Shown piece after piece: positions 1 to 64,000 of a stretch of 64,000 bases of DNA (its first letter is position 1; every line of letters begins with the position of its first letter). The notes beneath the pieces were generated by a model. It was not told the origin of the DNA. It saw nothing but the letters and a program-made list of their open reading frames with translations, and searched no databases. Origin of the DNA: Streptomyces sp. HD (GTDB lineage Bacteria > Actinomycetota > Actinomycetes > Streptomycetales > Streptomycetaceae); the NCBI RefSeq assembly GCF_028369295.1, contig NZ_JAQMYP010000047.1, positions 1 to 64,000 of the forward strand, given 5' to 3'. A program made the translations under genes and the position numbers.

Positions 1-60
1 GGGGGGGGGGCGGCGGGGCGGGGGGGGGGGGGGGGCCCGGCGCGGGGGGCCCCCCCCCCA
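1..60. repeat. G/C homopolymer run at the window edge
   Basis: The first 59 bases contain only G and C, with long G runs followed by a C run. No gene can be read in it. It looks like a low-complexity contig end or an assembly artefact and not natural sequence. The bases from about 61 onward look like ordinary Streptomyces DNA. Confidence 0.7.
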
Positions 61-139
61 CTTGGCGTATGTCACCGCGCGCGGTGCCGAATGTCGCCCA
101 CGAGTGGTGCCGAGTGTCTCCCGCGCGCGTGGCAGTGGC

Positions 140-673
140 TCAGGGCTGGCGAGTCCTGCCCATGGTCGCCGTGAACGTCTCCGGGTCGTCCTCGAAACCG
201 TGGATGCCGGGGCGGAAGTCCCACGTGCCCGATTCCTGGCGTACGAACTCCGCGATCGTCGTCGCCGTCGAGCCCAGGACGCCGCCGAAGTCGTCCTCGG
301 CCAGGACGGTGTAGCCCTCGCGGATGCGCAGGGCCGGCTTGATGACGCTGACGAAGGTGCGCTGCGCCGGGCGCTGCTGGATCACGACTCCGACCATCAC
401 GCGCGCGTACCGGCTGTCGAGCCGGTCGAGCTCCGCGGTCATGACCTCGTCCCAGCCGAAGCCCTTGCCGTCCTTGCTGTCCCGGTTCAGATAGATCGTG
501 CCGTCGGGAGAGCGGCTGTCGAAGTGCACCACGTAGGCGGGATCCCCGTACGGGTCACTGGACAGATAGGTCGCGGCGACGATGTCCAGATCGGTGGGCG
601 GCTGCCCGGCCGGACTCGGATCCCACTTGACCGAGATCTCGACTTTCCGGATCCCCTTGTTGATGGCGTTCAC
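140..673 (-). CDS. TerD-family stress-response protein
   Basis: This encodes a 177-residue protein of the TerD/TerZ family, cytoplasmic calcium-binding proteins linked to tellurite and general stress resistance. The family core is visible: LDIVAATY near residue 29, then the block SPDGTIYLNRDSKDGKGFG near residue 54 followed by DEVMTAELDRL. The Asp-rich elements correspond to the Ca2+-binding loops of the family. The start is GTG at 673, preceded on the minus strand by a purine-rich GGGGAAGGGGAAG stretch. A longer reading frame continues far upstream but loses family similarity. The length fits single-domain TerD proteins (about 180-200 aa). The exact physiological role cannot be told from sequence. 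Confidence 0.85.
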   Translation of the reverse strand: MNAINKGIRKVEISVKWDPSPAGQPPTDLDIVAATYLSSDPYGDPAYVVHFDSRSPDGTIYLNRDSKDGKGFGWDEVMTAELDRLDSRYARVMVGVVIQQRPAQRTFVSVIKPALRIREGYTVLAEDDFGGVLGSTATTIAEFVRQESGTWDFRPGIHGFEDDPETFTATMGRTRQP

Positions 674-829
674 CAGGCTTCCCCTTCCCCGTTCCGCGTA
701 TGCCGTCGACCTGAACTGCCCAGCAGCAAAGGCCGGTTGTCCATCCTGCCACGCGCGCGGGATCGTGCGCCGGGGAGCTCTCCGGTCGAGCGTGACCGGC
801 GCCACGCTCCGTGGCCTTACCATGGCGCG

Positions 830-1435
830 GTGCTGGTCAAGTGGATTCGCTGCACCGTGGTGGACCGCCGCGGCTTCGAGCGGGGGCAGCGAAAATGGGC
901 GGGGCTTCTGGGGGAGCCGGGGTTTCGGGGGCAGGGTGGGGGCTGGAGCCGGGGGCGGCAGGGGGTGGTGCACGTCTTCTCGTTCTGGGAGAGCCGTTCC
1001 TTCTACGACTCCTTCATGGCCCGTTCCCACGACAGGCTGGCGGCGGCCCAGTCGGGCACCTTCAAGGACATACAGGTCAAGCTCTTCGACCACCGCTTCG
1101 ACGTGAAGACCGGCTTCGAGCCGCGCTTCACCGACGCGGACCTGGTCAGAGTCGCCCACTGCCGTGTCCATGAGGATCGCGCCGAGCACTTCACGCTCAT
1201 GCAGGAGAAGGTCTGGAACCCCGCGATGGCCGGCTCGCCCGGCATGATCCGCGGGCTCTTCGGCGAGGCGCCGGGGCAAGAGTTCCTTGTGCTGTCGATG
1301 TGGCGGTCGGCCGCGGAGCACGGAAAGTACCGCACGGAGCGGGTGGAGCGTCTGGCGCTGCGAGCCCAGACGGAGGCGGACGTCGCGGCGCTCACGGGTG
1401 ACATCGTGGACCTCGAACCGGCGTGGACCGTTTGA
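830..1435 (+). CDS. DUF4937 / YdbC-like protein
   Basis: This 201-residue protein starts VLVKWIRCTVVDRRGFERGQ, the typical opening of the YdbC-like DUF4937 family of small alpha/beta-barrel (ABM-like) proteins. It seems to hold two copies of the fold: residues 1-90, with VVHVFSFWESRSFYDSFM, and residues 100-200, with EFLVLSMWRSAAEHGKYR. The family has no established activity; ABM-like folds often bind small ligands or act as monooxygenases. GTG at 830 was chosen because similarity begins exactly there, although no strong Shine-Dalgarno precedes it. It is divergent from the TerD-like gene. Confidence 0.75.
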   Translation: MLVKWIRCTVVDRRGFERGQRKWAGLLGEPGFRGQGGGWSRGRQGVVHVFSFWESRSFYDSFMARSHDRLAAAQSGTFKDIQVKLFDHRFDVKTGFEPRFTDADLVRVAHCRVHEDRAEHFTLMQEKVWNPAMAGSPGMIRGLFGEAPGQEFLVLSMWRSAAEHGKYRTERVERLALRAQTEADVAALTGDIVDLEPAWTV

Positions 1436-1555
1436 ATTCCGAACCCTGTGATTCGTGCGCCCTGATGTGACCTGTGGTGCAGGAAATGTGTGACGTACGC
1501 CGTATGGGGCCCGTACGAGTGCTCGATCGGCCGTCACTCGATCTAGGGTTTTGGC

Positions 1556-2215
1556 ATGGCACGACCACGGCGCATCGTCCTTGTCCGGCACGGAGAGTCA
1601 ACGGGCAATGTTGATGACACCGTGTACGAGCGTGAGCCCGACCACGCACTGGCCCTGACCGAGCGAGGCTGGCGGCAGGCAGAGGAGACGGGAAAACGTC
1701 TGCGGGAGGTGTTCGGCCGTGAGCGAGTCAGCGTGTACGTCTCGCCCTACCGCCGTACGCACGAGACGCTCCGTGCCTTCCACCTGGATCCCGAGCTCAT
1801 ACGCGTGCGCGAGGAGCCCCGGCTGCGCGAGCAGGACTGGGGGAACTGGCAGGACCGCGACGACGTACGCCTCCAGAAGTCCTACCGTGACGCCTACGGG
1901 CACTTCTTCTATCGCTTCGCCCAGGGCGAGTCCGGCGCCGACGTGTACGACCGGGTCGGCAACTTCCTGGAGAGCCTGTACCGCAGTTTCGAGGCCCCCG
2001 ACCACCCGCCGAACGTGCTGCTCGTGACCCATGGCCTGGCCATGCGGCTGTTCTGCATGCGCTGGTTCCACTGGACGGTCGCGGAGTTCGAGTCACTGTC
2101 GAACCCCGGGAACGCGGAGATGCGGATGCTCGTTCTCGGGGACGACGGCAAGTACATGCTTGACCGGCCTTTCGAACGCTGGCGAGATCCGGAACCGTAC
2201 GGGATCACCGGATAG
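1556..2215 (+). CDS. Histidine phosphatase superfamily protein (phosphoglycerate-mutase type)
   Basis: This 219-residue protein has the branch-1 histidine phosphatase signature LVRHGES at residues 9-15; His12 is the expected phospho-acceptor. The second catalytic His is His159 in VTHGLAMRLF, and REQDWGNW (residues 91-98) supplies the acidic region near the active site. Such enzymes dephosphorylate small phosphometabolites or act as mutases; the substrate cannot be assigned. The ATG follows an A/T-richer segment. The ADP-ribosylglycohydrolase starts 12 bp after its stop, so the two probably form an operon. Confidence 0.85.
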   Translation: MARPRRIVLVRHGESTGNVDDTVYEREPDHALALTERGWRQAEETGKRLREVFGRERVSVYVSPYRRTHETLRAFHLDPELIRVREEPRLREQDWGNWQDRDDVRLQKSYRDAYGHFFYRFAQGESGADVYDRVGNFLESLYRSFEAPDHPPNVLLVTHGLAMRLFCMRWFHWTVAEFESLSNPGNAEMRMLVLGDDGKYMLDRPFERWRDPEPYGITG

Positions 2216-2227
2216 AGTGGCAGGGAG

Positions 2228-3133
2228 ATGACCGCTGATTCCTCACCTGAAGGGCGCCTGGACCGCGCCCGCGCCAGCCTGCGCGGACTCGCGGTGGGGG
2301 ATGCGCTGGGCTCGCAGTTCTTCGTGCCGGTGAACTACCCGCTGCTGAAGCGGCGCGAGCTGCCGTCCGGTCCCTGGCAGTGGACTGACGACACCGAGAT
2401 GGCCTGCTCCGTGGTCGCTGTCCTGGCAGCCCACCACCGCATCGACCAGGACGCGCTGGCTCGCTCCTTCGCCGAGCACCACGACTTCGACCGGGGCTAC
2501 GGCCCCGCGGTCAATCGGCTGCTGCGCCTGGTCAGGGAGGGCGGCGACTGGCGCGAGCTGTCGGCCGCGCTCTTCAACGGACAGGGGTCCTGGGGCAACG
2601 GCGCCGCGATGCGCATCGCGCCCCTCGGTGCCTGGTACGCGGACGATCCGGAGCAGGCGACCCACCAGGCCGAGATCTCGGCCTACCCCACCCATCAGCA
2701 CCGCGAGGCCGTCGTCGGCGCCATGGCCGTCGCTGCGGCCGCCGCACTGGCCTCCGCGCCCGGCGGCCCGCCCAGCCCAGGATCGCTCCTCGACGACGTC
2801 ATCGCCCTCGTTCCGAAGAGCGCGGTCGGAGCGGGCCTGCGGCGCGCCCGGGACATGCTCGACTACGACGACGCGGCCACGGTCGCGGCCGTCCTGGGCT
2901 GTGGTCGGCGTACGACGGCACACGACACCGTGCCCTTCGCACTGTGGTCGGCGGCGCGGGCTCTCGGTGACTACGAGCAGGCCTTCTGGGTGACCGCGCA
3001 GGTCGGCGGTGACGTGGACACCACGTGCGCCATCGTGGGCGGGGTGATCGGCGCAGGGAAGGCTGGGGCGATGCCGACCGAGTGGGCGGAGCGGACCGAG
3101 GCGCTCCCGGTGTGGGTGCCGACGTCGGCGTAA
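2228..3133 (+). CDS. ADP-ribosylglycohydrolase family protein
   Basis: This 301-residue protein belongs to the DraG/ARH family, Mg2+-dependent hydrolases that remove ADP-ribose from proteins or small molecules. The N-terminal GLAVGDALGSQF (about residues 21-32), the metal-binding WTDDTEMA (about 51-58) and the C-terminal GGDVDTTCAIVGGVIGA (about 265-281) carry the Asp and Thr residues that bind the two metal ions. The length fits the family. It starts 12 bp after the histidine phosphatase gene and is preceded by GGCAGGGAG. Pairing with a phosphatase suggests processing of ADP-ribose-type metabolites, but this is an inference. Confidence 0.88.
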   Translation: MTADSSPEGRLDRARASLRGLAVGDALGSQFFVPVNYPLLKRRELPSGPWQWTDDTEMACSVVAVLAAHHRIDQDALARSFAEHHDFDRGYGPAVNRLLRLVREGGDWRELSAALFNGQGSWGNGAAMRIAPLGAWYADDPEQATHQAEISAYPTHQHREAVVGAMAVAAAAALASAPGGPPSPGSLLDDVIALVPKSAVGAGLRRARDMLDYDDAATVAAVLGCGRRTTAHDTVPFALWSAARALGDYEQAFWVTAQVGGDVDTTCAIVGGVIGAGKAGAMPTEWAERTEALPVWVPTSA

Positions 3134-3509
3134 CACCACTCTGACCTGCCCGACCCCTCGCCCTGCCAGAATTTCAATAACTTTCTGTGTCCGTCGGGAA
3201 CTCTGCGTGACTGGCGATCCGTTGTCGTGGCAGTCGGTGTGCGACCGCTGGGGCCGCACATGCAGGTGACACACGAGGGGCGCAGGAGGTGGGGCCATGG
3301 GACTCATGTCGGTGGTGGGCGTGCTGTGCGTCGTGGCGGCCGCCGCATGGGTCGGGCTTCGGCATTCCCTTGCCAACGGGGTCGGTCCGACGTCGGTCGC
3401 CGGGGAGGTGGTGCGGATGGCCGGTTCGTCGTCCTCGTCGCCGGTCCCCCGGACGCGATCCGGCCACCCGCAGTCCATTGCTCGCCCTGCCGGTGTCTGC
3501 CCTTCCTGG
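3134..3509. other. 376-bp intergenic region with a possible small membrane ORF
   Basis: This lies between the ADP-ribosylglycohydrolase and the 3' end of the convergent MFS gene. Its one notable feature is a strong Shine-Dalgarno, AGGAGGT at 3284-3290, six bases before ATG at 3297. The start of that frame encodes a plausible hydrophobic helix (VVGVLCVVAAAAWVGL). The frame does not stop until 5150 and runs antisense through the MFS gene, so only its beginning could be real. It may be a short membrane protein with a lost stop or a gene remnant. No convincing terminator was seen. Confidence 0.3.
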
Positions 3510-5057
3510 TCAGCCGGCCATCGGGCCCGCTGTCCCGGCGAGGGCATCCAGGTCGCTCTTTCGGACCCGGATCACCAACCAGGCGGTGGCCAGGGCGAGT
3601 ACGGCCATCGCGGCGGCCGCCACGAAGCCCGTCGAGATGCCCTGCGTGAGCACTTCGTGGCCCCAGGGGCCGGGCAGCTGCTGGGTGTTGGCGAACTCCG
3701 CCTTCTGTTCGGGCGACGCCTCGGCCATGAACTTCGGCAGCTGCTTCTCCGCCTCGTCCTTGCTGGCGGAGCCGAACACCGTCGTCAGAATGGACAGGCC
3801 CAGCGAACCGCCCACCTGCTGGGTGGCGTTGAGCAGCCCGGACGCGGCACCGGCCTCGTGCTGGGCGACGCCGGAGACCGCCGTGATCGTCAGTGTCACG
3901 AAGTTCAGGCCCATACCGAAGCCGAACATCAGCATCGGTCCGAGCACTCCACCGACGTAGGAACTGTCGGAGCTGATGAGCGTCTGCCAGGCCAGCCCGG
4001 TGGCCGTGAGTGCCGAGCCCACGAGCATGAACGGCTTGGGGCCGAGCACCGGCAGGAAGCGCTGCGAAAGGCCCGCCCCGAGCGCGATCACGACCGTCAC
4101 CGGCAGGAAGGCGAGACCGGCCTCGATCGGGCTGTACTGCAGCACGTTCTGCACGAAGAGAACGATGTAGAAGAACATGCCGAACATCGCCGCGGCCAGG
4201 CTGAGCATGATCACATACGTGCCGGAGCGGTTGCGGTCGGCGAACATCCTGAGCGGGGTGATGGGCTCCTTGGCTCGCGACTCGATGAAGGCGAAGGCCA
4301 GCAGCAGGACCACCGCGGCGCCGAAGGAACCGATGGTCAGGCTGTCCCGCCAGCCCTCGTCGGCCGCCCGGATGAAGCCGTAGACGAGGGACGCCATGCC
4401 CGCCGTCGAGGTCAGTGCGCCCGCTATGTCGAAGCGCCCCGAGTGTCGTTCGGACTCGCTGATGTACAGCGGTGTGAGCAGGGCGATCACGATGCCGATC
4501 GGCACGTTGACGAAGAGCACCCACCGCCAGTCGAGCCACTCGGTGAGCATGCCGCCCGCGAGCAGGCCGATGGCTCCACCGCCGGCGGAGACTGCGGCGA
4601 AGACGCCGAACGCCCGGTTCCGTTCCGGGCCTTCGGGGAACGTGGTGGTGATGAGCGCCAGCGAAGTGGGCGAGGCGATCGCGCCGCCCACGCCCTGGAG
4701 CACGCGTGCGGCCAGCAGTTGCCAGGGTTCCTGAGCGAGTCCGCCGAGCAGGGAGGCCAGCGTGAACAGCAGGATGCCGGTCATGAAGACCCGGCGGCGG
4801 CCCAGGATGTCACCGGCGCGGCCACCGAGAAGCAGCAGACCGCCGAAGGTGAGGGTGTAGGCGCTCACGACCCAGGTGAGGTCGGTGGTGCTGAACTTGA
4901 GCGCGTTTTGAATGTGCGGGAGTGCGATGTTCACAATCGTCGCGTCGAGTACCACCATGAGTTGGCAGGCCGCGATGACGGTGAGTGCGATGCCAGGATG
5001 CCCCTCCCGGCGGGCCGCACCTGGTTTCTGGTCCTTGATCAACTGAGAGGTTGTCAC
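3510..5057 (-). CDS. 14-TM MFS drug efflux transporter (DHA2, EmrB/QacA type)
   Basis: This 515-residue integral membrane protein of the DHA2 family has about 14 hydrophobic helices. It is predicted to export toxic compounds by proton antiport. The cytoplasmic motif A is visible as GGRAGDILGRRR near residues 78-89, after the TM1 segment LMVVLDATIVNIALPHI. A motif-C-like glycine-rich helix (GVGGAIASPTSLALI) follows. GTG at 5057 starts the protein just inside the divergent regulatory region. The divergent TetR gene and two identical 9-bp-arm palindromes between them indicate local repression relieved by the transported drug. The substrate is unknown. Confidence 0.92.
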   Translation of the reverse strand: MTTSQLIKDQKPGAARREGHPGIALTVIAACQLMVVLDATIVNIALPHIQNALKFSTTDLTWVVSAYTLTFGGLLLLGGRAGDILGRRRVFMTGILLFTLASLLGGLAQEPWQLLAARVLQGVGGAIASPTSLALITTTFPEGPERNRAFGVFAAVSAGGGAIGLLAGGMLTEWLDWRWVLFVNVPIGIVIALLTPLYISESERHSGRFDIAGALTSTAGMASLVYGFIRAADEGWRDSLTIGSFGAAVVLLLAFAFIESRAKEPITPLRMFADRNRSGTYVIMLSLAAAMFGMFFYIVLFVQNVLQYSPIEAGLAFLPVTVVIALGAGLSQRFLPVLGPKPFMLVGSALTATGLAWQTLISSDSSYVGGVLGPMLMFGFGMGLNFVTLTITAVSGVAQHEAGAASGLLNATQQVGGSLGLSILTTVFGSASKDEAEKQLPKFMAEASPEQKAEFANTQQLPGPWGHEVLTQGISTGFVAAAAMAVLALATAWLVIRVRKSDLDALAGTAGPMAG

Positions 5058-5080
5058 TATGGGTCCCCCACAAGTGCCTT

Positions 5081-5148
5081 AGTGAACGCTCGCGTTCACT
5101 GTCGCGTCAACCGTAGTGAGTCCCCAGTAGTGAACGCAAGCGTTCACT
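5081..5148. promoter_or_regulatory. Twin TetR-type operators
   Basis: Two 20-bp palindromes lie between the MFS and TetR genes: AGTGAACGCTCGCGTTCACT at 5081-5100 and AGTGAACGCAAGCGTTCACT at 5129-5148. Both have perfect 9-bp arms (AGTGAACGC/GCGTTCACT) and differ only in the central dinucleotide. Centres are 48 bp apart. This is the layout expected when a TetR dimer represses the pump and possibly itself. Assignment to this TetR is inferred from position. Confidence 0.85.
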
Positions 5149-5242
5149 GAAGTCGTCATCGCGCGGCGTTTCCCCCGTAGTTGCCGCGCGCTGCCCCCTT
5201 GTCCCCGGAAATCCGCTTCCCTTGTTCGTTGGAGACGCTCAG

Positions 5243-5866
5243 ATGGTTACCTCGCGCTGGACGGCCGCCTCAGCTCAGACGGCCTCCCCCCGTCGGCGCG
5301 GCGTCGTGCTCGAACGCGCGATCCTCGATGCCGCGCTGGAACAGCTCAGTACGGTCGGCTGGAACGGCCTCACCATGGAGGGCGTCGCCGCGGGCGCCCA
5401 GACGGGCAAGGCCGCCGTCTACCGACGGTGGCCGTCCAAGGAGGACCTCGTGGCCGATGCGCTGCGGGCCGGACTGCCGACCTTCGAGTCGGCTCCCGAC
5501 CTGGGGGGCGTGCGCGAGGACCTGCTTGAGCTGTGCGGGCAGGCGCGGGACGCGATGTTCTCGCGTCCCGGTTTCGCGCTGCGTTCGGTGATTCACGAAT
5601 GCGACAGTCTCCAGGCCGAGCGCTTTCATGGCGTGATCTTCGACGGGGTCGTGGAGCCCACCATCCGGTTGCTACGTGAGGTCATCACCCGCGGAATTGA
5701 GCGGGGGGAGGTGCGGGCCGATGCGGCGAACGGCTATGTTTTCGACGCCATCCCGGCGATCATGATGTACCGGTCAAAGATGTGCGGCAGTGAATGGAAC
5801 GACCGTGACATCGAGGAGATGATCGACCAGTTGATGGTTCCCCTGCTCCGTCCCACGGGGCCCTGA
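5243..5866 (+). CDS. TetR-family transcriptional repressor
   Basis: This 207-residue protein has an N-terminal TetR helix-turn-helix (about residues 22-70). Helix 1 is ERAILDAALEQLSTVGWNGL and the recognition segment is TGKAAVYRRWPSKEDLV. The C-terminal ligand-binding domain resembles the TetR_C family with the end PAIMMYRSKMCGSEWNDRD. ATG 5243 was chosen over an in-frame TTG at 5222 because GGAG at 5231-5234 sits 8 bases ahead of it. The gene is divergent from the MFS pump. The two palindromes between them make it the probable local repressor, responding to a pump substrate. Confidence 0.9.
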   Translation: MVTSRWTAASAQTASPRRRGVVLERAILDAALEQLSTVGWNGLTMEGVAAGAQTGKAAVYRRWPSKEDLVADALRAGLPTFESAPDLGGVREDLLELCGQARDAMFSRPGFALRSVIHECDSLQAERFHGVIFDGVVEPTIRLLREVITRGIERGEVRADAANGYVFDAIPAIMMYRSKMCGSEWNDRDIEEMIDQLMVPLLRPTGP

Positions 5867-5948
5867 GTGATCTCTTCGCCGGCATGGCGGTTGCTCCGGT
5901 GGACCAGGGTGTCGAAGCGGGTTCGCGGCGGCGTACGCTTAGGGCGCC

Positions 5949-6650
5949 ATGCCGTACGAACCGCCTACTCACACCGTCGAGCGCTCCCTTCGAGCCACGA
6001 CCGGAGCGAAGGTCATTGCCGGTGTCGACGAGGTGGGGCGCGGCGCGTGGGCCGGGCCTGTCACCGTCTGCGCGGCGATCACCGGACTGCGTCGGCCCCC
6101 CGAGGGTCTGACCGACTCCAAGCTGCTCACCGTCAAGCGGCGCACCGTGCTCGCCGAGGAACTTCGGACGTGGGTCACGTCGTACGCCCTGGGGCACGCA
6201 TCCCCGGAGGAGATCGACGGCCTGGGGATGACGGCCTCGTTGCGGCTCGCCGCGGTGCGCGCCCTGGAGGCTCTTCCGGTCCGCCCCGACGCGGTGATCC
6301 TCGACGGGAAGCACGACTACCTCGGGACTCCCTGGCGGGTCCGTACGGTGATCAAGGGTGACCAGTCCTGCGTGGCGGTCGCGGCGGCCTCGGTGATCGC
6401 CAAGGTGCAGCGCGACAAAATGATGGCCGAACTGGGTATCGACCATGCAGACTTCGGTTTTGCGGACAACGCCGGGTATCCGTCGCCCGTGCACAAGGCC
6501 GCACTGGCGGAACGGGGACCCACCCCGCACCACCGGTTGTCGTGGGCGTATCTTGATGCGCTGCCCCAGTGGCGGCATCTCAAGAAGGTCCGCACCTGGG
6601 TGGAAGGAAGCGTTCCGGAGATCGAGGGCCAGCTCGGCTTCGATTTCTGA
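5949..6650 (+). CDS. rnhB: Ribonuclease HII
   Basis: This 233-residue RNase HII cleaves the RNA strand of RNA-DNA hybrids and excises single ribonucleotides from genomic DNA. The diagnostic [13 protein letters not shown] spans residues 25-37 and gives catalytic Asp27 and Glu28. The remaining acidic residues fit Asp119 (VILDGKHDY) and Asp138 (IKGDQS), with spacing like that of the E. coli enzyme. The tail retains the conserved [13 protein letters not shown] and HHRLSW elements. The ATG is 80 bp downstream of the TetR gene. A lineage-specific hypothetical gene follows on the same strand. Confidence 0.96.
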
Positions 6651-6718
6651 CGATTCCGCTCGCACTTGTGTGCCACCCGCTCGCGCGAGCCGCACCAGCG
6701 TTTGATAAATATCAGCTC

Positions 6719-7354
6719 ATGCCTCTCATTCCCGAGGAGCCTCAGATTCACGAGAGTGCCCAGGGTCCCCGCGCCACGCCGGCCAGTGGCCGTACCGCGC
6801 CGACCCCCCGCCCCGTACCCGGCCCCCGCCCCGCGGCTTCGTCGCGTCCCGGCCGACCCGGGCCCCCGAGGCCCGCGCCGCCGGTGCAACGTACGCCGCG
6901 TGACGTGGCCGTGACCAAGCCCGGGCCCTCGGCCCCGGCTGCCCCTGCCGCCCAGGCTGTGGCAACCCCGCAGATCCAGTTGATCCCGGCGTCTCCCGAG
7001 GGTGCGCTCGACGCTGCCGAGGAGGCTGTCGACCTGCTCCTGGAGTCGGGCCGCGCTCCCGGCGACGTGCTGGTGATCACCACGGGCGAACAGCATCCGT
7101 GGGCCGCTCACGAGCTGTCCTTCGGCGAAGCCTCCTACTGGGCGCAGCACGACGCGGGTGACGACGTCTTCTACGCCGCTGCCTCCGCAGTCGGTCGTGC
7201 CGCGTCGCGCCCCGTGGTCGTGGTCGCCGTCAACGGCGGTCCCGACTCCGCTGACGCCACCGTCCTGCCTCTGGCCCTCGGCCAGGCGAGCGCCCTGCTG
7301 ATCGTCTGCGGTGACCCACAGCGGATCAACTCGGTGCTGGGCGCGGGAGTCTGA
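6719..7354 (+). CDS. Streptomyces conserved hypothetical with a Pro/Arg-rich N-terminus
   Basis: This encodes a 211-residue protein of unknown function. Residues 1-95 are a disordered Pro/Arg/Ala-rich region. Residues about 96-211 look folded, with an alternating alpha/beta pattern (IQLIPAS, DVLVITTGEQHPWAAHELS, RPVVVVAVNG, ASALLIVCGDPQR) suggestive of a Rossmann-like sheet. A longer in-frame extension overlaps rnhB, but ATG 6719 is preferred because it clears rnhB. I recall homologues next to rnhB in other Streptomyces. No catalytic motif was recognised. Confidence 0.75.
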   Translation: MPLIPEEPQIHESAQGPRATPASGRTAPTPRPVPGPRPAASSRPGRPGPPRPAPPVQRTPRDVAVTKPGPSAPAAPAAQAVATPQIQLIPASPEGALDAAEEAVDLLLESGRAPGDVLVITTGEQHPWAAHELSFGEASYWAQHDAGDDVFYAAASAVGRAASRPVVVVAVNGGPDSADATVLPLALGQASALLIVCGDPQRINSVLGAGV

Positions 7355-7666
7355 GCCGCTTCCGGCTCGTCCGGGGGGGGGACTCGCAGGACACCGGGGG
7401 ACAGGACGCCACTGGGGTGTCGTCAGCACGGCGAGGCCTTCGGCGTGCACGGACGCGTGGGGGTGCGTACGGAATTCGCCGTGCGCAGGCCCTGCCGGTT
7501 CGGACGCGACTCCACGTCATACGGATGAGTCGTCGTGGGGCGTCCGGACGCGCGTCGGCCTCGGTCGTCGTGATCAGGGGCGGACTCGGGTCGTCGGAGC
7601 GTAGTACGCATGCGCGACCGTGGTCGCAGCTCGCAGCCTCGCGGCTGGGAACCCCTCTCGGTGTTC
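7355..7666. other. 312-bp intergenic region, nothing recognised
   Basis: This separates two convergent hypothetical genes. It contains a run of ten G at 7370-7379. Several ORFs cross it in various frames but none has coding bias or similarity. No clear hairpin terminator or RNA was recognised. Confidence 0.4.
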
Positions 7667-8302
7667 TCAGCGAGCTGCCGCGCGCCGCAGGACCTCCGAG
7701 GCCGCGCCGCCGGTGCGGGGCAGGGGGAGCGGTGCCTCGGACGTGTCGAAGGGCTCCGGTGACGAGTCGGAGCTGGGGCGGCGGCCGCCGCGGCCCTCGC
7801 CGAGGACCTGCCAGCCGTCACGGGTCAGCGTGATGTACGCGCCGCAGCGCAGCCCGTGCAGGGTGCAGGCGTCACGCAGGCCCCACATCCAGGCGCCGTC
7901 CTCCTCCGTCCAACGGGCGTCGCCCTCACGGCAGTAGAGCAGCACCGCGGTGCGTACCGGGGTGCGGCGGCGCAGGTCGTGCGGGATGACACGGCGCAAC
8001 TGGGCGAGCAGGGCGTTGCGGAACATCCAGCCGTCGGCCGGTGTCGAGCGGCGGGTGAACGAGGCACTCGCCCGCAGTCGCTCGTCCGGGTCGAGTACGG
8101 CCACGATCGCGGTGTCCGGCCCGGGGCGGTGCCGTGAGTGCAGACCGCTGACCACCTCCCGGGGGTTACGCAGCAGCGGGATTCCCGCGGCCGCCCACTC
8201 CCCGGGTTCGAGCATGCGGGCCAGGGGGTTGGCGGATGCGGCGGACAGGTCGGCTGACGTCGACGTGGATGCCGCGGAGGACGGAGCGAATCCGAAGGTC
8301 AC
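7667..8302 (-). CDS. Conserved hypothetical protein
   Basis: This 211-residue protein has no function I recognise. Its central part is rich in secondary structure: PGPDTAIVAVLDPDERLRAS, TAVLLYCREGDARWTEEDG and GLRCGAYITLTRDGWQVLGE. The C-terminal 45 residues are low-complexity Ser/Pro/Arg. The core, with a putative substrate loop SFTRRS, recalls small alpha/beta enzymes but lacks a clear catalytic signature. GTG at 8302 is preceded on the minus strand by a strong GGGAGGA Shine-Dalgarno, which supports this start. It is divergent from recQ. Confidence 0.75.
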   Translation of the reverse strand: MTFGFAPSSAASTSTSADLSAASANPLARMLEPGEWAAAGIPLLRNPREVVSGLHSRHRPGPDTAIVAVLDPDERLRASASFTRRSTPADGWMFRNALLAQLRRVIPHDLRRRTPVRTAVLLYCREGDARWTEEDGAWMWGLRDACTLHGLRCGAYITLTRDGWQVLGEGRGGRRPSSDSSPEPFDTSEAPLPLPRTGGAASEVLRRAAAR

Positions 8303-8751
8303 GGTCCTCCCTTCGGCTACGCGCCCACACTGCGGGCGGGGTCGGAATCGGGGGAGCGCACACCGCAGCAGAGCCCTACCGGATCACGGACGAGCCGCGC
8401 GGGGAGCGGACCTCAATTCTTCCTGCCGAACCGGAATGCGGCAACGAGCAATTGGGGCCACCGTCCGATATCCAATGGTGTGTGGGTTATATCCCTACCC
8501 AGTGCGTCACCGTGCGACGCATGGGTTGACCGGGCACAACCAGGTCGTACGGCTCTGATGCCTGAGAGATCGGGGGCGCGTCGGTTGCAGGCCGGGATTC
8601 GGGCGGCATTGATGTCACGGTCGGGCGGACGGCCGACGAGCCGCGATCTTGCCGTTCCGTCGACCTGCTGCACGCAGGAGACGGGGGCCGCTCCGCTCCC
8701 GAAAGCGGGGTGAAGTGGCCGACTGTCAGTGCTGTCGGGTTGCATGGGGGC
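8303..8751. promoter_or_regulatory. 449-bp divergent intergenic region upstream of recQ
   Basis: This region must hold the promoters of recQ and the leftward hypothetical gene. A dyad TGCGTC (8503-8508) / GACGCA (8516-8521) with a 7-base centre lies in its middle, next to an A/T-richer stretch (GGGTTATATCCC). I could not pick a convincing -35/-10 pair. No LexA-type GAAC-N4-GTTC box was noticed. Confidence 0.35.
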
Positions 8752-10911
8752 ATGGACGTTCTGGAGCTGCGTGCTGAAGCCGATGCCATCCTCGCCGAGC
8801 TCGTCGGTGCCCCCGACGGCTCGGCGCGCCTTCGGGAGGATCAGTGGCAGGCGGTGGCGGCTCTGGTGGAGGACCGTCGGCGTGCCCTGGTGGTGCAGCG
8901 CACCGGCTGGGGCAAGTCGGCGGTGTACTTCGTGGCCACCGCTCTGCTGCGGAGGCGTGGCTCGGGTCCCACGGTGATCGTCTCGCCGTTGCTGGCGCTG
9001 ATGCGCAACCAGGTCGAGGCGGCGGCGCGGGCGGGCATCAGGGCCCACACGATCAACTCGGCCAATCCGGAGGAGTGGGAGGTCATTTACGGCGAGGTCG
9101 AGCGCGGTGAGACCGATGTACTCCTCGTGAGTCCGGAACGCCTCAACGCCGTGGACTTCCGTGAGCAGGTGCTGCCCAAGCTCGCGGCAACGACCGGCCT
9201 TCTGGTGGTCGACGAGGCGCACTGCATCTCCGACTGGGGCCACGACTTCCGCCCGGACTACCGGCGGCTGCGGGCGATGCTCGCCGAGCTGCCCGCCGGA
9301 GTGCCGGTCCTGGCCACCACCGCGACCGCCAACGCGCGTGTCACCGCGGATGTGGCCGAGCAGTTGGGCACCGGCGGCGGCGAGGCCCTGGTGCTGCGCG
9401 GTCCGCTGGACCGCGAAAGCCTGCGCCTGGGCGTCGTCCAGCTGCCGGATGCCGCACATCGCATGGCCTGGCTCGCCGAGCACCTGGACGATCTGACGGG
9501 CTCGGGGATCATCTACACGCTCACCGTGGCCGCGGCAGAGGAAGCCACCGCCTACCTGCGGCAACGTGGCTTCCGGGTGGCCTCCTACACAGGGCGCACC
9601 GAGAACGCCGACCGACTGCAGGCCGAGGCGGACCTGCAGGAGAACCGCGTCAAGGCGTTGGTGGCGACCTCGGCGCTGGGCATGGGCTTCGACAAACCGG
9701 ACCTGGGCTTCGTGGTCCACCTCGGCTCACCGTCCTCGCCGATCGCCTACTACCAGCAGGTGGGGCGTGCCGGGCGCGGTGTGGAGCACGCCGATGTGCT
9801 GCTGCTGCCGGGCAAGGAGGACGAAGCCATCTGGCGCTATTTCGCTGATTCGGCCTTCCCACCCGAGCCGCAGGTGCGCGAGACCCTGTCGGCCCTCGCC
9901 GGCGCGGAGCGTCCGCTGTCCGTGCCGGCCCTGGAGGCCGTGGTCGACCTCCGGCGCACCCGGCTGGAGAGCATGCTCAAGGTGCTCGACGTGGACGGAG
10001 CCGTCAAACGGGTGAAGGGCGGCTGGATCTCCACCGGAGAGCAGTGGGTCTACGACGCCGAGCGGTACGCGTGGGTCGCCCGGCAGCGGGCGGCTGAGCA
10101 GCAGGCCATGCGTGACTACGTGAGTACGTCCCAGTGCCGGATGGAGTTCCTGCGCCGGCAACTGGACGACGACGGGGCTGCCCCGTGCGGCCGTTGCGAC
10201 AACTGCGCGGGCGCCTGGGTCGACTCCAGCGTCTCGGCGGAGGCGCTGACGGGCGCGGTGAAGGAACTTGATCGCCCAGGAGTGGAGATCGAGCCGCGCC
10301 GCATGTGGCCGACCGGGATGCCCGCACTGGGCCTCGAACTCAAGGGCCGTATCGCGGCCAAGGAACAGTGCTCCACCGGACGGGCCCTCGGGCGGCTCTC
10401 GGACATCGGCTGGGGCAACCGGCTGCGCCCGCTACTGGCCGAGAACGCGCCCGACGGCCCGGTCCCGGACGATGTCCTGCGGGCAGCGGTGGCGGTCCTT
10501 GCCGACTGGGCGCGCTCTCCGGGCGGCTGGGCGCCGAACGTCCCGGAGGCGTCCGCACGACCGGTGGGCGTCGTTGCCGTACCGTCCATGACCCGCCCGC
10601 AGTTGGTCGGTTCCCTCGCGGAAGGGATCGCGACCGTCGGACGCCTCCCGTTCCTGGGCACGCTGACGTACGACAGGCCGAGCGGCGCCCAGGCGGCACG
10701 GCGCAGCAACTCCGCCCAACGTCTCAGGGGGCTGTTCGACGCCTTCGCCGTTCCCGAGGAACTGGCCGAGGCCCTGGCTCGCTCCCGCGGCCCCGTCCTG
10801 CTTGTCGACGACCGCACCGACTCCGGCTGGACACTTGCGGTCGCTGCGCGACTGCTCCGCCGGGCGGGCAGCGAGCAGGTTCTTCCGCTGGTCCTTGCGG
10901 CTGCGGGCTGA
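8752..10911 (+). CDS. recQ: RecQ-family ATP-dependent DNA helicase
   Basis: This 719-residue superfamily-2 helicase unwinds DNA in recombination and repair. Walker A is TGWGKS at residues 51-56 and the DEAH box is at 154-157, inside DEAHCISDWGHDFRPDY. Helicase-C motifs follow: NRVKALVATSALGMGFDKPD and YYQQVGRAGRG with the arginine finger. A RecQ zinc-binding region is present (CRMEFLRRQ...CGRCDNC), so this is a true RecQ subfamily member. The last 170 residues continue as a lineage-specific C-terminal domain. ATG 8752 follows a G-rich stretch; an in-frame GTG at 8710 is a possible alternative. Confidence 0.93.
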   Translation: MDVLELRAEADAILAELVGAPDGSARLREDQWQAVAALVEDRRRALVVQRTGWGKSAVYFVATALLRRRGSGPTVIVSPLLALMRNQVEAAARAGIRAHTINSANPEEWEVIYGEVERGETDVLLVSPERLNAVDFREQVLPKLAATTGLLVVDEAHCISDWGHDFRPDYRRLRAMLAELPAGVPVLATTATANARVTADVAEQLGTGGGEALVLRGPLDRESLRLGVVQLPDAAHRMAWLAEHLDDLTGSGIIYTLTVAAAEEATAYLRQRGFRVASYTGRTENADRLQAEADLQENRVKALVATSALGMGFDKPDLGFVVHLGSPSSPIAYYQQVGRAGRGVEHADVLLLPGKEDEAIWRYFADSAFPPEPQVRETLSALAGAERPLSVPALEAVVDLRRTRLESMLKVLDVDGAVKRVKGGWISTGEQWVYDAERYAWVARQRAAEQQAMRDYVSTSQCRMEFLRRQLDDDGAAPCGRCDNCAGAWVDSSVSAEALTGAVKELDRPGVEIEPRRMWPTGMPALGLELKGRIAAKEQCSTGRALGRLSDIGWGNRLRPLLAENAPDGPVPDDVLRAAVAVLADWARSPGGWAPNVPEASARPVGVVAVPSMTRPQLVGSLAEGIATVGRLPFLGTLTYDRPSGAQAARRSNSAQRLRGLFDAFAVPEELAEALARSRGPVLLVDDRTDSGWTLAVAARLLRRAGSEQVLPLVLAAAG

Positions 10912-11119
10912 CTCTTCCCGCACTGGACGTTCGACGGACGTCGCGGGCGACGCGAGCCGTGCACGATGACGGCCCGACGCCCGTCGACGACCAGTGCCGC
11001 TTGTTCTGGGACGGTGCTGAAGGGGCTACGCCTCCCCATCCAAGCCGGGTTGTCGTGCCCCTGATCGGACTTATCCACAGGGCAAACCGGAGGCTCGCGA
11101 TCCGCGAGATCGTCTCCAC

Positions 11120-12820
11120 ATGACGAACCACGGCGAAACGACTGGATCTTCCGAGAACGACGACAGCGCGGGCAGCGAACAGCACCTCACCGCTGGGAAG
11201 GTCGACCCGAACGACGGGCATGAGGTGCACGGCGGGCCGGGCGGGCATGACGAACACCGACAGCGCTCGCCACGGACGGACGAACTCGACTGCACCGCGT
11301 ACGGCGGGAGCTTGGCCGAGCACCAGGTCACCCTGCGCACCCCGGACGAACTGGCCGACGCGCTGCCGTATCTGCTCGGGTACCGCCCGGAGGACAGCAT
11401 CGTGCTCGTCGCCCTGCACGACAGGGACGGCCGTGGCCGGTTCGGCGGGCGTGCGCGGCTCGGCATTCCCGCGAGTGCGGACGACTGGGACTCCGCCGCC
11501 AGGCAACTGGCTCAGGGGCTGGTGAGGGGCAGCGAGCGCAGGGGAGCCCGTCCCGGGCAGATGGTCGCCTTCCTCTGTCAGGAACCGGTGAAGGCGGACG
11601 GGGAGACGGGCCGACAGATCATGGAGCGGCTGCGACCGCTGGCCCAGAAGATGCGTCTCGCTTGCGGCAGCCTGGACGTGCCGGTGATCGAGGCGCTGTG
11701 TATCTCGGACGGCCGCTTCTGGTCGTACTGCTGCGACAGGGAGGAGTGCTGTCCGGCCGAGGGCCGACCGATGGGGCTGCCGGGTACGTCCGTCCTGGCC
11801 GCCGCGGCCACGTACGCCGGGGTTCAGGTGCGCGGCACGTTGCGGGAGCTGCGGGCCAGGCTGCTGCCCTGGGAGACGGCTGCCGCGCTGGAGCAGGAGA
11901 TCGCCCTGGACACCGCCGGTACGGCGCTGGTTCCCAGGATTCTCGATGACGCGGCGCGCGTGGGTGTGGGAGAGGAGACGCTCCAGCTGGCCGAGCAGCT
12001 GCTCAGCCGGTTCGCCGCGGCCCCGCCCGTGTCCGGGACGCTCACCGAGGATCTCCGCGACGACGAACTGCTCGGACACGACGAAGCCGCGAGGCTCATT
12101 CTGGGCCTGCAGGACCGCGTGAGCCGCGACCGAGCGGCAGAGTGGATGGAGGGCGACGAGGCCGGTCCCGCCCTGCGGCTGTGGCGAGCGCTGGCCCGCC
12201 GCTGTGTCGGACCGTACTGCGAACATGCCGCCGCGCCTCTCACCCTCGCCGGCTGGGTCGCCTGGTCCACCGGCGACGACCTGGAGGCCCGAGAAGCCCT
12301 TGCCATGGCACTTGGCGCCGACCCCGACTATCTCTTCGCCCGCCTGTTGCACCAGGCCTGCAACGAGGGGCTGGATCCCGAGTCGATCCGCCGCTGCCTG
12401 CGCTCGGGGCGTGAGCGGCGGGAGGGGGGCCTGACCGACAAGCCGGAGAGGCTCGACGCGCCTGAAGGCCTCGACAAGCCGGAGAGCCATGACGCGTCGG
12501 AGAGGCATGATGCGTCTGAGAGCCATGACGCGTCGGAGAGCCTGGACAAGCCGGAGGACTTCGACAAGCCGGAGAGTGACGAAGAGCCGGTTCGGGCTGA
12601 GTCGGTGAAACGCGCGACGCGCCTGGTGGCGAGGTCTGCCGGAGGCGCTCGTCGCCGGTCTCGGCACCCCGCGGGTGCGGCCGGTAGTTTCCCCCGCTCC
12701 ACGAGGAGCTCTGGGCGAGAGCGGGCCCCGCGCGTCCCGAAGAAGGGCGCCGTACGTCGGAGCGGGGTCCGTCCGGAAGGCGTTCGTTCCAAGAACGTCG
12801 GTGCCGAGGGGGACACGTGA
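11120..12820 (+). CDS. DUF4192 domain protein with an acidic hexapeptide-repeat tail
   Basis: This 566-residue actinobacterial protein has an unknown function. The DUF4192 domain spans roughly residues 70-420 and opens with TLRTPDELADALPYLLGYRP and DSIVLVALHDRDGRGRFGGR. Its sequence around AAPLTLAGWVAWSTGDD, ALAMALGADPDYLFARLLHQA is also typical of the family. The N-terminal 65 residues are charged and disordered. Residues about 443-490 consist of eight ExxDxP/S hexapeptides, followed by a basic tail of about 75 residues. The repeat lies outside the domain. The gene follows recQ by about 200 bp, and no partner is implied beyond position. Confidence 0.85.
   Translation: MTNHGETTGSSENDDSAGSEQHLTAGKVDPNDGHEVHGGPGGHDEHRQRSPRTDELDCTAYGGSLAEHQVTLRTPDELADALPYLLGYRPEDSIVLVALHDRDGRGRFGGRARLGIPASADDWDSAARQLAQGLVRGSERRGARPGQMVAFLCQEPVKADGETGRQIMERLRPLAQKMRLACGSLDVPVIEALCISDGRFWSYCCDREECCPAEGRPMGLPGTSVLAAAATYAGVQVRGTLRELRARLLPWETAAALEQEIALDTAGTALVPRILDDAARVGVGEETLQLAEQLLSRFAAAPPVSGTLTEDLRDDELLGHDEAARLILGLQDRVSRDRAAEWMEGDEAGPALRLWRALARRCVGPYCEHAAAPLTLAGWVAWSTGDDLEAREALAMALGADPDYLFARLLHQACNEGLDPESIRRCLRSGRERREGGLTDKPERLDAPEGLDKPESHDASERHDASESHDASESLDKPEDFDKPESDEEPVRAESVKRATRLVARSAGGARRRSRHPAGAAGSFPRSTRSSGRERAPRVPKKGAVRRSGVRPEGVRSKNVGAEGDT
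12446..12589 (+). repeat. Eight 18-bp coding repeats in the DUF4192 gene
   Basis: This is an in-frame tandem array of eight imperfect 18-bp units. They encode hexapeptides such as ERLDAP, EGLDKP, ESHDAS, ERHDAS and ESLDKP, with E and D kept at positions 1 and 4. The array makes an acidic linker between the DUF4192 domain and a basic C-terminal tail. Unit number may vary between strains. Confidence 0.85.
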
Positions 12821-13113
12821 GCAAGCTCGGGCCGCTTCCTTGGCGAGGTGGAGGAGGCGAACTGCCGGGGCTAATCGTGGACCTGCGCTCAGGCAGCCCC
12901 GACGGTTCAGGTCTGCCCCGTGAACTCGGCGAGTGCGGTGGCCCTCCGGCGGTGTCACCCCCGCCCAGGCGTGACCCGGAGGAGCCCCTCCCCGTTCACC
13001 TGAGTGGCGGAACGACTGGACCGGTCACACCGCCGCACCGCCCCTGTCACTCCGGATCTCCTGGCCGGCGTCGCACACGCCCGAGGCCCACTGAGCGCAG
13101 AGGAAGCCGCCCC

Positions 13114-15579
13114 ATGCCACAGCCGACTCCAACCTTCCCGGCCTCCGACGACCGCACGCCGATCGGTGGGCCGGCGGCCTCCGTCAGGTTGGCGGAAGGT
13201 TCGCCTCTGACCGGCGGCGGCCTGGACCACGGTGCTCTCCGGCCTCCGGGCGATGCGGTTGGCAGTTCCCCGCCTGTCAGCCACGTTTGTTCCCAGCCGA
13301 CCTCGGCGGAACAGGGCCGATCCATGGCCCGATCAGTGGACCAGTCCCCGCCTCCTGTCCGGCGGCCGTCGGCGGACCAGAACGGTCGCCGCTCTCCGCG
13401 GGAACCGTGGGAAGGACGGACCGAACTCCCCGTTCAGCCGACAGGCCAGACACGACAAACGAGGCTGGCCAGTCCGAGTCCGAGTCCGAGTCCGAGTCCG
13501 AGCCGTAGCCCGAGTCCGAGCCAGCCCCAGGCCCAGACCCGAACTCAGACCCGGCCCCGGCCCCAGAGCGTCCCGCCCTCATTACCCGCGAGCAGGGGCC
13601 CCACATCGCCACCGCCTTCCAACTGGCCCACCACCCACCTTCCTCCCACCCACGACGCGATGATCTGCGTCGCCCTCCCGGGCCTCGCCATCTCCACGGA
13701 TCAGGGGCAGTTGACCGGCAAAGGGCTGGAAGGGTTCTACCGTGCGGGTCGGCGCGTGCTGTCGCGCTGCCAGGTCCGGGTGGCCGGACGCGAACCGCTG
13801 GCTGTCCAGGCCCGCATGACCGCGGCCGACTCCGCCCGCTTCGTGGGTACGCTGCGCGTCTCCCCGCAGAGGAGTCCCGACCCGGACGTCGTCGTCGAGC
13901 GAACCCGTCACGCGGACGGCACCGAGCGGATCACCCTGCGCAGCGCGGCCGTCCGACCGCTGCGGCTCCCGGTTGAGGTCGCTTTGGGTACGGACCTCGC
14001 CGACCTGGGGGCGATCGCGTGCGGCAACCCTGGACCGGAACTGCCCGCCAGCGTCCACGACTCCGGCTTGCGCTGGTCGTCGGCCAAGGGCAACTCGGCA
14101 GTGACGGCCGACCCGGCGCCCACCGACGCGTTGGCCTCCGCAGGACTGCTGCGCTGGGAGTTCGTACTGCCCCCGGGCGGCAGCGCGAGCATCGAGCTGC
14201 GGGTACGACCGGACGGGGCGGGACCCGTGCGGGCCGTGGGCCGGGCGGCGACCAGCCCGCTGGCGCCGGCGCGGGCAGCCGGCGACGATCCCAGAGCCGA
14301 GACCCTGTTGCGGACCAGCATCGAGGATCTCCAGGCCCTCCTGCTGCGCGACCCCGGCCACCCCTCCGACACACACCTGGCCGCCGGAGTGCCGTGGCGC
14401 TGCGGACTCGCCCCGGCCGATGCCCTGGCTGCGGCCCGGATGACCCTTCCCCTGGGCACCCGGCTCGCGGCGGGCACACTACGCACCCTCGCTCGCACCC
14501 AACGCCAGGGCCAGGGACCGCAGTCCGGCATGATTCCCGGGCCGATGCGGGACGCGGGCACGTATCTGCCACCGGGCTGCACCGGTACGGAGGCCACGCT
14601 CCTCTTCCCCACGCTGCTCGCGGAGGCCCGGCGCTGGGGGCTGCCCGAGCCCGAGACCGAGGAGCTCCTCCCGGCGGCCGAACGGTGTCTGACCTGGCTG
14701 TTGACCACGGCCGGGGACGACACGTACCTGCGTGACCCACAGCCCGGCGGCCCCGTCCGCTGCGAGACGCAGGCCCATGCCCACCGAGCGGCACTTCTCG
14801 GCGCCGACCTTCTCGACGCCTGCGGCAGACCGGGCGGCGCCGAACTGCGGAAGTGGGCCGGGGCGCTGCGGACGGCCTTCCGCGCGGAGCTCTGGATCGA
14901 CGACGTGGGCGGCGGCCGACCCGCCGCAGCCCGGGCACCGGACGGACGCCTTGTGCCGCATCTGGGCGCCGCAGCCGTCCATCTCCTCGACACCGGCCTG
15001 CTGGGCGGGGGAGAACAGGCGCCCGGCCTGCTCGACAAGGTGCAGACCGAACAACTCGCCCGGCTGCTCGGTTCTCCGGTCATGGACTCGGGTTGGGGAC
15101 TTCGCGGACTGGGAGCGAAGGAGGCCGGACACAACCCGTTCGGACACCGCGGTGGCGCCGTGCGTGTGCACACGACCGCGCTCGCCGTCGCGGGTCTGGC
15201 CGCGGCCGACTACGAGAAGGAGGCCAGTGCGCTGCTGCGGGGAGTACTGGCCGCGGCGGAGGCGTTCGGCCACCGGCTGCCGGAGATGTACGCGGGGGAG
15301 CAGCGAACCGACGGCAGCGCTCCTCTCCCGCATCCGGCGGCCTGCCGCCCCGCAGCCACGTCGGCCGCGGCCGGGGTTCTCCTGATGACCACCCTCGCGG
15401 GCATCCGCCCGGACGCCCCCGGAGGCACGGTCACCTTGCGGCCCATGCGTAGCGCACCGTTGGGCGAGATCGTCCTGACGGGCCTGCGCGTCGCCGGCGC
15501 CCCCTTCTCGATACGCGTCAGCAGGCTGGGTCTCGCCATGGTCGAGGAGGCGGCCGACGGGCTCCAGCTGCGAGCGTGA
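13114..15579 (+). CDS. Glycogen-debranching-enzyme-like protein
   Basis: From ATG 13114 this gives 821 residues. The C-terminal 640 residues resemble the actinobacterial family annotated as glycogen debranching N-terminal domain: a beta-sandwich portion (ICVALPGLAISTDQGQLTG...GLEGFYRAGRRVLSRC) followed by an (alpha/alpha)6-type region (GMIPGPMRDAGTYLPPGCTG, HPAACRPAATSAAAG). Whether it hydrolyses alpha-1,6 links is not shown. Residues 1-180 are low complexity with a Ser-Pro run. An in-frame GTG at 12817 overlaps the previous gene by 4 bp, but the extra 99 codons lose coding bias. AGAGGAAG at 13100-13106 favours 13114. Translation could even start later, near MICVAL. Confidence 0.75.
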   Translation: MPQPTPTFPASDDRTPIGGPAASVRLAEGSPLTGGGLDHGALRPPGDAVGSSPPVSHVCSQPTSAEQGRSMARSVDQSPPPVRRPSADQNGRRSPREPWEGRTELPVQPTGQTRQTRLASPSPSPSPSPSRSPSPSQPQAQTRTQTRPRPQSVPPSLPASRGPTSPPPSNWPTTHLPPTHDAMICVALPGLAISTDQGQLTGKGLEGFYRAGRRVLSRCQVRVAGREPLAVQARMTAADSARFVGTLRVSPQRSPDPDVVVERTRHADGTERITLRSAAVRPLRLPVEVALGTDLADLGAIACGNPGPELPASVHDSGLRWSSAKGNSAVTADPAPTDALASAGLLRWEFVLPPGGSASIELRVRPDGAGPVRAVGRAATSPLAPARAAGDDPRAETLLRTSIEDLQALLLRDPGHPSDTHLAAGVPWRCGLAPADALAAARMTLPLGTRLAAGTLRTLARTQRQGQGPQSGMIPGPMRDAGTYLPPGCTGTEATLLFPTLLAEARRWGLPEPETEELLPAAERCLTWLLTTAGDDTYLRDPQPGGPVRCETQAHAHRAALLGADLLDACGRPGGAELRKWAGALRTAFRAELWIDDVGGGRPAAARAPDGRLVPHLGAAAVHLLDTGLLGGGEQAPGLLDKVQTEQLARLLGSPVMDSGWGLRGLGAKEAGHNPFGHRGGAVRVHTTALAVAGLAAADYEKEASALLRGVLAAAEAFGHRLPEMYAGEQRTDGSAPLPHPAACRPAATSAAAGVLLMTTLAGIRPDAPGGTVTLRPMRSAPLGEIVLTGLRVAGAPFSIRVSRLGLAMVEEAADGLQLRA
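13471..13524 (+). repeat. Hexanucleotide array encoding (Ser-Pro)n
   Basis: Nine hexamers, mostly AGTCCG with variants AGCCGT, AGCCCG and AGCCAG, encode a run of Ser-Pro dipeptides in the disordered N-terminus of the debranching-like protein. The first five units are identical, so the array is prone to slippage. Confidence 0.9.
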
Positions 15580-15681
15580 CCTCGTACGACGTCACACGGC
15601 ACGCCGTGCGGGAGAGGGCGGTGGAGCGTATACCGGCCGAATTGGATCAGCCGTCGACGGGGTCGGCGAAGGGAGTGTTTA

Positions 15682-15696
15682 TCGTCAGGCAGACGA
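15682..15696. promoter_or_regulatory. Candidate operator of the Nudix/NrtR-like regulator
   Basis: A perfect inverted repeat TCGTC-AGGCA-GACGA lies 14 bp upstream of the start of the NrtR-like gene. Nudix-fused regulators of this type usually repress genes of cofactor metabolism and often themselves. The position over the likely promoter fits autoregulation. The link is inferred. Confidence 0.5.
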
Positions 15697-15709
15697 CTAT
15701 GATCGCCGC

Positions 15710-16468
15710 ATGCCCTACGACCCGTCAGCCTTTCCGCCCTTTGCCGTCACCGTGGACCTGGTCGTGCTGACCGTGCGCCGCCACGCCTTGTGCGCGCTGG
15801 CGGTGCGCAGGGGCGAACCGCCGTTCCAGGGGCGCTGGGCACTGCCCGGCGGGTTCGTACGGGCCGACGAGGACCTGGCGCAGGCCGCGGCGCGAGAGTT
15901 GGCCGAGGAGACCGGGCTGCGCGCCCATGACCCTGCCGTCCCGGCCCAGGACAACGGCGCCCACCTGGAACAGCTCGCGACATACGGCGATCCCAAGCGG
16001 GACCCCCGGATGCGCGTGGTCAGCGTGGCCCATCTCGCGCTGGCCCCCGACCTGCCCCCTCCCCGCGCGGGCGGCGACGCCAGCAACGCCCGCTGGGCGC
16101 CGGTCGACGAGCTGTTGCAGCAGGGTGGGTACGGCCGGGACGGCGAGCCGGTCGCGCCGCTCGCCTTCGACCACGCGCAGATCCTGGCCGACGGGGTGGA
16201 GCGCGCCCGCTCCAAGATCGAGTACTCGTCCCTGGCCACCGCGTTCTGCCCCACCGAGTTCACGGTCGGCGAGCTGCGCCGTGTCTACGAGGCGGTGTGG
16301 GGCGTGGCACTGGACCCCCGCAACTTCCACCGCAAGGTGACGGGCACGCCGGGCTTCCTCGTCCCCACCGGCGGTACCACCACACGTCAGGGCGGCCGCC
16401 CTGCCCAGCTCTTCCGGGCCGGCGGAGCCACCCTGCTCAACCCTCCGATGTTGCGCCCCGAGGTCTGA
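15710..16468 (+). CDS. Nudix-domain transcriptional regulator (NrtR-like)
   Basis: This 252-residue protein has an N-terminal Nudix domain and a C-terminal winged helix, the layout of NrtR-type regulators of NAD or sugar-cofactor metabolism. The Nudix box is complete at residues 48-70 (GFVRADE...REL..EETGL), so hydrolase activity is possible; some NrtR proteins keep only ligand binding. The C-terminal part (TEFTVGELRRVYEAVWG, NFHRKVTGTPGFL) matches the HTH of this family. A palindrome sits 14 bp upstream of the ATG. The regulated pathway cannot be told from the neighbours. Confidence 0.85.
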   Translation: MPYDPSAFPPFAVTVDLVVLTVRRHALCALAVRRGEPPFQGRWALPGGFVRADEDLAQAAARELAEETGLRAHDPAVPAQDNGAHLEQLATYGDPKRDPRMRVVSVAHLALAPDLPPPRAGGDASNARWAPVDELLQQGGYGRDGEPVAPLAFDHAQILADGVERARSKIEYSSLATAFCPTEFTVGELRRVYEAVWGVALDPRNFHRKVTGTPGFLVPTGGTTTRQGGRPAQLFRAGGATLLNPPMLRPEV

Positions 16469-16635
16469 CGCGAGGGCCCTGGGCGAGGCGCCCCGTCAGG
16501 CCGGACGACGCCTGTCCGAGCAGGGAAACGACCGGAACGCGGGGCAGGCAAGGGCGAACAGAGATCAGCCCCGGCCGATTGCCGCGCGGGCGACGGGCCT
16601 TGCGCTGCCCGGAAAAACGGACATAACGCGCTATC

Positions 16636-18672
16636 TTGCTGAGGGTGATCCAGGCCATCGGACTGACCAGCGATTCCCGCAAGGGGCTTCCTCCTGCCGT
16701 CGACGACGTCTCCTTCGAGGCGCGGGCGGGACATGTCACCGCGCTGCTCGGGGTATCGGGAGCGGGCAAGACGGCGGCGCTCAGACTCATGCTCGAACTC
16801 CAACGGGGTCGTGGGGTCACCTACTTCAGAGGGCGCCCCCTGCACCGCATCGCGCATCCGTCGCGCGAAGTCGGCGTGCTGCTGGGCGATGTCCCCGGGC
16901 ACCCCGCCCGCACCGTCCGCGGCCATCTGCGCATGCTGTGCGCCGCCGCGGGCGTCCCTGTGCGGCGCGCCGACGAAGTCCTGGAGGTGGTCGGCCTCGT
17001 CAGTCTGCGGGAAGAACGCCTCGGCACCCTCTCGCGCGGCATGGACCGCCGCCTCGGCCTGGCCTGCGCGATGCTGGCCGACCCGCACACCCTCGTGCTC
17101 GACGATCCCGCGGGAGGGCTCTCGACCCGCGAGAGCCGTTGGCTGTACGGCATGCTGCACGCACACGCGGCCCAGGGCGGCACGGTCCTGCTGACCACGG
17201 CCGACCCCAAGGAGGCCGCGCGCACCGCCGACCGGGTCGTCACCCTGGAGCGGGGCAGACTCGTCGCCGACCAGAAGGTCGCCGACTTCTCCCGGACCCG
17301 GCTGCGCCCCCGCGTCGCCGTCCGTACCCCTCACGCCTCCCGTCTCGCCGCCCTCCTGGCCAAGGAGGCGCGCAGCAAGCAGCGCTCCGTCGAGGTGGTG
17401 CGCGAGGGCGGCAACCGCCTCTCCGTGTACGGCAGTACATGCGCGGCGGTCGGTGAGACCGCGTACCGCCACGGCATCCTCGTCCACCAACTCGCCGACG
17501 AGATCGGGGACATGGGACCGGACGCCGCGGCGGACTGCGCGGATCGCTCGGATCACTCGACGGGGCAGCGAGCGGACGAGACGACGCCGCTCATGCCGGT
17601 CAGTGAGGCGGTCCCGGCCCGTGTCCGTGGGCGTGAGGCCAGGAAGCCGCCAGTGCTGGTGCCTGCGCCGACGTCGGACAAGGGGTCGGCCGCGGTCGAC
17701 GATCTCACGGCGCTCCACGAGGAGCCGCCGACGCCGGGCGGGGGCCGTCCGACCACGCCGCAGGCACGCGTGAGCGAACCGCGAACGGCCGACTCGTCCA
17801 CAGAGGGGCAGAGCGCTGCCTCGCCGGCCGCCGATTCGCACGCGTCGGCCGCTTCGGTCGAGGTCCTTCCCGAACTCCCGCCTCCCATCTCAGTCCGCCC
17901 CGCCCCCAGCCCCCTGCGCCCCCTCCGCTATGAGCTCCGTCGCGCCGGCGGAGTCGGCACGGGGTTCCTCACCGCCGCCGCGGTGCTCGTGGTGTCCGCC
18001 CTCACCGCCGTACTTCTCGCCCGTGTCGGACACACTCCGCACCCGCGTCTGATGGTCGCGTGGCCGCGGGAGCTGCCGCTGCCGCCTGCGGCGCTCGGGG
18101 CCGGCCTGCTCGGCGCGATCGCGTTCGGCGACGAGTTCCGCCACCCCGCCCTGGCCGCGGATCGTGGCACCGTCCCCCGTCGGCTGGGGCTGCTCGCCGC
18201 GAAACTCCTCGTCGCCTCCGCCACCGCGCTGGCCCTGGCCGTCCTCACCGTGGGCTGCAACATCGAAGTGCTCTATCTCGTCTACGGACGGGAGCTCGCG
18301 GAAGTTCCCGCCGACTGGCTTTGGCTGAGCGCGAGTTGGATCGGGCTCGTCGTCGGATGCTCCTGGGCCGGAGTGCTGGCAGCAGGGCTCTTCCGGTCGA
18401 CCACGGCCGGGCTCGCGGCGGTGGTCGCCGTCCCCATCCTCCTCGTACCCCTCGTGCAGAAGGCCGTGGAAGGGCCGTCGGTGCGTACCGCGGCCGGATT
18501 CCCGCTGCGGCTGCGCGAGCTGCTGCTGTCGCAGTGGCCGTTCGGAGGCGAGCGCTATATCGCCGCAACCGCGCGCGTGATCGCCCAACCCGTGGGCGGT
18601 GCACTGGCGTTGTCGCTGGCCGCGCTGCTCGCCGCCTATCTGCTCACCACGCTGCGCAGCAGGGTCCGATGA
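16636..18672 (+). CDS. ABC transporter, ATPase fused to an ABC-2-type permease
   Basis: This 678-residue fusion has an ATP-binding domain at residues 1-225: Walker A GVSGAGKT, signature-like LSRGMDRRLGLA and Walker B LVLDDPAGGLS. A linker of about 200 residues, low complexity in its second half, is followed by six hydrophobic segments from about residue 440 to the end (GFLTAAAVLVVSALTAVLLA, GLIVGCSW-type helices). It probably exports or moves an unidentified substrate. Walker B ends in Asp-Asp instead of Asp-Glu and the D-loop Asp is Ser, so ATP hydrolysis may be slow. The start is TTG 16636 or GTG 16645, both overlapping the purine-rich GAGGG. Confidence 0.8.
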   Translation: MLRVIQAIGLTSDSRKGLPPAVDDVSFEARAGHVTALLGVSGAGKTAALRLMLELQRGRGVTYFRGRPLHRIAHPSREVGVLLGDVPGHPARTVRGHLRMLCAAAGVPVRRADEVLEVVGLVSLREERLGTLSRGMDRRLGLACAMLADPHTLVLDDPAGGLSTRESRWLYGMLHAHAAQGGTVLLTTADPKEAARTADRVVTLERGRLVADQKVADFSRTRLRPRVAVRTPHASRLAALLAKEARSKQRSVEVVREGGNRLSVYGSTCAAVGETAYRHGILVHQLADEIGDMGPDAAADCADRSDHSTGQRADETTPLMPVSEAVPARVRGREARKPPVLVPAPTSDKGSAAVDDLTALHEEPPTPGGGRPTTPQARVSEPRTADSSTEGQSAASPAADSHASAASVEVLPELPPPISVRPAPSPLRPLRYELRRAGGVGTGFLTAAAVLVVSALTAVLLARVGHTPHPRLMVAWPRELPLPPAALGAGLLGAIAFGDEFRHPALAADRGTVPRRLGLLAAKLLVASATALALAVLTVGCNIEVLYLVYGRELAEVPADWLWLSASWIGLVVGCSWAGVLAAGLFRSTTAGLAAVVAVPILLVPLVQKAVEGPSVRTAAGFPLRLRELLLSQWPFGGERYIAATARVIAQPVGGALALSLAALLAAYLLTTLRSRVR

Positions 18673-18735
18673 TGACCGTCCGTGTTCTTCCCAGCCCCGT
18701 CCTGCACACAACTCCCCGGGGAAAGCCCATTTCTT

Positions 18736-18775
18736 TCCGATAAGGCGTCAATTGCGACGGGGTGAGCGATCACCC
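18736..18775 (+). promoter_or_regulatory. whiH upstream control region: WhiG-like -10 and a palindrome
   Basis: TCCGATAA at 18736-18743 is close to the GCCGATAA -10 element of sigma-WhiG promoters, and whiH is a known WhiG target in S. coelicolor. The expected TAAA -35 element is not present at the right spacing, so the match is partial. Just downstream, GGGTGA-GCGA-TCACCC (18760-18775) is a perfect 6-bp-arm palindrome. It resembles both GntR-type operators (WhiH autoregulation is known) and the BldD-type AGTGA/TCACC pattern. Confidence 0.5.
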
Positions 18776-18835
18776 TTTCGTGTGCTTTTCACCAAAGACC
18801 TCAAGGGAGTTGGGGACGGCGCCGACAAAGGATCC

Positions 18836-19723
18836 GTGAGTACCCTTGCGCACACCATGATGACCGCCGCCCGCGCCGCCGACTCCGGTCTCGCCGGCCC
18901 GGGCGATCTCGACCGCTACCCCTACGCCGAGGCCCCCGTCGCCGACCGCGTCGCATCCCCCGCCTGGGAGGGCGCGGATCCGGACCTGGGCCGTGTCGGC
19001 AGGCGCGCCGCGGGCAGCCGCGGACGCGGGCTGCACGGCCAACTCGTCCAGCAACTCGGCCAGATGATCGTCTCCGGTGACCTGGGCGCCGACCGCCCGC
19101 TCGTGCCCGAGGAGATCGGCCAGCGTTTCGAGGTCTCCCGCACCGTCGTCCGTGAGTCGCTCCGGGTCCTGGAGGCCAAGGGCCTGGTCAGTGCCCGGCC
19201 GAACGTCGGCACGCGCGTGCGCCCCGTCAGCGACTGGAACCTCCTCGACCCGGACATCATCGAGTGGCGCGCCTTCGGGCCCCAGCGTGACGACCAGCGC
19301 CGTGAGCTGAGCGAGCTGCGCTGGACGATCGAGCCGCTCGCCGCCCGCCTCGCGGCCGGGCACGGGCGCGACGACGTCCAGCAGCGGCTCGCCGACATGG
19401 TCGAGATCATGAGCCACGCGATGGGGCAGGGTGACGTCCTCACCTTCTCCCGCGCCGACGCCGAGTTCCACTCGTTGCTCATCCAGGTCGCGGGCAACCG
19501 CATGCTGGAGCACCTGTCGGGGATCGTCTCGGCCGCCCTCCAGGTCTCCGGTGGCCCGGTCACGGGCTGTGACCGGCCGAACGAGACGTCGCTGGCGCAG
19601 CACAGCAGGATCGTCGACGCCCTCGCCGCCGGTGACGGGGCGGCCGCCGAGGCGGCCATGCGTCAACTGCTCACCGTCCATCCCGAGGTGGAGCGCGTGG
19701 TGCCCGCGCCCCGTGAGCACTGA
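18836..19723 (+). CDS. whiH: WhiH, GntR-family sporulation regulator
   Basis: This 295-residue regulator of the FadR/GntR family acts in aerial hyphae when sporulation septa form. The winged helix lies around residues 65-130 (HGQLVQQLGQMIVSGDLGA, EEIGQRFEVSRTVVRESLRVLEAKGLV). The FadR C-terminal domain follows (ELRWTIEPLAARLAAGHG...AEFHSLLIQVAGNRMLEHL). GTG at 18836 is preceded at short range by AAAGGA. An in-frame ATG at 18857 lacks a Shine-Dalgarno. The gene lies directly upstream of hrdB, as in S. coelicolor, and is separated from it by a 19-bp hairpin. The promoter carries a WhiG-like element and a palindrome. Confidence 0.92.
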   Translation: MSTLAHTMMTAARAADSGLAGPGDLDRYPYAEAPVADRVASPAWEGADPDLGRVGRRAAGSRGRGLHGQLVQQLGQMIVSGDLGADRPLVPEEIGQRFEVSRTVVRESLRVLEAKGLVSARPNVGTRVRPVSDWNLLDPDIIEWRAFGPQRDDQRRELSELRWTIEPLAARLAAGHGRDDVQQRLADMVEIMSHAMGQGDVLTFSRADAEFHSLLIQVAGNRMLEHLSGIVSAALQVSGGPVTGCDRPNETSLAQHSRIVDALAAGDGAAAEAAMRQLLTVHPEVERVVPAPREH

Positions 19724-19795
19724 CCGCACACCCGGGTCGCGCGGCTGAGGGCGCCTCCCCCCTCCTGGGGCGTCGCTCGGACAGCGCACCCTCTC

Positions 19796-19839
19796 CCGTC
19801 GGACCCGCAGGATCCACCGCGATCCTGCGGGTCCGACGG
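19796..19839 (+). terminator. Strong hairpin terminator between whiH and hrdB
   Basis: This is a perfect 19-bp stem (19796-19814 pairing with 19821-19839) with the 6-base loop CACCGC. It has no U tract, as is usual for Streptomyces terminators. It isolates hrdB transcription from whiH. Confidence 0.85.
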
Positions 19840-19882
19840 TGCGACTAGGCTGCGGATTCGCCGTACAGTGCATGCTCGAAGT

Positions 19883-19900
19883 CATAGGCGAACGCTTATG
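19883..19900. promoter_or_regulatory. Unassigned near-perfect palindrome upstream of hrdB
   Basis: CATAGGCGAACGCTTATG is an 18-bp dyad with 8-bp arms and one G/T mismatch. It lies about 60 bp upstream of the proposed hrdB -35 element, in the position of an activator or repressor site. I recognise no Streptomyces regulator with this box. Confidence 0.55.
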
Positions 19901-19959
19901 TCCGTGTCTGCCTGTTTTTGATCGGTTACGGGATGTGACTCGGGCCACGCAGATTGGGC

Positions 19960-19986
19960 GTAACGCTCGGGGGAACAGCGCGATGA
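19960..19986 (+). promoter_or_regulatory. ECF-type promoter of hrdB (ShbA candidate)
   Basis: GTAACG at 19960-19965 and CGATGA at 19981-19986 are separated by 15 bp. An AAC-containing -35 and CGT/CGA-type -10 are typical of ECF sigma factors. The principal sigma gene hrdB is known to depend on the ECF sigma ShbA in Streptomyces. Transcription would start near 19993 and give a leader of about 158 nt. GGGAAT at 20009-20014 matches a sigma-R -35, but no GTT -10 was found at the right spacing. Confidence 0.6.
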
Positions 19987-20150
19987 CCTAAGAGGTGACA
20001 GCCGAGGAGGGAATACGGACGCCGTTCAAGGCGCTGTGTATCTTCCCGGCCCCCCGCCCGTACCGTCGGCCCATCCCCAGGTCGGTGGTCGGCTCCTGTC
20101 CGCCGTGGACGGGGCCGGAAGCCGTTTTCCAACGTTCCGAGAGGTTGTTC

Positions 20151-21686
<1,536 letters not shown>

Positions 21687-21703
21687 TCGCTTTCGTACGA
21701 CAC

Positions 21704-21740
21704 CGAAGGCCCGGTCTCCCGAGTGGGGATCGGGCCTTCG
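21704..21740 (+). terminator. hrdB terminator
   Basis: A perfect 10-bp stem, CGAAGGCCCG (21704-21713) with CGGGCCTTCG (21731-21740), begins 18 bp after the hrdB stop. Further weak inner pairing is possible. It is a typical GC-rich Streptomyces terminator. Confidence 0.85.
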
Positions 21741-21818
21741 CGCTGTGGTGCGGATGCGCGGCGCGGTGTGCTGACTCACCCTGGGTGTCCCACGATCACC
21801 CCAGAGTGAGGAGCGTGT

Positions 21819-22664
21819 ATGCGTCGTCTCTTTCCCCGGGCGCTCGCTCGCCCGCTGGCCCTTGCGGCCGCGGCGGTCGCCATACCGCTGGTATCCCCTG
21901 CTCCCGCGGCCGCCGACAGCGTCGTCGTCGGTGGGTTTCCGGTCGATGTGGCCGACAGCCCGTGGACCGTCGCGCTGTCCAGCCGTGACCGGTTCGGAGG
22001 TACGCGGTCCGGTCAGTTCTGCGTCGGTGTGGCAATCGGGCGATCCACCGTGCTCACCGCGGCCCACTGTCTGAGCGAGGAGGTCCTCGGGACCTCGCCG
22101 AACCAGCTGCGCGACTTCAGTGTCATCACGGGGCGTACGGATCTGTTGTCGACTCGGGGCCAGGAGGTCCGTGTCCGGAGCACCTGGGTGAATCCGGCCT
22201 ACGACAATGTCACCAACGCGGGTGACTTCGCCGTGCTCACCCTCGCTCAGCCTCTCCCGGCGAGCTCGGTGATCAGGATGGCCGGCGCCGGTGATCCCGC
22301 CTATGTGCCGGGGACGGCGGCCTTCGTCTACGGATGGGGGGACATCACGGGAGCGGGTGACTACGCGCGAGGGCTGCGGGCGGCGCGTGTGCATGTGCTG
22401 ACCGACACGCTGTGCAGGAAGGCGTATCCGGGCGGCGTCGACGGCAGATTCCTGGCCGCCAGCATGGTCTGTGCCGGGGAGCCGCAGGGGGGCCGGGACG
22501 CCTGTCAGGGGGACAGCGGAGGGCCACTGGTGGCTCAGGGGAAGCTGATCGGGCTCGTGTCCTGGGGCACCGGCTGCGGTCGCGCGGGCAGTCCTGGCGT
22601 CTACACGCGGGTTTCCGAGATCGCACGGAGCCTCAGGTGGGCCGTGCGGGGCGCGAGCGGCTGA
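21819..22664 (+). CDS. Secreted trypsin-like serine protease
   Basis: This 281-residue S1-family protease is predicted to be exported. The N-terminus is a signal peptide: MRRLFPRALARP, a hydrophobic Ala/Val core, and an AAA-D cleavage region near residue 32. A possible processing site VVGGFPV resembles the IVGG activation motif of trypsins. The catalytic triad is complete: His83 (TAAHC), Asp136 (GDFAVLTL) and Ser233 (GDSGGP). Cys residues at the usual positions support disulfide bonds. ATG 21819 follows GTGAGGAG. It lies between hrdB and parE, ahead of a convergent hairpin. Confidence 0.93.
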   Translation: MRRLFPRALARPLALAAAAVAIPLVSPAPAAADSVVVGGFPVDVADSPWTVALSSRDRFGGTRSGQFCVGVAIGRSTVLTAAHCLSEEVLGTSPNQLRDFSVITGRTDLLSTRGQEVRVRSTWVNPAYDNVTNAGDFAVLTLAQPLPASSVIRMAGAGDPAYVPGTAAFVYGWGDITGAGDYARGLRAARVHVLTDTLCRKAYPGGVDGRFLAASMVCAGEPQGGRDACQGDSGGPLVAQGKLIGLVSWGTGCGRAGSPGVYTRVSEIARSLRWAVRGASG

Positions 22665-22694
22665 CGGCGCCTGAGGGCTCGCGCGGTATGAGCG

Positions 22695-22731
22695 CGGGCG
22701 GTCGCCCCTGCCTGTCAGGGGCGACCGCCCG
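22695..22731. terminator. Bidirectional hairpin between the protease and DUF7455 genes
   Basis: GGGCGGTCGCCCCTG (22696-22710) pairs perfectly with CAGGGGCGACCGCCC (22716-22730) around a CCTGT loop, with one more flanking pair. It lies between convergent genes, so it can end both transcripts. Confidence 0.9.
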
Positions 22732-22775
22732 TCAACCGGCCTGTGCCGGAGCTGGCTCGTCGTGGATGCGAGGTG

Positions 22776-23006
22776 TCAGCGCTCTTCTTCGGACGCCGAT
22801 GCGGGAACGGACGTCAGCCGCTCCGTCTCGTCCTGTATCTCAGCGGCGATCTTCTTGAGTTCCGGCTCGAACTTGCGACCGTGGTGGGCGCAGAAGAGCA
22901 GTTCTCCGCCGCTGAGCAGGACGACGCGCACGTACGCCTGGGCGCCGCAACGGTCGCAGCGGTCAGCGGCCGTCAGCGGGCTCGCGGGGGTCAGAACAGT
23001 AGTCAC
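22776..23006 (-). CDS. DUF7455 small zinc-ribbon-like protein
   Basis: This 76-residue actinobacterial protein has an unknown function. The core is CDRCGAQAYVRVVL followed by ELLFCAHHGRKFEP, so a CxxC pair and a CxHH element could bind one zinc ion. An acidic amphipathic tail (ELKKIAAEIQDETERL) follows. GTG at 23006 is preceded by AGAGAAGAGGCG on the minus strand. Homologues commonly lie next to hrdB/parE, suggesting a conserved but undefined link with transcription or topology. Confidence 0.85.
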   Translation of the reverse strand: MTTVLTPASPLTAADRCDRCGAQAYVRVVLLSGGELLFCAHHGRKFEPELKKIAAEIQDETERLTSVPASASEEER

Positions 23007-23450
23007 GTCGCCTCTTCTCTAGCTCGACGAGCTGTCGTACCAGGGTCAACATCCAACCAGCCTCAAAACGTTCCCGCTCGCGGCTTCTCCCAGAGAGAAA
23101 TTTTCCGGGGCGGCTGGCTGCTGCCGGTTTGGCGGCGAATGTGCCGTATTGCGTCTCTGTCGTGCTTACGGTTTCGCGCTGTCGGTCAAGGTCAGGTCCC
23201 TCCGGCTGGGTTGCCGGTTTGTTCATGAGGACGTGCCCGGAGCCTAAATGGTTCATGCCTGGAAGGGAACGTGATATGTACTTCACCCCATCGAGGGATC
23301 GAACAAGCATGCGACCCTGGACTAGTCTGTGTTTCGCACGAGGGTGGCGTTACAACGGCTCTACCAGGCCTCGGTACCCTCTTGACGGCGACCGAAGCCG
23401 CGCCCTTACCCACCAGGGCGTTACCTGAAATTCAGCGAGGAGCGAACCGC
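23007..23450 (+). promoter_or_regulatory. 444-bp divergent region with a candidate parE promoter
   Basis: It serves DUF7455 leftward and parE rightward. A plausible HrdB-type promoter is TCGAAC at 23299-23304 and TAGTCT at 23323-23328 with 18-bp spacing. That gives a 5' leader of roughly 115 nt. No tRNA or known RNA was recognised in the remainder. Confidence 0.4.
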
Positions 23451-25574
23451 GTGACCGCCGAGACGTCCGTGCCGTCCACAGCGCTGCTGGCAGGAGCAGA
23501 CCGGGACGGTTCCAACTACACCGCGCGGCACCTGCTCGTCCTTGAGGGCCTTGAGGCGGTGCGCAAGCGCCCGGGCATGTACATCGGCTCGACCGACAGT
23601 CGCGGCCTGATGCACTGCCTGTGGGAGATCATCGACAACTCCGTCGACGAGGCCCTCGGCGGCTACTGCGACCACATCGAGGTGATCCTCCAGGACGACG
23701 GGTCCGTGGAGGTCCGGGACAACGGCCGGGGCATCCCGGTCGACGTCGAGCCCAAGACCGGTATGTCCGGCGTCGAGGTCGTCATGACCAAGCTGCACGC
23801 CGGTGGCAAGTTCGGCGGTGGCTCTTACGCCGCCTCCGGCGGTCTGCACGGCGTGGGCGCCTCCGTGGTGAACGCCCTGTCCGCGCGGCTGGACGTCGAG
23901 GTGGACCGGGCCGGTCACACCCACGCCATCAGCTTCCGGCGCGGTGTTCCCGGAGCCTTCGCCGCCGACGGCCCGAACTCCAAGTTCGACGCCAAGAGCG
24001 GCCTACGCAAGGCCAAGAAGATCCCCAAGACCCGCACCGGCACACGCGTGCGCTACTGGGCCGACCGCCAGATCTTCCTCAAGGACGCCAAGCTCTCCCT
24101 GGAGACGCTGCACCAGCGCGCCCGCCAGACCGCGTTCCTGGTGCCCGGGCTGACCATCGTCGTCCGCGACGAGCTCGGCCTCGGCGACGGCGGCAGCAAG
24201 GGTGAGGAGTCGTTCCGCTTCGACGGCGGCATCAGCGAGTTCTGCGAGTACCTCGCCACCGACAAGCCCGTCTGCGACGTCCTCCGCCTCACCGGCCAGG
24301 GCACCTTCAGGGAGACCGTCCCGGTCCTGGACGAGCACGGCCAGATGACCCCCACCCAGGTCACCCGTGAGCTCGGCGTCGATGTCGCCCTGCGCTGGGG
24401 CACCGGCTACGACACGACCCTCAAGTCGTTCGTGAACATCATCGCCACCCCCAAGGGAGGCACCCACGTCGCCGGCTTCGAGACGGCCGTGACCAGCACC
24501 ATGAACGAGGTGCTGCGTGCCAAGAAGATGCTCCGCGTGGCCGAGAACGACATCGTCAAGGACGACGCCCTGGAGGGCCTCACCGCGGTCGTCACCGTGC
24601 GCCTCGCCGAGCCGCAGTTCGAGGGCCAGACGAAGGAGGTCCTCGGCACCTCGGCGGCCCGGCGCATCGTGAACACCGTGATCGCCAAGGAGCTCAAGGC
24701 GTTCCTGACGTCCACCAAGCGTGACGCCGCCGCACAGGCGCGCGTGGTCCTCGAAAAGGCCGTCGCCGCCGCCCGTACGCGTATCGCGGCCCGTCAGCAC
24801 AAGGACGCGCAGCGCCGGAAGACGGCCCTTGAGTCCTCGTCGCTGCCCGCCAAGCTCGCCGACTGCCGCAGTGACGACGTCGACCGCAGCGAGCTGTTCA
24901 TCGTCGAGGGAGACTCCGCGCTAGGCACCGCCAAGCTCGCCCGGAACTCCGAGTTCCAGGCGCTGCTGCCGATCCGCGGCAAGATCCTCAACGTCCAGAA
25001 GTCGTCCGTGACCGACATGCTCAAGAACGCCGAGTGCGGCGCGATCATCCAGGTCATAGGGGCGGGCTCGGGTCGGACCTTCGACATCGACGCCGCTCGC
25101 TACGGCAAGATCATCATGATGACCGACGCCGATGTCGACGGTTCTCACATCCGCACGCTGCTGCTGACGCTGTTCCAGCGCTACATGCGGCCGATGATCG
25201 AGGCGGGCCGGGTGTTCGCCGCGGTGCCCCCGCTGCACCGGATCGAGCTCATCCAGCCCAAGAAGGGGCAGGACAAGTACGTGTACACGTACTCGGATCG
25301 CGAACTGCGCGACAAGCTCATGGAGTTCGAGACCAAGGGGATCCGGTACAAGGACTCCATCCAGCGCTACAAGGGTCTCGGTGAGATGGACGCCGACCAG
25401 CTGGCCGAGACGACGATGGACCCGCGTCATCGCACCCTGCGCCGGATCAGCCTCACCGACCTGGAGGCCGCAGAGCGGGTCTTCGATCTGCTGATGGGGA
25501 ACGACGTGGCGCCGCGCAAGGAGTTCATCTCCAGCTCTGCGGCGACGCTGGACCGGTCGCGTATCGACGCGTAG
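23451..25574 (+). CDS. parE: DNA topoisomerase IV subunit B
   Basis: This 707-residue type IIA topoisomerase subunit B supplies the ATPase for decatenation by topoisomerase IV; ParC encoded downstream is the partner. GHKL ATPase motifs are DNSVDEALGG, DNGRGIPVDVEP and SGGLHGVGASVVNALSARL. The TOPRIM elements are IVEGDSALGTAK and DADVDGSHIRTLLLTLF. The C-terminal RYKGLGEMDADQLAETTMDP is intact. GTG 23451 follows GAGGAG at 23437-23442; an upstream TTG extension lacks family similarity. Chromosomal gyrB lies elsewhere in Streptomyces, so this is ParE (often annotated gyrB2). Confidence 0.95.
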   Translation: MTAETSVPSTALLAGADRDGSNYTARHLLVLEGLEAVRKRPGMYIGSTDSRGLMHCLWEIIDNSVDEALGGYCDHIEVILQDDGSVEVRDNGRGIPVDVEPKTGMSGVEVVMTKLHAGGKFGGGSYAASGGLHGVGASVVNALSARLDVEVDRAGHTHAISFRRGVPGAFAADGPNSKFDAKSGLRKAKKIPKTRTGTRVRYWADRQIFLKDAKLSLETLHQRARQTAFLVPGLTIVVRDELGLGDGGSKGEESFRFDGGISEFCEYLATDKPVCDVLRLTGQGTFRETVPVLDEHGQMTPTQVTRELGVDVALRWGTGYDTTLKSFVNIIATPKGGTHVAGFETAVTSTMNEVLRAKKMLRVAENDIVKDDALEGLTAVVTVRLAEPQFEGQTKEVLGTSAARRIVNTVIAKELKAFLTSTKRDAAAQARVVLEKAVAAARTRIAARQHKDAQRRKTALESSSLPAKLADCRSDDVDRSELFIVEGDSALGTAKLARNSEFQALLPIRGKILNVQKSSVTDMLKNAECGAIIQVIGAGSGRTFDIDAARYGKIIMMTDADVDGSHIRTLLLTLFQRYMRPMIEAGRVFAAVPPLHRIELIQPKKGQDKYVYTYSDRELRDKLMEFETKGIRYKDSIQRYKGLGEMDADQLAETTMDPRHRTLRRISLTDLEAAERVFDLLMGNDVAPRKEFISSSAATLDRSRIDA

Positions 25575-25639
25575 CCGCTGCGCTGGGTCTTGGCCGTGTT
25601 GTTCGGCCTCGGCTTCGCCTTCGGCCGTGGATCTGGGTT

Positions 25640-25683
25640 CCACCCGCACCGCCTGTGCGGCTTTCGTCGTCGGGTGCGGGTGG
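25640..25683 (+). terminator. Possible parE terminator
   Basis: CCACCCGCACC (25640-25650) and GGTGCGGGTGG (25673-25683) form a perfect 11-bp stem with a 22-base loop, 66 bp after the parE stop. The loop is long, so function is uncertain. Confidence 0.45.
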
Positions 25684-25846
25684 CCCCCGTGGCGTGGTCT
25701 CGCCGTTGGCGGCTTGCGGTTGGGGTGCGGTATCGGTGGCTTGCTGCTGGTGCGAGATATGCGGCCTCGGCCGGTGAATCACCTGATGGGGTGAAGCGCG
25801 CGGAGAAGCCGGGTCGGCGATCTTTCCGCTCTGTCCATGCTTGGGC

Positions 25847-26272
25847 ATGTACTCAAGCGACGATCCCTGGTACGACGCCCTCGCCTCCGGGTGGGGGGAG
25901 TCGGACGGTACGGACGTCCCCGAGGCCGCGTCGCCGGTCGTGGGGGACGTGTACCTGGAGGTGCAGCGCAGTGCCGCCTTCCGGGAAGTGCGCAGCCGCT
26001 ACCGGAGGTTCGTGGTGCCGGCGGTTGCCGTCTTCCTCTCCTGGTACGTGGCGTATGTCGTGACCGCCACGACCGCGCCGGCGCTGATGGCCCGGCCCGT
26101 GGTCGGCGCCGTGAACGTCGCCATGGTCGCGGGGCTCGGGCAGTTCCTCACCACCTTCCTGCTCACCTGGGCCTACGCCCGTCACGCGCGGCTGCGCCGG
26201 GATCGCGCGGCGCTCGAACTGCGCTGGGAGACCCAGGAGCTGACCCGTGCCACACGGGGTGGTGCCTCGTGA
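25847..26272 (+). CDS. DUF485 membrane protein
   Basis: This 141-residue protein has a cytoplasmic N-terminus and two transmembrane helices (VVPAVAVFLSWYVAYVV and VAMVAGLGQFLTTFLLTWAYA). It matches the DUF485 family, small membrane proteins nearly always paired with acetate or carboxylate symporters. The stop overlaps the GTG of the symporter gene by 4 bp, so the two are translationally coupled. ATG 25847 was chosen; an in-frame TTG two codons earlier is possible. Confidence 0.85.
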   Translation: MYSSDDPWYDALASGWGESDGTDVPEAASPVVGDVYLEVQRSAAFREVRSRYRRFVVPAVAVFLSWYVAYVVTATTAPALMARPVVGAVNVAMVAGLGQFLTTFLLTWAYARHARLRRDRAALELRWETQELTRATRGGAS

Positions 26273-27861
26273 CGGTCGATCACCAGCTTCTGGCGCTGCT
26301 CCTGTTCAGCGTGTTCGTCGCGATCACGCTGGCGATCACGACGTGGGTGAGTCGCAAGCGGCGTGGTTCGGCGGAGGAGTTCTACGCGGGCGGCCGGCTC
26401 TTCTCGCCCATGGAGAATGGTTTTGCCATCGCCGGTGACTACATGTCGGCAGCCTCCTTCCTCGGCATTTCCGGGCTCATCGCCCTCTTCGGCTACGACG
26501 GGATGCTGTACTCGGTGGGCTTCCTCGTGGCCTGGCTGGTGGTGCTGTTCCTGGTCGCCGAACTGGTCCGCAACTGCGGGCGGTTCACGCTCGCCGACGT
26601 GGTCGCCGCGCGCATGAGGGAACGCCCCGTACGGATCGCCACGGGAACTTCCTCGGTCACCGTGTCCGTTCTGTATCTGGTGGCGCAGATGGTGGGTGCC
26701 GGCAGCCTGGTCGCGCTGCTGCTCGGGGGCAGGGGAGAGGCGGTGCAGGCCTGGACGGTCATCGGCGTCGGCGCACTCATGGTGATCTATGTCTCGTTGG
26801 GAGGGATGCGGGCGACCACCTGGATCCAGATCGTCAAATCGGTCCTGCTGCTCTGCGGCACCATCGCGTTGACCGTGCTCGTTCTCATGCGTTTCCACGG
26901 CGACTTCGACCGGCTGCTGCTCACGGCGGCCGAGCGCAGTGGTCACGGTGACGCGTTCCTGGCACCCGGGCTGAGGTACGGCGGGGACTGGACGGCCCGG
27001 CTCGACTTCATCAGCCTTGGCCTGGCGCTGGTACTGGGCACCGCCGGACTGCCGCACATCCTGTCTCGCTTCTTCACCGTGCCCACCGCCCGCGCGGCAC
27101 GGCGCTCCGTGATCTGGGCGATCGGCCTCATCGGCGGCTTCTATCTGATGACCATCGTCCTGGGCTTCGGCGCGGCCGCGATCGTCGGGCCCGAGGCCGT
27201 ACGTGGGTCGAACGCGGCGGGGAACACGGCGGTCCCGCTGCTCGCCCTCGACCTGGGCGGCGGCGCGGCTTCCACCGGAGGAACGGTTCTCTTCGCCCTC
27301 GTCGCCGCCATCGCCTTCGCCACCATCCTCGCAGTGGTCGCCGGAATCACCCTCTCCTCCTCGGCCTCCGTGGCCCACGACCTGTACGCCTCGCTACGGC
27401 GCCGGCACGCCGAGCCGCGCAGCGAAGTGGCCGTGGCCCGAGTCGCCGCGGTCGGTATCGGCGTGGTCGCGATCGCCCTCGGACTGCTGGCCCGCGACCT
27501 CAACGTGGCCTTCCTGGTGGGCCTTGCCTTCGCCGTCGCCGCGTCCGCCAATCTGCCGGTGCTGCTCTACTCGCTGTTCTGGCGGGACTTCACCACGCGC
27601 GGCGCCGTATGGGCCGTGTACGGCGGCCTGATCCCGGCCGTGGCGCTCGTGGTGCTGTCTCCGGTGGTTTCGGGCAGCCCCGAATCGCTGATGCCCGGCG
27701 TCGACTTCCAGTACTTCCCGTTGCAGAACCCGGGCCTCGTCTCGATCCCGCTGGGCTTCGTCGCGGGCTGGCTCGGCACGCTCACCTCGGCCGAGGCCCC
27801 CGACGAGGCCAAGCACGCGGAGACCGAGGTGCGGTCGCTGACGGGGGCGGGCGCCGTTTAG
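26269..27861 (+). CDS. SLC5-type sodium:solute symporter (cation/acetate family)
   Basis: This 530-residue transporter has about 13 transmembrane helices. It matches the ActP/MctC-like group of the solute:sodium symporter family, which takes up acetate, pyruvate or other short monocarboxylates. Signatures are SAEEFYAGGRLFSPMENGFAI, IAGDYMSAASFLGISGLIAL and GTAGLPHILSRFFTVPTARAARRSV. GTG 26269 overlaps the DUF485 stop. A convergent CitA/CitB-like two-component system lies next to it and may respond to the transported acid. The substrate is not fixed by sequence. Confidence 0.88.
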   Translation: MTVDHQLLALLLFSVFVAITLAITTWVSRKRRGSAEEFYAGGRLFSPMENGFAIAGDYMSAASFLGISGLIALFGYDGMLYSVGFLVAWLVVLFLVAELVRNCGRFTLADVVAARMRERPVRIATGTSSVTVSVLYLVAQMVGAGSLVALLLGGRGEAVQAWTVIGVGALMVIYVSLGGMRATTWIQIVKSVLLLCGTIALTVLVLMRFHGDFDRLLLTAAERSGHGDAFLAPGLRYGGDWTARLDFISLGLALVLGTAGLPHILSRFFTVPTARAARRSVIWAIGLIGGFYLMTIVLGFGAAAIVGPEAVRGSNAAGNTAVPLLALDLGGGAASTGGTVLFALVAAIAFATILAVVAGITLSSSASVAHDLYASLRRRHAEPRSEVAVARVAAVGIGVVAIALGLLARDLNVAFLVGLAFAVAASANLPVLLYSLFWRDFTTRGAVWAVYGGLIPAVALVVLSPVVSGSPESLMPGVDFQYFPLQNPGLVSIPLGFVAGWLGTLTSAEAPDEAKHAETEVRSLTGAGAV

Positions 27862-28000
27862 CGCGACGGCGCGCCTTCATGGTCGTACGACTTCCCCGGC
27901 GGCGGTGGCTGGAGCCGCCCCCCCGCCACAGCCGGGCTGCCGGTGCACATCGCCGAGCCGTCGGCTGACGATTGGAGGGCCGGCATCCGTATGAACCAGT

Positions 28001-28036
28001 GGCACGGTTCCTTCCCCCGCCCCCACGGGCCGTGCC
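28001..28036. terminator. Possible terminator between symporter and response regulator
   Basis: GGCACGG (28001-28007) and CCGTGCC (28030-28036) form a 7-bp perfect stem that abuts the response regulator stop codon. The loop is 22 bases. It sits between convergent genes. Confidence 0.4.
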
Positions 28037-28717
28037 TCAGGCGCGGGTCGCCCACACATAACGGTGTTCCGGGCGACCCGCGTCGCCGTACTTGAGGGTG
28101 AGGCGGGCCCGTCCCGTGCGTTCCAGGAGCTTGAGATAGCGCTGGGCGGTCTGGCGGCTCACCCCGGTCCGGTCGGCGATCTCCTGGGCCGACAGGGGGC
28201 CTTCGGCGTGCATCAGGGACTGCCGTACGAGCTCCGCGGTGGTGGGGGAGTGGCCTTTGGGCAGGTCCGGCTCCGAGGCGGCGGAGAGCGCGCCGAAGAT
28301 GCGGTCCACCTCGGCCTGTTCCGCCTCGCCGCCACCGTCGAGGGTTTGCCGCAGCTGGGCGTACGCCTCCAGCTTGGCGCGCAGGCCCGCGAAGGCGAAC
28401 GGCTTGACCAGGTACTGGAGTGCGCCGTACCGCATCGCCGCCTGCACCGTCGACACGTCCCGGGCCGCCGTCACCATGATCACGTCCGTCTGGTGGCCGC
28501 GCCGCCGCATCTCCTGGACGACCGACAGACCCGTCCCGTCGGGCAGATAGTGATCCATGAGGACCAGATCCAGCCGGGGCAGCCCCTCCACCTGGCGCAG
28601 TGCCTCGGCCGCGCTGTGCGCCTCACCGGCCACATGGAAGCCCTGCACCTTCTCGACGTAGGCGGCGTTGACCCGCGCGACGCGCGTGTCGTCGTCCACG
28701 ACCAGGACCTCGATCAT
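28037..28717 (-). CDS. CitB/DcuR-type response regulator
   Basis: This 226-residue regulator has a receiver domain with Asp8-Asp10, phosphoacceptor Asp55 (LMDHYLPDGTGL), the conserved Thr in VTAARD and Lys in YLVKPF. The C-terminal HTH (SAQEIADRTGVSRQTAQRYLKLLERTG) is of the CitB/DcuR type, regulators of citrate, C4-dicarboxylate or similar metabolism. Its ATG overlaps the histidine kinase stop by 4 bp (ATGA), so the pair is translationally coupled. The nearby symporter is a natural target candidate. Confidence 0.9.
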   Translation of the reverse strand: MIEVLVVDDDTRVARVNAAYVEKVQGFHVAGEAHSAAEALRQVEGLPRLDLVLMDHYLPDGTGLSVVQEMRRRGHQTDVIMVTAARDVSTVQAAMRYGALQYLVKPFAFAGLRAKLEAYAQLRQTLDGGGEAEQAEVDRIFGALSAASEPDLPKGHSPTTAELVRQSLMHAEGPLSAQEIADRTGVSRQTAQRYLKLLERTGRARLTLKYGDAGRPEHRYVWATRA

Positions 28718-30396
28718 CGCGACTCCTCCTCGGCGACGGTCTGCGGATCTGACGGCACGGTGAGAGCCGGTTTCAGGTCCGGCGCGGCCAGCGCCTCGGG
28801 CAGGACGACGGTGAACTCCGCGCCTCCGCCGGCCGCCTCGCCCACGGTCGCGCTGCCGCCCTGCCGTTCGGCGAGCCTGCGCACCAGGGCGAGCCCGATG
28901 CCGCGCTCGCGGTGGGCCGGCGGCTCCTTGGTGGACCATCCCTCGGTGAAGATCAACTCGCGCTGTTCCTCGGGGATTCCCGGCCCCGTGTCGCGCACCC
29001 TGAGGGTCGCGGTGCGCCCATCGGCACGCAGTTCGACCTCCACGCGCGCGTGCGGCGTGCCCGCGACGGCGTCCAGCGCGTTGTCCACCAGGTTGCCGAC
29101 GATCGTGACGAGGCCCCTGGGGTCGACCAGCCGGTTCGGGAGCCCGGTGCGGTCCGACAGACGCAGCGCGACACCGCGCTCGGCCGCCACGGTCGCCTTG
29201 CCGACCAGCAGGGCGGCGAGCAGTGGGTCCTGGATCTTCTCGGCGACCTGCTCGGCGGTGGCCCGGTGATCACCGACCACCTCGCCGACGAACTCCACGG
29301 CGTCGTCGTACATCTCCAGTTCCAGCAGCCCGAGGAGCGTGTGCATCCGGTTGGCATGCTCGTGGTCCTGGGCGCGCAGGGCATCGATCAGACCGCGGGT
29401 CGAATCGAGCTCCCGGCCGAGCTGCTCCAGCTCGGTGTGGTCGCGCAGAGTGGCCACGGCGCCGCCGTCGTCGGTGGGCATGCGGTTGGCGACCAGGACG
29501 CGCTGGCCGCGGACCGTGAGCAGATCGGTGCCGGTCACGCGGCCGGCCAGCACATCGGTCGTACGGCCGTCGCCGAGCGCCTCGTCGAGGGATCGGCCGA
29601 CGGCCTCGTCGCCGATGCCCAGCAGGCGCCGGGCCTCGTCGTTGAGGAGGCGGATACGGCCGCCGCGGTCCAGGGCGACGACGCCCTCCCGGATGCCGTG
29701 CAGCATCGCCTCGCGCTCCGCGAGTAGCGCCGAGATGTCGGAGAAGGCCAGGTCACGGGTCTGCCGCTGGACCCGGCGGGAGATGAGCCAGGCGGCCAGC
29801 GCGCCGACCGCCAGGGCGCCGCCCGCGTACGCGAACAGCCCCGGGATCGCGTGCAGCAGCCGGGCCCGCACGCTGTCGTACGCGATACCGACCGAGACCG
29901 CCCCGACGATCTTCCCGTCGCCGTCGCGCAGCGGCACCTTGCCGCGCGCTGTGCGGCCGAGTGTGCCGCTGTCGATCTGCATGACCTCGTGACCGGCGAG
30001 GGCCTGGCCCGGGTCGGTCGACACCAGTCGGCCGATCTCGCTCGGGGTGGGGTGGGACCAGCGCACTCCGCGCCGGTCCATCACGACGATGTACTCGGCC
30101 TTGGTGGCCACCCGGATCCGCTCCGCCTCCCGCTGGACCGGTCCGCCGGCCGTCGCGGGCGTGCTCGCCAGGTCCTCGGAGATCTGCGGCTGGGCCGCCG
30201 TGGTCTGCGCGATCGACAGGGCACGGCGCATCGCCTGGTCGTCCAGCTGGTTGCTGAGCGGAGCGAGAAACAGGCCGGTCGCGAGCACCGCGACTCCCGC
30301 GGCGATCGCCACCTGCATCAGCAGCACCTGCGCGAACATCCGCCGGGGCAGAGCCAGGCGCAGGCGACGGGCGGGGGGAGTGGGGCTCATATCCAT
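28714..30396 (-). CDS. CitA/DcuS-type sensor histidine kinase
   Basis: This 560-residue membrane kinase has a TM helix near residues 22-42 (LLMQVAIAAGVAVLATGLFL), an extracytoplasmic PAS-like sensor of about 130 residues, a second TM helix (LFAYAGGALAVGALAAWLIS), a PAS domain, and a DcuS/CitA-type DHp region (QDHEHANRMHTLLGLLELE, His in the HANRMH block). The HATPase part has DNALDAVAG and RDTGPGIPEEQ. Such sensors detect extracellular carboxylates. The start is ATG 30396; a longer frame runs to 30456. It precedes its cognate regulator. Confidence 0.9.
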   Translation of the reverse strand: MDMSPTPPARRLRLALPRRMFAQVLLMQVAIAAGVAVLATGLFLAPLSNQLDDQAMRRALSIAQTTAAQPQISEDLASTPATAGGPVQREAERIRVATKAEYIVVMDRRGVRWSHPTPSEIGRLVSTDPGQALAGHEVMQIDSGTLGRTARGKVPLRDGDGKIVGAVSVGIAYDSVRARLLHAIPGLFAYAGGALAVGALAAWLISRRVQRQTRDLAFSDISALLAEREAMLHGIREGVVALDRGGRIRLLNDEARRLLGIGDEAVGRSLDEALGDGRTTDVLAGRVTGTDLLTVRGQRVLVANRMPTDDGGAVATLRDHTELEQLGRELDSTRGLIDALRAQDHEHANRMHTLLGLLELEMYDDAVEFVGEVVGDHRATAEQVAEKIQDPLLAALLVGKATVAAERGVALRLSDRTGLPNRLVDPRGLVTIVGNLVDNALDAVAGTPHARVEVELRADGRTATLRVRDTGPGIPEEQRELIFTEGWSTKEPPAHRERGIGLALVRRLAERQGGSATVGEAAGGGAEFTVVLPEALAAPDLKPALTVPSDPQTVAEEESR

Positions 30397-30473
30397 GACG
30401 GTACGTGGGCGGGCGGGAAGTCCCGTAGAGGGGTGTGACGTGGATCTCTTGATCAAGGTGGGGTGGTCGGTAC

Positions 30474-30690
30474 ACCTGGCGTCATGTCGGGGGCGCGGTC
30501 AACCTGGCGTCCCTGCGGCTGCCGTCCTGTCCACCTGACGGCGCCCCTGCCGGCCCTGTCCACCTGACGTCGCCCCGCTGCCGGCCTGTCCACCTGACGT
30601 CGCTTCGGCGGCCGACTGGCCCACTCGGCGTCGCTTCGGCGGGCCGGCTGGTCCACCCGGTGCCATGTTTCGCGGCCGTCCACCCGAGGT
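30474..30690. repeat. Imperfect tandem array of about 30 bp, eight units
   Basis: A core ACCTGRCGTC and variants (ACTCGGCGTC, ACCCGGTGCC, ACCCGAGGTG) starts at 30474, 30502, 30533, 30562, 30592, 30623, 30655 and 30682, spaced 27-32 bp. The array fills the gap between the histidine kinase start and the sucrase/ferredoxin gene. Units are contiguous with no spacers, so it is a minisatellite-like array. Confidence 0.8.
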
Positions 30691-30697
30691 GCCCGGG

Positions 30698-31639
30698 TCA
30701 GCTCGCGAGTGCCGTCGTCATCGTGAGCTCGTGCACCGCCACCACGTCCATCCGCGCGGGCGAGCCGAGCATCGACCCACAGCTCTCAGGGCGGGGCGGC
30801 AGGGAGGCGCCCTGGGCCACGCTCACGCGCCAGTGGCGCCCGTCCACGTGGGCGATGGCCACCTCCCACCGCGGGGCCGCGCCGTCCGTCCGTACGACGC
30901 TCAGGGCTCCCGCGGCGTCCTCGCCCGTGGCCCTGCGCACGGCCAGCTCGGCCGCCTGGCCCGGCCGCTCCCAGGCGGAGTTCCCGCGACAGCCCTCGAC
31001 CACGATCCGGCCCTCCCGGACGCCGTGCAGCACGTCCTTGACGGCGTGGGACTGCGCCCGGCCGTACGCGTAGCCGTACGGCAGCACGAGCAGCGTCGGT
31101 GAGAACCGATGTCCACCCAGATGGGTGACCTCCCAGACGCCCTCCACGCCGGAGGCGCTGAGCTCGGCCGCGAGCGGACGGCCGAGGAGCGCGCAGCAGC
31201 GGTCCCGCTTGCCGTTGGTGCAGACGAGCGCGAGCGGATCGCCGGTGTGGGGCCGCCCCTGAAGAGCCGAGTCGAAGGTGCGGTGGTCACCCATACCGAG
31301 CGCGGCGAAGTCCAGGTCGAGCAACTGCCGTGGGTCGTGGGTCGTGGCAGTGCGCAGCCATACGTTGCCGGGCACGGTGTGGGCCACGTAGACCTGGCGT
31401 TCGGCGAGGGGCCCGCAGTCGGCGTGTCGACCGGGGCGGCGGATCAGCGCTACCCGTACGCCCGTGCCCTTCGCCGCGGCCTCCAGGGCGTGGCCCAGCG
31501 CGGGATCCAGGTGGCTCTGGGTGAGCGCCTTGGCACCCCACGGACCGGGCTGCTCCAGCAGCAGCCAGGTCGTCGCGGTCGCCGCGGTCCCCGCGATGGG
31601 CTCGTCGAGGTCCCGCGAGACGGTTGAGCACGTACTCAC
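30698..31639 (-). CDS. Sucrase/ferredoxin-like family protein, iron-regulated
   Basis: This 313-residue protein belongs to the sucrase/ferredoxin-like family, whose C-terminal thioredoxin-like ferredoxin domain binds a [2Fe-2S] cluster. Conserved elements are LVCTNGKRDRCCALLGRPLA (Cys residues of the cluster region), THLGGHRFSPTLLVLPYGYA and GCRGNSAWERPGQAAELA. The function may be reduction of ferric compounds, as inferred for related siderophore-reductase-like proteins. GTG 31639 abuts an iron box, and no Shine-Dalgarno is visible, so the mRNA may be leaderless. Confidence 0.85.
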   Translation of the reverse strand: MSTCSTVSRDLDEPIAGTAATATTWLLLEQPGPWGAKALTQSHLDPALGHALEAAAKGTGVRVALIRRPGRHADCGPLAERQVYVAHTVPGNVWLRTATTHDPRQLLDLDFAALGMGDHRTFDSALQGRPHTGDPLALVCTNGKRDRCCALLGRPLAAELSASGVEGVWEVTHLGGHRFSPTLLVLPYGYAYGRAQSHAVKDVLHGVREGRIVVEGCRGNSAWERPGQAAELAVRRATGEDAAGALSVVRTDGAAPRWEVAIAHVDGRHWRVSVAQGASLPPRPESCGSMLGSPARMDVVAVHELTMTTALAS

Positions 31640-31658
31640 AGAGGTGAGCCTAACCTGA
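31640..31658 (-). promoter_or_regulatory. Iron box (DmdR1/IdeR type)
   Basis: AGAGGTGAGCCTAACCTGA matches the Streptomyces iron-box consensus TTAGGTGAGCCTAACCTAA at 16 of 19 positions. It directly abuts the sucrase/ferredoxin GTG, and TTAGGCT within it could act as the -10 element. Repression by DmdR1 in iron sufficiency is expected by homology. Confidence 0.75.
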
Positions 31659-31732
31659 CTTGAGTCGAGGCGACCGGCCGAGGGGGCTGCGGGGAGGCTT
31701 CTGTCCCACTGCGGCAACGTTCGGCCGTTCTG

Positions 31733-31820
31733 CTGCCGCAGTGCCGCAGTGCCGCAGTGCCGCAGTGCCGCAGTCCGCCAGTCCGCCAGTCCGCCAGTCC
31801 GGCAGTGCCGCAGCCCCGCA
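31733..31820. repeat. Eleven 8-bp tandem repeats
   Basis: Contiguous octamers run from 31733 to 31820: CTGCCGCA, then four GTGCCGCA, three GTCCGCCA, and variants GTCCGGCA, GTGCCGCA and GCCCCGCA. The array lies between the sucrase/ferredoxin promoter and the 3' end of the HTH-citrate synthase gene. It is a VNTR-like locus. Confidence 0.92.
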
Positions 31821-31834
31821 GTGTCCGGCGCGCC

Positions 31835-33085
31835 CTACTCCGGAAGCGGCTGAGGCGGCTTCGGTCCGGTGTAGTGCCCGCTCGGCCGCATACGCAGCGG
31901 GCGCTCGCCGTACTCCTCCAGGGCGTGGGCGATCCAGCCCGCCGTACGGCCCACGGCGAAGATCGTCTCGCCTGCCGTGGACGGCATGGCGGAGGACGCC
32001 GTGAACACGGCCAGGGCCAGGTCGACATTGGCGTGCAGCGGGGTGTGGCGGGCGGCCGTTGCGACGATGTCGCGGGCCGCGGCGAGTGCGGGTGCCGAGT
32101 GGGGAATGTCCTCCAGGAGCTCGAACAGCACACGCGCGCGTGGATCCTCGCCGGGGTAGAGGCGGTGCCCGAGCCCCGGGATGCGCCGGCCGGCCCGCAG
32201 CTCCTCGGCGATCACGGGACCGGCGTCGCCCTGGTCGAGCACCTCCATGATCAGCTTGTGGGCGAGGCCGCTGGCCGCGCCGTGCAGCGGGCCCTCGATC
32301 ACGCCGAGCCCGGCGGAGACGGCCGCGTAGGCGTGTGCGCGGGCCGACGCCGCGACCCGCACGGCGAGGGTCGAGGCGGCCAGGTCGTGATCGACGAGCA
32401 GGGCGAGTGCCCTGTCCAGGACCCGCAGGCCCGCTTCGTCGGGGGTCCGTCCGCTCAGCCGGCTCCACAGACGGTGCGCGAGCGAGCCTTCGTCGCGATG
32501 GGCGAACCCCGGGCGGGTGAGGGCGGCGACGAGGGTGGGGATGAGGATGCGGGCGGTGCCGAGGACCGCCTCCTCGGACAGGTCGAAGCGCAACGGGTCC
32601 GCCGCCGCGGCGGCGATCGCCGCGACCCGCAACCGGTCGGTGGGGCCTGCGTGTTCGGGCAGGGCGTCGACGGCGTGGCGGGCGGCGGTCACGGAGGACT
32701 CGGGGGCGGCGAAGGTCACGCCGTGGTGCAACCGGCCGGTCCACAGCCACTCGGCCACCTCTTCGAAGGAGTGCCGGGCGGCCAGTTCGGTCGCGTCGAC
32801 GCCCCGGAAGTAGTAGCGGTCGGTGTCGATGAACGTGAGACGGGTGCGCACCGACAGCTCGCCGCCGGATCCCGAACCGCCCGCGCTCTCCCGTCTGTTG
32901 CGTCGGGCGAGCGTCTCGACCTCCTTCGCGTCGAAGGTGCTGCCCCGGCCGCCGGGCGCACGGCGGCTGCTGAGGTGACCGCGGCTCACATACGCGTACA
33001 CGGTCTCGGGCTTCACGCCGAGCAGTTCGGCGGCCTCCTGGGTGGTCAGCCGCCGCCCCGCGGGGCCGGGTTCTTGATCGCGCAT
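31835..33085 (-). CDS. Citrate synthase-like protein with an N-terminal HTH
   Basis: This 416-residue protein joins an N-terminal excisionase/MerR-type winged helix (residues 13-63: LTTQEAAELLGVKPETVYAY, FDAKEVETLARR) to a citrate-synthase domain (residues about 75-416). Catalytic elements are EGPLHGAASG, GLGHRLYPGEDPR and LHANVDLALAVFT, giving His, His and Asp. The HTH could bind DNA, so the enzyme may regulate its own or the neighbouring synthase gene. The start is ATG 33085, 108 bp from the divergent second citrate synthase. A perfect 15-bp palindrome lies between them. Confidence 0.9.
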   Translation of the reverse strand: MRDQEPGPAGRRLTTQEAAELLGVKPETVYAYVSRGHLSSRRAPGGRGSTFDAKEVETLARRNRRESAGGSGSGGELSVRTRLTFIDTDRYYFRGVDATELAARHSFEEVAEWLWTGRLHHGVTFAAPESSVTAARHAVDALPEHAGPTDRLRVAAIAAAAADPLRFDLSEEAVLGTARILIPTLVAALTRPGFAHRDEGSLAHRLWSRLSGRTPDEAGLRVLDRALALLVDHDLAASTLAVRVAASARAHAYAAVSAGLGVIEGPLHGAASGLAHKLIMEVLDQGDAGPVIAEELRAGRRIPGLGHRLYPGEDPRARVLFELLEDIPHSAPALAAARDIVATAARHTPLHANVDLALAVFTASSAMPSTAGETIFAVGRTAGWIAHALEEYGERPLRMRPSGHYTGPKPPQPLPE

Positions 33086-33124
33086 GGAGTCACCGTATCC
33101 AGGCCGTCGAGCATTCAGTTCTGC

Positions 33125-33159
33125 ATTGATTCAATCAATATTGACAGAGAAATAGTCAA
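33125..33159. promoter_or_regulatory. Palindromes in the divergent citrate synthase promoter region
   Basis: ATTGATTCAATCAAT (33125-33139) is a perfect 15-bp palindrome in an unusually AT-rich stretch. TTGAC-N9-GTCAA (33141-33159) follows and includes a TTGACA -35-like hexamer for the rightward gene. The layout suits control of both divergent genes by one DNA-binding protein, possibly the HTH-citrate synthase. Confidence 0.65.
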
Positions 33160-33193
33160 GCATGGACAGTCAAATCAAGTACAGGGAGGAATC

Positions 33194-34363
33194 ATGTCCG
33201 TCAACAGGTCAGCAACCGCACTCGTCGACGTGCCACGTGGACTCGCGGGTGTCGTCGTCACCGACACCGAGGTCGGCGACGTCCGAGGGGTCGAGGGCTT
33301 CTACCACTACCGCCAGTACTCGGCCGTCGAGCTCGCGCGGACGCGCCCCTTCGAGGACGTCTGGCATCTCCTCGTCCACGGTGAACTGCCGGACGCCGAG
33401 CGCGCCGCCGCCTTCGCAGCCGAGACGGCCGCGCTGAGGCGGTTGCCCGACGAGGTGCGGGCCGCCCTGCCGGCGATCGCGGCGGCGAGCGGACGGTCCG
33501 GCCCGCTGGCCGGCTTGCGCACCGCACTGTCCCTGCTTGGCGCGGCCAAGGGCTTCCGGCCGGTGTACGACATCGACGCGGACGAGCGCCGCCGGGACAC
33601 CCTCGTCGCGGCCGCCGCCGTACCGACGCTGCTCACCGCACTGCACCGGCTGGGGGGCGGACTTGATCCTGTTGAGCCGCGTGCGGATCTGTCGTATGCG
33701 GCGAACTACCTGTACATGTTGACGGGTTCGGAGCCCGATCCGGAGCGGACGCGGGCGATCGAGCAATACTTGATCTCAACCATCGACCATGGATTCAATG
33801 CATCAACCTTCACGGCGCGCGTCATCACGTCCACGGGCGCGGACGTCGCGGCCTGTCTCGTGGGTGCCGTAGGTGCGCTGTCGGGGCCGCTGCACGGTGG
33901 CGCGCCCAGTCGTGCGCTGGACACGCTGGACGCGATCGGCACTCCCGACCGCATCGACGCCTGGATCCGTGAACGGGTTCTCGCAGGCGACCGCATCATG
34001 GGCTTCGGCCACCCGGTCTACCGCACCGAGGACCCCCGCTCCCGGATGCTCCGTGAGATCGCCGAGGGCTTCGGCGGCCCGCGTGTCGGGTTCGCCGTGG
34101 AGGTCGAACGCCGTGTGGAGGCGATCCTCGCCGAGCTGAAGCCCGGCCGTGCACTCCATACGAACGTCGAGTTCTACGCGGGTGTGGTCATGGAACTCTG
34201 CGGTCTGCCGCGCGAGATGTTCACGCCCACGTTCGCCGCGGCACGGGTCGTGGGCTGGAGCGCCAACATCCTGGAACAGGCACAGGACTCGAAGATCATC
34301 AGGCCGGTGGCGCGGTATGTGGGGCCGGGGGCGCCGGTCAAGGTGCCGGAGACGGCGGCCTGA
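33194..34363 (+). CDS. Citrate synthase / 2-methylcitrate synthase family enzyme
   Basis: This 389-residue enzyme condenses oxaloacetate with an acyl-CoA (acetyl- or propionyl-CoA). Active-site elements are SGPLHGGAPSRALD near residue 233, GFGHPVYRTEDPRS near residue 273 and HTNVEFYAGVVMELCGL near residue 323. The usual Asp is Glu, a substitution I recall in actinobacterial CitA-type enzymes. ATG 33194 follows the strong AGGGAGGA at 33183-33190. Codons around 33760-33810 include several that are rare in Streptomyces. The divergent partner carries an HTH. Confidence 0.93.
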   Translation: MSVNRSATALVDVPRGLAGVVVTDTEVGDVRGVEGFYHYRQYSAVELARTRPFEDVWHLLVHGELPDAERAAAFAAETAALRRLPDEVRAALPAIAAASGRSGPLAGLRTALSLLGAAKGFRPVYDIDADERRRDTLVAAAAVPTLLTALHRLGGGLDPVEPRADLSYAANYLYMLTGSEPDPERTRAIEQYLISTIDHGFNASTFTARVITSTGADVAACLVGAVGALSGPLHGGAPSRALDTLDAIGTPDRIDAWIRERVLAGDRIMGFGHPVYRTEDPRSRMLREIAEGFGGPRVGFAVEVERRVEAILAELKPGRALHTNVEFYAGVVMELCGLPREMFTPTFAAARVVGWSANILEQAQDSKIIRPVARYVGPGAPVKVPETAA

Positions 34364-34535
34364 GAGACACGTGTGGCCTGGCGCCGTTCTGGCTCCAGGC
34401 CTCATCGGTCGGGACCGAGCAGTGACGGGGTGCCGGCTGCTCTCCGGGTGGGCGGCCCGGCTCGCTCAACGGTTGCGCGCGGCCGGGGAGTGCGACGGTA
34501 CGGGTCTGGGGTGGACGCGTGCTCGTGCGGTGGGT

Positions 34536-34772
34536 TCAGGCGTCGGGGATGTCTGCCTTGGCGCGGATGAGGGTCTCGCGGCTGACGATGACGATGCGCT
34601 CGTAGTCGGCGCGGGCGGCATCGGCAGGCAGTTCCGGCTCAAGCGCCTCGGTGGCCTCGGTGCCGATGACGGCGAAATTGCCGTCGCTGAGCTCGAAAAC
34701 GTCCGGGCAGTTGGCTCCTGAGTTACTGCCTCGGGCGCTTGGCGGCACACCGATGCGGCGCACGATTTTCAA
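34536..34772 (-). CDS. Small conserved Streptomyces protein
   Basis: This 78-residue protein (ATG 34772) has the N-terminus MKIVRRIGVPPSARGSNSG and a folded core FELSDGNFAVIGTEATEAL followed by IVIVSRETLIRAKADIPDA. I recognise it as a lineage-specific family found near DUF6082-type genes but know no function. Its length and complete end argue for a real gene. Confidence 0.65.
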   Translation of the reverse strand: MKIVRRIGVPPSARGSNSGANCPDVFELSDGNFAVIGTEATEALEPELPADAARADYERIVIVSRETLIRAKADIPDA

Positions 34773-34923
34773 GGGTTACCGTTCCTTACCGGTCTGGGCA
34801 CAGTGGTGGGAACAGAACCTACTGGAACGGTACTGGCTTTGGCGGGTCGTTGGTGGCGGCCGGAGCAAAAGTCACCCACTCGTGTCCTCGGAGCGGCAGT
34901 TGATCGGCGACGTGGTAGCGGCT

Positions 34924-34988
34924 GTCAAGACGTGATTGTGCCCGTCAAGACATGGTTGTGCCCGTCAAGACGTGGTTGTCCCCGTCAA
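34924..34988. repeat. 20-bp tandem repeat array
   Basis: Three copies of a 20-bp unit (GTCAAGACGTGATTGTGCCC and variants) start exactly at 34924, 34944 and 34964. A partial fourth copy starts at 34984 and overlaps the stop codon of the DUF6082 gene. Copies differ at one to three positions. Confidence 0.92.
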
Positions 34989-35530
34989 TCGGACGGCGGC
35001 TCACCCACCACCCACCACTCGTCCGTATCGGCCTCGTCGAGGTCCCTGACCAGGCCGTCGACCATGCGTCCGATGCCGGCTTCCTCCGAGGACTCGTGCA
35101 GGGTCGCGCGCTGCGCCTTCGACGCCTCCCAGTATTCGCGGAACACGGGGCTCTGAAAGAATTCGCGCAGATATTCGTACAGCTCCTCGCGATTCAGGAT
35201 TCCCGCACGATAAAGGTGGTAGAGGTGGACGTACCACGCGTTGGCGTAGAAGAACTGGCGTCGCTTCTCCGCCGGGATGCTCTTGTCGTAGGTGTCGATC
35301 ACGGCGGCCAGTGACGGATCGTCGATCGCCCTGGCCAGTAGCTCCCAGTGCATCCGCTGCTGATGGGCCAACGCCTTGCGGCGGACCGCCAGCTCCTCAA
35401 GTGCCAGTCGCCGCTCCTCCAGCCGTGTCGCGTCGCGACGACGCTGACGCGATGCCAGCGTCGCTGTGGCGAGCAGCAGGCTGAGTGCGGCGGAGCCCAG
35501 CCTCCTCGCCGAGTGCTTCCGTGTGACCAT
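34985..35530 (-). CDS. DUF6082 protein
   Basis: This 181-residue Streptomyces protein has an N-terminal hydrophobic segment (AALSLLLATATLAS), so it may be membrane-anchored. A charged helical region follows (RQRRRDATRLEERRLALEEL), then the conserved core AVIDTYDKSIPAEKRRQFFYANAWYVHLYHLYRAG and REFFQSPVFREYWEASKAQR. The domain is common in Streptomyces, often next to HTH regulators, but its job is unknown. ATG 35530 is clear. Its 3' end carries part of the 20-bp repeat array. Confidence 0.8.
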   Translation of the reverse strand: MVTRKHSARRLGSAALSLLLATATLASRQRRRDATRLEERRLALEELAVRRKALAHQQRMHWELLARAIDDPSLAAVIDTYDKSIPAEKRRQFFYANAWYVHLYHLYRAGILNREELYEYLREFFQSPVFREYWEASKAQRATLHESSEEAGIGRMVDGLVRDLDEADTDEWWVVGEPPSD

Positions 35531-35852
35531 GTCAACTACCCCCGATCAGGCGGCCGTCCGCCGGTCGTCGGGGTGCGGGTCGACGGGAGGGGACCGGCGA
35601 GCGGTGGGCGGCGCTTGCCGTCTCCCAGAATGCCGAGCGGCTCTGATCGGCGGGGAGGCGGAGAGGAGGCGCACAGAGGGAAGCGAGGGTCGCACGCTCC
35701 GGCGCCTTGACCAACGTCTGCCCGGCAAGTGCTGCTAACAATCGTTCACTTCGCGGTGATTATTCCGGCTCGTATCCTGGGTCGGCATTCAATCCTCGTA
35801 CACGCGCCGAGCCGCGAGCCGGTGCACCCGTCGGCGTGAGAAAGGTCGCACG
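35531..35852. other. 322-bp intergenic region upstream of the COG0523 gene
   Basis: It lies between two divergent genes. I looked for a zinc (Zur-type TGAAAATGATTTTCA) box because COG0523 genes are often zinc-regulated, and did not find a convincing one. TTGACC at 35707 and TAACAA at 35736 are too far apart for a good promoter pair. Confidence 0.4.
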
Positions 35853-36953
35853 TTGAGTCAGCCGAGCCCTGGTCCGCAGCAGATTCCGGTCGTCGTACTC
35901 GCCGGATTCCTCGGCTCCGGCAAGACCACCCTCCTCAACCACCTCCTCCACCGCAGCGGAGGCACCCGTATCGGCGCCATCGTCAACGACTTCGGCGCCA
36001 TCGAGATCGACGCCATGGCCGTCGCCGGCGCACTCGGCGACTCCACCGTCTCCCTCGGCAACGGCTGTCTGTGCTGCGCGGTCGACGCCAGTGAGCTGGA
36101 CGTCTACCTGGAGCGGCTCGCCCACCCCGCCACCGGCATCGACGTCATCGTCATCGAGGCCAGCGGGCTCGCCGAGCCGCAGGAGCTCGTGCGCATGGTG
36201 CTCGCCAGTGAGCATCAGGGCATCGTGTACGGCGGTCTCGTCGAGGTCGTCGACGCCGCCGAGTTCGCCGACACGCGCGCCAAGCACCCCGAGGTCGACC
36301 GGCACCTCGCCCTCGCCGACCTCGTCGTGGTCAACAAGCTCGACCGGGCGGCGGACGGCGAGCGGGTCCTCGGACTGGTCCGCGATCTCGCCGAACGCGC
36401 CGCCGTCGTCCCCGCCACCTACGGCCGTATCGACCCCGAGTTCCTCTTCGACTGTCGGCCCAGCGAGGAGCGCATCGGGCAGCTGTCCTTCGACGACCTG
36501 CACGAGCACACCGGCGACGGCGCCGACGGAACCGAAGGCGACGACCACCACGGTCATCTGCACACCGCCTACGACAGCCTGTCCTTCGTCTCCGAACCGC
36601 CTCTCGACCCGCGCCGGCTGATGGCGTTCCTGGACAGCAGGCCGGAGGGGCTGTACCGGATCAAGGGATACGTCGACTTCGGCCCGTACGACGCCGCGAA
36701 CCGTTACGCCGTGCACGCCGTCGGGCCCTTCTTGCGCTTCTACCCGGAACCGTGGCCCGGCACCGGCACCGAAGCCGGCACCTGCCTCACCCAGCTCGTC
36801 CTCATCGGCTCCGGCATCGACTCCACCGCCCTGGCCAAGGAACTGGAGGCGTGCAAGAGCGACGCCCCACACGCCGACGAGCACGGCATGTGGGGCGTCC
36901 TGCGCTACGTACAAGACCCTGACGAGCAGGGCCTCGACGACCTGTCGGCCTAG
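35853..36953 (+). CDS. COG0523/CobW-type metal-handling GTPase
   Basis: This 366-residue P-loop GTPase of the COG0523 family probably acts as a metal chaperone. The P-loop GSGKTT is at residues 21-26, the metal-binding CLCC lies in SLGNGCLCCAVD, and NKLD gives guanine specificity. A His-rich loop (DDHHGHLHTAYD, about residues 230-241) may bind metal. The C-terminal CobW_C domain (RIKGYVDFG...YAVHAVGPFLRF) is intact. TTG 35853 is the start, 7 bp after AAAGG. Its TAG shares the CTAG tetranucleotide with the stop of the convergent parC gene. Confidence 0.9.
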   Translation: MSQPSPGPQQIPVVVLAGFLGSGKTTLLNHLLHRSGGTRIGAIVNDFGAIEIDAMAVAGALGDSTVSLGNGCLCCAVDASELDVYLERLAHPATGIDVIVIEASGLAEPQELVRMVLASEHQGIVYGGLVEVVDAAEFADTRAKHPEVDRHLALADLVVVNKLDRAADGERVLGLVRDLAERAAVVPATYGRIDPEFLFDCRPSEERIGQLSFDDLHEHTGDGADGTEGDDHHGHLHTAYDSLSFVSEPPLDPRRLMAFLDSRPEGLYRIKGYVDFGPYDAANRYAVHAVGPFLRFYPEPWPGTGTEAGTCLTQLVLIGSGIDSTALAKELEACKSDAPHADEHGMWGVLRYVQDPDEQGLDDLSA

Positions 36954-39406
36954 ACCGGCCCGGCCACCACCGACACCGTCTTGGGCAGTGAGACGCCCGA
37001 GCCGTCGCGGCGCGGGTCCATGTCCGGGAGCTCGGCCGGGGTGCCGTTCTTCTGCGCGGCGCGAGCCGGAGTGGGGCCCGCCCAGGCCAGGGCCAGACAG
37101 TCCTCGCCCTTCAGGAACCGCTGGCAGCGGACGCCGCCGGTGGCGCGGCCCTTGCGGGGGTACTGGTCGAACGGGGTCAGCTTGGCCGTCGTCTGGACGG
37201 AGTCGTCCAGCGTGCCGCGCGAGCCCGCGACGGTGAAGACCACCGCGTCGACCGCCGGATCCACCGCGGTGAAGGAGATGACCTTCGCGCCCTCGGTGAG
37301 CTTGATGCCCGCCATGCCGCCGGCGGGCCGGCCCTGCGGGCGGACCTGCGCGGCCTGGTAGCGCAGCAGCTGCGCGTCGTCCGTGATGAAGACCAGGTCC
37401 TCCTCACCGGTGCGCAGCTCGACCGCGCCGACGATCCGGTCACCCTCCTTGAGGGTGATGACCTCCAATTCCTCCTTGTTGGACGGATAGTCGGGCACCA
37501 CCCGCTTGACGACGCCCTGTTCCGTGCCGAGGGCCAGGCCAGGGGAGGACTCGTCGAGCGTGGCCAGGCAGACGACGGTCTCGCCGTCCGTCAGCGAGAC
37601 GAACTCCGACAGCGGTGCGCCGCCCGCGAGGTTGGGTCTCGACGCCGTCTCCGGCAGCTGCGGCAGATCGACGACGTTGATCCGCAGCAGACGGCCCGTG
37701 GACGTCACCGCGCCCACCTCGCCGCGGGCCGTGGCCGGCACCGCCGAGACGACCACGTCGTGCTTGGAACGCCTCGCCTCGCCGTCCTCCGCGAACGGGT
37801 CGCCGTTCGCCGTACGGGCCAGCAGACCCGTCGAGGACAGCAGCACCCGGCACGGGTCGTCCGCCACCTGCAGCGGTACGGCGGCCACCGGTGAGCCCGC
37901 CGTCTCCAGCAGGACCGTGCGCCGCTCGGTGCCGAACTTCTTGGCCACCACGGCCAGTTCGGACGAGACCAGCTTGCGCAGCTCCGCGTCCGAATCCAGG
38001 ATCCGGGTCAGCTCGGCGATCTCCTCGTTGAGCCGGTCCTTCTCCGTCTCCAGCTCGATGCGGTCGTACTTGGTGAGTCGGCGCAGCGGCGTGTCGAGGA
38101 TGTACTGGGTCTGGACCTCGGACAGGGAGAAGCGCTCCATCAGGCGCTGCTTGGCCTGTGCGCTGTTGTCGCTGGAGCGGATCAGACGGATGACCTCGTC
38201 GATGTCCACCAGCGCGGTGAGCAGGCCCTCGACCAGGTGAAGGCGGTCGCGTCGCTTGCTGCGGCGGAACTCGCTGCGACGCCGTACGACCTCGAAGCGG
38301 TGGTCGAGGTAGACCTCCAGGAGCTCCTTGAGACCCAGGGTGAGGGGCTGGCCGTCGACCAGAGCGACGTTGTTGATACCGAAGGACTCCTCCATCGGCG
38401 TCAGCTTGTACAGCTGCTCCAGGACCGCCTCCGGCACGAAGCCGTTCTTGATCTCGATGACCAGGCGCAGACCGTGCTCGCGGTCGGTGAGGTCCTTCAC
38501 GTCGGCGATGCCCTGGAGCTTCTTCGAGCCGACCAGGTCCTTGATCTTGGCGATGACCTTCTCCGGGCCGACCGTGAACGGCAGCTCGGTGACGACCAGA
38601 CCCTTGCGCCGGGCGGTCACGGTCTCGACCTCGACCGTGGCGCGGATCTTGAAGGTGCCGCGTCCCGTCTCGTAGGCGTCCCGGATGCCGGAGAGGCCGA
38701 CGATCCGGCCGCCGGTGGGCAGGTCGGGGCCGGGGACGTGCTTCATCAGCGTGTCCAGATCCGCGTTCGGGTGGCGGATCAGATGGCGGGCGGCCGAGAT
38801 GACCTCGGCGAGGTTGTGCGGCGGCATGTTCGTGGCCATGCCGACGGCGATGCCGGAGGAGCCGTTGACGAGGAGGTTCGGGAAGGCGGCGGGCAGGGCC
38901 GAGGGCTCCCGCTCCTGGCCGTCGTAGTTGGCGACGAAGTCGACCGTGTCCTCGTCGATCGACTCGGTCATCAGGCTCGTCGCCGCGGCCTGCCGGCACT
39001 CGGTGTACCGCATGGCGGCCGGCGGGTCGTCGTTGCCCAGCGAGCCGAAGTTGCCGTGGCCGTCGACCAGCGGGACGCGCATCGAGAAGGGCTGGGCCAT
39101 GCGCACCAGGGCGTCGTAGATGGACGCGTCGCCGTGCGGGTGCAACTTACCCATGACCTCGCCGACGACGCGGGCGCACTTCACATAGCCGCGGTCGGGG
39201 CGCAGGCCCATCTCGTTCATCTGGTAGACGATGCGGCGATGCACGGGCTTCAAGCCGTCACGGGCGTCCGGCAGGGCGCGGGAGTAGATGACCGAGTAGG
39301 CGTACTCAAGGAAGGAGCCCTGCATCTCGTCGACGACGTCGATGTCGAGGATCTTCTCCTCGTACGAGTCGTCGGGCGGCGGGGTCTTCGTGCTGCGGCG
39401 GGCCAT
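36950..39406 (-). CDS. parC: DNA topoisomerase IV subunit A
   Basis: This 818-residue type IIA topoisomerase A subunit cleaves and religates DNA with ParE. The catalytic Tyr is Tyr134 in AAMRYTE. The N-terminal [17 protein letters not shown] and [14 protein letters not shown] are typical. In the quinolone-resistance region [10 protein letters not shown], the position of E. coli GyrA Ser83 is Ala94 while Asp98 is kept; Ala there is natural in several actinobacteria. The C-terminal beta-pinwheel follows from about residue 520. ATG 39406 follows AGAAGGAG. Its stop shares CTAG with the COG0523 gene stop. Confidence 0.95.
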
Positions 39407-39887
39407 CGCTGCCGGCTCCTTCTGTCTTCTGGTCGCGCGAGCGTTTGACGGGTCTGACGCGGACCATTGTGGACCGCGGCACTGACAACCACCGACCAGG
39501 ACCCGTTGTTGGGCTCGCGGCCGGGGTCCGAGAAGTGTCGCCGACGCCCCTGCTCCTGCGCGCGCATCCGATGCAGAGACGCGCACGGATCCATGGCGGC
39601 AAGTCCGCGCCGCGCGACCGTTCACTCCCCGGAGTGATCGCAGGGTACCGGCCCGCCGCCGTGGACGAGGGGCGCGGCGGCCGACCGGGCACTCGTCGGG
39701 GAGGTCGGAGGCGACGTGCCGGAGCGCCCTCCCGCGCAGCTGCCCCGGTCCACGTTCGCCGTCGTACCGGCACGGCGTTCTGACCGGGAACTTCGCCGAC
39801 CCTTCGGACGCTGCATACAGTGGCAGGAACTTTAAGCCGAACTGCTCGGCACAACGCAGTGCACGCGACCGGAAGGACACCTTGCCC
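39407..39887. promoter_or_regulatory. 481-bp divergent region between parC and the M16 peptidase operon
   Basis: The region must contain both promoters. It is GC-rich and no convincing -35/-10 pair was found. GGAAGGA at 39871-39877 is the likely ribosome-binding site of the M16 gene. No known RNA was recognised. Confidence 0.4.
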
Positions 39888-41231
39888 ATGGGTCACACGG
39901 CCACACCGGAGGCACAATCCGGCGGCCTCACCGCGACGGAGCACCGCCTGGCCAACGGCCTGCGTGTGGTGCTCTCCGAGGACCACCTCACGCCGGTCGC
40001 CGCGGTCTGTCTCTGGTACGACGTCGGCTCCCGCCACGAGGTCAAGGGCCGTACCGGACTCGCCCACCTCTTCGAGCACCTGATGTTCCAGGGCTCCAGC
40101 AGCGTGAAGGGCACGGGTCACTTCGAGCTCGTCCAGGGCGCGGGCGGCTCGCCGAACGGCACCACCAGCTTCGAGCGCACCAACTACTTCGAGACCATGC
40201 CCGCCCATCAGCTGGAGCTCGCGCTGTGGCTGGAGGCCGACCGGATGGGCAGCCTGCTGGTGGCGCTCGACGAGGAGGGCCTGGAGAACCAGCGGGACGT
40301 CGTCAAGAACGAGCGCCGCCAGCGCTACGACAACGTCCCCTACGGCACCGCCTTCGAGAAGCTGACCGCGCTGTCGTACCCGGACGGACACCCGTACCAC
40401 CACACGCCGATCGGCTCGATGGCCGACCTGGACGCGGCCAGCCTGGAGGACGCGCGCGCGTTCTTCCGCACCTACTACGCGCCGAACAACGCCGTGTTGT
40501 CCATCGTCGGCGACATCGACCCGGAGCAGACGCTCGCCTGGGTCGAGAAGTACTTCGGCTCCATCCCGGCCCACGACGGCAAGCCCGAGCCGCGCGACGG
40601 CTCGCTGCCCGACATCATCGGTGAGCAGCTGCGCGAGGTCGTCGAGGAGAACGTGCCCGCGCGCGCCATGATGGCCGCCTACCGGCTCCCGCAGGACGGC
40701 ACGCGCGAGTGCGACGCCGTCGACCTGGCGCTGACCGTCCTCGGCGGCGGCGAGTCCTCCCGCCTCTACAACCGCCTCGTCCGCCGCGACCGTACGGCCG
40801 TCGCGGCCGGCTTCGGCCTGCTGCGCCTGGCCGGGGCGCCCTCCCTGGGCTGGCTGGACGTGAAGACCTCCGGCGACGTGGAGGTCCCCGTCATCGAGAC
40901 GGCCGTCGACGAGGAGCTCGCCCGCTTCGCGCAGGACGGCCCCACCGCCGAGGAGATGGAGCGCGCCCAGGCCCAGCTGGAGCGCGAGTGGCTGGACCGG
41001 CTCGGCACGGTCGCGGGCCGCGCAGACGAACTGTGCCGGTTCGCCGTCCTGTTCGGCGACCCCCAGCTCGCCTTCACCGCCGTACAGCGCGTCCTCGACG
41101 TCACCGCCGAGGAGGTCCAGGCGATCGCCAAGGCCCGCCTGCGCCCCGACAACCGCGCGGTGCTCGTCTACGAGCCGACCGCAGCCGAGGCCGACGAGAC
41201 CACCGACGAGAACGAGGAGTCGGCGCAGTGA
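39888..41231 (+). CDS. M16 zinc metallopeptidase, active subunit
   Basis: This 447-residue peptidase of the pitrilysin family has the inverted zinc motif HLFEH: His60, Glu63-His64. A distal Glu ligand is probably in ENQRDVVKNERRQRYDN. Such enzymes degrade small proteins and peptides; related pairs act in a chamber. ATG 39888 follows GGAAGGA, and an in-frame TTG is at 39882. Its stop overlaps the GTG of a second M16 gene by 4 bp, so the two subunits are co-translated. Confidence 0.92.
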   Translation: MGHTATPEAQSGGLTATEHRLANGLRVVLSEDHLTPVAAVCLWYDVGSRHEVKGRTGLAHLFEHLMFQGSSSVKGTGHFELVQGAGGSPNGTTSFERTNYFETMPAHQLELALWLEADRMGSLLVALDEEGLENQRDVVKNERRQRYDNVPYGTAFEKLTALSYPDGHPYHHTPIGSMADLDAASLEDARAFFRTYYAPNNAVLSIVGDIDPEQTLAWVEKYFGSIPAHDGKPEPRDGSLPDIIGEQLREVVEENVPARAMMAAYRLPQDGTRECDAVDLALTVLGGGESSRLYNRLVRRDRTAVAAGFGLLRLAGAPSLGWLDVKTSGDVEVPVIETAVDEELARFAQDGPTAEEMERAQAQLEREWLDRLGTVAGRADELCRFAVLFGDPQLAFTAVQRVLDVTAEEVQAIAKARLRPDNRAVLVYEPTAAEADETTDENEESAQ

Positions 41232-42616
41232 CCGAGCTCGCCAGCATGGACTTCCACCCGCAGCCCCAGGCCGGCGCGGCCCGGCCCTGGGCGTTCCCGG
41301 CGCCCGAGCGCGGCAAGCTGGACAACGGCCTGACGGTCCTGAGCTGCCACCGCCCCGGCCAGCAGGTCATCGCCGTCGAGGTGCTCCTGGACACGCCCCT
41401 GGACGCCGAGCCGAAGGGCCTGGACGGCATCGCCACGATCATGGCGCGCGCCTTCTCGGAGGGCACCGACAAGCACACCGCCGAAGAGTTCGCCGCCGAG
41501 CTAGAGCGCTGCGGTGCCACCCTCGACGCCTACGCCGACCACTCCGGTGTGCGCGTCAGCCTCGAAGTGCCCGTCTCCCGTCTGGCCAAGGCGCTGGGTC
41601 TGCTCGCCGACGCCCTCAGGGCGCCCGCGTTCGCGGACGCCGAGGTCGAGCGCCTGGTGCGCAACCGGCTCGACGAGATCCCGCACGAGCTGGCCAACCC
41701 CTCGCGCCGTGCCGCCAAGGAGCTCTCCAAGGAGCTGTTCCCGGCTACCTCGCGCATGTCCCGCCCGCGCCAGGGCACCGAGGAGACGGTCGGCAACATC
41801 GACTCGGCGGCCGTACGCGCCTTCTACGAGCGGCATGTCCGGCCGGCCACGTCCACCGCGGTGGTCGTCGGCGACCTCACCGGCGTCGACCTCGACGCCC
41901 TGCTCGGCGACACCCTGGGCGCCTGGACCGGTTCCCCGGCCGAGCCGCGGCCGGTCCCGCCGGTGACCGCGGACGACACCGGCCGCGTAGTCATCGTGGA
42001 CCGCCCCGGAGCCGTCCAGACGCAGCTGCTGATCGGCCGGATCGGCCCGGACCGGCACGACCGCGTGTGGCCCGCGCAGGTGCTCGGCACGTACTGCCTC
42101 GGCGGCACCCTCACCTCCCGCCTGGACAAAGTCCTGCGCGAGGAGAAGGGCTACACCTACGGCGTGCGCGCCTTCGGGCAGGTCCTGCGCTCCGCCCCGG
42201 ACGGCACGGGCGCGTCGATGCTCGCCATCAGCGGTTCCGTCGACACCCCGAACACCGGCCCGGCCCTGGACGACCTCTGGAAGGTCCTGCGCGGCGTCGC
42301 CGGCGAGGGGCTCACCGACGCCGAGCGGGACTTCGCCGTACAGAACCTCGTCGGGGTGGCGCCGCTGAAGTACGAGACCGCCGCGTCCGTGGCGAACACC
42401 CTGGCCGACCAGGTCGAGCAGCACCTGCCCGACGACTACCAGGCGAAGCTGTACCAGCAGTTGGCCGCGACCGGCACCGTCGAGGCCACCGCCGCGGCCG
42501 TGAGCGCCTTCCCGGTGGACCGACTGGTGACGATCCTCGTCGGTGACGCCGCCGAGATCCGCGGGCCCGTCGAGGCCCTCGGCATCGGCGAAGTCACCGT
42601 CGTGGCGGCCGAATAG
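41228..42616 (+). CDS. M16 family peptidase, probable inactive partner subunit
   Basis: This 462-residue M16-fold protein (DNGLTVLSCHRPGQQVIAVEV, GVRVSLEVPVSRLAKALGLL, EEKGYTYGVRAFGQVL) lacks the HxxEH motif: the equivalent region is GIATIMARAFSEG. It is therefore likely the non-catalytic subunit of a heterodimer with the gene just upstream, as in mitochondrial processing peptidase-like pairs. GTG 41228 overlaps the upstream TGA. A hairpin terminator follows. Confidence 0.9.
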   Translation: MTELASMDFHPQPQAGAARPWAFPAPERGKLDNGLTVLSCHRPGQQVIAVEVLLDTPLDAEPKGLDGIATIMARAFSEGTDKHTAEEFAAELERCGATLDAYADHSGVRVSLEVPVSRLAKALGLLADALRAPAFADAEVERLVRNRLDEIPHELANPSRRAAKELSKELFPATSRMSRPRQGTEETVGNIDSAAVRAFYERHVRPATSTAVVVGDLTGVDLDALLGDTLGAWTGSPAEPRPVPPVTADDTGRVVIVDRPGAVQTQLLIGRIGPDRHDRVWPAQVLGTYCLGGTLTSRLDKVLREEKGYTYGVRAFGQVLRSAPDGTGASMLAISGSVDTPNTGPALDDLWKVLRGVAGEGLTDAERDFAVQNLVGVAPLKYETAASVANTLADQVEQHLPDDYQAKLYQQLAATGTVEATAAAVSAFPVDRLVTILVGDAAEIRGPVEALGIGEVTVVAAE

Positions 42617-42651
42617 AGGACAGGCACGGCGCCGGGCGACGGCACGCGCGC

Positions 42652-42687
42652 AGGGGCCCTGGTGACTCACCGGTCACCGGGGCCCCT
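42652..42687 (+). terminator. Terminator after the M16 operon
   Basis: AGGGGCCCTGGTGA (42652-42665) pairs with TCACCGGGGCCCCT (42674-42687), a 14-bp stem with one G-U pair and an 8-base loop. It is followed by TTTA, so it is close to a canonical intrinsic terminator. Confidence 0.85.
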
Positions 42688-42791
42688 TTATGCCCGAATT
42701 AGGGGAGAGGTTGCCTGTCTGGTCTGTGGGATGCGCTACAAAACCCGTGATCCGTTTGGGGATTGAAAGATGTCCCGTTTAGCGTCTTCCG

Positions 42792-42836
42792 GGCTGTCCG
42801 TCAGGCAGTGCGCCGCGCCCGCGGCACCGGACAGCC
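42792..42836 (+). other. Leader hairpin upstream of the riboswitch
   Basis: GGCTGTCC (42792-42799) and GGACAGCC (42829-42836) are perfect 8-bp complements flanking a GC-rich loop, directly before the ydaO-type element. It may be a leader structure or part of the control region. Confidence 0.5.
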
Positions 42837-42980
42837 ATCGCCGAGTCCCCGTACGGCGCGAGCCAGGGGAGCCGGGGACCCATCGAAGTCCCTGGGGTGA
42901 ATCGGACGCCCGCGCGACCGCGAGGGGGCCCGTAGGAGACCTTCCTGCTCCGAACCCGTCAGCTAACCCGGTAGGCGAGA
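42836..42980 (+). ncRNA. c-di-AMP riboswitch (ydaO/yuaA class)
   Basis: The leader of the M23 gene carries hallmark ydaO elements in order: CGAGTCCCCGTACGGCGCGA, GCCGGGGACCC, TGGGGTGAATC, GGAGACCTTCCTGCTCCGAA and CCCGTCAGCTAACCCGGTAG. Such riboswitches bind c-di-AMP and usually turn off cell-wall-remodelling and osmolyte genes. It ends about 25 bp before the M23 start. Whether it acts on transcription or translation is not visible. Confidence 0.85.
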
Positions 42981-43004
42981 GGGAAGGAAAGGACCAGCCT
43001 CTAC

Positions 43005-43790
43005 ATGGCGTTCACCTGCGCCACCGGGAAGAACCGCGCCTCCGGGAAGCATCGTCGTCCCGGCCGGTTCGAGCGCACCACCGCCCGCGCGGCGGGCGTC
43101 GCCGCTCTCACCGCCACCGGTGTCATAGGCACTCTGGCCGCTCCGGCGCTTGCCGCCGAACCCGCCGCCGAGCAGACCGGCCTCATCCCGGTCATCACCA
43201 TCGACAACTCGATCGCCGACCAGATCGCCGACCAGGCGGCTGCGCAGGAGGAGGCGGCCCAGGAGGCCGCGGCCCTGAAGAAGGCCGCCGAGGAGGCCGC
43301 GCGCAAGAAGGCGGCCGAGAAGGCCAAGCAGGAGCGTGAGGCCAAGGAGCGCGCCGCCCGCGAGGCCGAGCGCAAGCGGCTGCTGTCGTACGTCGCCCCG
43401 ATAGCCGGCTCGTACATATCCACGGGCTACAAGGCCGGCGGCGCCGTCTGGTCCTCCGGCAGCCACACCGGCGTCGACTTCCACGCCGCCAGCGGCACCT
43501 CCGTGCACGCGGTCGCCTCCGGCACCGTCGTGGAGGCCGGCTGGGGCGGGTCGTACGGCAACCAGATCGTGATCAAGATGAACGACGGTACGTACACCCA
43601 GTACGGCCATCTATCGTCCATCGGCGTCTCGGTCGGTCAGACCGTCACCCCGGGCCAGCAGATCGGCCTGTCCGGCGCCACCGGCAACGTCACCGGCCCG
43701 CACCTGCACTTCGAGGCGCGGACCTCGCCGGAGTACGGCTCCGACATCGACCCCGTCGCGTACCTGCGCTCGCACGGCGTGAACATCTGA
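43005..43790 (+). CDS. Secreted M23 (LytM-type) endopeptidase with a coiled coil
   Basis: This 261-residue protein is predicted to be exported and to cut peptidoglycan cross-bridges. An unusually long n-region is followed by a hydrophobic core (AAGVAALTATGVIGTLAAPALA, cleavage near residue 51). Residues 70-126 form an Ala/Lys/Glu-rich coiled coil. The M23 domain (residues 128-261) has zinc ligands His154 and Asp158 (SHTGVDF) and His235 (HLHF), so it should be active. Synthesis is probably governed by the c-di-AMP riboswitch, which fits control of cell-wall growth. Confidence 0.93.
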   Translation: MAFTCATGKNRASGKHRRPGRFERTTARAAGVAALTATGVIGTLAAPALAAEPAAEQTGLIPVITIDNSIADQIADQAAAQEEAAQEAAALKKAAEEAARKKAAEKAKQEREAKERAAREAERKRLLSYVAPIAGSYISTGYKAGGAVWSSGSHTGVDFHAASGTSVHAVASGTVVEAGWGGSYGNQIVIKMNDGTYTQYGHLSSIGVSVGQTVTPGQQIGLSGATGNVTGPHLHFEARTSPEYGSDIDPVAYLRSHGVNI

Positions 43791-43805
43791 CACGCACGCC
43801 CCTCG

Positions 43806-43832
43806 AAGCCCCGGCTCCCCGAGCCGGGGCTT
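43806..43832 (+). terminator. Terminator of the M23 gene
   Basis: AAGCCCCGGCTC (43806-43817) pairs with GAGCCGGGGCTT (43821-43832) around a CCC loop, followed by a short T-rich end. This is a perfect 12-bp stem 16 bp after the stop. Confidence 0.9.
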
Positions 43833-43973
43833 TCGGCGTTTCGGAGACGATCGGCTGACCAAAAAATATCCATGGATTCCGGCCCGCCGTCGGAAATTCC
43901 GGCCGGTTGCAATAGAGTCACTGAACACACGTCATTCGTCGACGTTTCACGGGGATTAAGGCGGAGGTCGGTC

Positions 43974-44669
43974 ATGCGTATTCCGGCGCATTCGGTGTGC
44001 ACGGCGATCCGGGACGACATCGTCGCCGGTGTCTACGAGCGTGGCGGCCGGCTCACCGAGGAACTCCTCGCACGCCGGTACGGCGTCTCCCGCGTCCCCG
44101 TGCGGGAGGCCCTGCGCACCCTGGAGGCGGAGGGCTTCGTGGTGACCCGGCGGCACGCGGGCGCGTGCGTCGCCGAACCGACCGAGCAGGAGGCCGCCGA
44201 CCTGCTGGAGATGCGCACGCTCCTGGAGCCGCTCGGCGCCGCCCGGGCCGCCCAGCGGCGCACCGAGGCCCATCTGAAGGTCCTGCGCGGCCTGGTCAGA
44301 CTGGGGCAGGAGCGGGCCAGGCGGGGGAACAGCGACGACCTGCGCTCCCTGGGCGGCTGGTTCCACGAGACGCTGGCCCAGGCCTCCGGCAGCCCCGCCC
44401 TGACCTCCATGCTGACCCAGCTGCGCCACAAGATCGCCTGGATGTACGCCGTGGAGACCCCGGTCGACCCGGTGGAGTCCTGGACCGAGCACGGCGCGAT
44501 CGTGGACGCGGTGGCGCGCGGCGACGGCGAACGCGCCCGCGCGATCACCACGCTGCACACCGAGCGCGCGACCTCCGTGCACCGGCTGCGGTTCGGCTCC
44601 GGCGGTGACCGCGCGGAGCGTGTGAGGAATTCGCAACATCCCGTAAACATGCCGAGCCTGCGGCATTAA
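43974..44669 (+). CDS. GntR/FadR-family transcriptional regulator
   Basis: This 231-residue regulator has an N-terminal winged helix (residues 8-70: AHSVCTAIRDDIVAGVYERG, LARRYGVSRVPVREALRTLE). The C-terminal FCD domain is all-alpha (ADLLEMRTLLEPLGAARAAQ, WFHETLAQASGSPALTSML) and would bind an organic acid or sugar acid with a metal. ATG 43974 follows GGAGG at 43963-43967. The region just before it is AT-rich (AAAAAATATCCATGGATT), a likely promoter. The targets are unknown. Confidence 0.88.
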   Translation: MRIPAHSVCTAIRDDIVAGVYERGGRLTEELLARRYGVSRVPVREALRTLEAEGFVVTRRHAGACVAEPTEQEAADLLEMRTLLEPLGAARAAQRRTEAHLKVLRGLVRLGQERARRGNSDDLRSLGGWFHETLAQASGSPALTSMLTQLRHKIAWMYAVETPVDPVESWTEHGAIVDAVARGDGERARAITTLHTERATSVHRLRFGSGGDRAERVRNSQHPVNMPSLRH

Positions 44670-44792
44670 CACGGGGGCCGTATACAAAGAGGGGATATTC
44701 GGTGGCGGGGAATTTCCGCTGCCCTTTTTCGGGTACCCGAAATTCCGTCGGCCGCCGTACGGAAACCCGTCGGCCGCCCGCACGAAAACGAC

Positions 44793-44827
44793 GAAGCCGC
44801 GCCCGCCGGAAAGGTGGACGCGGCTTC
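44793..44827 (-). terminator. ptsH terminator
   Basis: GAAGCCGCG (44793-44801) and CGCGGCTTC (44819-44827) form a 9-bp perfect stem 31 bp past the ptsH stop. On the minus strand it is followed by GTCGTTTTCG, a partial T tract. Confidence 0.8.
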
Positions 44828-44858
44828 ACCGCTTGCTGCGGAGTCCCGCTCAGGTCAT

Positions 44859-45140
44859 TCAGACCGTCTCGGGCAGCTCCTCAAGGCCCTCGGAGACCAG
44901 CTTCGCCAGACGGTCGAGGGCGACGTCCGCACCCTCGGCGTCGGAGGCGAGGACGATCTCCTCGCCGCCCTGGGCGCCCAGACCCAGGACAGCCAGCATG
45001 GAAGCCGCGTTGACGGGGTTGCCGTCAGCCTTGGCGATCGTCACCGGGATACCTGCGGCCGTGGCGGCCCGGACGAAGATGGAAGCGGGGCGGGCGTGGA
45101 GGCCCTCGGCCCAGCCGACGTTGACGCGGCGCTCAGCCAT
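44859..45140 (-). CDS. ptsH: HPr phosphocarrier protein of the PTS
   Basis: This 93-residue HPr passes phosphate from enzyme I to sugar-specific EII proteins. The active site His15 is in GLHARPAS (residues 13-20). Ser47 lies in NAASMLAVLGLG at the position of the regulatory Ser46 of low-GC bacteria. In Streptomyces this single HPr serves N-acetylglucosamine uptake and its control of development. It starts 180 bp from a divergent acetyltransferase gene. Confidence 0.96.
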   Translation of the reverse strand: MAERRVNVGWAEGLHARPASIFVRAATAAGIPVTIAKADGNPVNAASMLAVLGLGAQGGEEIVLASDAEGADVALDRLAKLVSEGLEELPETV

Positions 45141-45319
45141 GTGATGCTGCCCTTCGGTGTTCAGGGTTGTCTAGACCAGTTTCCCACACCCGTGAAGCAT
45201 GCCGGGAGGGACAAAACGCCCCTCCCGCGGTGACCGTCGGGTCGCGGCCTCGACCCCACGTAACGTCCTCCACAGACTGCCTCGCGCCGTTGTCGTACGC
45301 GAGCCGTAACCTGGGCCCC

Positions 45320-48166
45320 ATGCAGAGCGCCTCGGACAGGCACGAGTACCCCGCCCACTGGGAAGCCGACGTGGTGCTGCGCGACGGCGGCACCGCGCGC
45401 ATCCGCCCCATCACCGTTGATGACGCCGAGCGCCTGGTCAGCTTCTACGAGCAGGTGTCGGACGAGTCGAAGTACTACCGCTTCTTCGCGCCCTACCCGC
45501 GACTGTCCGCGAAGGACGTCCACCGCTTCACGCACCACGACTTTGTGGACCGGGTGGGACTCGCGGCCACGGTGGGCGGCGAGTTCATCGCAACCGTACG
45601 CTACGACCGGATCGGCGCCGACGGAATGCCCGCGTCGGCACCCGCCGACGAGGCCGAGGTCGCCTTCCTCGTCCAGGACGCCCACCAGGGGCGCGGTGTC
45701 GCCTCCGCGCTTCTCGAACACATCGGCGCGGTCGCCCGCGAGCGCGACATCCGCCGGTTCGCCGCCGAGGTGCTGCCCGCCAACACCAAGATGATCAAGG
45801 TCTTCACGGACGCCGGGTACACCCAGAAGCGCAGCTTCGAGGACGGCGTCGTGCGCCTGGAGTTCGACCTGGAGCCGACGGACCGCTCACTCGCCGTGCA
45901 GTACGCGCGCGAGCAGCGAGCCGAGGCCCGGTCCGTACGGCGGCTGCTGGCACCCGGCTCCGTCGCCGTCATCGGCGTCGGCCGCTCGCCCGGCGGGGTG
46001 GGCCGCGGTGTCCTCGGCAACATCAGGGACGCCGGGTTCACGGGGCGGCTGTACGCGGTGAACAAGGCGTTCCCGCAGGACCTCAAGGAGCTCGACGGGG
46101 TGCCCGCGCACCGCTCCGTGGGGGAGATCGGGGAGCACGTCGACCTCGCGGTGGTGGCCGTACCGGCCGAGTACGTCCCCGATGTCGTCGCCGAGTGCGG
46201 CGAGCACGGCGTGCAGGGGCTGGTCGTCCTCTCCGCCGGGTACGCCGAGAGCGGGCCCGACGGGCGGGAGCGCCAGCGGGCACTCGTACGGCACGCGCGT
46301 GCGTACGGCATGCGCATCATCGGGCCGAACGCCTTCGGCGTCATCAACACCTCCGCCGACGTACGGCTGAACGCCTCGCTGGCCCCCGAGATGCCCCGGC
46401 CCGGCCGGATCGGGCTGTTCGCGCAGTCGGGGGCGATCGGGATCGCGCTGCTGTCCCGGCTGCACCGCCGTGGCGGCGGGGTGACCGGCGTCACCGGTGT
46501 GTCGACCTTCGTGTCGTCCGGCAACCGCGCCGACGTGTCCGGCAACGACGTCCTGCAGTACTGGTACGACGACCCGGACACCGACGTCGTCCTGATGTAC
46601 CTGGAGTCCATCGGCAACCCGCGCAAGTTCACCCGCCTCGCCCGGCGAACGGCGGCGGCGAAGCCGTTGGTCGTGGTGCAGGGGGCCCGGCACGGCGGTG
46701 CGGCACCGCAGGGGCACGCCGTACGGGCCACGCGGCTGCCGCACACCACGGTGTCCGCGCTCTTGCGGCAGGCCGGCGTGATCCGGGTGGACACGATCAC
46801 CGAGCTGGTGGACGCGGGTCTGCTGCTCGCCCGCCAGCCGCTCCCGGCCGGGCCGCGCGTGGCGATCCTCGGGAACTCCGAGTCGCTGGGGCTGCTGACG
46901 TACGACGCCTGTCTGTCGGAGGGCCTGCGGCCGCTGCCGCCCCTGGATCTGACCACCGGGGCGTCGGCGGCGCACTTCCACGCGGCGCTGTCGCGCGCAC
47001 TGGCCGACGACACCTGCGACGCGGTCGTCGTCACCGCGATCCCGGCGATCGGGGACGCCTCGACCGGGGACGCCGAGCTGGCTCAGGCCCTGAGATCGGC
47101 GGCCGAGCGGGTACCGGGGAAGCCGGTGCTGGTGGTGCACGTCGAGCTCGGCGGGCTCGCGGAGGCACTGTCGGCCGCGGCCAGCACCGCACCACAGGCA
47201 CGTCCCAAGGCGCCCGGCACCGCGACGCGCGCCCACCCGTTCCGCCCCCTGGACTTTCCGGCCGAGACACCGCCCGAGCAGTCGGACACCTCCGACCACA
47301 CCCCGCGACTCATCCCTGCCTACCCCGCCGCCGAGCGCGCCGTCCGTGCCCTCGCCGAAGCCGTCAAGTACTCCCAGTGGCGGCGCGAGGCGGCCGACCC
47401 CGGCCGGGTGCCCGAGTACGAGGACATCGACGAGAAGGGCGCCGCCCGGCTGATCGACGGGCTGCTCGCGCGCGGGCAGGGGCTCACGCTCGGCACCGAC
47501 GAGACCTGCGACCTGCTCGGCAAGTACGGCATCCAGGTGCACCGCGCCCTGCACGCCCCCACCCCCGACGCGGCGGCCGACGCCGCCCGCATCCTCGGCT
47601 ACCCCGTCGCCCTCAAGGCCACCGCCCCGCACCTGCGCCACCGCGCCGACCTCGGCGGCGTACGGCTCGATCTCGCGGACGAGGAGCAACTGCGGCGGGC
47701 GTACGCCGAGTTGACCGCGCTGTTCGGGAAGCCGGAGGAGCTCAGGCCGGTCGTGCAGAGCATGGCGCCGCGCGGCGTCGACACCGTCGTACGGGCCGTG
47801 ATCGACCCGGCCGCCGGTGCCGTGCTGTCCTTCGGGCTCGCCGGAGCCGCCTCCCAGCTGCTCGGGGACACGGCGCACCGGCTGATCCCGGTCACCGACC
47901 GCGAGGCGACCTCGCTCGTCCGGTCGATCCGGACGGCACCGCTCCTCTTCGGCTGGCGTGGCTCCACCCCCGTCGACACACCTGCCCTGGAGGAACTGCT
48001 GCTGCGGGTGTCGCGCCTGGTCGACGACCATCCGGAGGTCGTCGCCGTCACCCTGGAACCGGTCGTCGTCGCCACGCACGGCCTGAGCGTGCTCGGCGCC
48101 TCCGTCCGCCTCGCACCGCCGCCCGCCCGTGACGACCTCGGCCCCCGCACCCTCCCCACCTACTGA
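45320..48166 (+). CDS. GNAT acetyltransferase fused to an ADP-forming acyl-CoA synthetase (Pat type)
   Basis: This 948-residue fusion has an N-terminal GNAT domain (residues about 15-185: RIRPITVDDAERLVSFYEQV, AFLVQDAHQGRGVASALLEH). A CoA-binding domain follows (RRLLAPGSVAVIGVGRSPGG), then succinyl-CoA-ligase-like (IGLFAQSGAIGIALLSRLHR) and C-terminal ATP-grasp domains. Pat enzymes acetylate acetyl-CoA synthetase and other lysines; Streptomyces PatA has this GNAT-first order, the reverse of Salmonella Pat. ATG 45320 was chosen over upstream in-frame starts, where the domain signal begins. It is divergent from ptsH. Confidence 0.9.
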   Translation: MQSASDRHEYPAHWEADVVLRDGGTARIRPITVDDAERLVSFYEQVSDESKYYRFFAPYPRLSAKDVHRFTHHDFVDRVGLAATVGGEFIATVRYDRIGADGMPASAPADEAEVAFLVQDAHQGRGVASALLEHIGAVARERDIRRFAAEVLPANTKMIKVFTDAGYTQKRSFEDGVVRLEFDLEPTDRSLAVQYAREQRAEARSVRRLLAPGSVAVIGVGRSPGGVGRGVLGNIRDAGFTGRLYAVNKAFPQDLKELDGVPAHRSVGEIGEHVDLAVVAVPAEYVPDVVAECGEHGVQGLVVLSAGYAESGPDGRERQRALVRHARAYGMRIIGPNAFGVINTSADVRLNASLAPEMPRPGRIGLFAQSGAIGIALLSRLHRRGGGVTGVTGVSTFVSSGNRADVSGNDVLQYWYDDPDTDVVLMYLESIGNPRKFTRLARRTAAAKPLVVVQGARHGGAAPQGHAVRATRLPHTTVSALLRQAGVIRVDTITELVDAGLLLARQPLPAGPRVAILGNSESLGLLTYDACLSEGLRPLPPLDLTTGASAAHFHAALSRALADDTCDAVVVTAIPAIGDASTGDAELAQALRSAAERVPGKPVLVVHVELGGLAEALSAAASTAPQARPKAPGTATRAHPFRPLDFPAETPPEQSDTSDHTPRLIPAYPAAERAVRALAEAVKYSQWRREAADPGRVPEYEDIDEKGAARLIDGLLARGQGLTLGTDETCDLLGKYGIQVHRALHAPTPDAAADAARILGYPVALKATAPHLRHRADLGGVRLDLADEEQLRRAYAELTALFGKPEELRPVVQSMAPRGVDTVVRAVIDPAAGAVLSFGLAGAASQLLGDTAHRLIPVTDREATSLVRSIRTAPLLFGWRGSTPVDTPALEELLLRVSRLVDDHPEVVAVTLEPVVVATHGLSVLGASVRLAPPPARDDLGPRTLPTY

Positions 48167-48241
48167 ACCGGCACCGGAACTGTGGCGAAGACCGGCGTGA
48201 GCGGTGCCTCGCAGTCAGTGCGCCCCCGTAGGATGGGCATC

Positions 48242-48829
48242 ATGGCCAAGACCAGTACGACGACCCAGGGGCTGCGTGCGGCGATCGAACGCAGCGGCTA
48301 CTACCCGGCCCTCGTGGCCGAGGCGGTGGAGGCCGCCGTGGGCGGCGAGCCCATCCGGTCGTACCTGGTCCACCAGGAGACGACGTTCGACCAGAACGAG
48401 GTGCGGCGGCATGTGACCGTCCTCGTCCTCACCGGCAACCGCTTCATCGTCAGCCACACCGACGAGCAGGCCGCGGACAGCACCTCCCCGACGCCCTACG
48501 CCACGACGTCCACCGAGTCGGTCAAGCTCGGCCGGATCTCGTCGGTCGTGCTCAGCAGGGTCGTCGCCAACCCGGAGCAGTACCAGCCGGGCACACTGCC
48601 CCGCGAGGTCGTGCTGACCATCGGCTGGGGCGCCGTCTCCCGCATCGACCTGGAGCCCGCCGCCTGCGGCGACCCCAACTGCGAGGCCGACCACGGCTAC
48701 ACGGGCAACTCCACGGCGGACGATCTCAGCCTGCGCGTCAGCGAGGCCGGCGACGGTCCGGAGACGGTGCGTCAGGCGCTCTCCTTCGCTCAGGCGCTCT
48801 CCGAGGCGACCGCGGACATCACCCGCTGA
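48242..48829 (+). CDS. DUF5998 protein
   Basis: This 195-residue actinobacterial protein has no known function. Conserved elements are GLRAAIERSGYYPALVAEAV, DEVRRHVTVLVLTGNRFIVSH-like segments and ADITR at the end. A small Cys-containing loop CGDPNCEADHGYTG could bind zinc. The next gene starts 1 bp after its stop, so they form an operon. Confidence 0.85.
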   Translation: MAKTSTTTQGLRAAIERSGYYPALVAEAVEAAVGGEPIRSYLVHQETTFDQNEVRRHVTVLVLTGNRFIVSHTDEQAADSTSPTPYATTSTESVKLGRISSVVLSRVVANPEQYQPGTLPREVVLTIGWGAVSRIDLEPAACGDPNCEADHGYTGNSTADDLSLRVSEAGDGPETVRQALSFAQALSEATADITR

Positions 48830-48830
48830 G

Positions 48831-50024
48831 ATGATCCAGCCCGCCACCTGGGACTCCCACCCGGAACCTCTCGCCGTCGACTCCGCGCCCCTCCCCGAGT
48901 ACGGCAGCGGCTCGCTCGCCGATCTGCTGCCCACCCTGGCCGCCGGCATGGCCGTACCCGGCATGACCGCCGCGATCGGAGAGCTCAGCCCCGCCGACCG
49001 TAACTGCGTCTTCCTGATCGACGGCCTCGGCTGGGAACAGCTCAGGGCGCACCCCGAGGACGCGCCGTTCATGACGTCGATGCTGAGCAGCTCGCGCGGC
49101 GGCACCGGACGCCCGATCACCGCCGGCTACCCGGCGACCACCGCGACCTCCCTCGCCTCGGTCGGCACCGGTCTGCCGCCGGGCGCCCACGGCCTGCCCG
49201 GGTACACCGTGCGCAACCCGGAGACCGACGAGCTGATGAACCAGCTGCGCTGGAACCCGTGGACGCCGCCGCGCGCCTGGCAGCCGTATCCCACCGTCTT
49301 CGAGCTGGCGCACCGGGCGGGCGTGCACGCCGCCCAGGTGTCGTCGCCCACCTTCGAGAACACCCCGCTGACCAGGGTCGCGCTCAGTGGAGGAACGTTC
49401 CTCGGGCGGCTGACCGGCGAGGAGCGCATGGACCTCGCGGCCGAGCAACTGGCCAAGGGCGACCGCTCCTTGGTCTACACGTACTACGCCGAACTCGACG
49501 GGGCGGGCCACCGCTTCGGCGTCGACTCGGACACCTGGCGCGGCCAGCTCATGTACGTCGACCGACTCGTCCAGCGCCTCGCCGAGCAGCTCCCGCCGCG
49601 CACCGCGCTCTACGTCACCGCCGACCACGGCATGATCGACGTGCTCTTCGACGAAGAGCACCGCATCGACTTCGACGAGGACTGGGAGCTGCGCGCCGGC
49701 GTCGCCCTGCTGGGCGGCGAGGGCCGGGCGCGGCACGTCTACGCGGTGCCCGGCGCCGCGAACGACGTCCTGACCTGCTGGCGCGAGGTGCTCGGCGAGC
49801 AGTTCTGGGTGGCCTCCCGGGAGGAGGCGATCGCGGCGGGCTGGTTCGGGCCGCGGATCGACGAGCGCGTGTACCTCCGGCTCGGCGACGTGATCGCGGC
49901 CGCGCGGGACGACGTCCTGATCATCGCGTCCGAGCGGGAGCCGAAGGAGTCGGTGATGGTCGGCAACCACGGTTCGATGACCCCCGCCGAGCAGTTGGTC
50001 CCCTTGCTCGAAGTACGCTCCTGA
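48831..50024 (+). CDS. Alkaline-phosphatase-superfamily phosphodiesterase
   Basis: This 397-residue enzyme is of the nucleotide pyrophosphatase/phosphodiesterase type. Metal ligands and nucleophile can be seen: FLIDGLGWEQL (Asp), PATTATSLASVGTG (Thr nucleophile region), YYAELDGAGHRFG (Asp, His) and VTADHGMIDV (Asp-His). The substrate is unknown and there is no signal peptide, so it is likely cytoplasmic. ATG 48831 almost touches the DUF5998 stop. Confidence 0.88.
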   Translation: MIQPATWDSHPEPLAVDSAPLPEYGSGSLADLLPTLAAGMAVPGMTAAIGELSPADRNCVFLIDGLGWEQLRAHPEDAPFMTSMLSSSRGGTGRPITAGYPATTATSLASVGTGLPPGAHGLPGYTVRNPETDELMNQLRWNPWTPPRAWQPYPTVFELAHRAGVHAAQVSSPTFENTPLTRVALSGGTFLGRLTGEERMDLAAEQLAKGDRSLVYTYYAELDGAGHRFGVDSDTWRGQLMYVDRLVQRLAEQLPPRTALYVTADHGMIDVLFDEEHRIDFDEDWELRAGVALLGGEGRARHVYAVPGAANDVLTCWREVLGEQFWVASREEAIAAGWFGPRIDERVYLRLGDVIAAARDDVLIIASEREPKESVMVGNHGSMTPAEQLVPLLEVRS

Positions 50025-50091
50025 CGCCTGCCCGCCCCGAACCGTCCGTCACCGCACGACCGATCGCTCACCGAAAGGTGCTCAACTCAAC

Positions 50092-50739
50092 ATGCCCGAG
50101 CTGGTGTTCTTCTCCGGAACGATGGACTGCGGGAAGTCGACGCTGGCTCTCCAGATCGAGCACAACCGTTCGGCGCGTGGTCTGCAGGGCATCATCTTCA
50201 CCCGGGACGACCGTGCGGGCGAGGGCAAGCTGTCCTCGCGGCTCGGCCTGGTCACCGAGGCGGTGGAGGTCGAGGACGGCACGGACCTGTACACCTACGT
50301 CGTCGACCGGCTCTCCCGGGGCGGCCGCGCGGACTACGTCATCGCCGACGAGGCCCAGTTCCTCACCCCGGAGCAGATCGACCAGCTCGCGCGTGTGGTC
50401 GACGACCTGGGACTCGACGTCTACGCCTTCGGCATCACGACCGACTTCCGCAGCAAGCTGTTCCCCGGCTCCCAGCGCCTGGTGGAACTCGCCGACCGCG
50501 TCGAGGTGCTCCAGGTCGAGGCCCTGTGCTGGTGCGGCGCCCGCGCCACGCACAACGCCCGCACGATAGGCGGCGCGATGGTCGTCGAGGGCGCCCAGGT
50601 GGTCGTCGGCGACGTCAACCAGGCGGATGCCGTCGGCTACGAGGTCCTGTGCCGCCGTCACCACCGGCGCCGTATGACGGCCGCCAGCGCACGGGCCGCG
50701 GCCCTGTCACCCGACGTCCTGCCGGTGCAGCCGGCCTGA
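50092..50739 (+). CDS. tdk: Thymidine kinase (type II)
   Basis: This 215-residue enzyme salvages thymidine by phosphorylation with ATP. The P-loop GTMDCGKST is at residues 9-17, DEAQF marks the Walker B region, and the lasso/zinc area CWCGARATHNARTI with the later Cys (VLCRRHHRR) supplies zinc ligands. The layout is type II (TK1-like). It follows the phosphodiesterase by 67 bp, and an accumulating nucleotide-related theme is possible. Confidence 0.95.
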   Translation: MPELVFFSGTMDCGKSTLALQIEHNRSARGLQGIIFTRDDRAGEGKLSSRLGLVTEAVEVEDGTDLYTYVVDRLSRGGRADYVIADEAQFLTPEQIDQLARVVDDLGLDVYAFGITTDFRSKLFPGSQRLVELADRVEVLQVEALCWCGARATHNARTIGGAMVVEGAQVVVGDVNQADAVGYEVLCRRHHRRRMTAASARAAALSPDVLPVQPA

Positions 50740-50764
50740 ACCGGGGCCCGGCCCTCGGCCGTCG

Positions 50765-51568
50765 TCAGCGTGGGTTCTCGATGACGGAGAACCGGGCTCC
50801 CTCGGGATCCGCCACCGTCGCCACCCGGCCGTGGGCGCTGTCGTGAGCCGGCCGCAGGACATGGCCGCCGAGGCCGACGACCCGGGCCAGCGTCTCGTCC
50901 GCGTCGGCGACTTCGAAGTACGTCATCCAGTGCGGCCCCCGGTCACGGGGCAGGGCGTGGCCGACGCCGTGGATGCCGGCCACCGGGCGGCCGTCGATGC
51001 GCAGGGTGACGTAGTCGAAGTCCGCGGAGACCTCGGGCTCCTCCTCGTAGGCGAACACGGTCTCGTAGAACTTGGCGACGTTCACGGACTCGAAGGTCAG
51101 CAGCTCGTTCCAGGCGGGGGTGCCGGGCACGCCCGTGACGGCCGTGCCGAGGTGGGCCGCCGTCTGCCAGATGCCGAAGACGGCGCCGGCGGGGTCGGAG
51201 CAGATCGCCATCCGGCCGGCCTCGCCGGCATCCAGCGGGCCCACCCCGACGGTGCCTCCGCACAGCCGTACCGTCTCCGCGGTCAGGTCCACGTCGTTCG
51301 AGGCGAGGTAGGGCGTCCAGGCGATGGGGAGATGGCGGTCGGGCGGCAACTGGCCGATACCGGCCACCTCACGGCCGTCGAGCAGGGCCCGCGCATAGGG
51401 GCCGAGTTGCTGGGGGCCGGGCTGGAACTCCCAGCCGAAAAGGGCTCCGTAGAACTCCTCGGTCGCGGCAAGCCCGTGCACCATCAGACTCACCCAGCAG
51501 GGTGTGCCGGGCGCGTGCCGGAGGTGCGTCGCGCCGTTCGGGCCGGCCGACCCCCGTGCTTCGGTCAT
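50765..51568 (-). CDS. VOC-family protein with two glyoxalase domains
   Basis: This 267-residue protein has two vicinal-oxygen-chelate domains. The first (about residues 20-125) has CWVSLMVHGLAATEEFYGAL and the second (about 140-265) has NELLTFESVNVAKFYETVFA and WMTYFEVADADETLARVVGL. Such proteins bind metals and small ligands (antibiotic-binding or lyase functions). ATG 51568 follows GAGGAGAG on the minus strand. It ends 25 bp from tdk and is convergent with it. Confidence 0.88.
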   Translation of the reverse strand: MTEARGSAGPNGATHLRHAPGTPCWVSLMVHGLAATEEFYGALFGWEFQPGPQQLGPYARALLDGREVAGIGQLPPDRHLPIAWTPYLASNDVDLTAETVRLCGGTVGVGPLDAGEAGRMAICSDPAGAVFGIWQTAAHLGTAVTGVPGTPAWNELLTFESVNVAKFYETVFAYEEEPEVSADFDYVTLRIDGRPVAGIHGVGHALPRDRGPHWMTYFEVADADETLARVVGLGGHVLRPAHDSAHGRVATVADPEGARFSVIENPR

Positions 51569-51864
51569 CGTCACTCTCTCCTCGGCCCCTCGTGGTGGCC
51601 GTGTCGCTTCCGCCGTCCCCGGCCCCCGTGCCGATGCTCGCACCACCCGTGGCCGCGCGCGCTGCGGGCACGCCGCGCACGACGGCCGGCGCCCGGAGGA
51701 TGCCCGGTGTGCGATTTACCGCCCGTTTCCGTGCGATTGCCGACGGATGTCGATCGGCTGTACAGCATGTGCCCGATCCCGTACGCCTCGTGATCGGGCC
51801 TGTCCGGCGGGCAGAGTATCCGGAGCCGGGCGATGCGGCCACCCCGTGCGCAAGGATGGTGGCC

Positions 51865-52716
51865 ATGAACGCCATCATCTCCGCATCCGAACTCGCGAGC
51901 GCGCTGACGGGGGAGAACCCGCCGGTGCTGCTCGACGTCCGCTGGCAGTTGACCCTGGCCAAGACATCTGGTGAGCCCCCGTTCGACGGCCGCAAGGCCT
52001 ACGAGGCCGGACACATTCCCGGCGCGGTCTACGTCGATCTGGACAGGGAGCTGGCCTCCACGCCCGGTTCGCGCGGGCGTCACCCGCTGCCGGACTTGGC
52101 CGGATTCGGCGCGGCGATGCGCCGGTCGGGCGTGTCGTCCGGGACGCCGGTGATCGTGTACGACGGCGGACAGGGCTGGGCGGCGGCCCGCGCGTGGTGG
52201 CTGCTGCGCTGGACGGGGCACCCGGAGGTACGGGTCCTCGACGGTGGGCTGCCGACCTGGGAGGGCCCCTTGGAGACATCCGTCCCGACTCCGGCGGCGG
52301 GCGATTTCGAGCCGGTGCCGGGGGCGACGGGACTGCTCGACGCCGACGACGCCGCGGCGCTCGCCCGGTCCGGGGTGCTGCTGGACGCACGCGCGGGGGA
52401 GCGGTACCGGGGCGAGGTCGAGCCGATCGACCCGGTCGGCGGCCACATCCCGGGTGCCCTGTCCGCGCCCACGAACGACAACGTCGCCGCGGACGGCCGC
52501 TTCCTGCCTGCCGAGGAACTCGCGGCGCGCTTCAAGACGCTGGGCGCGTCCGAGGGCACGGACGTCGGCGTGTACTGCGGCTCGGGCGTCTCCGGCGCCC
52601 ATGAGGTGCTGGCGCTGGCGGTCGCGGGGATCCCGGCGGCGCTGTACGTCGGCTCCTGGTCGGAGTGGTCGTCGGATCCGTCGCGTCCGGTGGCCGTGGG
52701 GCCGGACCCGCAGTAG
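51865..52716 (+). CDS. sseA: Thiosulfate/3-mercaptopyruvate sulfurtransferase
   Basis: This 283-residue rhodanese has two rhodanese domains. The first is structural (VLLDVRWQLT...YEAGHIPGAVYVDLD), and the second carries the catalytic Cys238 in VYCGSGVSG, the CGSGVT-like loop of 3-mercaptopyruvate sulfurtransferases. It likely moves sulfane sulfur from mercaptopyruvate or thiosulfate to acceptors. ATG 51865 has AAGGA eight bases before it. It ends before a 15-bp hairpin facing sepH. Confidence 0.88.
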   Translation: MNAIISASELASALTGENPPVLLDVRWQLTLAKTSGEPPFDGRKAYEAGHIPGAVYVDLDRELASTPGSRGRHPLPDLAGFGAAMRRSGVSSGTPVIVYDGGQGWAAARAWWLLRWTGHPEVRVLDGGLPTWEGPLETSVPTPAAGDFEPVPGATGLLDADDAAALARSGVLLDARAGERYRGEVEPIDPVGGHIPGALSAPTNDNVAADGRFLPAEELAARFKTLGASEGTDVGVYCGSGVSGAHEVLALAVAGIPAALYVGSWSEWSSDPSRPVAVGPDPQ

Positions 52717-52740
52717 GGCGGGCAGAGCCGGAACGGCATG

Positions 52741-52776
52741 CATGAGGGCCGCGTCGCAGCCGACGCGGCCCTCATG
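52741..52776. terminator. Terminator between sseA and sepH
   Basis: CATGAGGGCCGCGTC (52741-52755) and GACGCGGCCCTCATG (52762-52776) form a perfect 15-bp stem around a 6-base loop. The genes are convergent, so it can end both. Confidence 0.92.
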
Positions 52777-52809
52777 CTCATTCGGCCGTATCCACAGCCG
52801 TACGACCGA

Positions 52810-53847
52810 CTACTCCTGCTTCTTCCTGCGCGTGCCGAACACGATCTCGTCCCAGCTCGGGACGGCGGCTCGGCGGCCCGGGCGGACGCCGTCCGCTTCG
52901 GCCTGGCGGTCCGTGGCGCCGATGAGGCGGTCACGGTGGCTGCCGACCGAGCGGGGCATGAGGACGTCCGCGTAGGCGGACCCCGCAGAGGCGGCCGGGG
53001 CGGGAGGCTCCTCCGCGGCCGGTTCGGCGGGAGGTTCCTCCGCTTCCGGTTCGGACGGGCGCTCCGGCACCACCAGGTCACCGCGGAAGCTGGGCACCGC
53101 CTCCAGCAGGCTGGTCAGCGAGTCCCGTTCCTCCGCGGTCTCCTCGACCGGTTCGGGGGCCGGGGCGGGCAGGCTCGGCCGCGCGGTCTCCAGGGCGCGG
53201 TCCATCGAACGCTCGCGCGGAAGCCGGGCGATGCGGGGCACGAACGGGAAGCTGGGCTCCGGCGCGGCGAGGTCGTCGGACTCACCGATCAGCGAGCGCG
53301 CCTCGTCGTCGACGGCCTGGACGAGCCGTCGGGGCGGGTCGTAGGTCCAGCTCGCCGAGTGCGGTTCGCCCGCCACCAGGTAGACCAGCAGCACTTCCCA
53401 GGTGCCGTCGTCCCGGCGCCACGAGTCCCACTGCACGGAGTCCTTGTCGGCGCCGCGCAGCAGCAGCCGCTCCTGGACGGCCTCACCGAGCTGCGGCCCC
53501 GCGGCGTTCTCACCGGGGCGGCGGACGGGGGTCTTGCGGGCCCGCTCGGCCATGAAGGCACGCTCGGCGAGCACGGGGCCCTCGAAGCGCCGTACACGGT
53601 CGACGGGGATGCCGGCGAGCTGAGCGACCTCTTCCGCAGTGGCACCAGCGCGTATACGCGCCTGGATGTCACGGGGGCGGAGATGGCTCTCCACCTCGAT
53701 CTCGATCTGACCGAGGCGCGGCCGGTCGCCGCGCACGGCGGCCCGCAGCCGCTCGTCGATCGGAAGGGTGTACTCCGTTGCGTCGGCAGCCTTGAGCACC
53801 AGCCGTGTGCCGTCATTCGAGACGGCCACGACACGCAGTTCGGGCAT
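52810..53847 (-). CDS. sepH: SepH, actinobacterial cell-division regulator
   Basis: This 345-residue protein stimulates assembly of the FtsZ ring in Streptomyces sporulation. The N-terminal DUF3071 domain (LRVVAVSNDGTRLVLKAADA, LPIDERLRAAVRGD) contains a helix-turn-helix (GATAEEVAQLAGIPVDRVRR, RRFEGPVLAERAFMAERARK) at about residues 68-105. Residues about 215-300 are a disordered Pro/Glu-rich stretch. The conserved C-terminal motif includes PSWDEIVFGTRRKK. ATG 53847 follows GGGAGG on the minus strand. It sits before a 425-bp region with a possible promoter. Confidence 0.93.
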   Translation of the reverse strand: MPELRVVAVSNDGTRLVLKAADATEYTLPIDERLRAAVRGDRPRLGQIEIEVESHLRPRDIQARIRAGATAEEVAQLAGIPVDRVRRFEGPVLAERAFMAERARKTPVRRPGENAAGPQLGEAVQERLLLRGADKDSVQWDSWRRDDGTWEVLLVYLVAGEPHSASWTYDPPRRLVQAVDDEARSLIGESDDLAAPEPSFPFVPRIARLPRERSMDRALETARPSLPAPAPEPVEETAEERDSLTSLLEAVPSFRGDLVVPERPSEPEAEEPPAEPAAEEPPAPAASAGSAYADVLMPRSVGSHRDRLIGATDRQAEADGVRPGRRAAVPSWDEIVFGTRRKKQE

Positions 53848-54272
53848 GGGGACCTCCCGGGTGGTGCCTGCCGACGTCACGTGCGTCGCTGCTTCCGCTA
53901 GTCGAGTGTGGCCTGCCCGGGTGCAGCCTGCCACAACCTTGCCGAGTTGCCCGGCGTGTCGGGCGCGGGCCCTGGATCGCCGTTATGGCACGGTTACCTA
54001 TTCGCAACGCTAAGTGACCAACTCCGTCACCCTGTGCAACTAGCCCCCTCCCGGCGGTCCTTGAAGGTCGCGGACGCCCTGGCGGGAGACCGGACCCAGG
54101 GCTCGCAACAGTACTCCATTTGGGCCACGTGCGTGGATTGGCGCGCCGCCCAACTTCTGGCAAGAAGCGTGACCCGGCCGTCCGTTGAGCGGCTCGCCGA
54201 TCTTGGACGTGGCGTACTTCACGCAATCCGCAGAAACGGAACGAATGGATTCCGCCCTGTTCACCGCGTCGG
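53848..54272 (-). promoter_or_regulatory. 425-bp region upstream of sepH
   Basis: It lies between sepH and the 3' end of the oxidase gene and must carry the sepH promoter. A candidate on the minus strand is TTGCGA (54007-54002) with TAACGG (53985-53980), 16 bp apart, giving a leader of about 125 nt. ORFs in this stretch show no coding bias. No RNA gene was recognised. Confidence 0.35.
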
Positions 54273-55592
54273 CTACGCCCCCAACACCCTGCGCAAGTAG
54301 TCGTTCTGGAACAGACGGTCGGGATCCAGTCGGTCCCGCAGCGCGGTGAACTCACCGAAGCGCGGATACACCTGGGCGAAGTACTCGGCGTCGCGCGTGT
54401 GCACCTTGCCCCAGTGCGGCCGCCCCCCGTGCGCGGTGAGGATCCGCTCGGCCGCGGTGAAGTACCGCTGATATGGCGTGCCCTTGACCATGTGGACGGC
54501 GACATAGGCGCTGTCGCGGCCCGACGCGGTGGACAGGGTGATGTCGTCGGCCGGGGCGGTGCGCACCTCGACGGGGAAGCTGATCCGCAGGCCGGAGCGC
54601 TCGATCATTCCCCTCAGTTCGCGCAGCGTCTCGACGACGGCCTCGCGCGGAACGGCGTATTCCATCTCCACGAAGCGCACCCGGCGCGGCGATGTGAAGA
54701 CCTTGTAGGGGATGTCGGTGTAGGTCCGCGAGGACAGTGCCTTGCTGGAGAGCTGAGCGATCGTCGGGATCGTCGCGGGCACCGCGCGGCCGACCCACTG
54801 GGCCGCCTGGAAGACGCCGTTGGAGAGGAACTCGTCCTCGAACCAGCCCGCGACCTGACCCACCGGTTTCTCCGGGCCCGCGCTGCGGTTGTTGCGCTTG
54901 GTGTTGGTGCTGCCGGTGTGCGGGAACCAGTAGAACTCGAAGTGCTCGTTCTCGGCCCAGAGTTCGTCGAACTCCGCCAGGACCCTGTCGAACGGCATCG
55001 GCTCCTCGCGCGCGGAGAGCAGGAAGATCGGCTCTACGGCGAACGTGATCGCGGTGACGATGCCGAGTGCGCCGAGACCGATCCGGGCGGCCGCGAAGAC
55101 CTCCGGGTTCTCCTTCTCGGAGCAGGTGAGCACCGACCCGTCGGCAGTTACCAGCTCCAACGCCGTGATCTGAGCGGCGATCGAGGCCGAGTCGCGGCCC
55201 GTGCCGTGGGTGCCGGTGCTGGTGGCGCCGGAGACCGTCTGCTCCATGATGTCGCCCATGTTCGTGAGCGACAGGCCCTCGCGCGCCAGAGCCATGTTGA
55301 GTCTCTTGAGCGGGGTACCGGCCTCGACCGTGACGGTCATGGCATCGCGATCGATGCTGCGGATGCCGGTCAACAGTTGAGGGCGGATCAACACACCGTC
55401 GGTCGCGGCTATGGAGGTGAACGAATGCCCACTGCCGACCGCCTTCACCTTCAGGCCGTCCTCAGCGGCCCGGCGTATCGCCGCGGACAGCTCCTCGACC
55501 GAGGCCGGAGCGACCTCCCGCGCGGGACGGGCGGCGACGTTGCCGCCCCAGTTACGCCACGTGCCGTTCTTCCCGCTCGCTGTGCTGCTCAA
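54273..55592 (-). CDS. FAD-dependent sugar-lactone oxidase (D-arabinono-1,4-lactone oxidase type)
   Basis: This 439-residue VAO-family flavoprotein has an N-terminal FAD-binding PCMH domain. GSGHSFTSIAATDG (His56) is the covalent FAD site of the L-gulonolactone oxidase group, and SGATSTGTHGTGRD is the second FAD-contact loop. The C-terminal ALO domain ends FGEFTALRDRLDPDRLFQND. It oxidises an aldonolactone or polyol with O2; substrate unknown. Its first 41 bp overlap the end of the upstream MFS gene, so the two are probably co-transcribed. Confidence 0.88.
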   Translation of the reverse strand: MSSTASGKNGTWRNWGGNVAARPAREVAPASVEELSAAIRRAAEDGLKVKAVGSGHSFTSIAATDGVLIRPQLLTGIRSIDRDAMTVTVEAGTPLKRLNMALAREGLSLTNMGDIMEQTVSGATSTGTHGTGRDSASIAAQITALELVTADGSVLTCSEKENPEVFAAARIGLGALGIVTAITFAVEPIFLLSAREEPMPFDRVLAEFDELWAENEHFEFYWFPHTGSTNTKRNNRSAGPEKPVGQVAGWFEDEFLSNGVFQAAQWVGRAVPATIPTIAQLSSKALSSRTYTDIPYKVFTSPRRVRFVEMEYAVPREAVVETLRELRGMIERSGLRISFPVEVRTAPADDITLSTASGRDSAYVAVHMVKGTPYQRYFTAAERILTAHGGRPHWGKVHTRDAEYFAQVYPRFGEFTALRDRLDPDRLFQNDYLRRVLGA

Positions 55593-56790
55593 CGGTGCCT
55601 CCCCGACGCGGAGCCGGCCTGCTGAGCCGGCGGTACCCCAGGAAACCGACCACGACCGCGGCGGCCCCGGACACCGCCGGAACCCCGTACCCGGCGTCCG
55701 CGCCGGCCGCGTCGATCACCCAGCCGGCCACGGAGGAGCCGAGCGCGACCCCGACCGCGAGCCCGGTGCTCACCCAGGTCATGCCCTCGGTCAGTTGCGC
55801 GCGTGGTACGTGCTCTTCGATCAGGGACATGGTGGTGATCATCGTGGGAGCGACGGCCATGCCCGCAACGAACAGCGCCACGGCCAGAAACGGCAAGTTT
55901 CCGACCAGTAGGAGGGGGATCATACTCACGGCCATGGCGCATATGCCCAGCAGCCAACGGCGTTCCGGAGCCCCCTTGAAGCGCAACAGCCCGAAGACGA
56001 GGCCCGCCGCGCAGGAGCCCGCCGCGTACAGCGCGAGCACCACGCTCGCGGCGCTCTTGTGCCCCTGCTCGTCCGCGAAGGCCACGGTGACGACGTCGAC
56101 GGACCCGAAGATCGCTCCGGTCGCCGCGAAGGTGGCCACCAGCACCTGAAGCCCGGGGGCGCGCAGGGCCGAGCTGCCGCCCTGCTTCTCGCGCGGATGC
56201 GGCGCCGGCTCGGTGGAGCGCTGAGCGGTCAGCCAGAAGACACCGGCCGCGAGGAAACAGCCGGCGAGCAGCGGCCCGGCCTCCGGGAACCAGGCCGTGG
56301 ACAGGCCGATCGAGATGATCGGCCCGAAGATGAAGCACACCTCGTCGATCACGGACTCGAAGGAGTACGCGGTGTGCAGCTGAGGCGTCCCCCGGTAGAG
56401 CGCGGCCCAGCGGGCGCGGATCATCGCCCCGACGCTCGGGACGCACCCGATGCCGACGCAGGCGACGAACAGCACCCAGTCCGGCCACCCGTAGTGCGCG
56501 GCGAACAGCAGCCCGGCCCCCGCGGCCAGCGAGATCAGCGTCGCCGGACGCAGCACCCGCCGCTGCCCGTGCTGGTCGACCAGCCGGGAGACCTGCGGTC
56601 CCGCCACGGCCGCGGAGAGCGCGATGGTCGCCGACAGGGCACCGGCGAGGCCGTACCGCCCGGTCAGCTGCGACACCATCGTCACCACGCCGATGCCCAT
56701 CATGGACAGCGGCATCCGGCCGAGGAGGCCCGCGGCGGAGAAGGCCTTGCTGCCGGGTACGGCGAACAGGGCGAGGTAGGGGCTGGGCAC
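55552..56790 (-). CDS. MFS transporter, 12 TM
   Basis: This 412-residue major facilitator protein has 12 hydrophobic segments. It lacks a typical motif A, but the loop RLVDQHGQRRVLRP follows TM2, as in the exporter subgroup of actinobacteria. GTG 56790 follows GGAGAC. It starts 118 bp from an iron box that matches 15 of 19 positions, so it may be iron-regulated, for example as an exporter of a chelator or heme-related compound. The substrate is not fixed. Its 3' end overlaps the oxidase gene. Confidence 0.85.
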   Translation of the reverse strand: MPSPYLALFAVPGSKAFSAAGLLGRMPLSMMGIGVVTMVSQLTGRYGLAGALSATIALSAAVAGPQVSRLVDQHGQRRVLRPATLISLAAGAGLLFAAHYGWPDWVLFVACVGIGCVPSVGAMIRARWAALYRGTPQLHTAYSFESVIDEVCFIFGPIISIGLSTAWFPEAGPLLAGCFLAAGVFWLTAQRSTEPAPHPREKQGGSSALRAPGLQVLVATFAATGAIFGSVDVVTVAFADEQGHKSAASVVLALYAAGSCAAGLVFGLLRFKGAPERRWLLGICAMAVSMIPLLLVGNLPFLAVALFVAGMAVAPTMITTMSLIEEHVPRAQLTEGMTWVSTGLAVGVALGSSVAGWVIDAAGADAGYGVPAVSGAAAVVVGFLGYRRLSRPAPRRGGTVEQHSEREERHVA

Positions 56791-56908
56791 GAGGGTCTCC
56801 GGTCGGGCGGGAGTGGCGGAACTGCGGCAGCTCGGGGCAACTCGGGGTGACTCACGGCAGTTCGGGGCCACTCAGTAAGGCGCGTGGATGGCCGATACAG
56901 CTTACGAG

Positions 56909-56927
56909 TTAGGTGACCCTAACGCAC
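56909..56927. promoter_or_regulatory. Candidate iron box between the MFS gene and hemH
   Basis: TTAGGTGACCCTAACGCAC matches the iron box TTAGGTGAGCCTAACCTAA at 15 of 19 positions. The core GTTAGG-TGAC-CCTAAC (56908-56923) is a perfect 6-bp-arm palindrome. It can affect the MFS gene (118 bp left) and hemH (77 bp right). Confidence 0.6.
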
Positions 56928-57004
56928 CCCCTCGGACGAACCGGGAACCCGGGCGGTCACCCCGCCGTTTCCCGCCTGTCAGTACCGGATGACAGGATCG
57001 ACCC

Positions 57005-58132
57005 ATGCCAGACGTGCGCGATGCCACCCCCTACGACGCCCTGCTCCTGCTCTCGTTCGGCGGCCCCGAGGGCCCGGACGACGTGATCCCGTTCCTGGAG
57101 AACGTCACCCGCGGGCGGGGCATCCCCAAGGAACGCCTGAAGGAAGTCGGCGAGCACTACTTCCAGTTCGGCGGAGTCAGCCCCATCAACGACCAGAACC
57201 GCGCCCTGCTGGACGCCCTCCGCAAGGACTTCGCCGAGCACGGCCTGGATCTGCCGATCTACTGGGGCAACCGCAACTGGGCGCCGTATCTGACGGACAC
57301 CCTGCGCGAGATGGCCGCCGACGGGCGCCGCCGCATCCTCGTCCTGGCCACCAGCGCCTACGCCTCCTACTCGGGCTGCCGCCAGTACCGCGAGAACCTC
57401 GCCGACTCGCTGGCGGCCCTGGAGGCCGAGGGCGTGGAGCTGCCGAAGATCGACAAGCTGAGGCACTACTTCAACCACCCCGGCTTCCTGGAGCCGATGA
57501 TCGACGGCGTCGTCGAATCGCTGGCCGAGCTTCCCGAGGACGCCCGCGCGGGTGCGCACATCGCCTTCTCGACCCACTCCATCCCGACCGCCGCCGCGGA
57601 CGCCTCCGGCCCGGTCGAGGACCACGGCGACGGCGGCGCGTACGTCGAGCAGCACCTGGACGCGGCCCGGCTGATCGCCGAGGCGGTCCGTGAGCGCACC
57701 GGCGTCGACCACCCCTGGCAGCTCGTCTACCAGTCCCGCTCCGGCGCCCCGCACATCCCCTGGCTGGAGCCCGACATCTGCGACCACCTGGAGGAGCGGC
57801 ACGAGGCGGGCGTCCCCGCGGTCGTGATCGCCCCCATCGGCTTCGTCTCCGACCACATGGAGGTCCTCTACGACCTCGACACGGAGGCCAAGGCCAAGGC
57901 CGAGGAGCTCGGCCTGCCGATGCGCCGCTCCGCCACCGTCGGCGACGACCCGAGGTTCGCCGCGGCGATCCGCGACCTCGTCCTGGAGCGCGCCGCCGTG
58001 GAGCGCGCGGAAGAGGTCACTCCGTGCTTCCTCGGCGGACTCGGCGCGAGCCACAACCTGTGCCCGGTCGGCTGCTGCCCGGCCCGCGCGCCCCGGCCCG
58101 CCGCGGCGGGCGCCGACAGCCCCTACGCATGA
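57005..58132 (+). CDS. hemH: Coproporphyrin III ferrochelatase (HemH/CpfC)
   Basis: This 375-residue enzyme inserts Fe2+ into the porphyrin macrocycle; in actinobacteria the substrate is coproporphyrin III. The catalytic His is His191 in FSTHSIP, with Glu286 in [13 protein letters not shown]-terminal Cys residues Cys341, Cys353, Cys357 and Cys358 ([15 protein letters not shown]) are candidate [2Fe-2S] cluster ligands, as known in mycobacterial homologues. ATG 57005 starts 214 bp from the divergent MFS gene with a candidate iron box between. IMPase follows with about 8 bp spacing. Confidence 0.96.
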
Positions 58133-58140
58133 GGAGCCCC

Positions 58141-58956
58141 GTGACCGACGCCCTGCACACGGAACTGCTCGCCCTGGCCCAGGAGGCGGCCCGTCGCGCG
58201 GGCGAACTCCTCCGTGACGGCCGCCCGGCCGACCTGGCCGTCGCGGCGACCAAGTCCAGCCCGATCGACGTGGTCACCGAGATGGACATCGCGGCGGAGA
58301 AGCTGATCACGAGCCTGATCGCCGAGCACCGCCCCGACGACGGCTTCCTCGGCGAGGAGGGCGCCTCCACCGAGGGCACGAGCGGCGTCCGCTGGGTGAT
58401 CGACCCGCTCGACGGCACGGTGAACTACCTCTACGGACTGCCGACCTGGTCCGTCTCCATCGCCGCCGAGCAGGACGGCGAGACGGTGGTGGGGGTCGTC
58501 GCGGCCCCCATGCGCGGGGAGACGTATCACGCGGTCCGCGGCCTGGGCGCATGGGCGACGGGAGCGTGGGACGGGGAACGCAGGCTCAGGTGCCGGCCCA
58601 CGGCGCCGCTGGAGCAGTCCCTGGTCTCCACCGGATTCAACTACGTCACCGAGGTCCGCACCCATCAGGCCGACGTGGCCCAGCGGCTGATCCCGCTTCT
58701 GCGTGACATCCGGCGGGGCGGCTCGGCGGCGATCGACCTGTGCGACCTGGCGGCGGGGCGCCTGGACGGCTACTACGAGCGCGGGCTGAACGCCTGGGAC
58801 GTGGCGGCCGGGGACCTGATCGCCCGGGAGGCGGGCGCGCTGACCGGGGGACGGCCCGGAGAGCGGCCGTCACGGGATCTGGCGGTCGCGGCCACGCCGG
58901 GGGTGTTCGAGCCCCTCCAGCAGCTCCTGGAGGACTTCGGAGCCTGGCACGACTGA
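58141..58956 (+). CDS. Inositol monophosphatase family phosphatase
   Basis: This 271-residue Mg2+-dependent phosphatase has the IMPase motifs GEEGASTEG-type (residues about 60-70) and WVIDPLDGTVNYLYGLP (about 80-96), with DVAAGDLIAREAG near the end. Asp and Glu residues there bind the metal. It dephosphorylates inositol phosphates or related sugars. GTG 58141 is favoured by GAGGAG at 58131-58136. ATG 58129, overlapping the hemH stop by 4 bp, is an alternative. Confidence 0.9.
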   Translation: MTDALHTELLALAQEAARRAGELLRDGRPADLAVAATKSSPIDVVTEMDIAAEKLITSLIAEHRPDDGFLGEEGASTEGTSGVRWVIDPLDGTVNYLYGLPTWSVSIAAEQDGETVVGVVAAPMRGETYHAVRGLGAWATGAWDGERRLRCRPTAPLEQSLVSTGFNYVTEVRTHQADVAQRLIPLLRDIRRGGSAAIDLCDLAAGRLDGYYERGLNAWDVAAGDLIAREAGALTGGRPGERPSRDLAVAATPGVFEPLQQLLEDFGAWHD

Positions 58957-59000
58957 CCCCGACGGACGGTGTGCGGGCCGACCCGCCCGCCCCGACGCAG

Positions 59001-59037
59001 AACGGGCCCCCGGCGCTGGATTCGCCGGGGGCCCGTT
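59001..59037. terminator. Terminator between IMPase and the small ORF
   Basis: AACGGGCCCCCGGCG (59001-59015) and CGCCGGGGGCCCGTT (59023-59037) form a perfect 15-bp stem with a 7-base loop between convergent genes. Confidence 0.92.
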
Positions 59038-59061
59038 GCCGCTCTGCGAGCCGGTCAGACG

Positions 59062-59226
59062 CTAGGCGCTGACTTCCACACCGTGCTCGGCGGCGAGGCG
59101 GCGCAGGTCGTCGAGTTCGCCCTGCTCCACCTCGACGAGGAAGTCGTCGCCCTCGTCACGAGCCCGCGTCAGGTCGGACTCGGTCGCCTTTATGCGCTGC
59201 AGAAGTCCTGCGGTGAATGCGTCCAT
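59062..59226 (-). CDS. Small conserved acidic helical protein
   Basis: This 54-residue protein is mostly alpha-helical and acidic, with repeating charged residues (RIKATESDLTRARDEGDDFL, QGELDDLRRLAAEHG). ATG 59226 follows GAGGGGG on the minus strand. I recall homologues next to cutRS in Streptomyces but not a function. It sits divergent from cutR, 420 bp apart. Confidence 0.7.
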   Translation of the reverse strand: MDAFTAGLLQRIKATESDLTRARDEGDDFLVEVEQGELDDLRRLAAEHGVEVSA

Positions 59227-59646
59227 GCTGCGCCCCCTCGTCCTGGGTCGTGGGTCGGTGGCACGGGGGTGTGCCGATCGGAAGGGGCGATCACGTCTCC
59301 GGTAGATGCCCAGCGCTGCCCGTGCTGGGCGGCGACGGCGCCGGACACCCACACCCGCTCTGCGGAAAGCGGATCGACTCGTACCGCATGGTGGTGCGGC
59401 ACAAGCAGAGCGTGATCGCGGGGTGTACAAGCCGTCCTCCCCCCGCTCTCTTCCACGGAAACCTCAACCGGAAGAGAAAATCTCGCATTCCCCGGCCTCA
59501 CACCCGCCCTGCATGGTCCGCTCACCCGTCTTACCGCCGACTTATGGCGGAAAAGGGCAGGATGGAGGCCAGGAAACCCCAGCAACAAGACCCTGCCCGC
59601 GCGCCGGAAGTGCGCTACGCGGGTGGACACAGGAAGGACAAGCGAC
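59227..59646 (+). promoter_or_regulatory. 420-bp region upstream of cutR
   Basis: It lies between the small helical protein and cutR. An inverted repeat TCTCTTCC (59447-59454) and GGAAGAGA (59470-59477) with a 15-base loop is followed by an A-rich AAAATC. It could be an operator or a leftward structure. A strong AGGAAGGA precedes cutR. No other feature was recognised. Confidence 0.4.
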
Positions 59647-60300
59647 GTGCGCGTACTCGTCGTCGAGGACGAGCAACTGCTCGCCGATGCGGTGGCCACC
59701 GGACTGCGCCGGGAGGCCATGGCCGTCGACGTCGTGTACGACGGTGCGGCCGCCCTGGAGCGCATCGGCGTCAACGACTACGACGTGGTCGTCCTCGACC
59801 GCGACCTCCCGCTCGTGCACGGCGACGACGTCTGCCGCAAGATCGTCGAACTCGGTATGCCCACGCGCGTGCTGATGCTCACGGCCTCCGGCGACGTCAG
59901 CGACCGGGTCGAGGGACTGGAGATCGGCGCCGACGACTACCTTCCCAAGCCCTTCGCGTTCAGCGAGCTGACGGCACGCGTGCGTGCCCTCGGCCGCCGT
60001 ACGAGCGTGCCGCTGCCGCCCGTCCTGGAGCGCGCCGGCATCAAGCTGGACCCGAACCGCCGCGAGGTCTTCCGGGACGGCAAGGAGGTGCAGCTCGCAC
60101 CCAAGGAGTTCGCCGTCCTGGAAGTGCTGATGCGCAGCGAGGGCGCGGTCGTCTCGGCGGAGCAACTGCTGGAGAAGGCCTGGGACGAGAACACCGACCC
60201 GTTCACCAACGTCGTACGGGTCACCGTCATGACGCTGCGCCGCAAGCTGGGCGAACCGCCGGTGATCGTCACCGTGCCCGGCTCCGGCTACCGGATCTGA
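59647..60300 (+). CDS. cutR: CutR, OmpR-type response regulator
   Basis: This 217-residue regulator matches S. lividans CutR in length. Asp8 and Glu9 (VEDEQLL) and phosphoacceptor Asp51 (LDRDLPLVHG) form the receiver site. The C-terminal winged helix is of the OmpR type (QLAPKEFAVLEVLMRSEGAV, TVMTLRRKLGEPPVIVTVPG). CutRS was named for copper metabolism and later tied to secretion stress and disulfide redox. GTG 59647 follows AGGAAGGA. cutS follows after 5 bp. Confidence 0.93.
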   Translation: MRVLVVEDEQLLADAVATGLRREAMAVDVVYDGAAALERIGVNDYDVVVLDRDLPLVHGDDVCRKIVELGMPTRVLMLTASGDVSDRVEGLEIGADDYLPKPFAFSELTARVRALGRRTSVPLPPVLERAGIKLDPNRREVFRDGKEVQLAPKEFAVLEVLMRSEGAVVSAEQLLEKAWDENTDPFTNVVRVTVMTLRRKLGEPPVIVTVPGSGYRI

Positions 60301-60305
60301 TCACC

Positions 60306-61553
60306 ATGGCAGCGACTCCCGCGCCTCCCCAGGCGCCCCCCAAGCCCACCTGGGACCCCCGCAGGGTGGAGCCCTCCTTCCCCTGGCTGCGCCCCACCAT
60401 CCGGATAAGGCTCACGCTGCTCTACGGCGGCATGTTCCTGATCGCCGGCATCCTGCTGCTGTCGATCATCTATCTGCTGGCCGCGCAGGCGATCAACACG
60501 GGCAACGAGCCACTGTTCAAGATCGTGGGTGCCAAGGAGCTCCAGGTCACCAGCGACAACTGCCCGGCGATCAAGGTCGACAACCTCACGTTCTCCCAGT
60601 TCAACGACGCGATCAGCTCATGCATCAATGACCAGCGCCGGGTCGCCCTGGACGATCTCCTCAGCCGTTCCCTGCTGGCCCTCCTGGGCCTCGCGATCAT
60701 CGCCTTCGCCTTCGGGTACGCGATGGCCGGCCGGGTCCTGTCCCCGCTGGGCCGGATCACCCGCACCGCCCGCGCGGTGGCGGGCTCGGACCTGTCCCGC
60801 CGTATCGAGCTGGACGGACCGGACGACGAGCTCAAGGAGCTGGCCGACACCTTCGACGAGATGCTGGAGCGGCTCCAGCGGGCCTTCACCGCCCAGCAGC
60901 GCTTCGTCGGCAACGCCTCCCACGAGCTGCGCACCCCGCTCGCGATCAACCGCACGCTCCTTGAGGTGCATCTGTCCGACCCGGGCGCTCCGGTGGAGCT
61001 CCAGCAGCTCGGCAAGACGCTGCTGGCCACCAACGAGCGCAGCGAACAGCTCGTCGAGGGCCTGCTGCTGCTCGCCCGCAGCGACAACCAGATCGTCGAA
61101 CGCAAACCGGTTGACCTGGCGGAGGTGGCCGAGCAGGCCGTCGACCAGGTGCACGCGGAGGCGGCGGCCAAGGGCGTCGTGATCCGTGGCGAGCAGAAGC
61201 CCGCGGTCGTGCAGGGCAACGGTGTGCTGCTGGAGCGGATCGCGCTGAACCTGGTGCAGAACGCGGTGCGTTACAACATCCCGGAGGGCGGCTGGGTCGA
61301 GGTCACCACCGAGGTCCAGCACGGGCAGGCGGTCCTGGTCGTCACGAACACCGGTCCGGTGGTGCCGGCGTACGAGATCGACAACCTCTTCGAGCCGTTC
61401 CGGCGACTGCGTACGGAGCGCACGGGCAGCGACAAGGGAGTCGGCCTGGGGCTCTCCATCGTGCGGTCCGTCGCCCGGGCGCACGGCGGGCACATCGCGG
61501 CGCAGCCACGCGAGGGCGGAGGGCTCGTCATGCGAGTCACCCTTCCGATCTGA
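60306..61553 (+). CDS. cutS: CutS, membrane sensor histidine kinase
   Basis: This 415-residue kinase has TM helices near residues 36-60 and 120-142, with a short extracytoplasmic loop between. That loop has two Cys residues, Cys86 and Cys106, the likely redox sensor of this kinase. A HAMP-like linker and DHp domain follow: His206 in ASHELRTPL. HATPase motifs NLVQNAVRYNIP, FEPFRRLRTERTG and GLGLSIV are complete. ATG 60306 is 5 bp after cutR. Confidence 0.93.
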   Translation: MAATPAPPQAPPKPTWDPRRVEPSFPWLRPTIRIRLTLLYGGMFLIAGILLLSIIYLLAAQAINTGNEPLFKIVGAKELQVTSDNCPAIKVDNLTFSQFNDAISSCINDQRRVALDDLLSRSLLALLGLAIIAFAFGYAMAGRVLSPLGRITRTARAVAGSDLSRRIELDGPDDELKELADTFDEMLERLQRAFTAQQRFVGNASHELRTPLAINRTLLEVHLSDPGAPVELQQLGKTLLATNERSEQLVEGLLLLARSDNQIVERKPVDLAEVAEQAVDQVHAEAAAKGVVIRGEQKPAVVQGNGVLLERIALNLVQNAVRYNIPEGGWVEVTTEVQHGQAVLVVTNTGPVVPAYEIDNLFEPFRRLRTERTGSDKGVGLGLSIVRSVARAHGGHIAAQPREGGGLVMRVTLPI

Positions 61554-61958
61554 GATCATGTGCGCCGACACATAGCCGGAACGCGGGGATGTTCGCTTTG
61601 CGCGGAATTTTCTGTACAGACCACGAGCAGCCCCGTGTGTGATCGATCACAAGGGCGGATTTCAGGCCATCTACTCTCAGTGATCATGGACCCTGTCGGA
61701 AAGCCGGGAAAATCCGGGTTTTCGAGGGTCTTGATCACGGGAAGTACACGGTGAGACGCCTTTGAACTGCGGCATTAGGACCGTGTACGGTCCCGTTCGC
61801 CATCCAACCCGATCACTCTTGAGGAGTCCGGTTGGGTGTCGATTGAGTAACAGACCTTGATGTGAGGCAAAATCTCCGCCTCGGGTCGGGCACAAGTCCG
61901 GCCTCTCACGCGTTACGTGCGCTGGAGACACCGCAGACACCCAGAGGGGGAGAGCGAC
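61554..61958 (+). promoter_or_regulatory. 405-bp region with three dyads upstream of the DUF4193 gene
   Basis: It contains TGTGATCGATCACA (61638-61651, perfect palindrome that fits the GTG-N6-CAC half-site pattern reported for Streptomyces Crp), and GTACACGG (61744-61751) with CCGTGTAC (61781-61788). TGATCA occurs at 61681-61686 and again near 61732. The palindromes must serve either cutS expression end or the DUF4193 gene. No ORF here looks real. Confidence 0.5.
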
Positions 61959-62255
61959 ATGGCAACGGATTACGACACCCCACGCAAGACCGACGACGAC
62001 GTCGACTCGGACAGCCTTGAAGAGCTGAAGGCCAGGCGGAACGACAAGTCGACGTCGGCTGTTGACGTCGACGAGTTCGAGGCCGCCGAAGGCCTGGAGC
62101 TGCCCGGCGCGGACCTCTCGAACGAGGAGTTGGCCGTCCGGGTGCTGCCGAAGCAGCAGGACGAGTTCACATGCATGAGCTGCTTCCTGGTGCACCACCG
62201 CAGCCAGCTGGCCCGGGAGAAGAACGGTCAGCCGATCTGCCGCGACTGCGACTGA
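61959..62255 (+). CDS. DUF4193 zinc-ribbon-type small protein
   Basis: This 98-residue actinobacterial protein is of unknown function. The acidic N-terminal half is followed by a CxxC...CxxC pattern: CMSCFLVHHRSQLA and ICRDCD at the C-terminus, four Cys that may bind zinc. It is broadly conserved in Streptomyces and mycobacteria. ATG 61959 has GGGGGAGAG upstream. A conserved hypothetical gene follows 13 bp later. Confidence 0.9.
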   Translation: MATDYDTPRKTDDDVDSDSLEELKARRNDKSTSAVDVDEFEAAEGLELPGADLSNEELAVRVLPKQQDEFTCMSCFLVHHRSQLAREKNGQPICRDCD

Positions 62256-62268
62256 GGTCGGGTCGGGC

Positions 62269-63201
62269 ATGACTGGCTCGACCCCTCCTTGGAAGCGCCG
62301 TTCCCGAGAGTCGGGAGCGGACGAAGGGCCGTCCGACGGCCCGTACGGCGCGCGTGACGACGAGCGGGGCTCATCCAGTACGGGGGCCTCGCTCGAAGCC
62401 GTGTCCGAGACTGACGTCCCGGCGCTCGTGGCAGTTCCCGCGTCCGTCAGCAGGCGCAGGGTCGCGGTGATCCGGGAGAAGGCCCGGGAAGGCGTCCGTA
62501 AGGGCGGCAGCCGCGCCAGGGCGGGTCTCGGGTACCTGGCCGACCGGATCATCGAGATCGCCCCGCGGATCCCCGTACGTGACCTCGCGACGCTTCGCCG
62601 GCAGTTCCCGGGTCTCGGGCCCGAGCAACTCGCGGACAAGCTCGTGACCGGCGCGGCGAACGCGAGCTCCACGGTCGGGGCGGGAGTGGGCGCGGCGGCG
62701 ATGCTGCCGGTGCCGCCCGCGATGCCGACCGAGCTGGCCGCCGAGATCACCGGTGTGGCGGCGATCGAGCTGAAGCTGATCGCCGAGCTGCACGAGGTGT
62801 ACGGCGTACGCCCGCCCGGCAATCTCAAGGCCCGCAGCATCGCGTATCTGTCCTCGTGGTCCGAGGAGCGCGGCATCGACCCCATGAAGCCGGCGACGAT
62901 CAACGCCGCGCTCGGCGGGCAGATGAGGCGGGAACTGCGTCAGCAGATCATGAAGCGCACGCTCCGCAACCTCCCGAACCTCATGCCCTTCCTGGTGGGT
63001 GCCGCCGTGGGCGCGGCCATGAACCGCCGGGACACCAGGAACCTCGCGGCACGGATCCGCGCGGATCTGCGCAGGATGCAGGTGCCGTGGGACGAGTTGC
63101 CGCAACTGCCCCCGCTGGAACGCCCGGCGCAACCGCTGGAGATGGACGACCTCGTGCGGCCGCGCAGGCGCAGACTGCTGGGAGGCGGCCGAGGGGCGTG
63201 A
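62269..63201 (+). CDS. Conserved hypothetical protein with EcsC-like features
   Basis: This 310-residue protein has no function I can name. Residues 1-65 are disordered. Residues 130-162 form a Gly/Ala-rich hydrophobic segment (GVGAAAMLPVPPAMPTELAA) and 240-252 a shorter one (FLVGAAVGAAM), which recalls the EcsC family, but the match is weak. Arg-rich ends suggest a membrane- or nucleic-acid-associated protein. ATG 62269 was chosen, 13 bp after DUF4193. Confidence 0.65.
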   Translation: MTGSTPPWKRRSRESGADEGPSDGPYGARDDERGSSSTGASLEAVSETDVPALVAVPASVSRRRVAVIREKAREGVRKGGSRARAGLGYLADRIIEIAPRIPVRDLATLRRQFPGLGPEQLADKLVTGAANASSTVGAGVGAAAMLPVPPAMPTELAAEITGVAAIELKLIAELHEVYGVRPPGNLKARSIAYLSSWSEERGIDPMKPATINAALGGQMRRELRQQIMKRTLRNLPNLMPFLVGAAVGAAMNRRDTRNLAARIRADLRRMQVPWDELPQLPPLERPAQPLEMDDLVRPRRRRLLGGGRGA

Positions 63202-63297
63202 CGGCCGCCCACGCGGCGGTGTTTCTCTCGATGCCGGAAGTCTTTACGGCAGGCAGGGCAAGATTTGACCGGGCCGGTGATGGCCCGAACGGTTCTG

Positions 63298-63759
63298 CTA
63301 GACCGAGGCCTTGGCCGTCTTGATCGCTTCCGCCAGCCGCTCCGGCTCGCGGGTGGACAGATACAGGTACGGCGTCGGGTCCTCGGGGTCCGTGACCTCC
63401 ACGCGCAGGGCCGTGGGGATGTAGGCGCGCAGCAGCAGGAAGGCCCGGGTGTCGGCCTTGTGGGTGCGCCAGGCGCGGGCCTCCTCCTGGTCCATCACAT
63501 GAGCCTCGCCGAGCGCCCGGACGGGGATCTTCGCCTCGCCCGCGATCAGCTGGTCACCCACCACACGGATGCGGATCGAGCCGTACGAACTGGCCACGAC
63601 GGCCGCCGCCGCTGTGCCGCCGACCAGACCGACGAGCATCGGCAGCGTGCCGAACGGCAGGACGATCAGGGCCAGGGAAAGCCCGACCAGGAACGAGATC
63701 AGCCACCAGGAACGGGGGGCGGTGAGACGTTCTTCGTACGGGGCGGCGGAGAGCTGCAT
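63298..63759 (-). CDS. DUF3093 membrane protein
   Basis: This 153-residue protein has two adjacent TM helices (SWWLISFLVGLSLALIVLPF and GTLPMLVGLVGGTAAAAVV). The cytoplasmic domain carries the family motif AKIPVRALGEAHVMDQEEAR and ends DPTPYLYLSTREPERLAEAI. Function unknown. It is close to dut in other Streptomyces. ATG 63759 sits 58 bp from the divergent edge gene. Confidence 0.9.
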   Translation of the reverse strand: MQLSAAPYEERLTAPRSWWLISFLVGLSLALIVLPFGTLPMLVGLVGGTAAAAVVASSYGSIRIRVVGDQLIAGEAKIPVRALGEAHVMDQEEARAWRTHKADTRAFLLLRAYIPTALRVEVTDPEDPTPYLYLSTREPERLAEAIKTAKASV

Positions 63760-63817
63760 GGAGCCAAGCTTGGCACGGTGTCCGGTTGTCGCCGACGCGC
63801 GGGTAAGGTCTGCGGCT

Positions 63818-64000
63818 GTGAGAGGTACTTCCGCAGCTCTTAAGCCCCCGGCCGATGCCGTGAAACCCGTGCGGCACCCGGATGCTCCCGTGCCCGGTGA
63901 GCTTCTCGGCGCGCACTACGGCGAGTGTTTCGGCTGTGGCGGTGAGCAGCCCCACGGACTGCACCTGGAGGCGCGGGCCGGGGACGGCGTCAGCATCACC
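63818..64000 (+). CDS. PaaI-type hotdog thioesterase, 5' end only
   Basis: The first 61 codons of this gene are present; it runs off the window. The N-terminus has a flexible 28-residue leader, then GAHYGECFGCGGEQPHGLHL, typical of acyl-CoA thioesterases of the PaaI/YbgC hotdog type. GTG 63818 follows GTAAGG about nine bases upstream. Divergent from DUF3093. Confidence 0.75.
   Translation, partial: MRGTSAALKPPADAVKPVRHPDAPVPGELLGAHYGECFGCGGEQPHGLHLEARAGDGVSIT

Follow-up and report, generated by a model that had tools for sequence, protein, structure and literature searches.

Divergent Locus and Spacer

The window, by which the whole analysed stretch of 64,000 nucleotides from Streptomyces sp. 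HD is meant, contains two citrate synthase genes in a divergent layout, one (HTH-CS) read from the minus strand and the other (CS2) from the plus strand, and their start codons bound the spacer listed in Table 1. The GC content of this spacer is 44%, compared with 70.5% for the window. The original prediction had described a symmetric palindrome in a 108-nt divergent spacer between an HTH-citrate synthase and a second citrate synthase, and its coordinates are confirmed here; the palindrome, ATTGATTCAATCAAT, consists of two 7-bp arms around one central base, at which it differs from its reverse complement, so that it is not an exact self reverse complement.

Table 1. Features of the divergent locus in the window and of the unlinked site in the same genome.
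Feature	Position	Strand	Description
HTH-CS, 416 aa	31835-33085	minus	N-terminal MerR/HTH_17-type HTH and citrate synthase domain
Citrate synthase domain of HTH-CS	31883-32860	minus	Residues 76-401
HTH domain of HTH-CS	32897-33049	minus	Residues 13-63; contains the segment LGVKPETVYAYVSRG
Divergent spacer, 108 nt	33086-33193		Between the two start codons
Putative -10 (TACGGT)	33092-33097	minus	For a leaderless HTH-CS transcript; persists where the candidate operator is lost
Palindrome	33125-33139	plus	ATTGATTCAATCAAT
Box A	33126-33138		Inward palindrome TTGAT-N3-ATCAA, inside the preceding feature
Three-half-site element	33126-33145		Box A and outward pair
Outward pair	33134-33145		ATCAA-TA-TTGAC, 2-nt spacing
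Box B	33141-33159		TTGAC-N9-GTCAA; from the Streptomyces spacer comparison
Box C	33163-33178		TGGACAGTCAAATCAA; retained in many, not all, Streptomyces spacers
CS2, second citrate synthase, 389 aa	33194-34363	plus	Pfam Citrate_synt 5.7e-109
Class III CoA-transferase gene	G000:C140:53413-54777 (L250, L307)		Candidate operator just upstream

A palindrome with 7-bp arms and a gap of at most 1 nt arose in 0.8% of the 3000 first-order Markov copies made of the spacer, and for 5000 such copies made of its AT-rich part the value was 1.7%; when a gap of up to 10 nt was allowed, these values rose to 2.6% and 6.0%, respectively. The window as a whole has 55 palindromes whose 7-bp arms are separated by 0-3 nt, some of them nested. 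The 10.4-Mb genome contains a single exact copy of the 15-mer, and the closest other matches in it differ at one and two positions. The looser pattern TTGAYNNNRTCAA occurs at 9 places in this genome against 8 for its reversed control, and this short form alone is therefore non-specific. Taken on its own, the palindrome is modestly unusual (P about 0.01) and by itself would carry no claim; it gains its significance from conservation across genomes. The TTGACA within Box B may have a double role as the -35 of CS2, and a scan of the window spacer for sigma-70 consensus promoters and for terminators found nothing, including no promoter at the putative HTH-CS -10. Just downstream of HTH-CS (31735-31825), short tandem repeats with CCGCAGTG/CCGCCAGT-like units were seen by eye.

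The HTH-Citrate Synthase

The DNA-binding part of HTH-CS matches the Pfam models HTH_17 (5.4e-10; 39.8 bits, cut-off 27), MerR (1.7e-06; 28.2 bits, cut-off 28.2), and MerR_1 (21.9 bits, cut-off 21.6), and the remainder of the chain matches Citrate_synt (1.1e-64), so that HTH_17 and Citrate_synt occur in one chain and the predicted citrate synthase with its own DNA-binding domain is indeed encoded here. Among NCBIfam models, excise is matched at 30.5 bits (cut-off 28.8), and HTH_BldC stays far under its cut-off (27.1 vs 77 bits). Membership of the citrate synthase family follows from the Pfam match and from the presence of H268, H307, and D355; the protein nevertheless falls under the cut-off of each NCBIfam citrate synthase model matched and therefore represents a divergent branch. 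The AlphaFold2 model (mean pLDDT 88.8, with residues 1-7 and 66-75 below 50) shows the HTH region as folded and has the fold of a citrate synthase, and the 50 PDB fold matches listed for it are all citrate or methylcitrate synthases. Their query TM-scores are 0.61-0.68 and their rmsd is large, at about 7-13 Å, from which it follows that the fold is clear and the arrangement is not closely matched.

Among 214 unique HTH-CS sequences, the HTH residues A19, V24, and K25 are each conserved in 212 and S34 in all 214, and the invariance of L22, G23, T28, Y30, Y32, R35, and G36 is by construction, as these belonged to the selection pattern. Three loci outside the HTH pattern (L145, L159, and L168) differ at one to three pattern positions, for example LDVKIETVYAYASRG, and the spacer element is present at all three. 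The residues H233, H268, H307, R316, D355, R380, and R400, which from citrate synthase enzymology we take to be oxaloacetate-binding or catalytic, are nearly invariant in the same 214 sequences (D355, R316, and R380 in 214; H233 in 213; H268 and R400 in 212; H307 in 209), which makes substrate binding by HTH-CS plausible. One catalytic histidine is absent at L107, L137, L140, L143, L163, and L175 and in the paralogue L081. The second catalytic histidine is the one replaced at L107, L137, L140, and L143 (GLGH to GLGI, GLGA, GVGI, or GLGM), where CS2 and the element are retained, and the first is gone at L175, where the element is likewise retained. L081 (G003:C22:28245-29450) is a second, distant HTH-CS paralogue (34% identity) that lacks both the element and the first catalytic histidine.

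CS2 and its Replacements

By family score, CS2 is an ordinary citrate synthase, reaching 347.5 bits against the NCBIfam model PRK12350 (cut-off 332). At the position of the catalytic aspartate of HTH-CS it has a glutamate, as do all 171 matches to the motif around that residue, and a glutamate is also found there in B. subtilis citrate synthase 1 (2c6x) and M. tuberculosis CitA (8gmf). In two genomes, G012 (L060; C1:3425795 and C1:7966168) and G095 (L015 and L119; C7:249660 and C7:85686), CS2 lies in two distant parts with the N-terminal piece adjoining HTH-CS, as if a rearrangement breakpoint had fallen inside the gene.

At ten loci (L149, L152, L153, L161, L162, L164, L165, L167, L170, and L219), CS2 is replaced by an acyl-CoA condensing enzyme of the HMGL family. 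The neighbours at L149 and L152 have the Pfam domains HMGL-like and HCS_D2. For the neighbours at L149, L152, and L153, the best NCBIfam match is nifV_homocitr at 230-248 bits (cut-off 462.9), below which, as below all equivalog cut-offs, they remain; assignment as homocitrate, 2-isopropylmalate, or citramalate synthase is consequently unsupported by the curated family models, and the NCBIfam matches of these three included no Re-citrate synthase model. Possible identities of the HMGL-family neighbour are a Re-type citrate synthase and a homocitrate-like enzyme. Several lineages (L110-L113, L115, L156, and L166) have a DUF2332 gene beside HTH-CS or close to it; this gene stands in for CS2 in one sister genus, and at L156 another gene separates it from HTH-CS.

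The Element in Streptomyces Genomes

HTH-CS was found in 78 of 121 Streptomyces genomes and not in the other 43, with split or cut matches in G019, G102, and G112, and spacers were compared for 73 of the 78 loci. The majority of these 73 divergent spacers keep the block TTGAT-N3-ATCAA-YA-TTGACAG, followed by variable bases and then a part near GTCAAGCATGGACAGTCGAATCAAG; about ten have a different right part, and the left end of the conserved spacers carries the putative HTH-CS -10, which reads GTCACCGTATCC on the plus strand. Within the block, the symmetric half-sites are retained and the central bases vary. The extended element TTGAY-N3-RTCAA-YR-TTGAC (TTGATNNNATCAAYRTTGACA, at most one mismatch) was found at 74 sites in 73 of the 121 genomes, compared with one site for its reversed control, and for 73 of the 74 sites an HTH-CS start is no more than 250 nt away. 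The exception is in G032, in which CS2 is inverted away from HTH-CS and both genes retain a copy of the element, the HTH-CS copy with one mismatch; the exceptional site is the one upstream of the inverted CS2. Five genomes with HTH-CS have no match to TTGATNNNATCAAYRTTGACA (G013, G107, G110, G102, and G060), including G102, where HTH-CS is split over two contigs with its upstream sequence unread, and G060, where the spacer (L053) has one extra base between the half-sites.

The strict palindrome TTGATTSARTCAAY is found at 68 distinct sites in 60 of the 121 Streptomyces genomes, with one site for the reversed pattern, and it occurs in 60 of the 78 genomes with HTH-CS and in none of the 43 without it. 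These sites are concentrated at two genes, 51 of them lying at HTH-CS and 16 at a CoA-transferase gene (15 at gene starts, together with one in G101, where the gene is read as two overlapping frames). The single site near neither gene (G079:C1:2861680, L339) is probably due to chance.

The Element Beyond Streptomyces

A wider set, drawn from the family, the class, and named relatives, comprised 237 loci, and at 228 of these the roughly 400 nt preceding the HTH motif were scored for either TTGAY-N2-5-RTCAA or RTCAA-YR-TTGAY. The nine unscored loci lacked the HTH pattern: besides the three variant loci named above, L118 and L119 are CS2 places without HTH-CS, and L105, L141, L155, and L174 had no HTH match. 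In this redundant set, in which some species are present from two collections, one of the loose forms was found at 219 of the 228 loci and was absent at L029, L034, L041, L086 (from the same genome as L041), L081, L163, L194, L199, and L216. When only the 63 upstream regions without any common 30-mer were counted as independent, 55 had the element, whereas 100 dinucleotide shuffles gave a mean of 0.1 and a maximum of 1, and the three-half-site form was present in 38 of the 63 and in no shuffle. The conservation of the palindrome next to homologues, which the original prediction had put forward for checking, was thus borne out both in Streptomyces (73 of 121 genomes) and in these independent regions. 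Within the 63 regions, RTCAA-N0-9-TTGAY has a 2-nt spacing in 49 of 54 occurrences, and TTGAY-N0-9-RTCAA has a spacing of 3 in 34 and of 9 in 23 of 86 occurrences. By their record labels, the positive loci include Actinomadura nitritigenes, Nonomuraea, Nocardia, Asanoa, and Acidimicrobiia MAGs, as well as one MAG labelled Candidatus Dormibacteraeota and one labelled Myxococcota.

The element tracks HTH-CS and not CS2. It is present at 193 of 194 loci with a divergent CS2 and at all three with CS2 in the same orientation, but also at all ten beside a divergent HMGL-like condensing enzyme (three of these neighbours checked against NCBIfam, the others named by tblastn similarity), at all six beside a divergent DUF2332 gene (one checked against Pfam, the others by tblastn), and at 7 of 15 loci with no recognised neighbour. 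Five genomes of one sister genus with a DUF2332 neighbour gave no CS2 match at E 1e-90; both pairs of half-sites are retained in one of them, and in the other four the outward pair alone remains. Of 13 selected genomes, 4 had the exact extended element, including one of the five with the DUF2332 neighbour. Conversely, in G027, where CS2 is present and HTH-CS is absent, the region upstream of CS2 is without Boxes A and B and retains a piece of Box C. In G013, G107, and G110, CS2 and the local element have been lost and the HTH of HTH-CS is retained. These comparisons are to be read with the caveat that species are not independent and that local loss of the element can be a co-deletion with neighbours.

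The Unlinked CoA-Transferase Gene

The 1-mismatch copy of ATTGATTCAATCAAT in the genome of the window sits immediately upstream of a class III CoA-transferase gene (Table 1), whose product matches only class III relatives in NCBIfam, the best at 92 bits against a cut-off of 442. Chance had been considered as the origin of this copy, given the 9 places for TTGAYNNNRTCAA against 8 for the reversed pattern, and was overturned by conservation across relatives. A survey of this gene covered 66 places in 65 of the 121 genomes, counting either TTGAY-N2-4-RTCAA or the outward pair at up to 150 nt as the element. The element was present at 19 of 38 places in genomes with HTH-CS (G065 entering twice) and at 1 of 28 in genomes without it (Fisher P 3e-05, uncorrected for kinship), so that the remaining 19 of 38 places in HTH-CS genomes are without a site, and the one positive place without HTH-CS is in G067. 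Among CoA-transferase genes at least 73% identical, the proportions were 18 of 25 and 1 of 7 (P 0.01, again uncorrected for kinship). In a tree of 30 of the 66 places, six changes are required to account for the six rows without HTH-CS and site; three of these changes are imposed by well-supported branches, and the rows are therefore not one clade.

The three genomes that have lost CS2 and the local element (G013, G107, and G110) all carry the perfect site TTGATTGAATCAA at the CoA-transferase gene, and the regulator would therefore still have a target in them. In G027, which has no HTH-CS, the CoA-transferase gene is without a site. A CATAGT motif near the start codon follows closely after the site. 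A recurring CTGCATAGTGCAGTC motif runs into the CoA-transferase start codon, and in the genome of the window (G000:C140) the gene adjoins an ORF that, by reading, is subtilase-like.

Proposed Mechanism

Taken together, these distributions suggest that HTH-CS is a one-component transcription factor derived from a citrate synthase, which would control its own gene, the divergent condensing enzyme, and the unlinked CoA-transferase through the conserved element, a reading to which we assign a probability of roughly 0.8. The element is very probably a DNA switch bound by HTH-CS, so that an enzyme of core metabolism appears to have turned into a gene regulator. The prediction that the HTH enzyme controls both flanking genes through the palindrome is strongly supported by comparative genomics, in that the element tracks HTH-CS, survives replacement of the neighbour, and is found again at one unlinked gene, there almost exclusively in genomes with HTH-CS; the palindrome as first described was too narrow, however, as the conserved element extends beyond the 15-mer, and a third, unlinked target and the published MtrA binding at the right end of the homologous S. 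coelicolor spacer (PMC12323332) had been missed.

In the proposed mechanism, the HTH of HTH-CS would bind TTGAY-N3-RTCAA-YR-TTGAC, with further half-sites in Boxes B and C, and so control the divergent condensing-enzyme gene (here CS2), the HTH-CS gene, and the class III CoA-transferase gene. Citrate synthases are dimers, and an HTH-CS dimer would therefore offer two HTH domains for paired half-sites. The citrate synthase domain would most likely report oxaloacetate and/or acyl-CoA to the HTH, and sensing of these ligands, the other half of the original prediction, is made plausible by the near-invariant active-site residues. We infer physical binding, the ligand, and the sign of control; for the last, we slightly prefer substrate-relieved repression of the PutA kind to MerR-like activation, and at the CoA-transferase gene the position of the site near CATAGT would fit either occlusion or a MerR-like position. 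A wider formulation, in which HTH-CS is a widespread class of regulators that sense oxaloacetate or acyl-CoA and set the amount of a condensing enzyme (CS2 or the non-homologous HMGL-type enzyme) and of the CoA-transferase, with some lineages being pure sensors with a dead active site, is held with slightly more confidence than doubt.

Alternative Explanations

The conserved spacer might instead serve as an operator for MtrA, a global response regulator, or for the related GlnR, and not for HTH-CS, which we consider unlikely. In the homologous spacer of S. coelicolor, between sco5831 and sco5832, MtrA is reported to shift a probe containing TTGACTTAACTGTCCA at the right end, and expression of both genes is up at late times in the mtrA mutant, which was reported as repression by MtrA (PMC12323332). 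By eye, the complement of TTGACTTAACTGTCCA matches Box C at 14 of 16 positions, and a remnant of Box C persists in G027 beside a CS2 without HTH-CS; for GlnR, an action on citrate synthase genes has been reported in Saccharopolyspora erythraea (PMC10704036). The published MtrA site (PMC12323332) is Box C, however, and not the palindrome, on which ground MtrA was rejected as the sole explanation, and the MtrA consensus GTAACC-N5-GTAACC is unlike TTGAY-N3-RTCAA, so that Box A, compared by eye, does not pass as an MtrA operator. A global regulator would also not be expected to have its strict palindrome at almost only two loci and in none of the 43 genomes without HTH-CS. Part of the spacer conservation may nonetheless belong to MtrA, since it reportedly binds Box C in vitro, and because of the match of its reported site to Box C two inputs would be expected, from MtrA at Box C and from HTH-CS at Boxes A and B.

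Another local regulator could bind the palindrome, for example a neighbouring two-component system of the SCO5828/5829 type, for which the ORFs downstream of HTH-CS (28037-30456) read as a sensor kinase-like and a response regulator-like protein, and such a system might repress SCO5831 in phosphate limitation (PMC9739823); the unlinked CoA-transferase site follows the presence of HTH-CS, however, and this alternative is very improbable. We give hardly any credence to the element as a mere core promoter of the divergent genes, kept by RNA polymerase, with a -35 TTGACA and an AT-rich spacer. The TTGACA at 33141 could serve as a -35 and the spacer is markedly lower in GC than its surroundings, but the symmetric half-sites are kept while their central bases vary, the triple element recurs in independent regions and in no shuffle, and the putative HTH-CS -10 and the CATAGT of the CoA-transferase gene persist in several genomes after the palindrome has been lost, which disfavours a pure promoter signal. 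A chance palindrome in an AT-rich spacer, expected at about 1% and at up to 6% under looser criteria, is refuted by the conservation of the element in Streptomyces and in independent regions and by the distribution of the strict palindrome (60 of 78 vs 0 of 43 genomes).

Relation to Known Systems

Citrate synthase is the entry to the TCA cycle, where acetyl-CoA and oxaloacetate meet. If the regulatory role of HTH-CS is true, it would provide a direct sensor of this node in antibiotic producers, and annotation and metabolic models that count such a citrate synthase purely as an enzyme would be misled; the missing catalytic histidine in some lineages would then show an enzyme turning into a transcription factor. 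Among open-access papers, preprints excluded, no description of an HTH-citrate synthase as a regulator was found, the relevant papers being those on MtrA and GlnR and the proteomic and transcriptomic ones cited here.

Enzyme-derived one-component regulators are known from MocR/PdxR, which join an HTH to an aminotransferase fold, and from the ROK repressors. Like these, HTH-CS would combine an HTH with an enzyme fold as the ligand sensor; it differs in that the fold is that of citrate synthase and in that the catalytic residues are mostly retained. Similarly, HTH-CS shares an HTH_17/MerR-like HTH with BldC and other MerR/excisionase-type proteins, from which it is set apart by the low HTH_BldC score and by the fusion of the HTH to citrate synthase.

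The trigger enzymes PutA, BirA, and NadR are metabolic enzymes with DNA-binding ability, and PutA is like HTH-CS in layout, as the spacer to which PutA binds separates the PutA gene from the divergent putP (PMC8249747). HTH-CS, by its Pfam matches and its model, has the fusion of a DNA-binding domain to an enzyme domain expected of a trigger enzyme. It would be unlike them in that the controlled neighbour is a separate, second condensing enzyme and in that some HTH-CS are without a catalytic residue, and no citrate synthase is among the five E. coli trigger enzymes named in the available part of the source (PMC8249747). A citrate synthase with a regulatory role independent of its enzymatic activity has been reported in Caulobacter, where CitA affects the accumulation of active CtrA and the cell cycle; a DNA-binding domain is unmentioned in the accessible portion of that paper (PMC7083601). 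The control of citA3/citA4 (sco5831/sco5832) by MtrA in S. coelicolor concerns a homologous gene pair and spacer, with an external response regulator acting at Box C, and the sections available of that report leave self-control by SCO5831 unmentioned (PMC12323332). SCO5831 otherwise appears in the parts at hand of three papers through its abundance or expression (PMC9739823, PMC8981147, PMC7324645), and four citrate synthase genes have been reported in S. coelicolor (PMC12323332).
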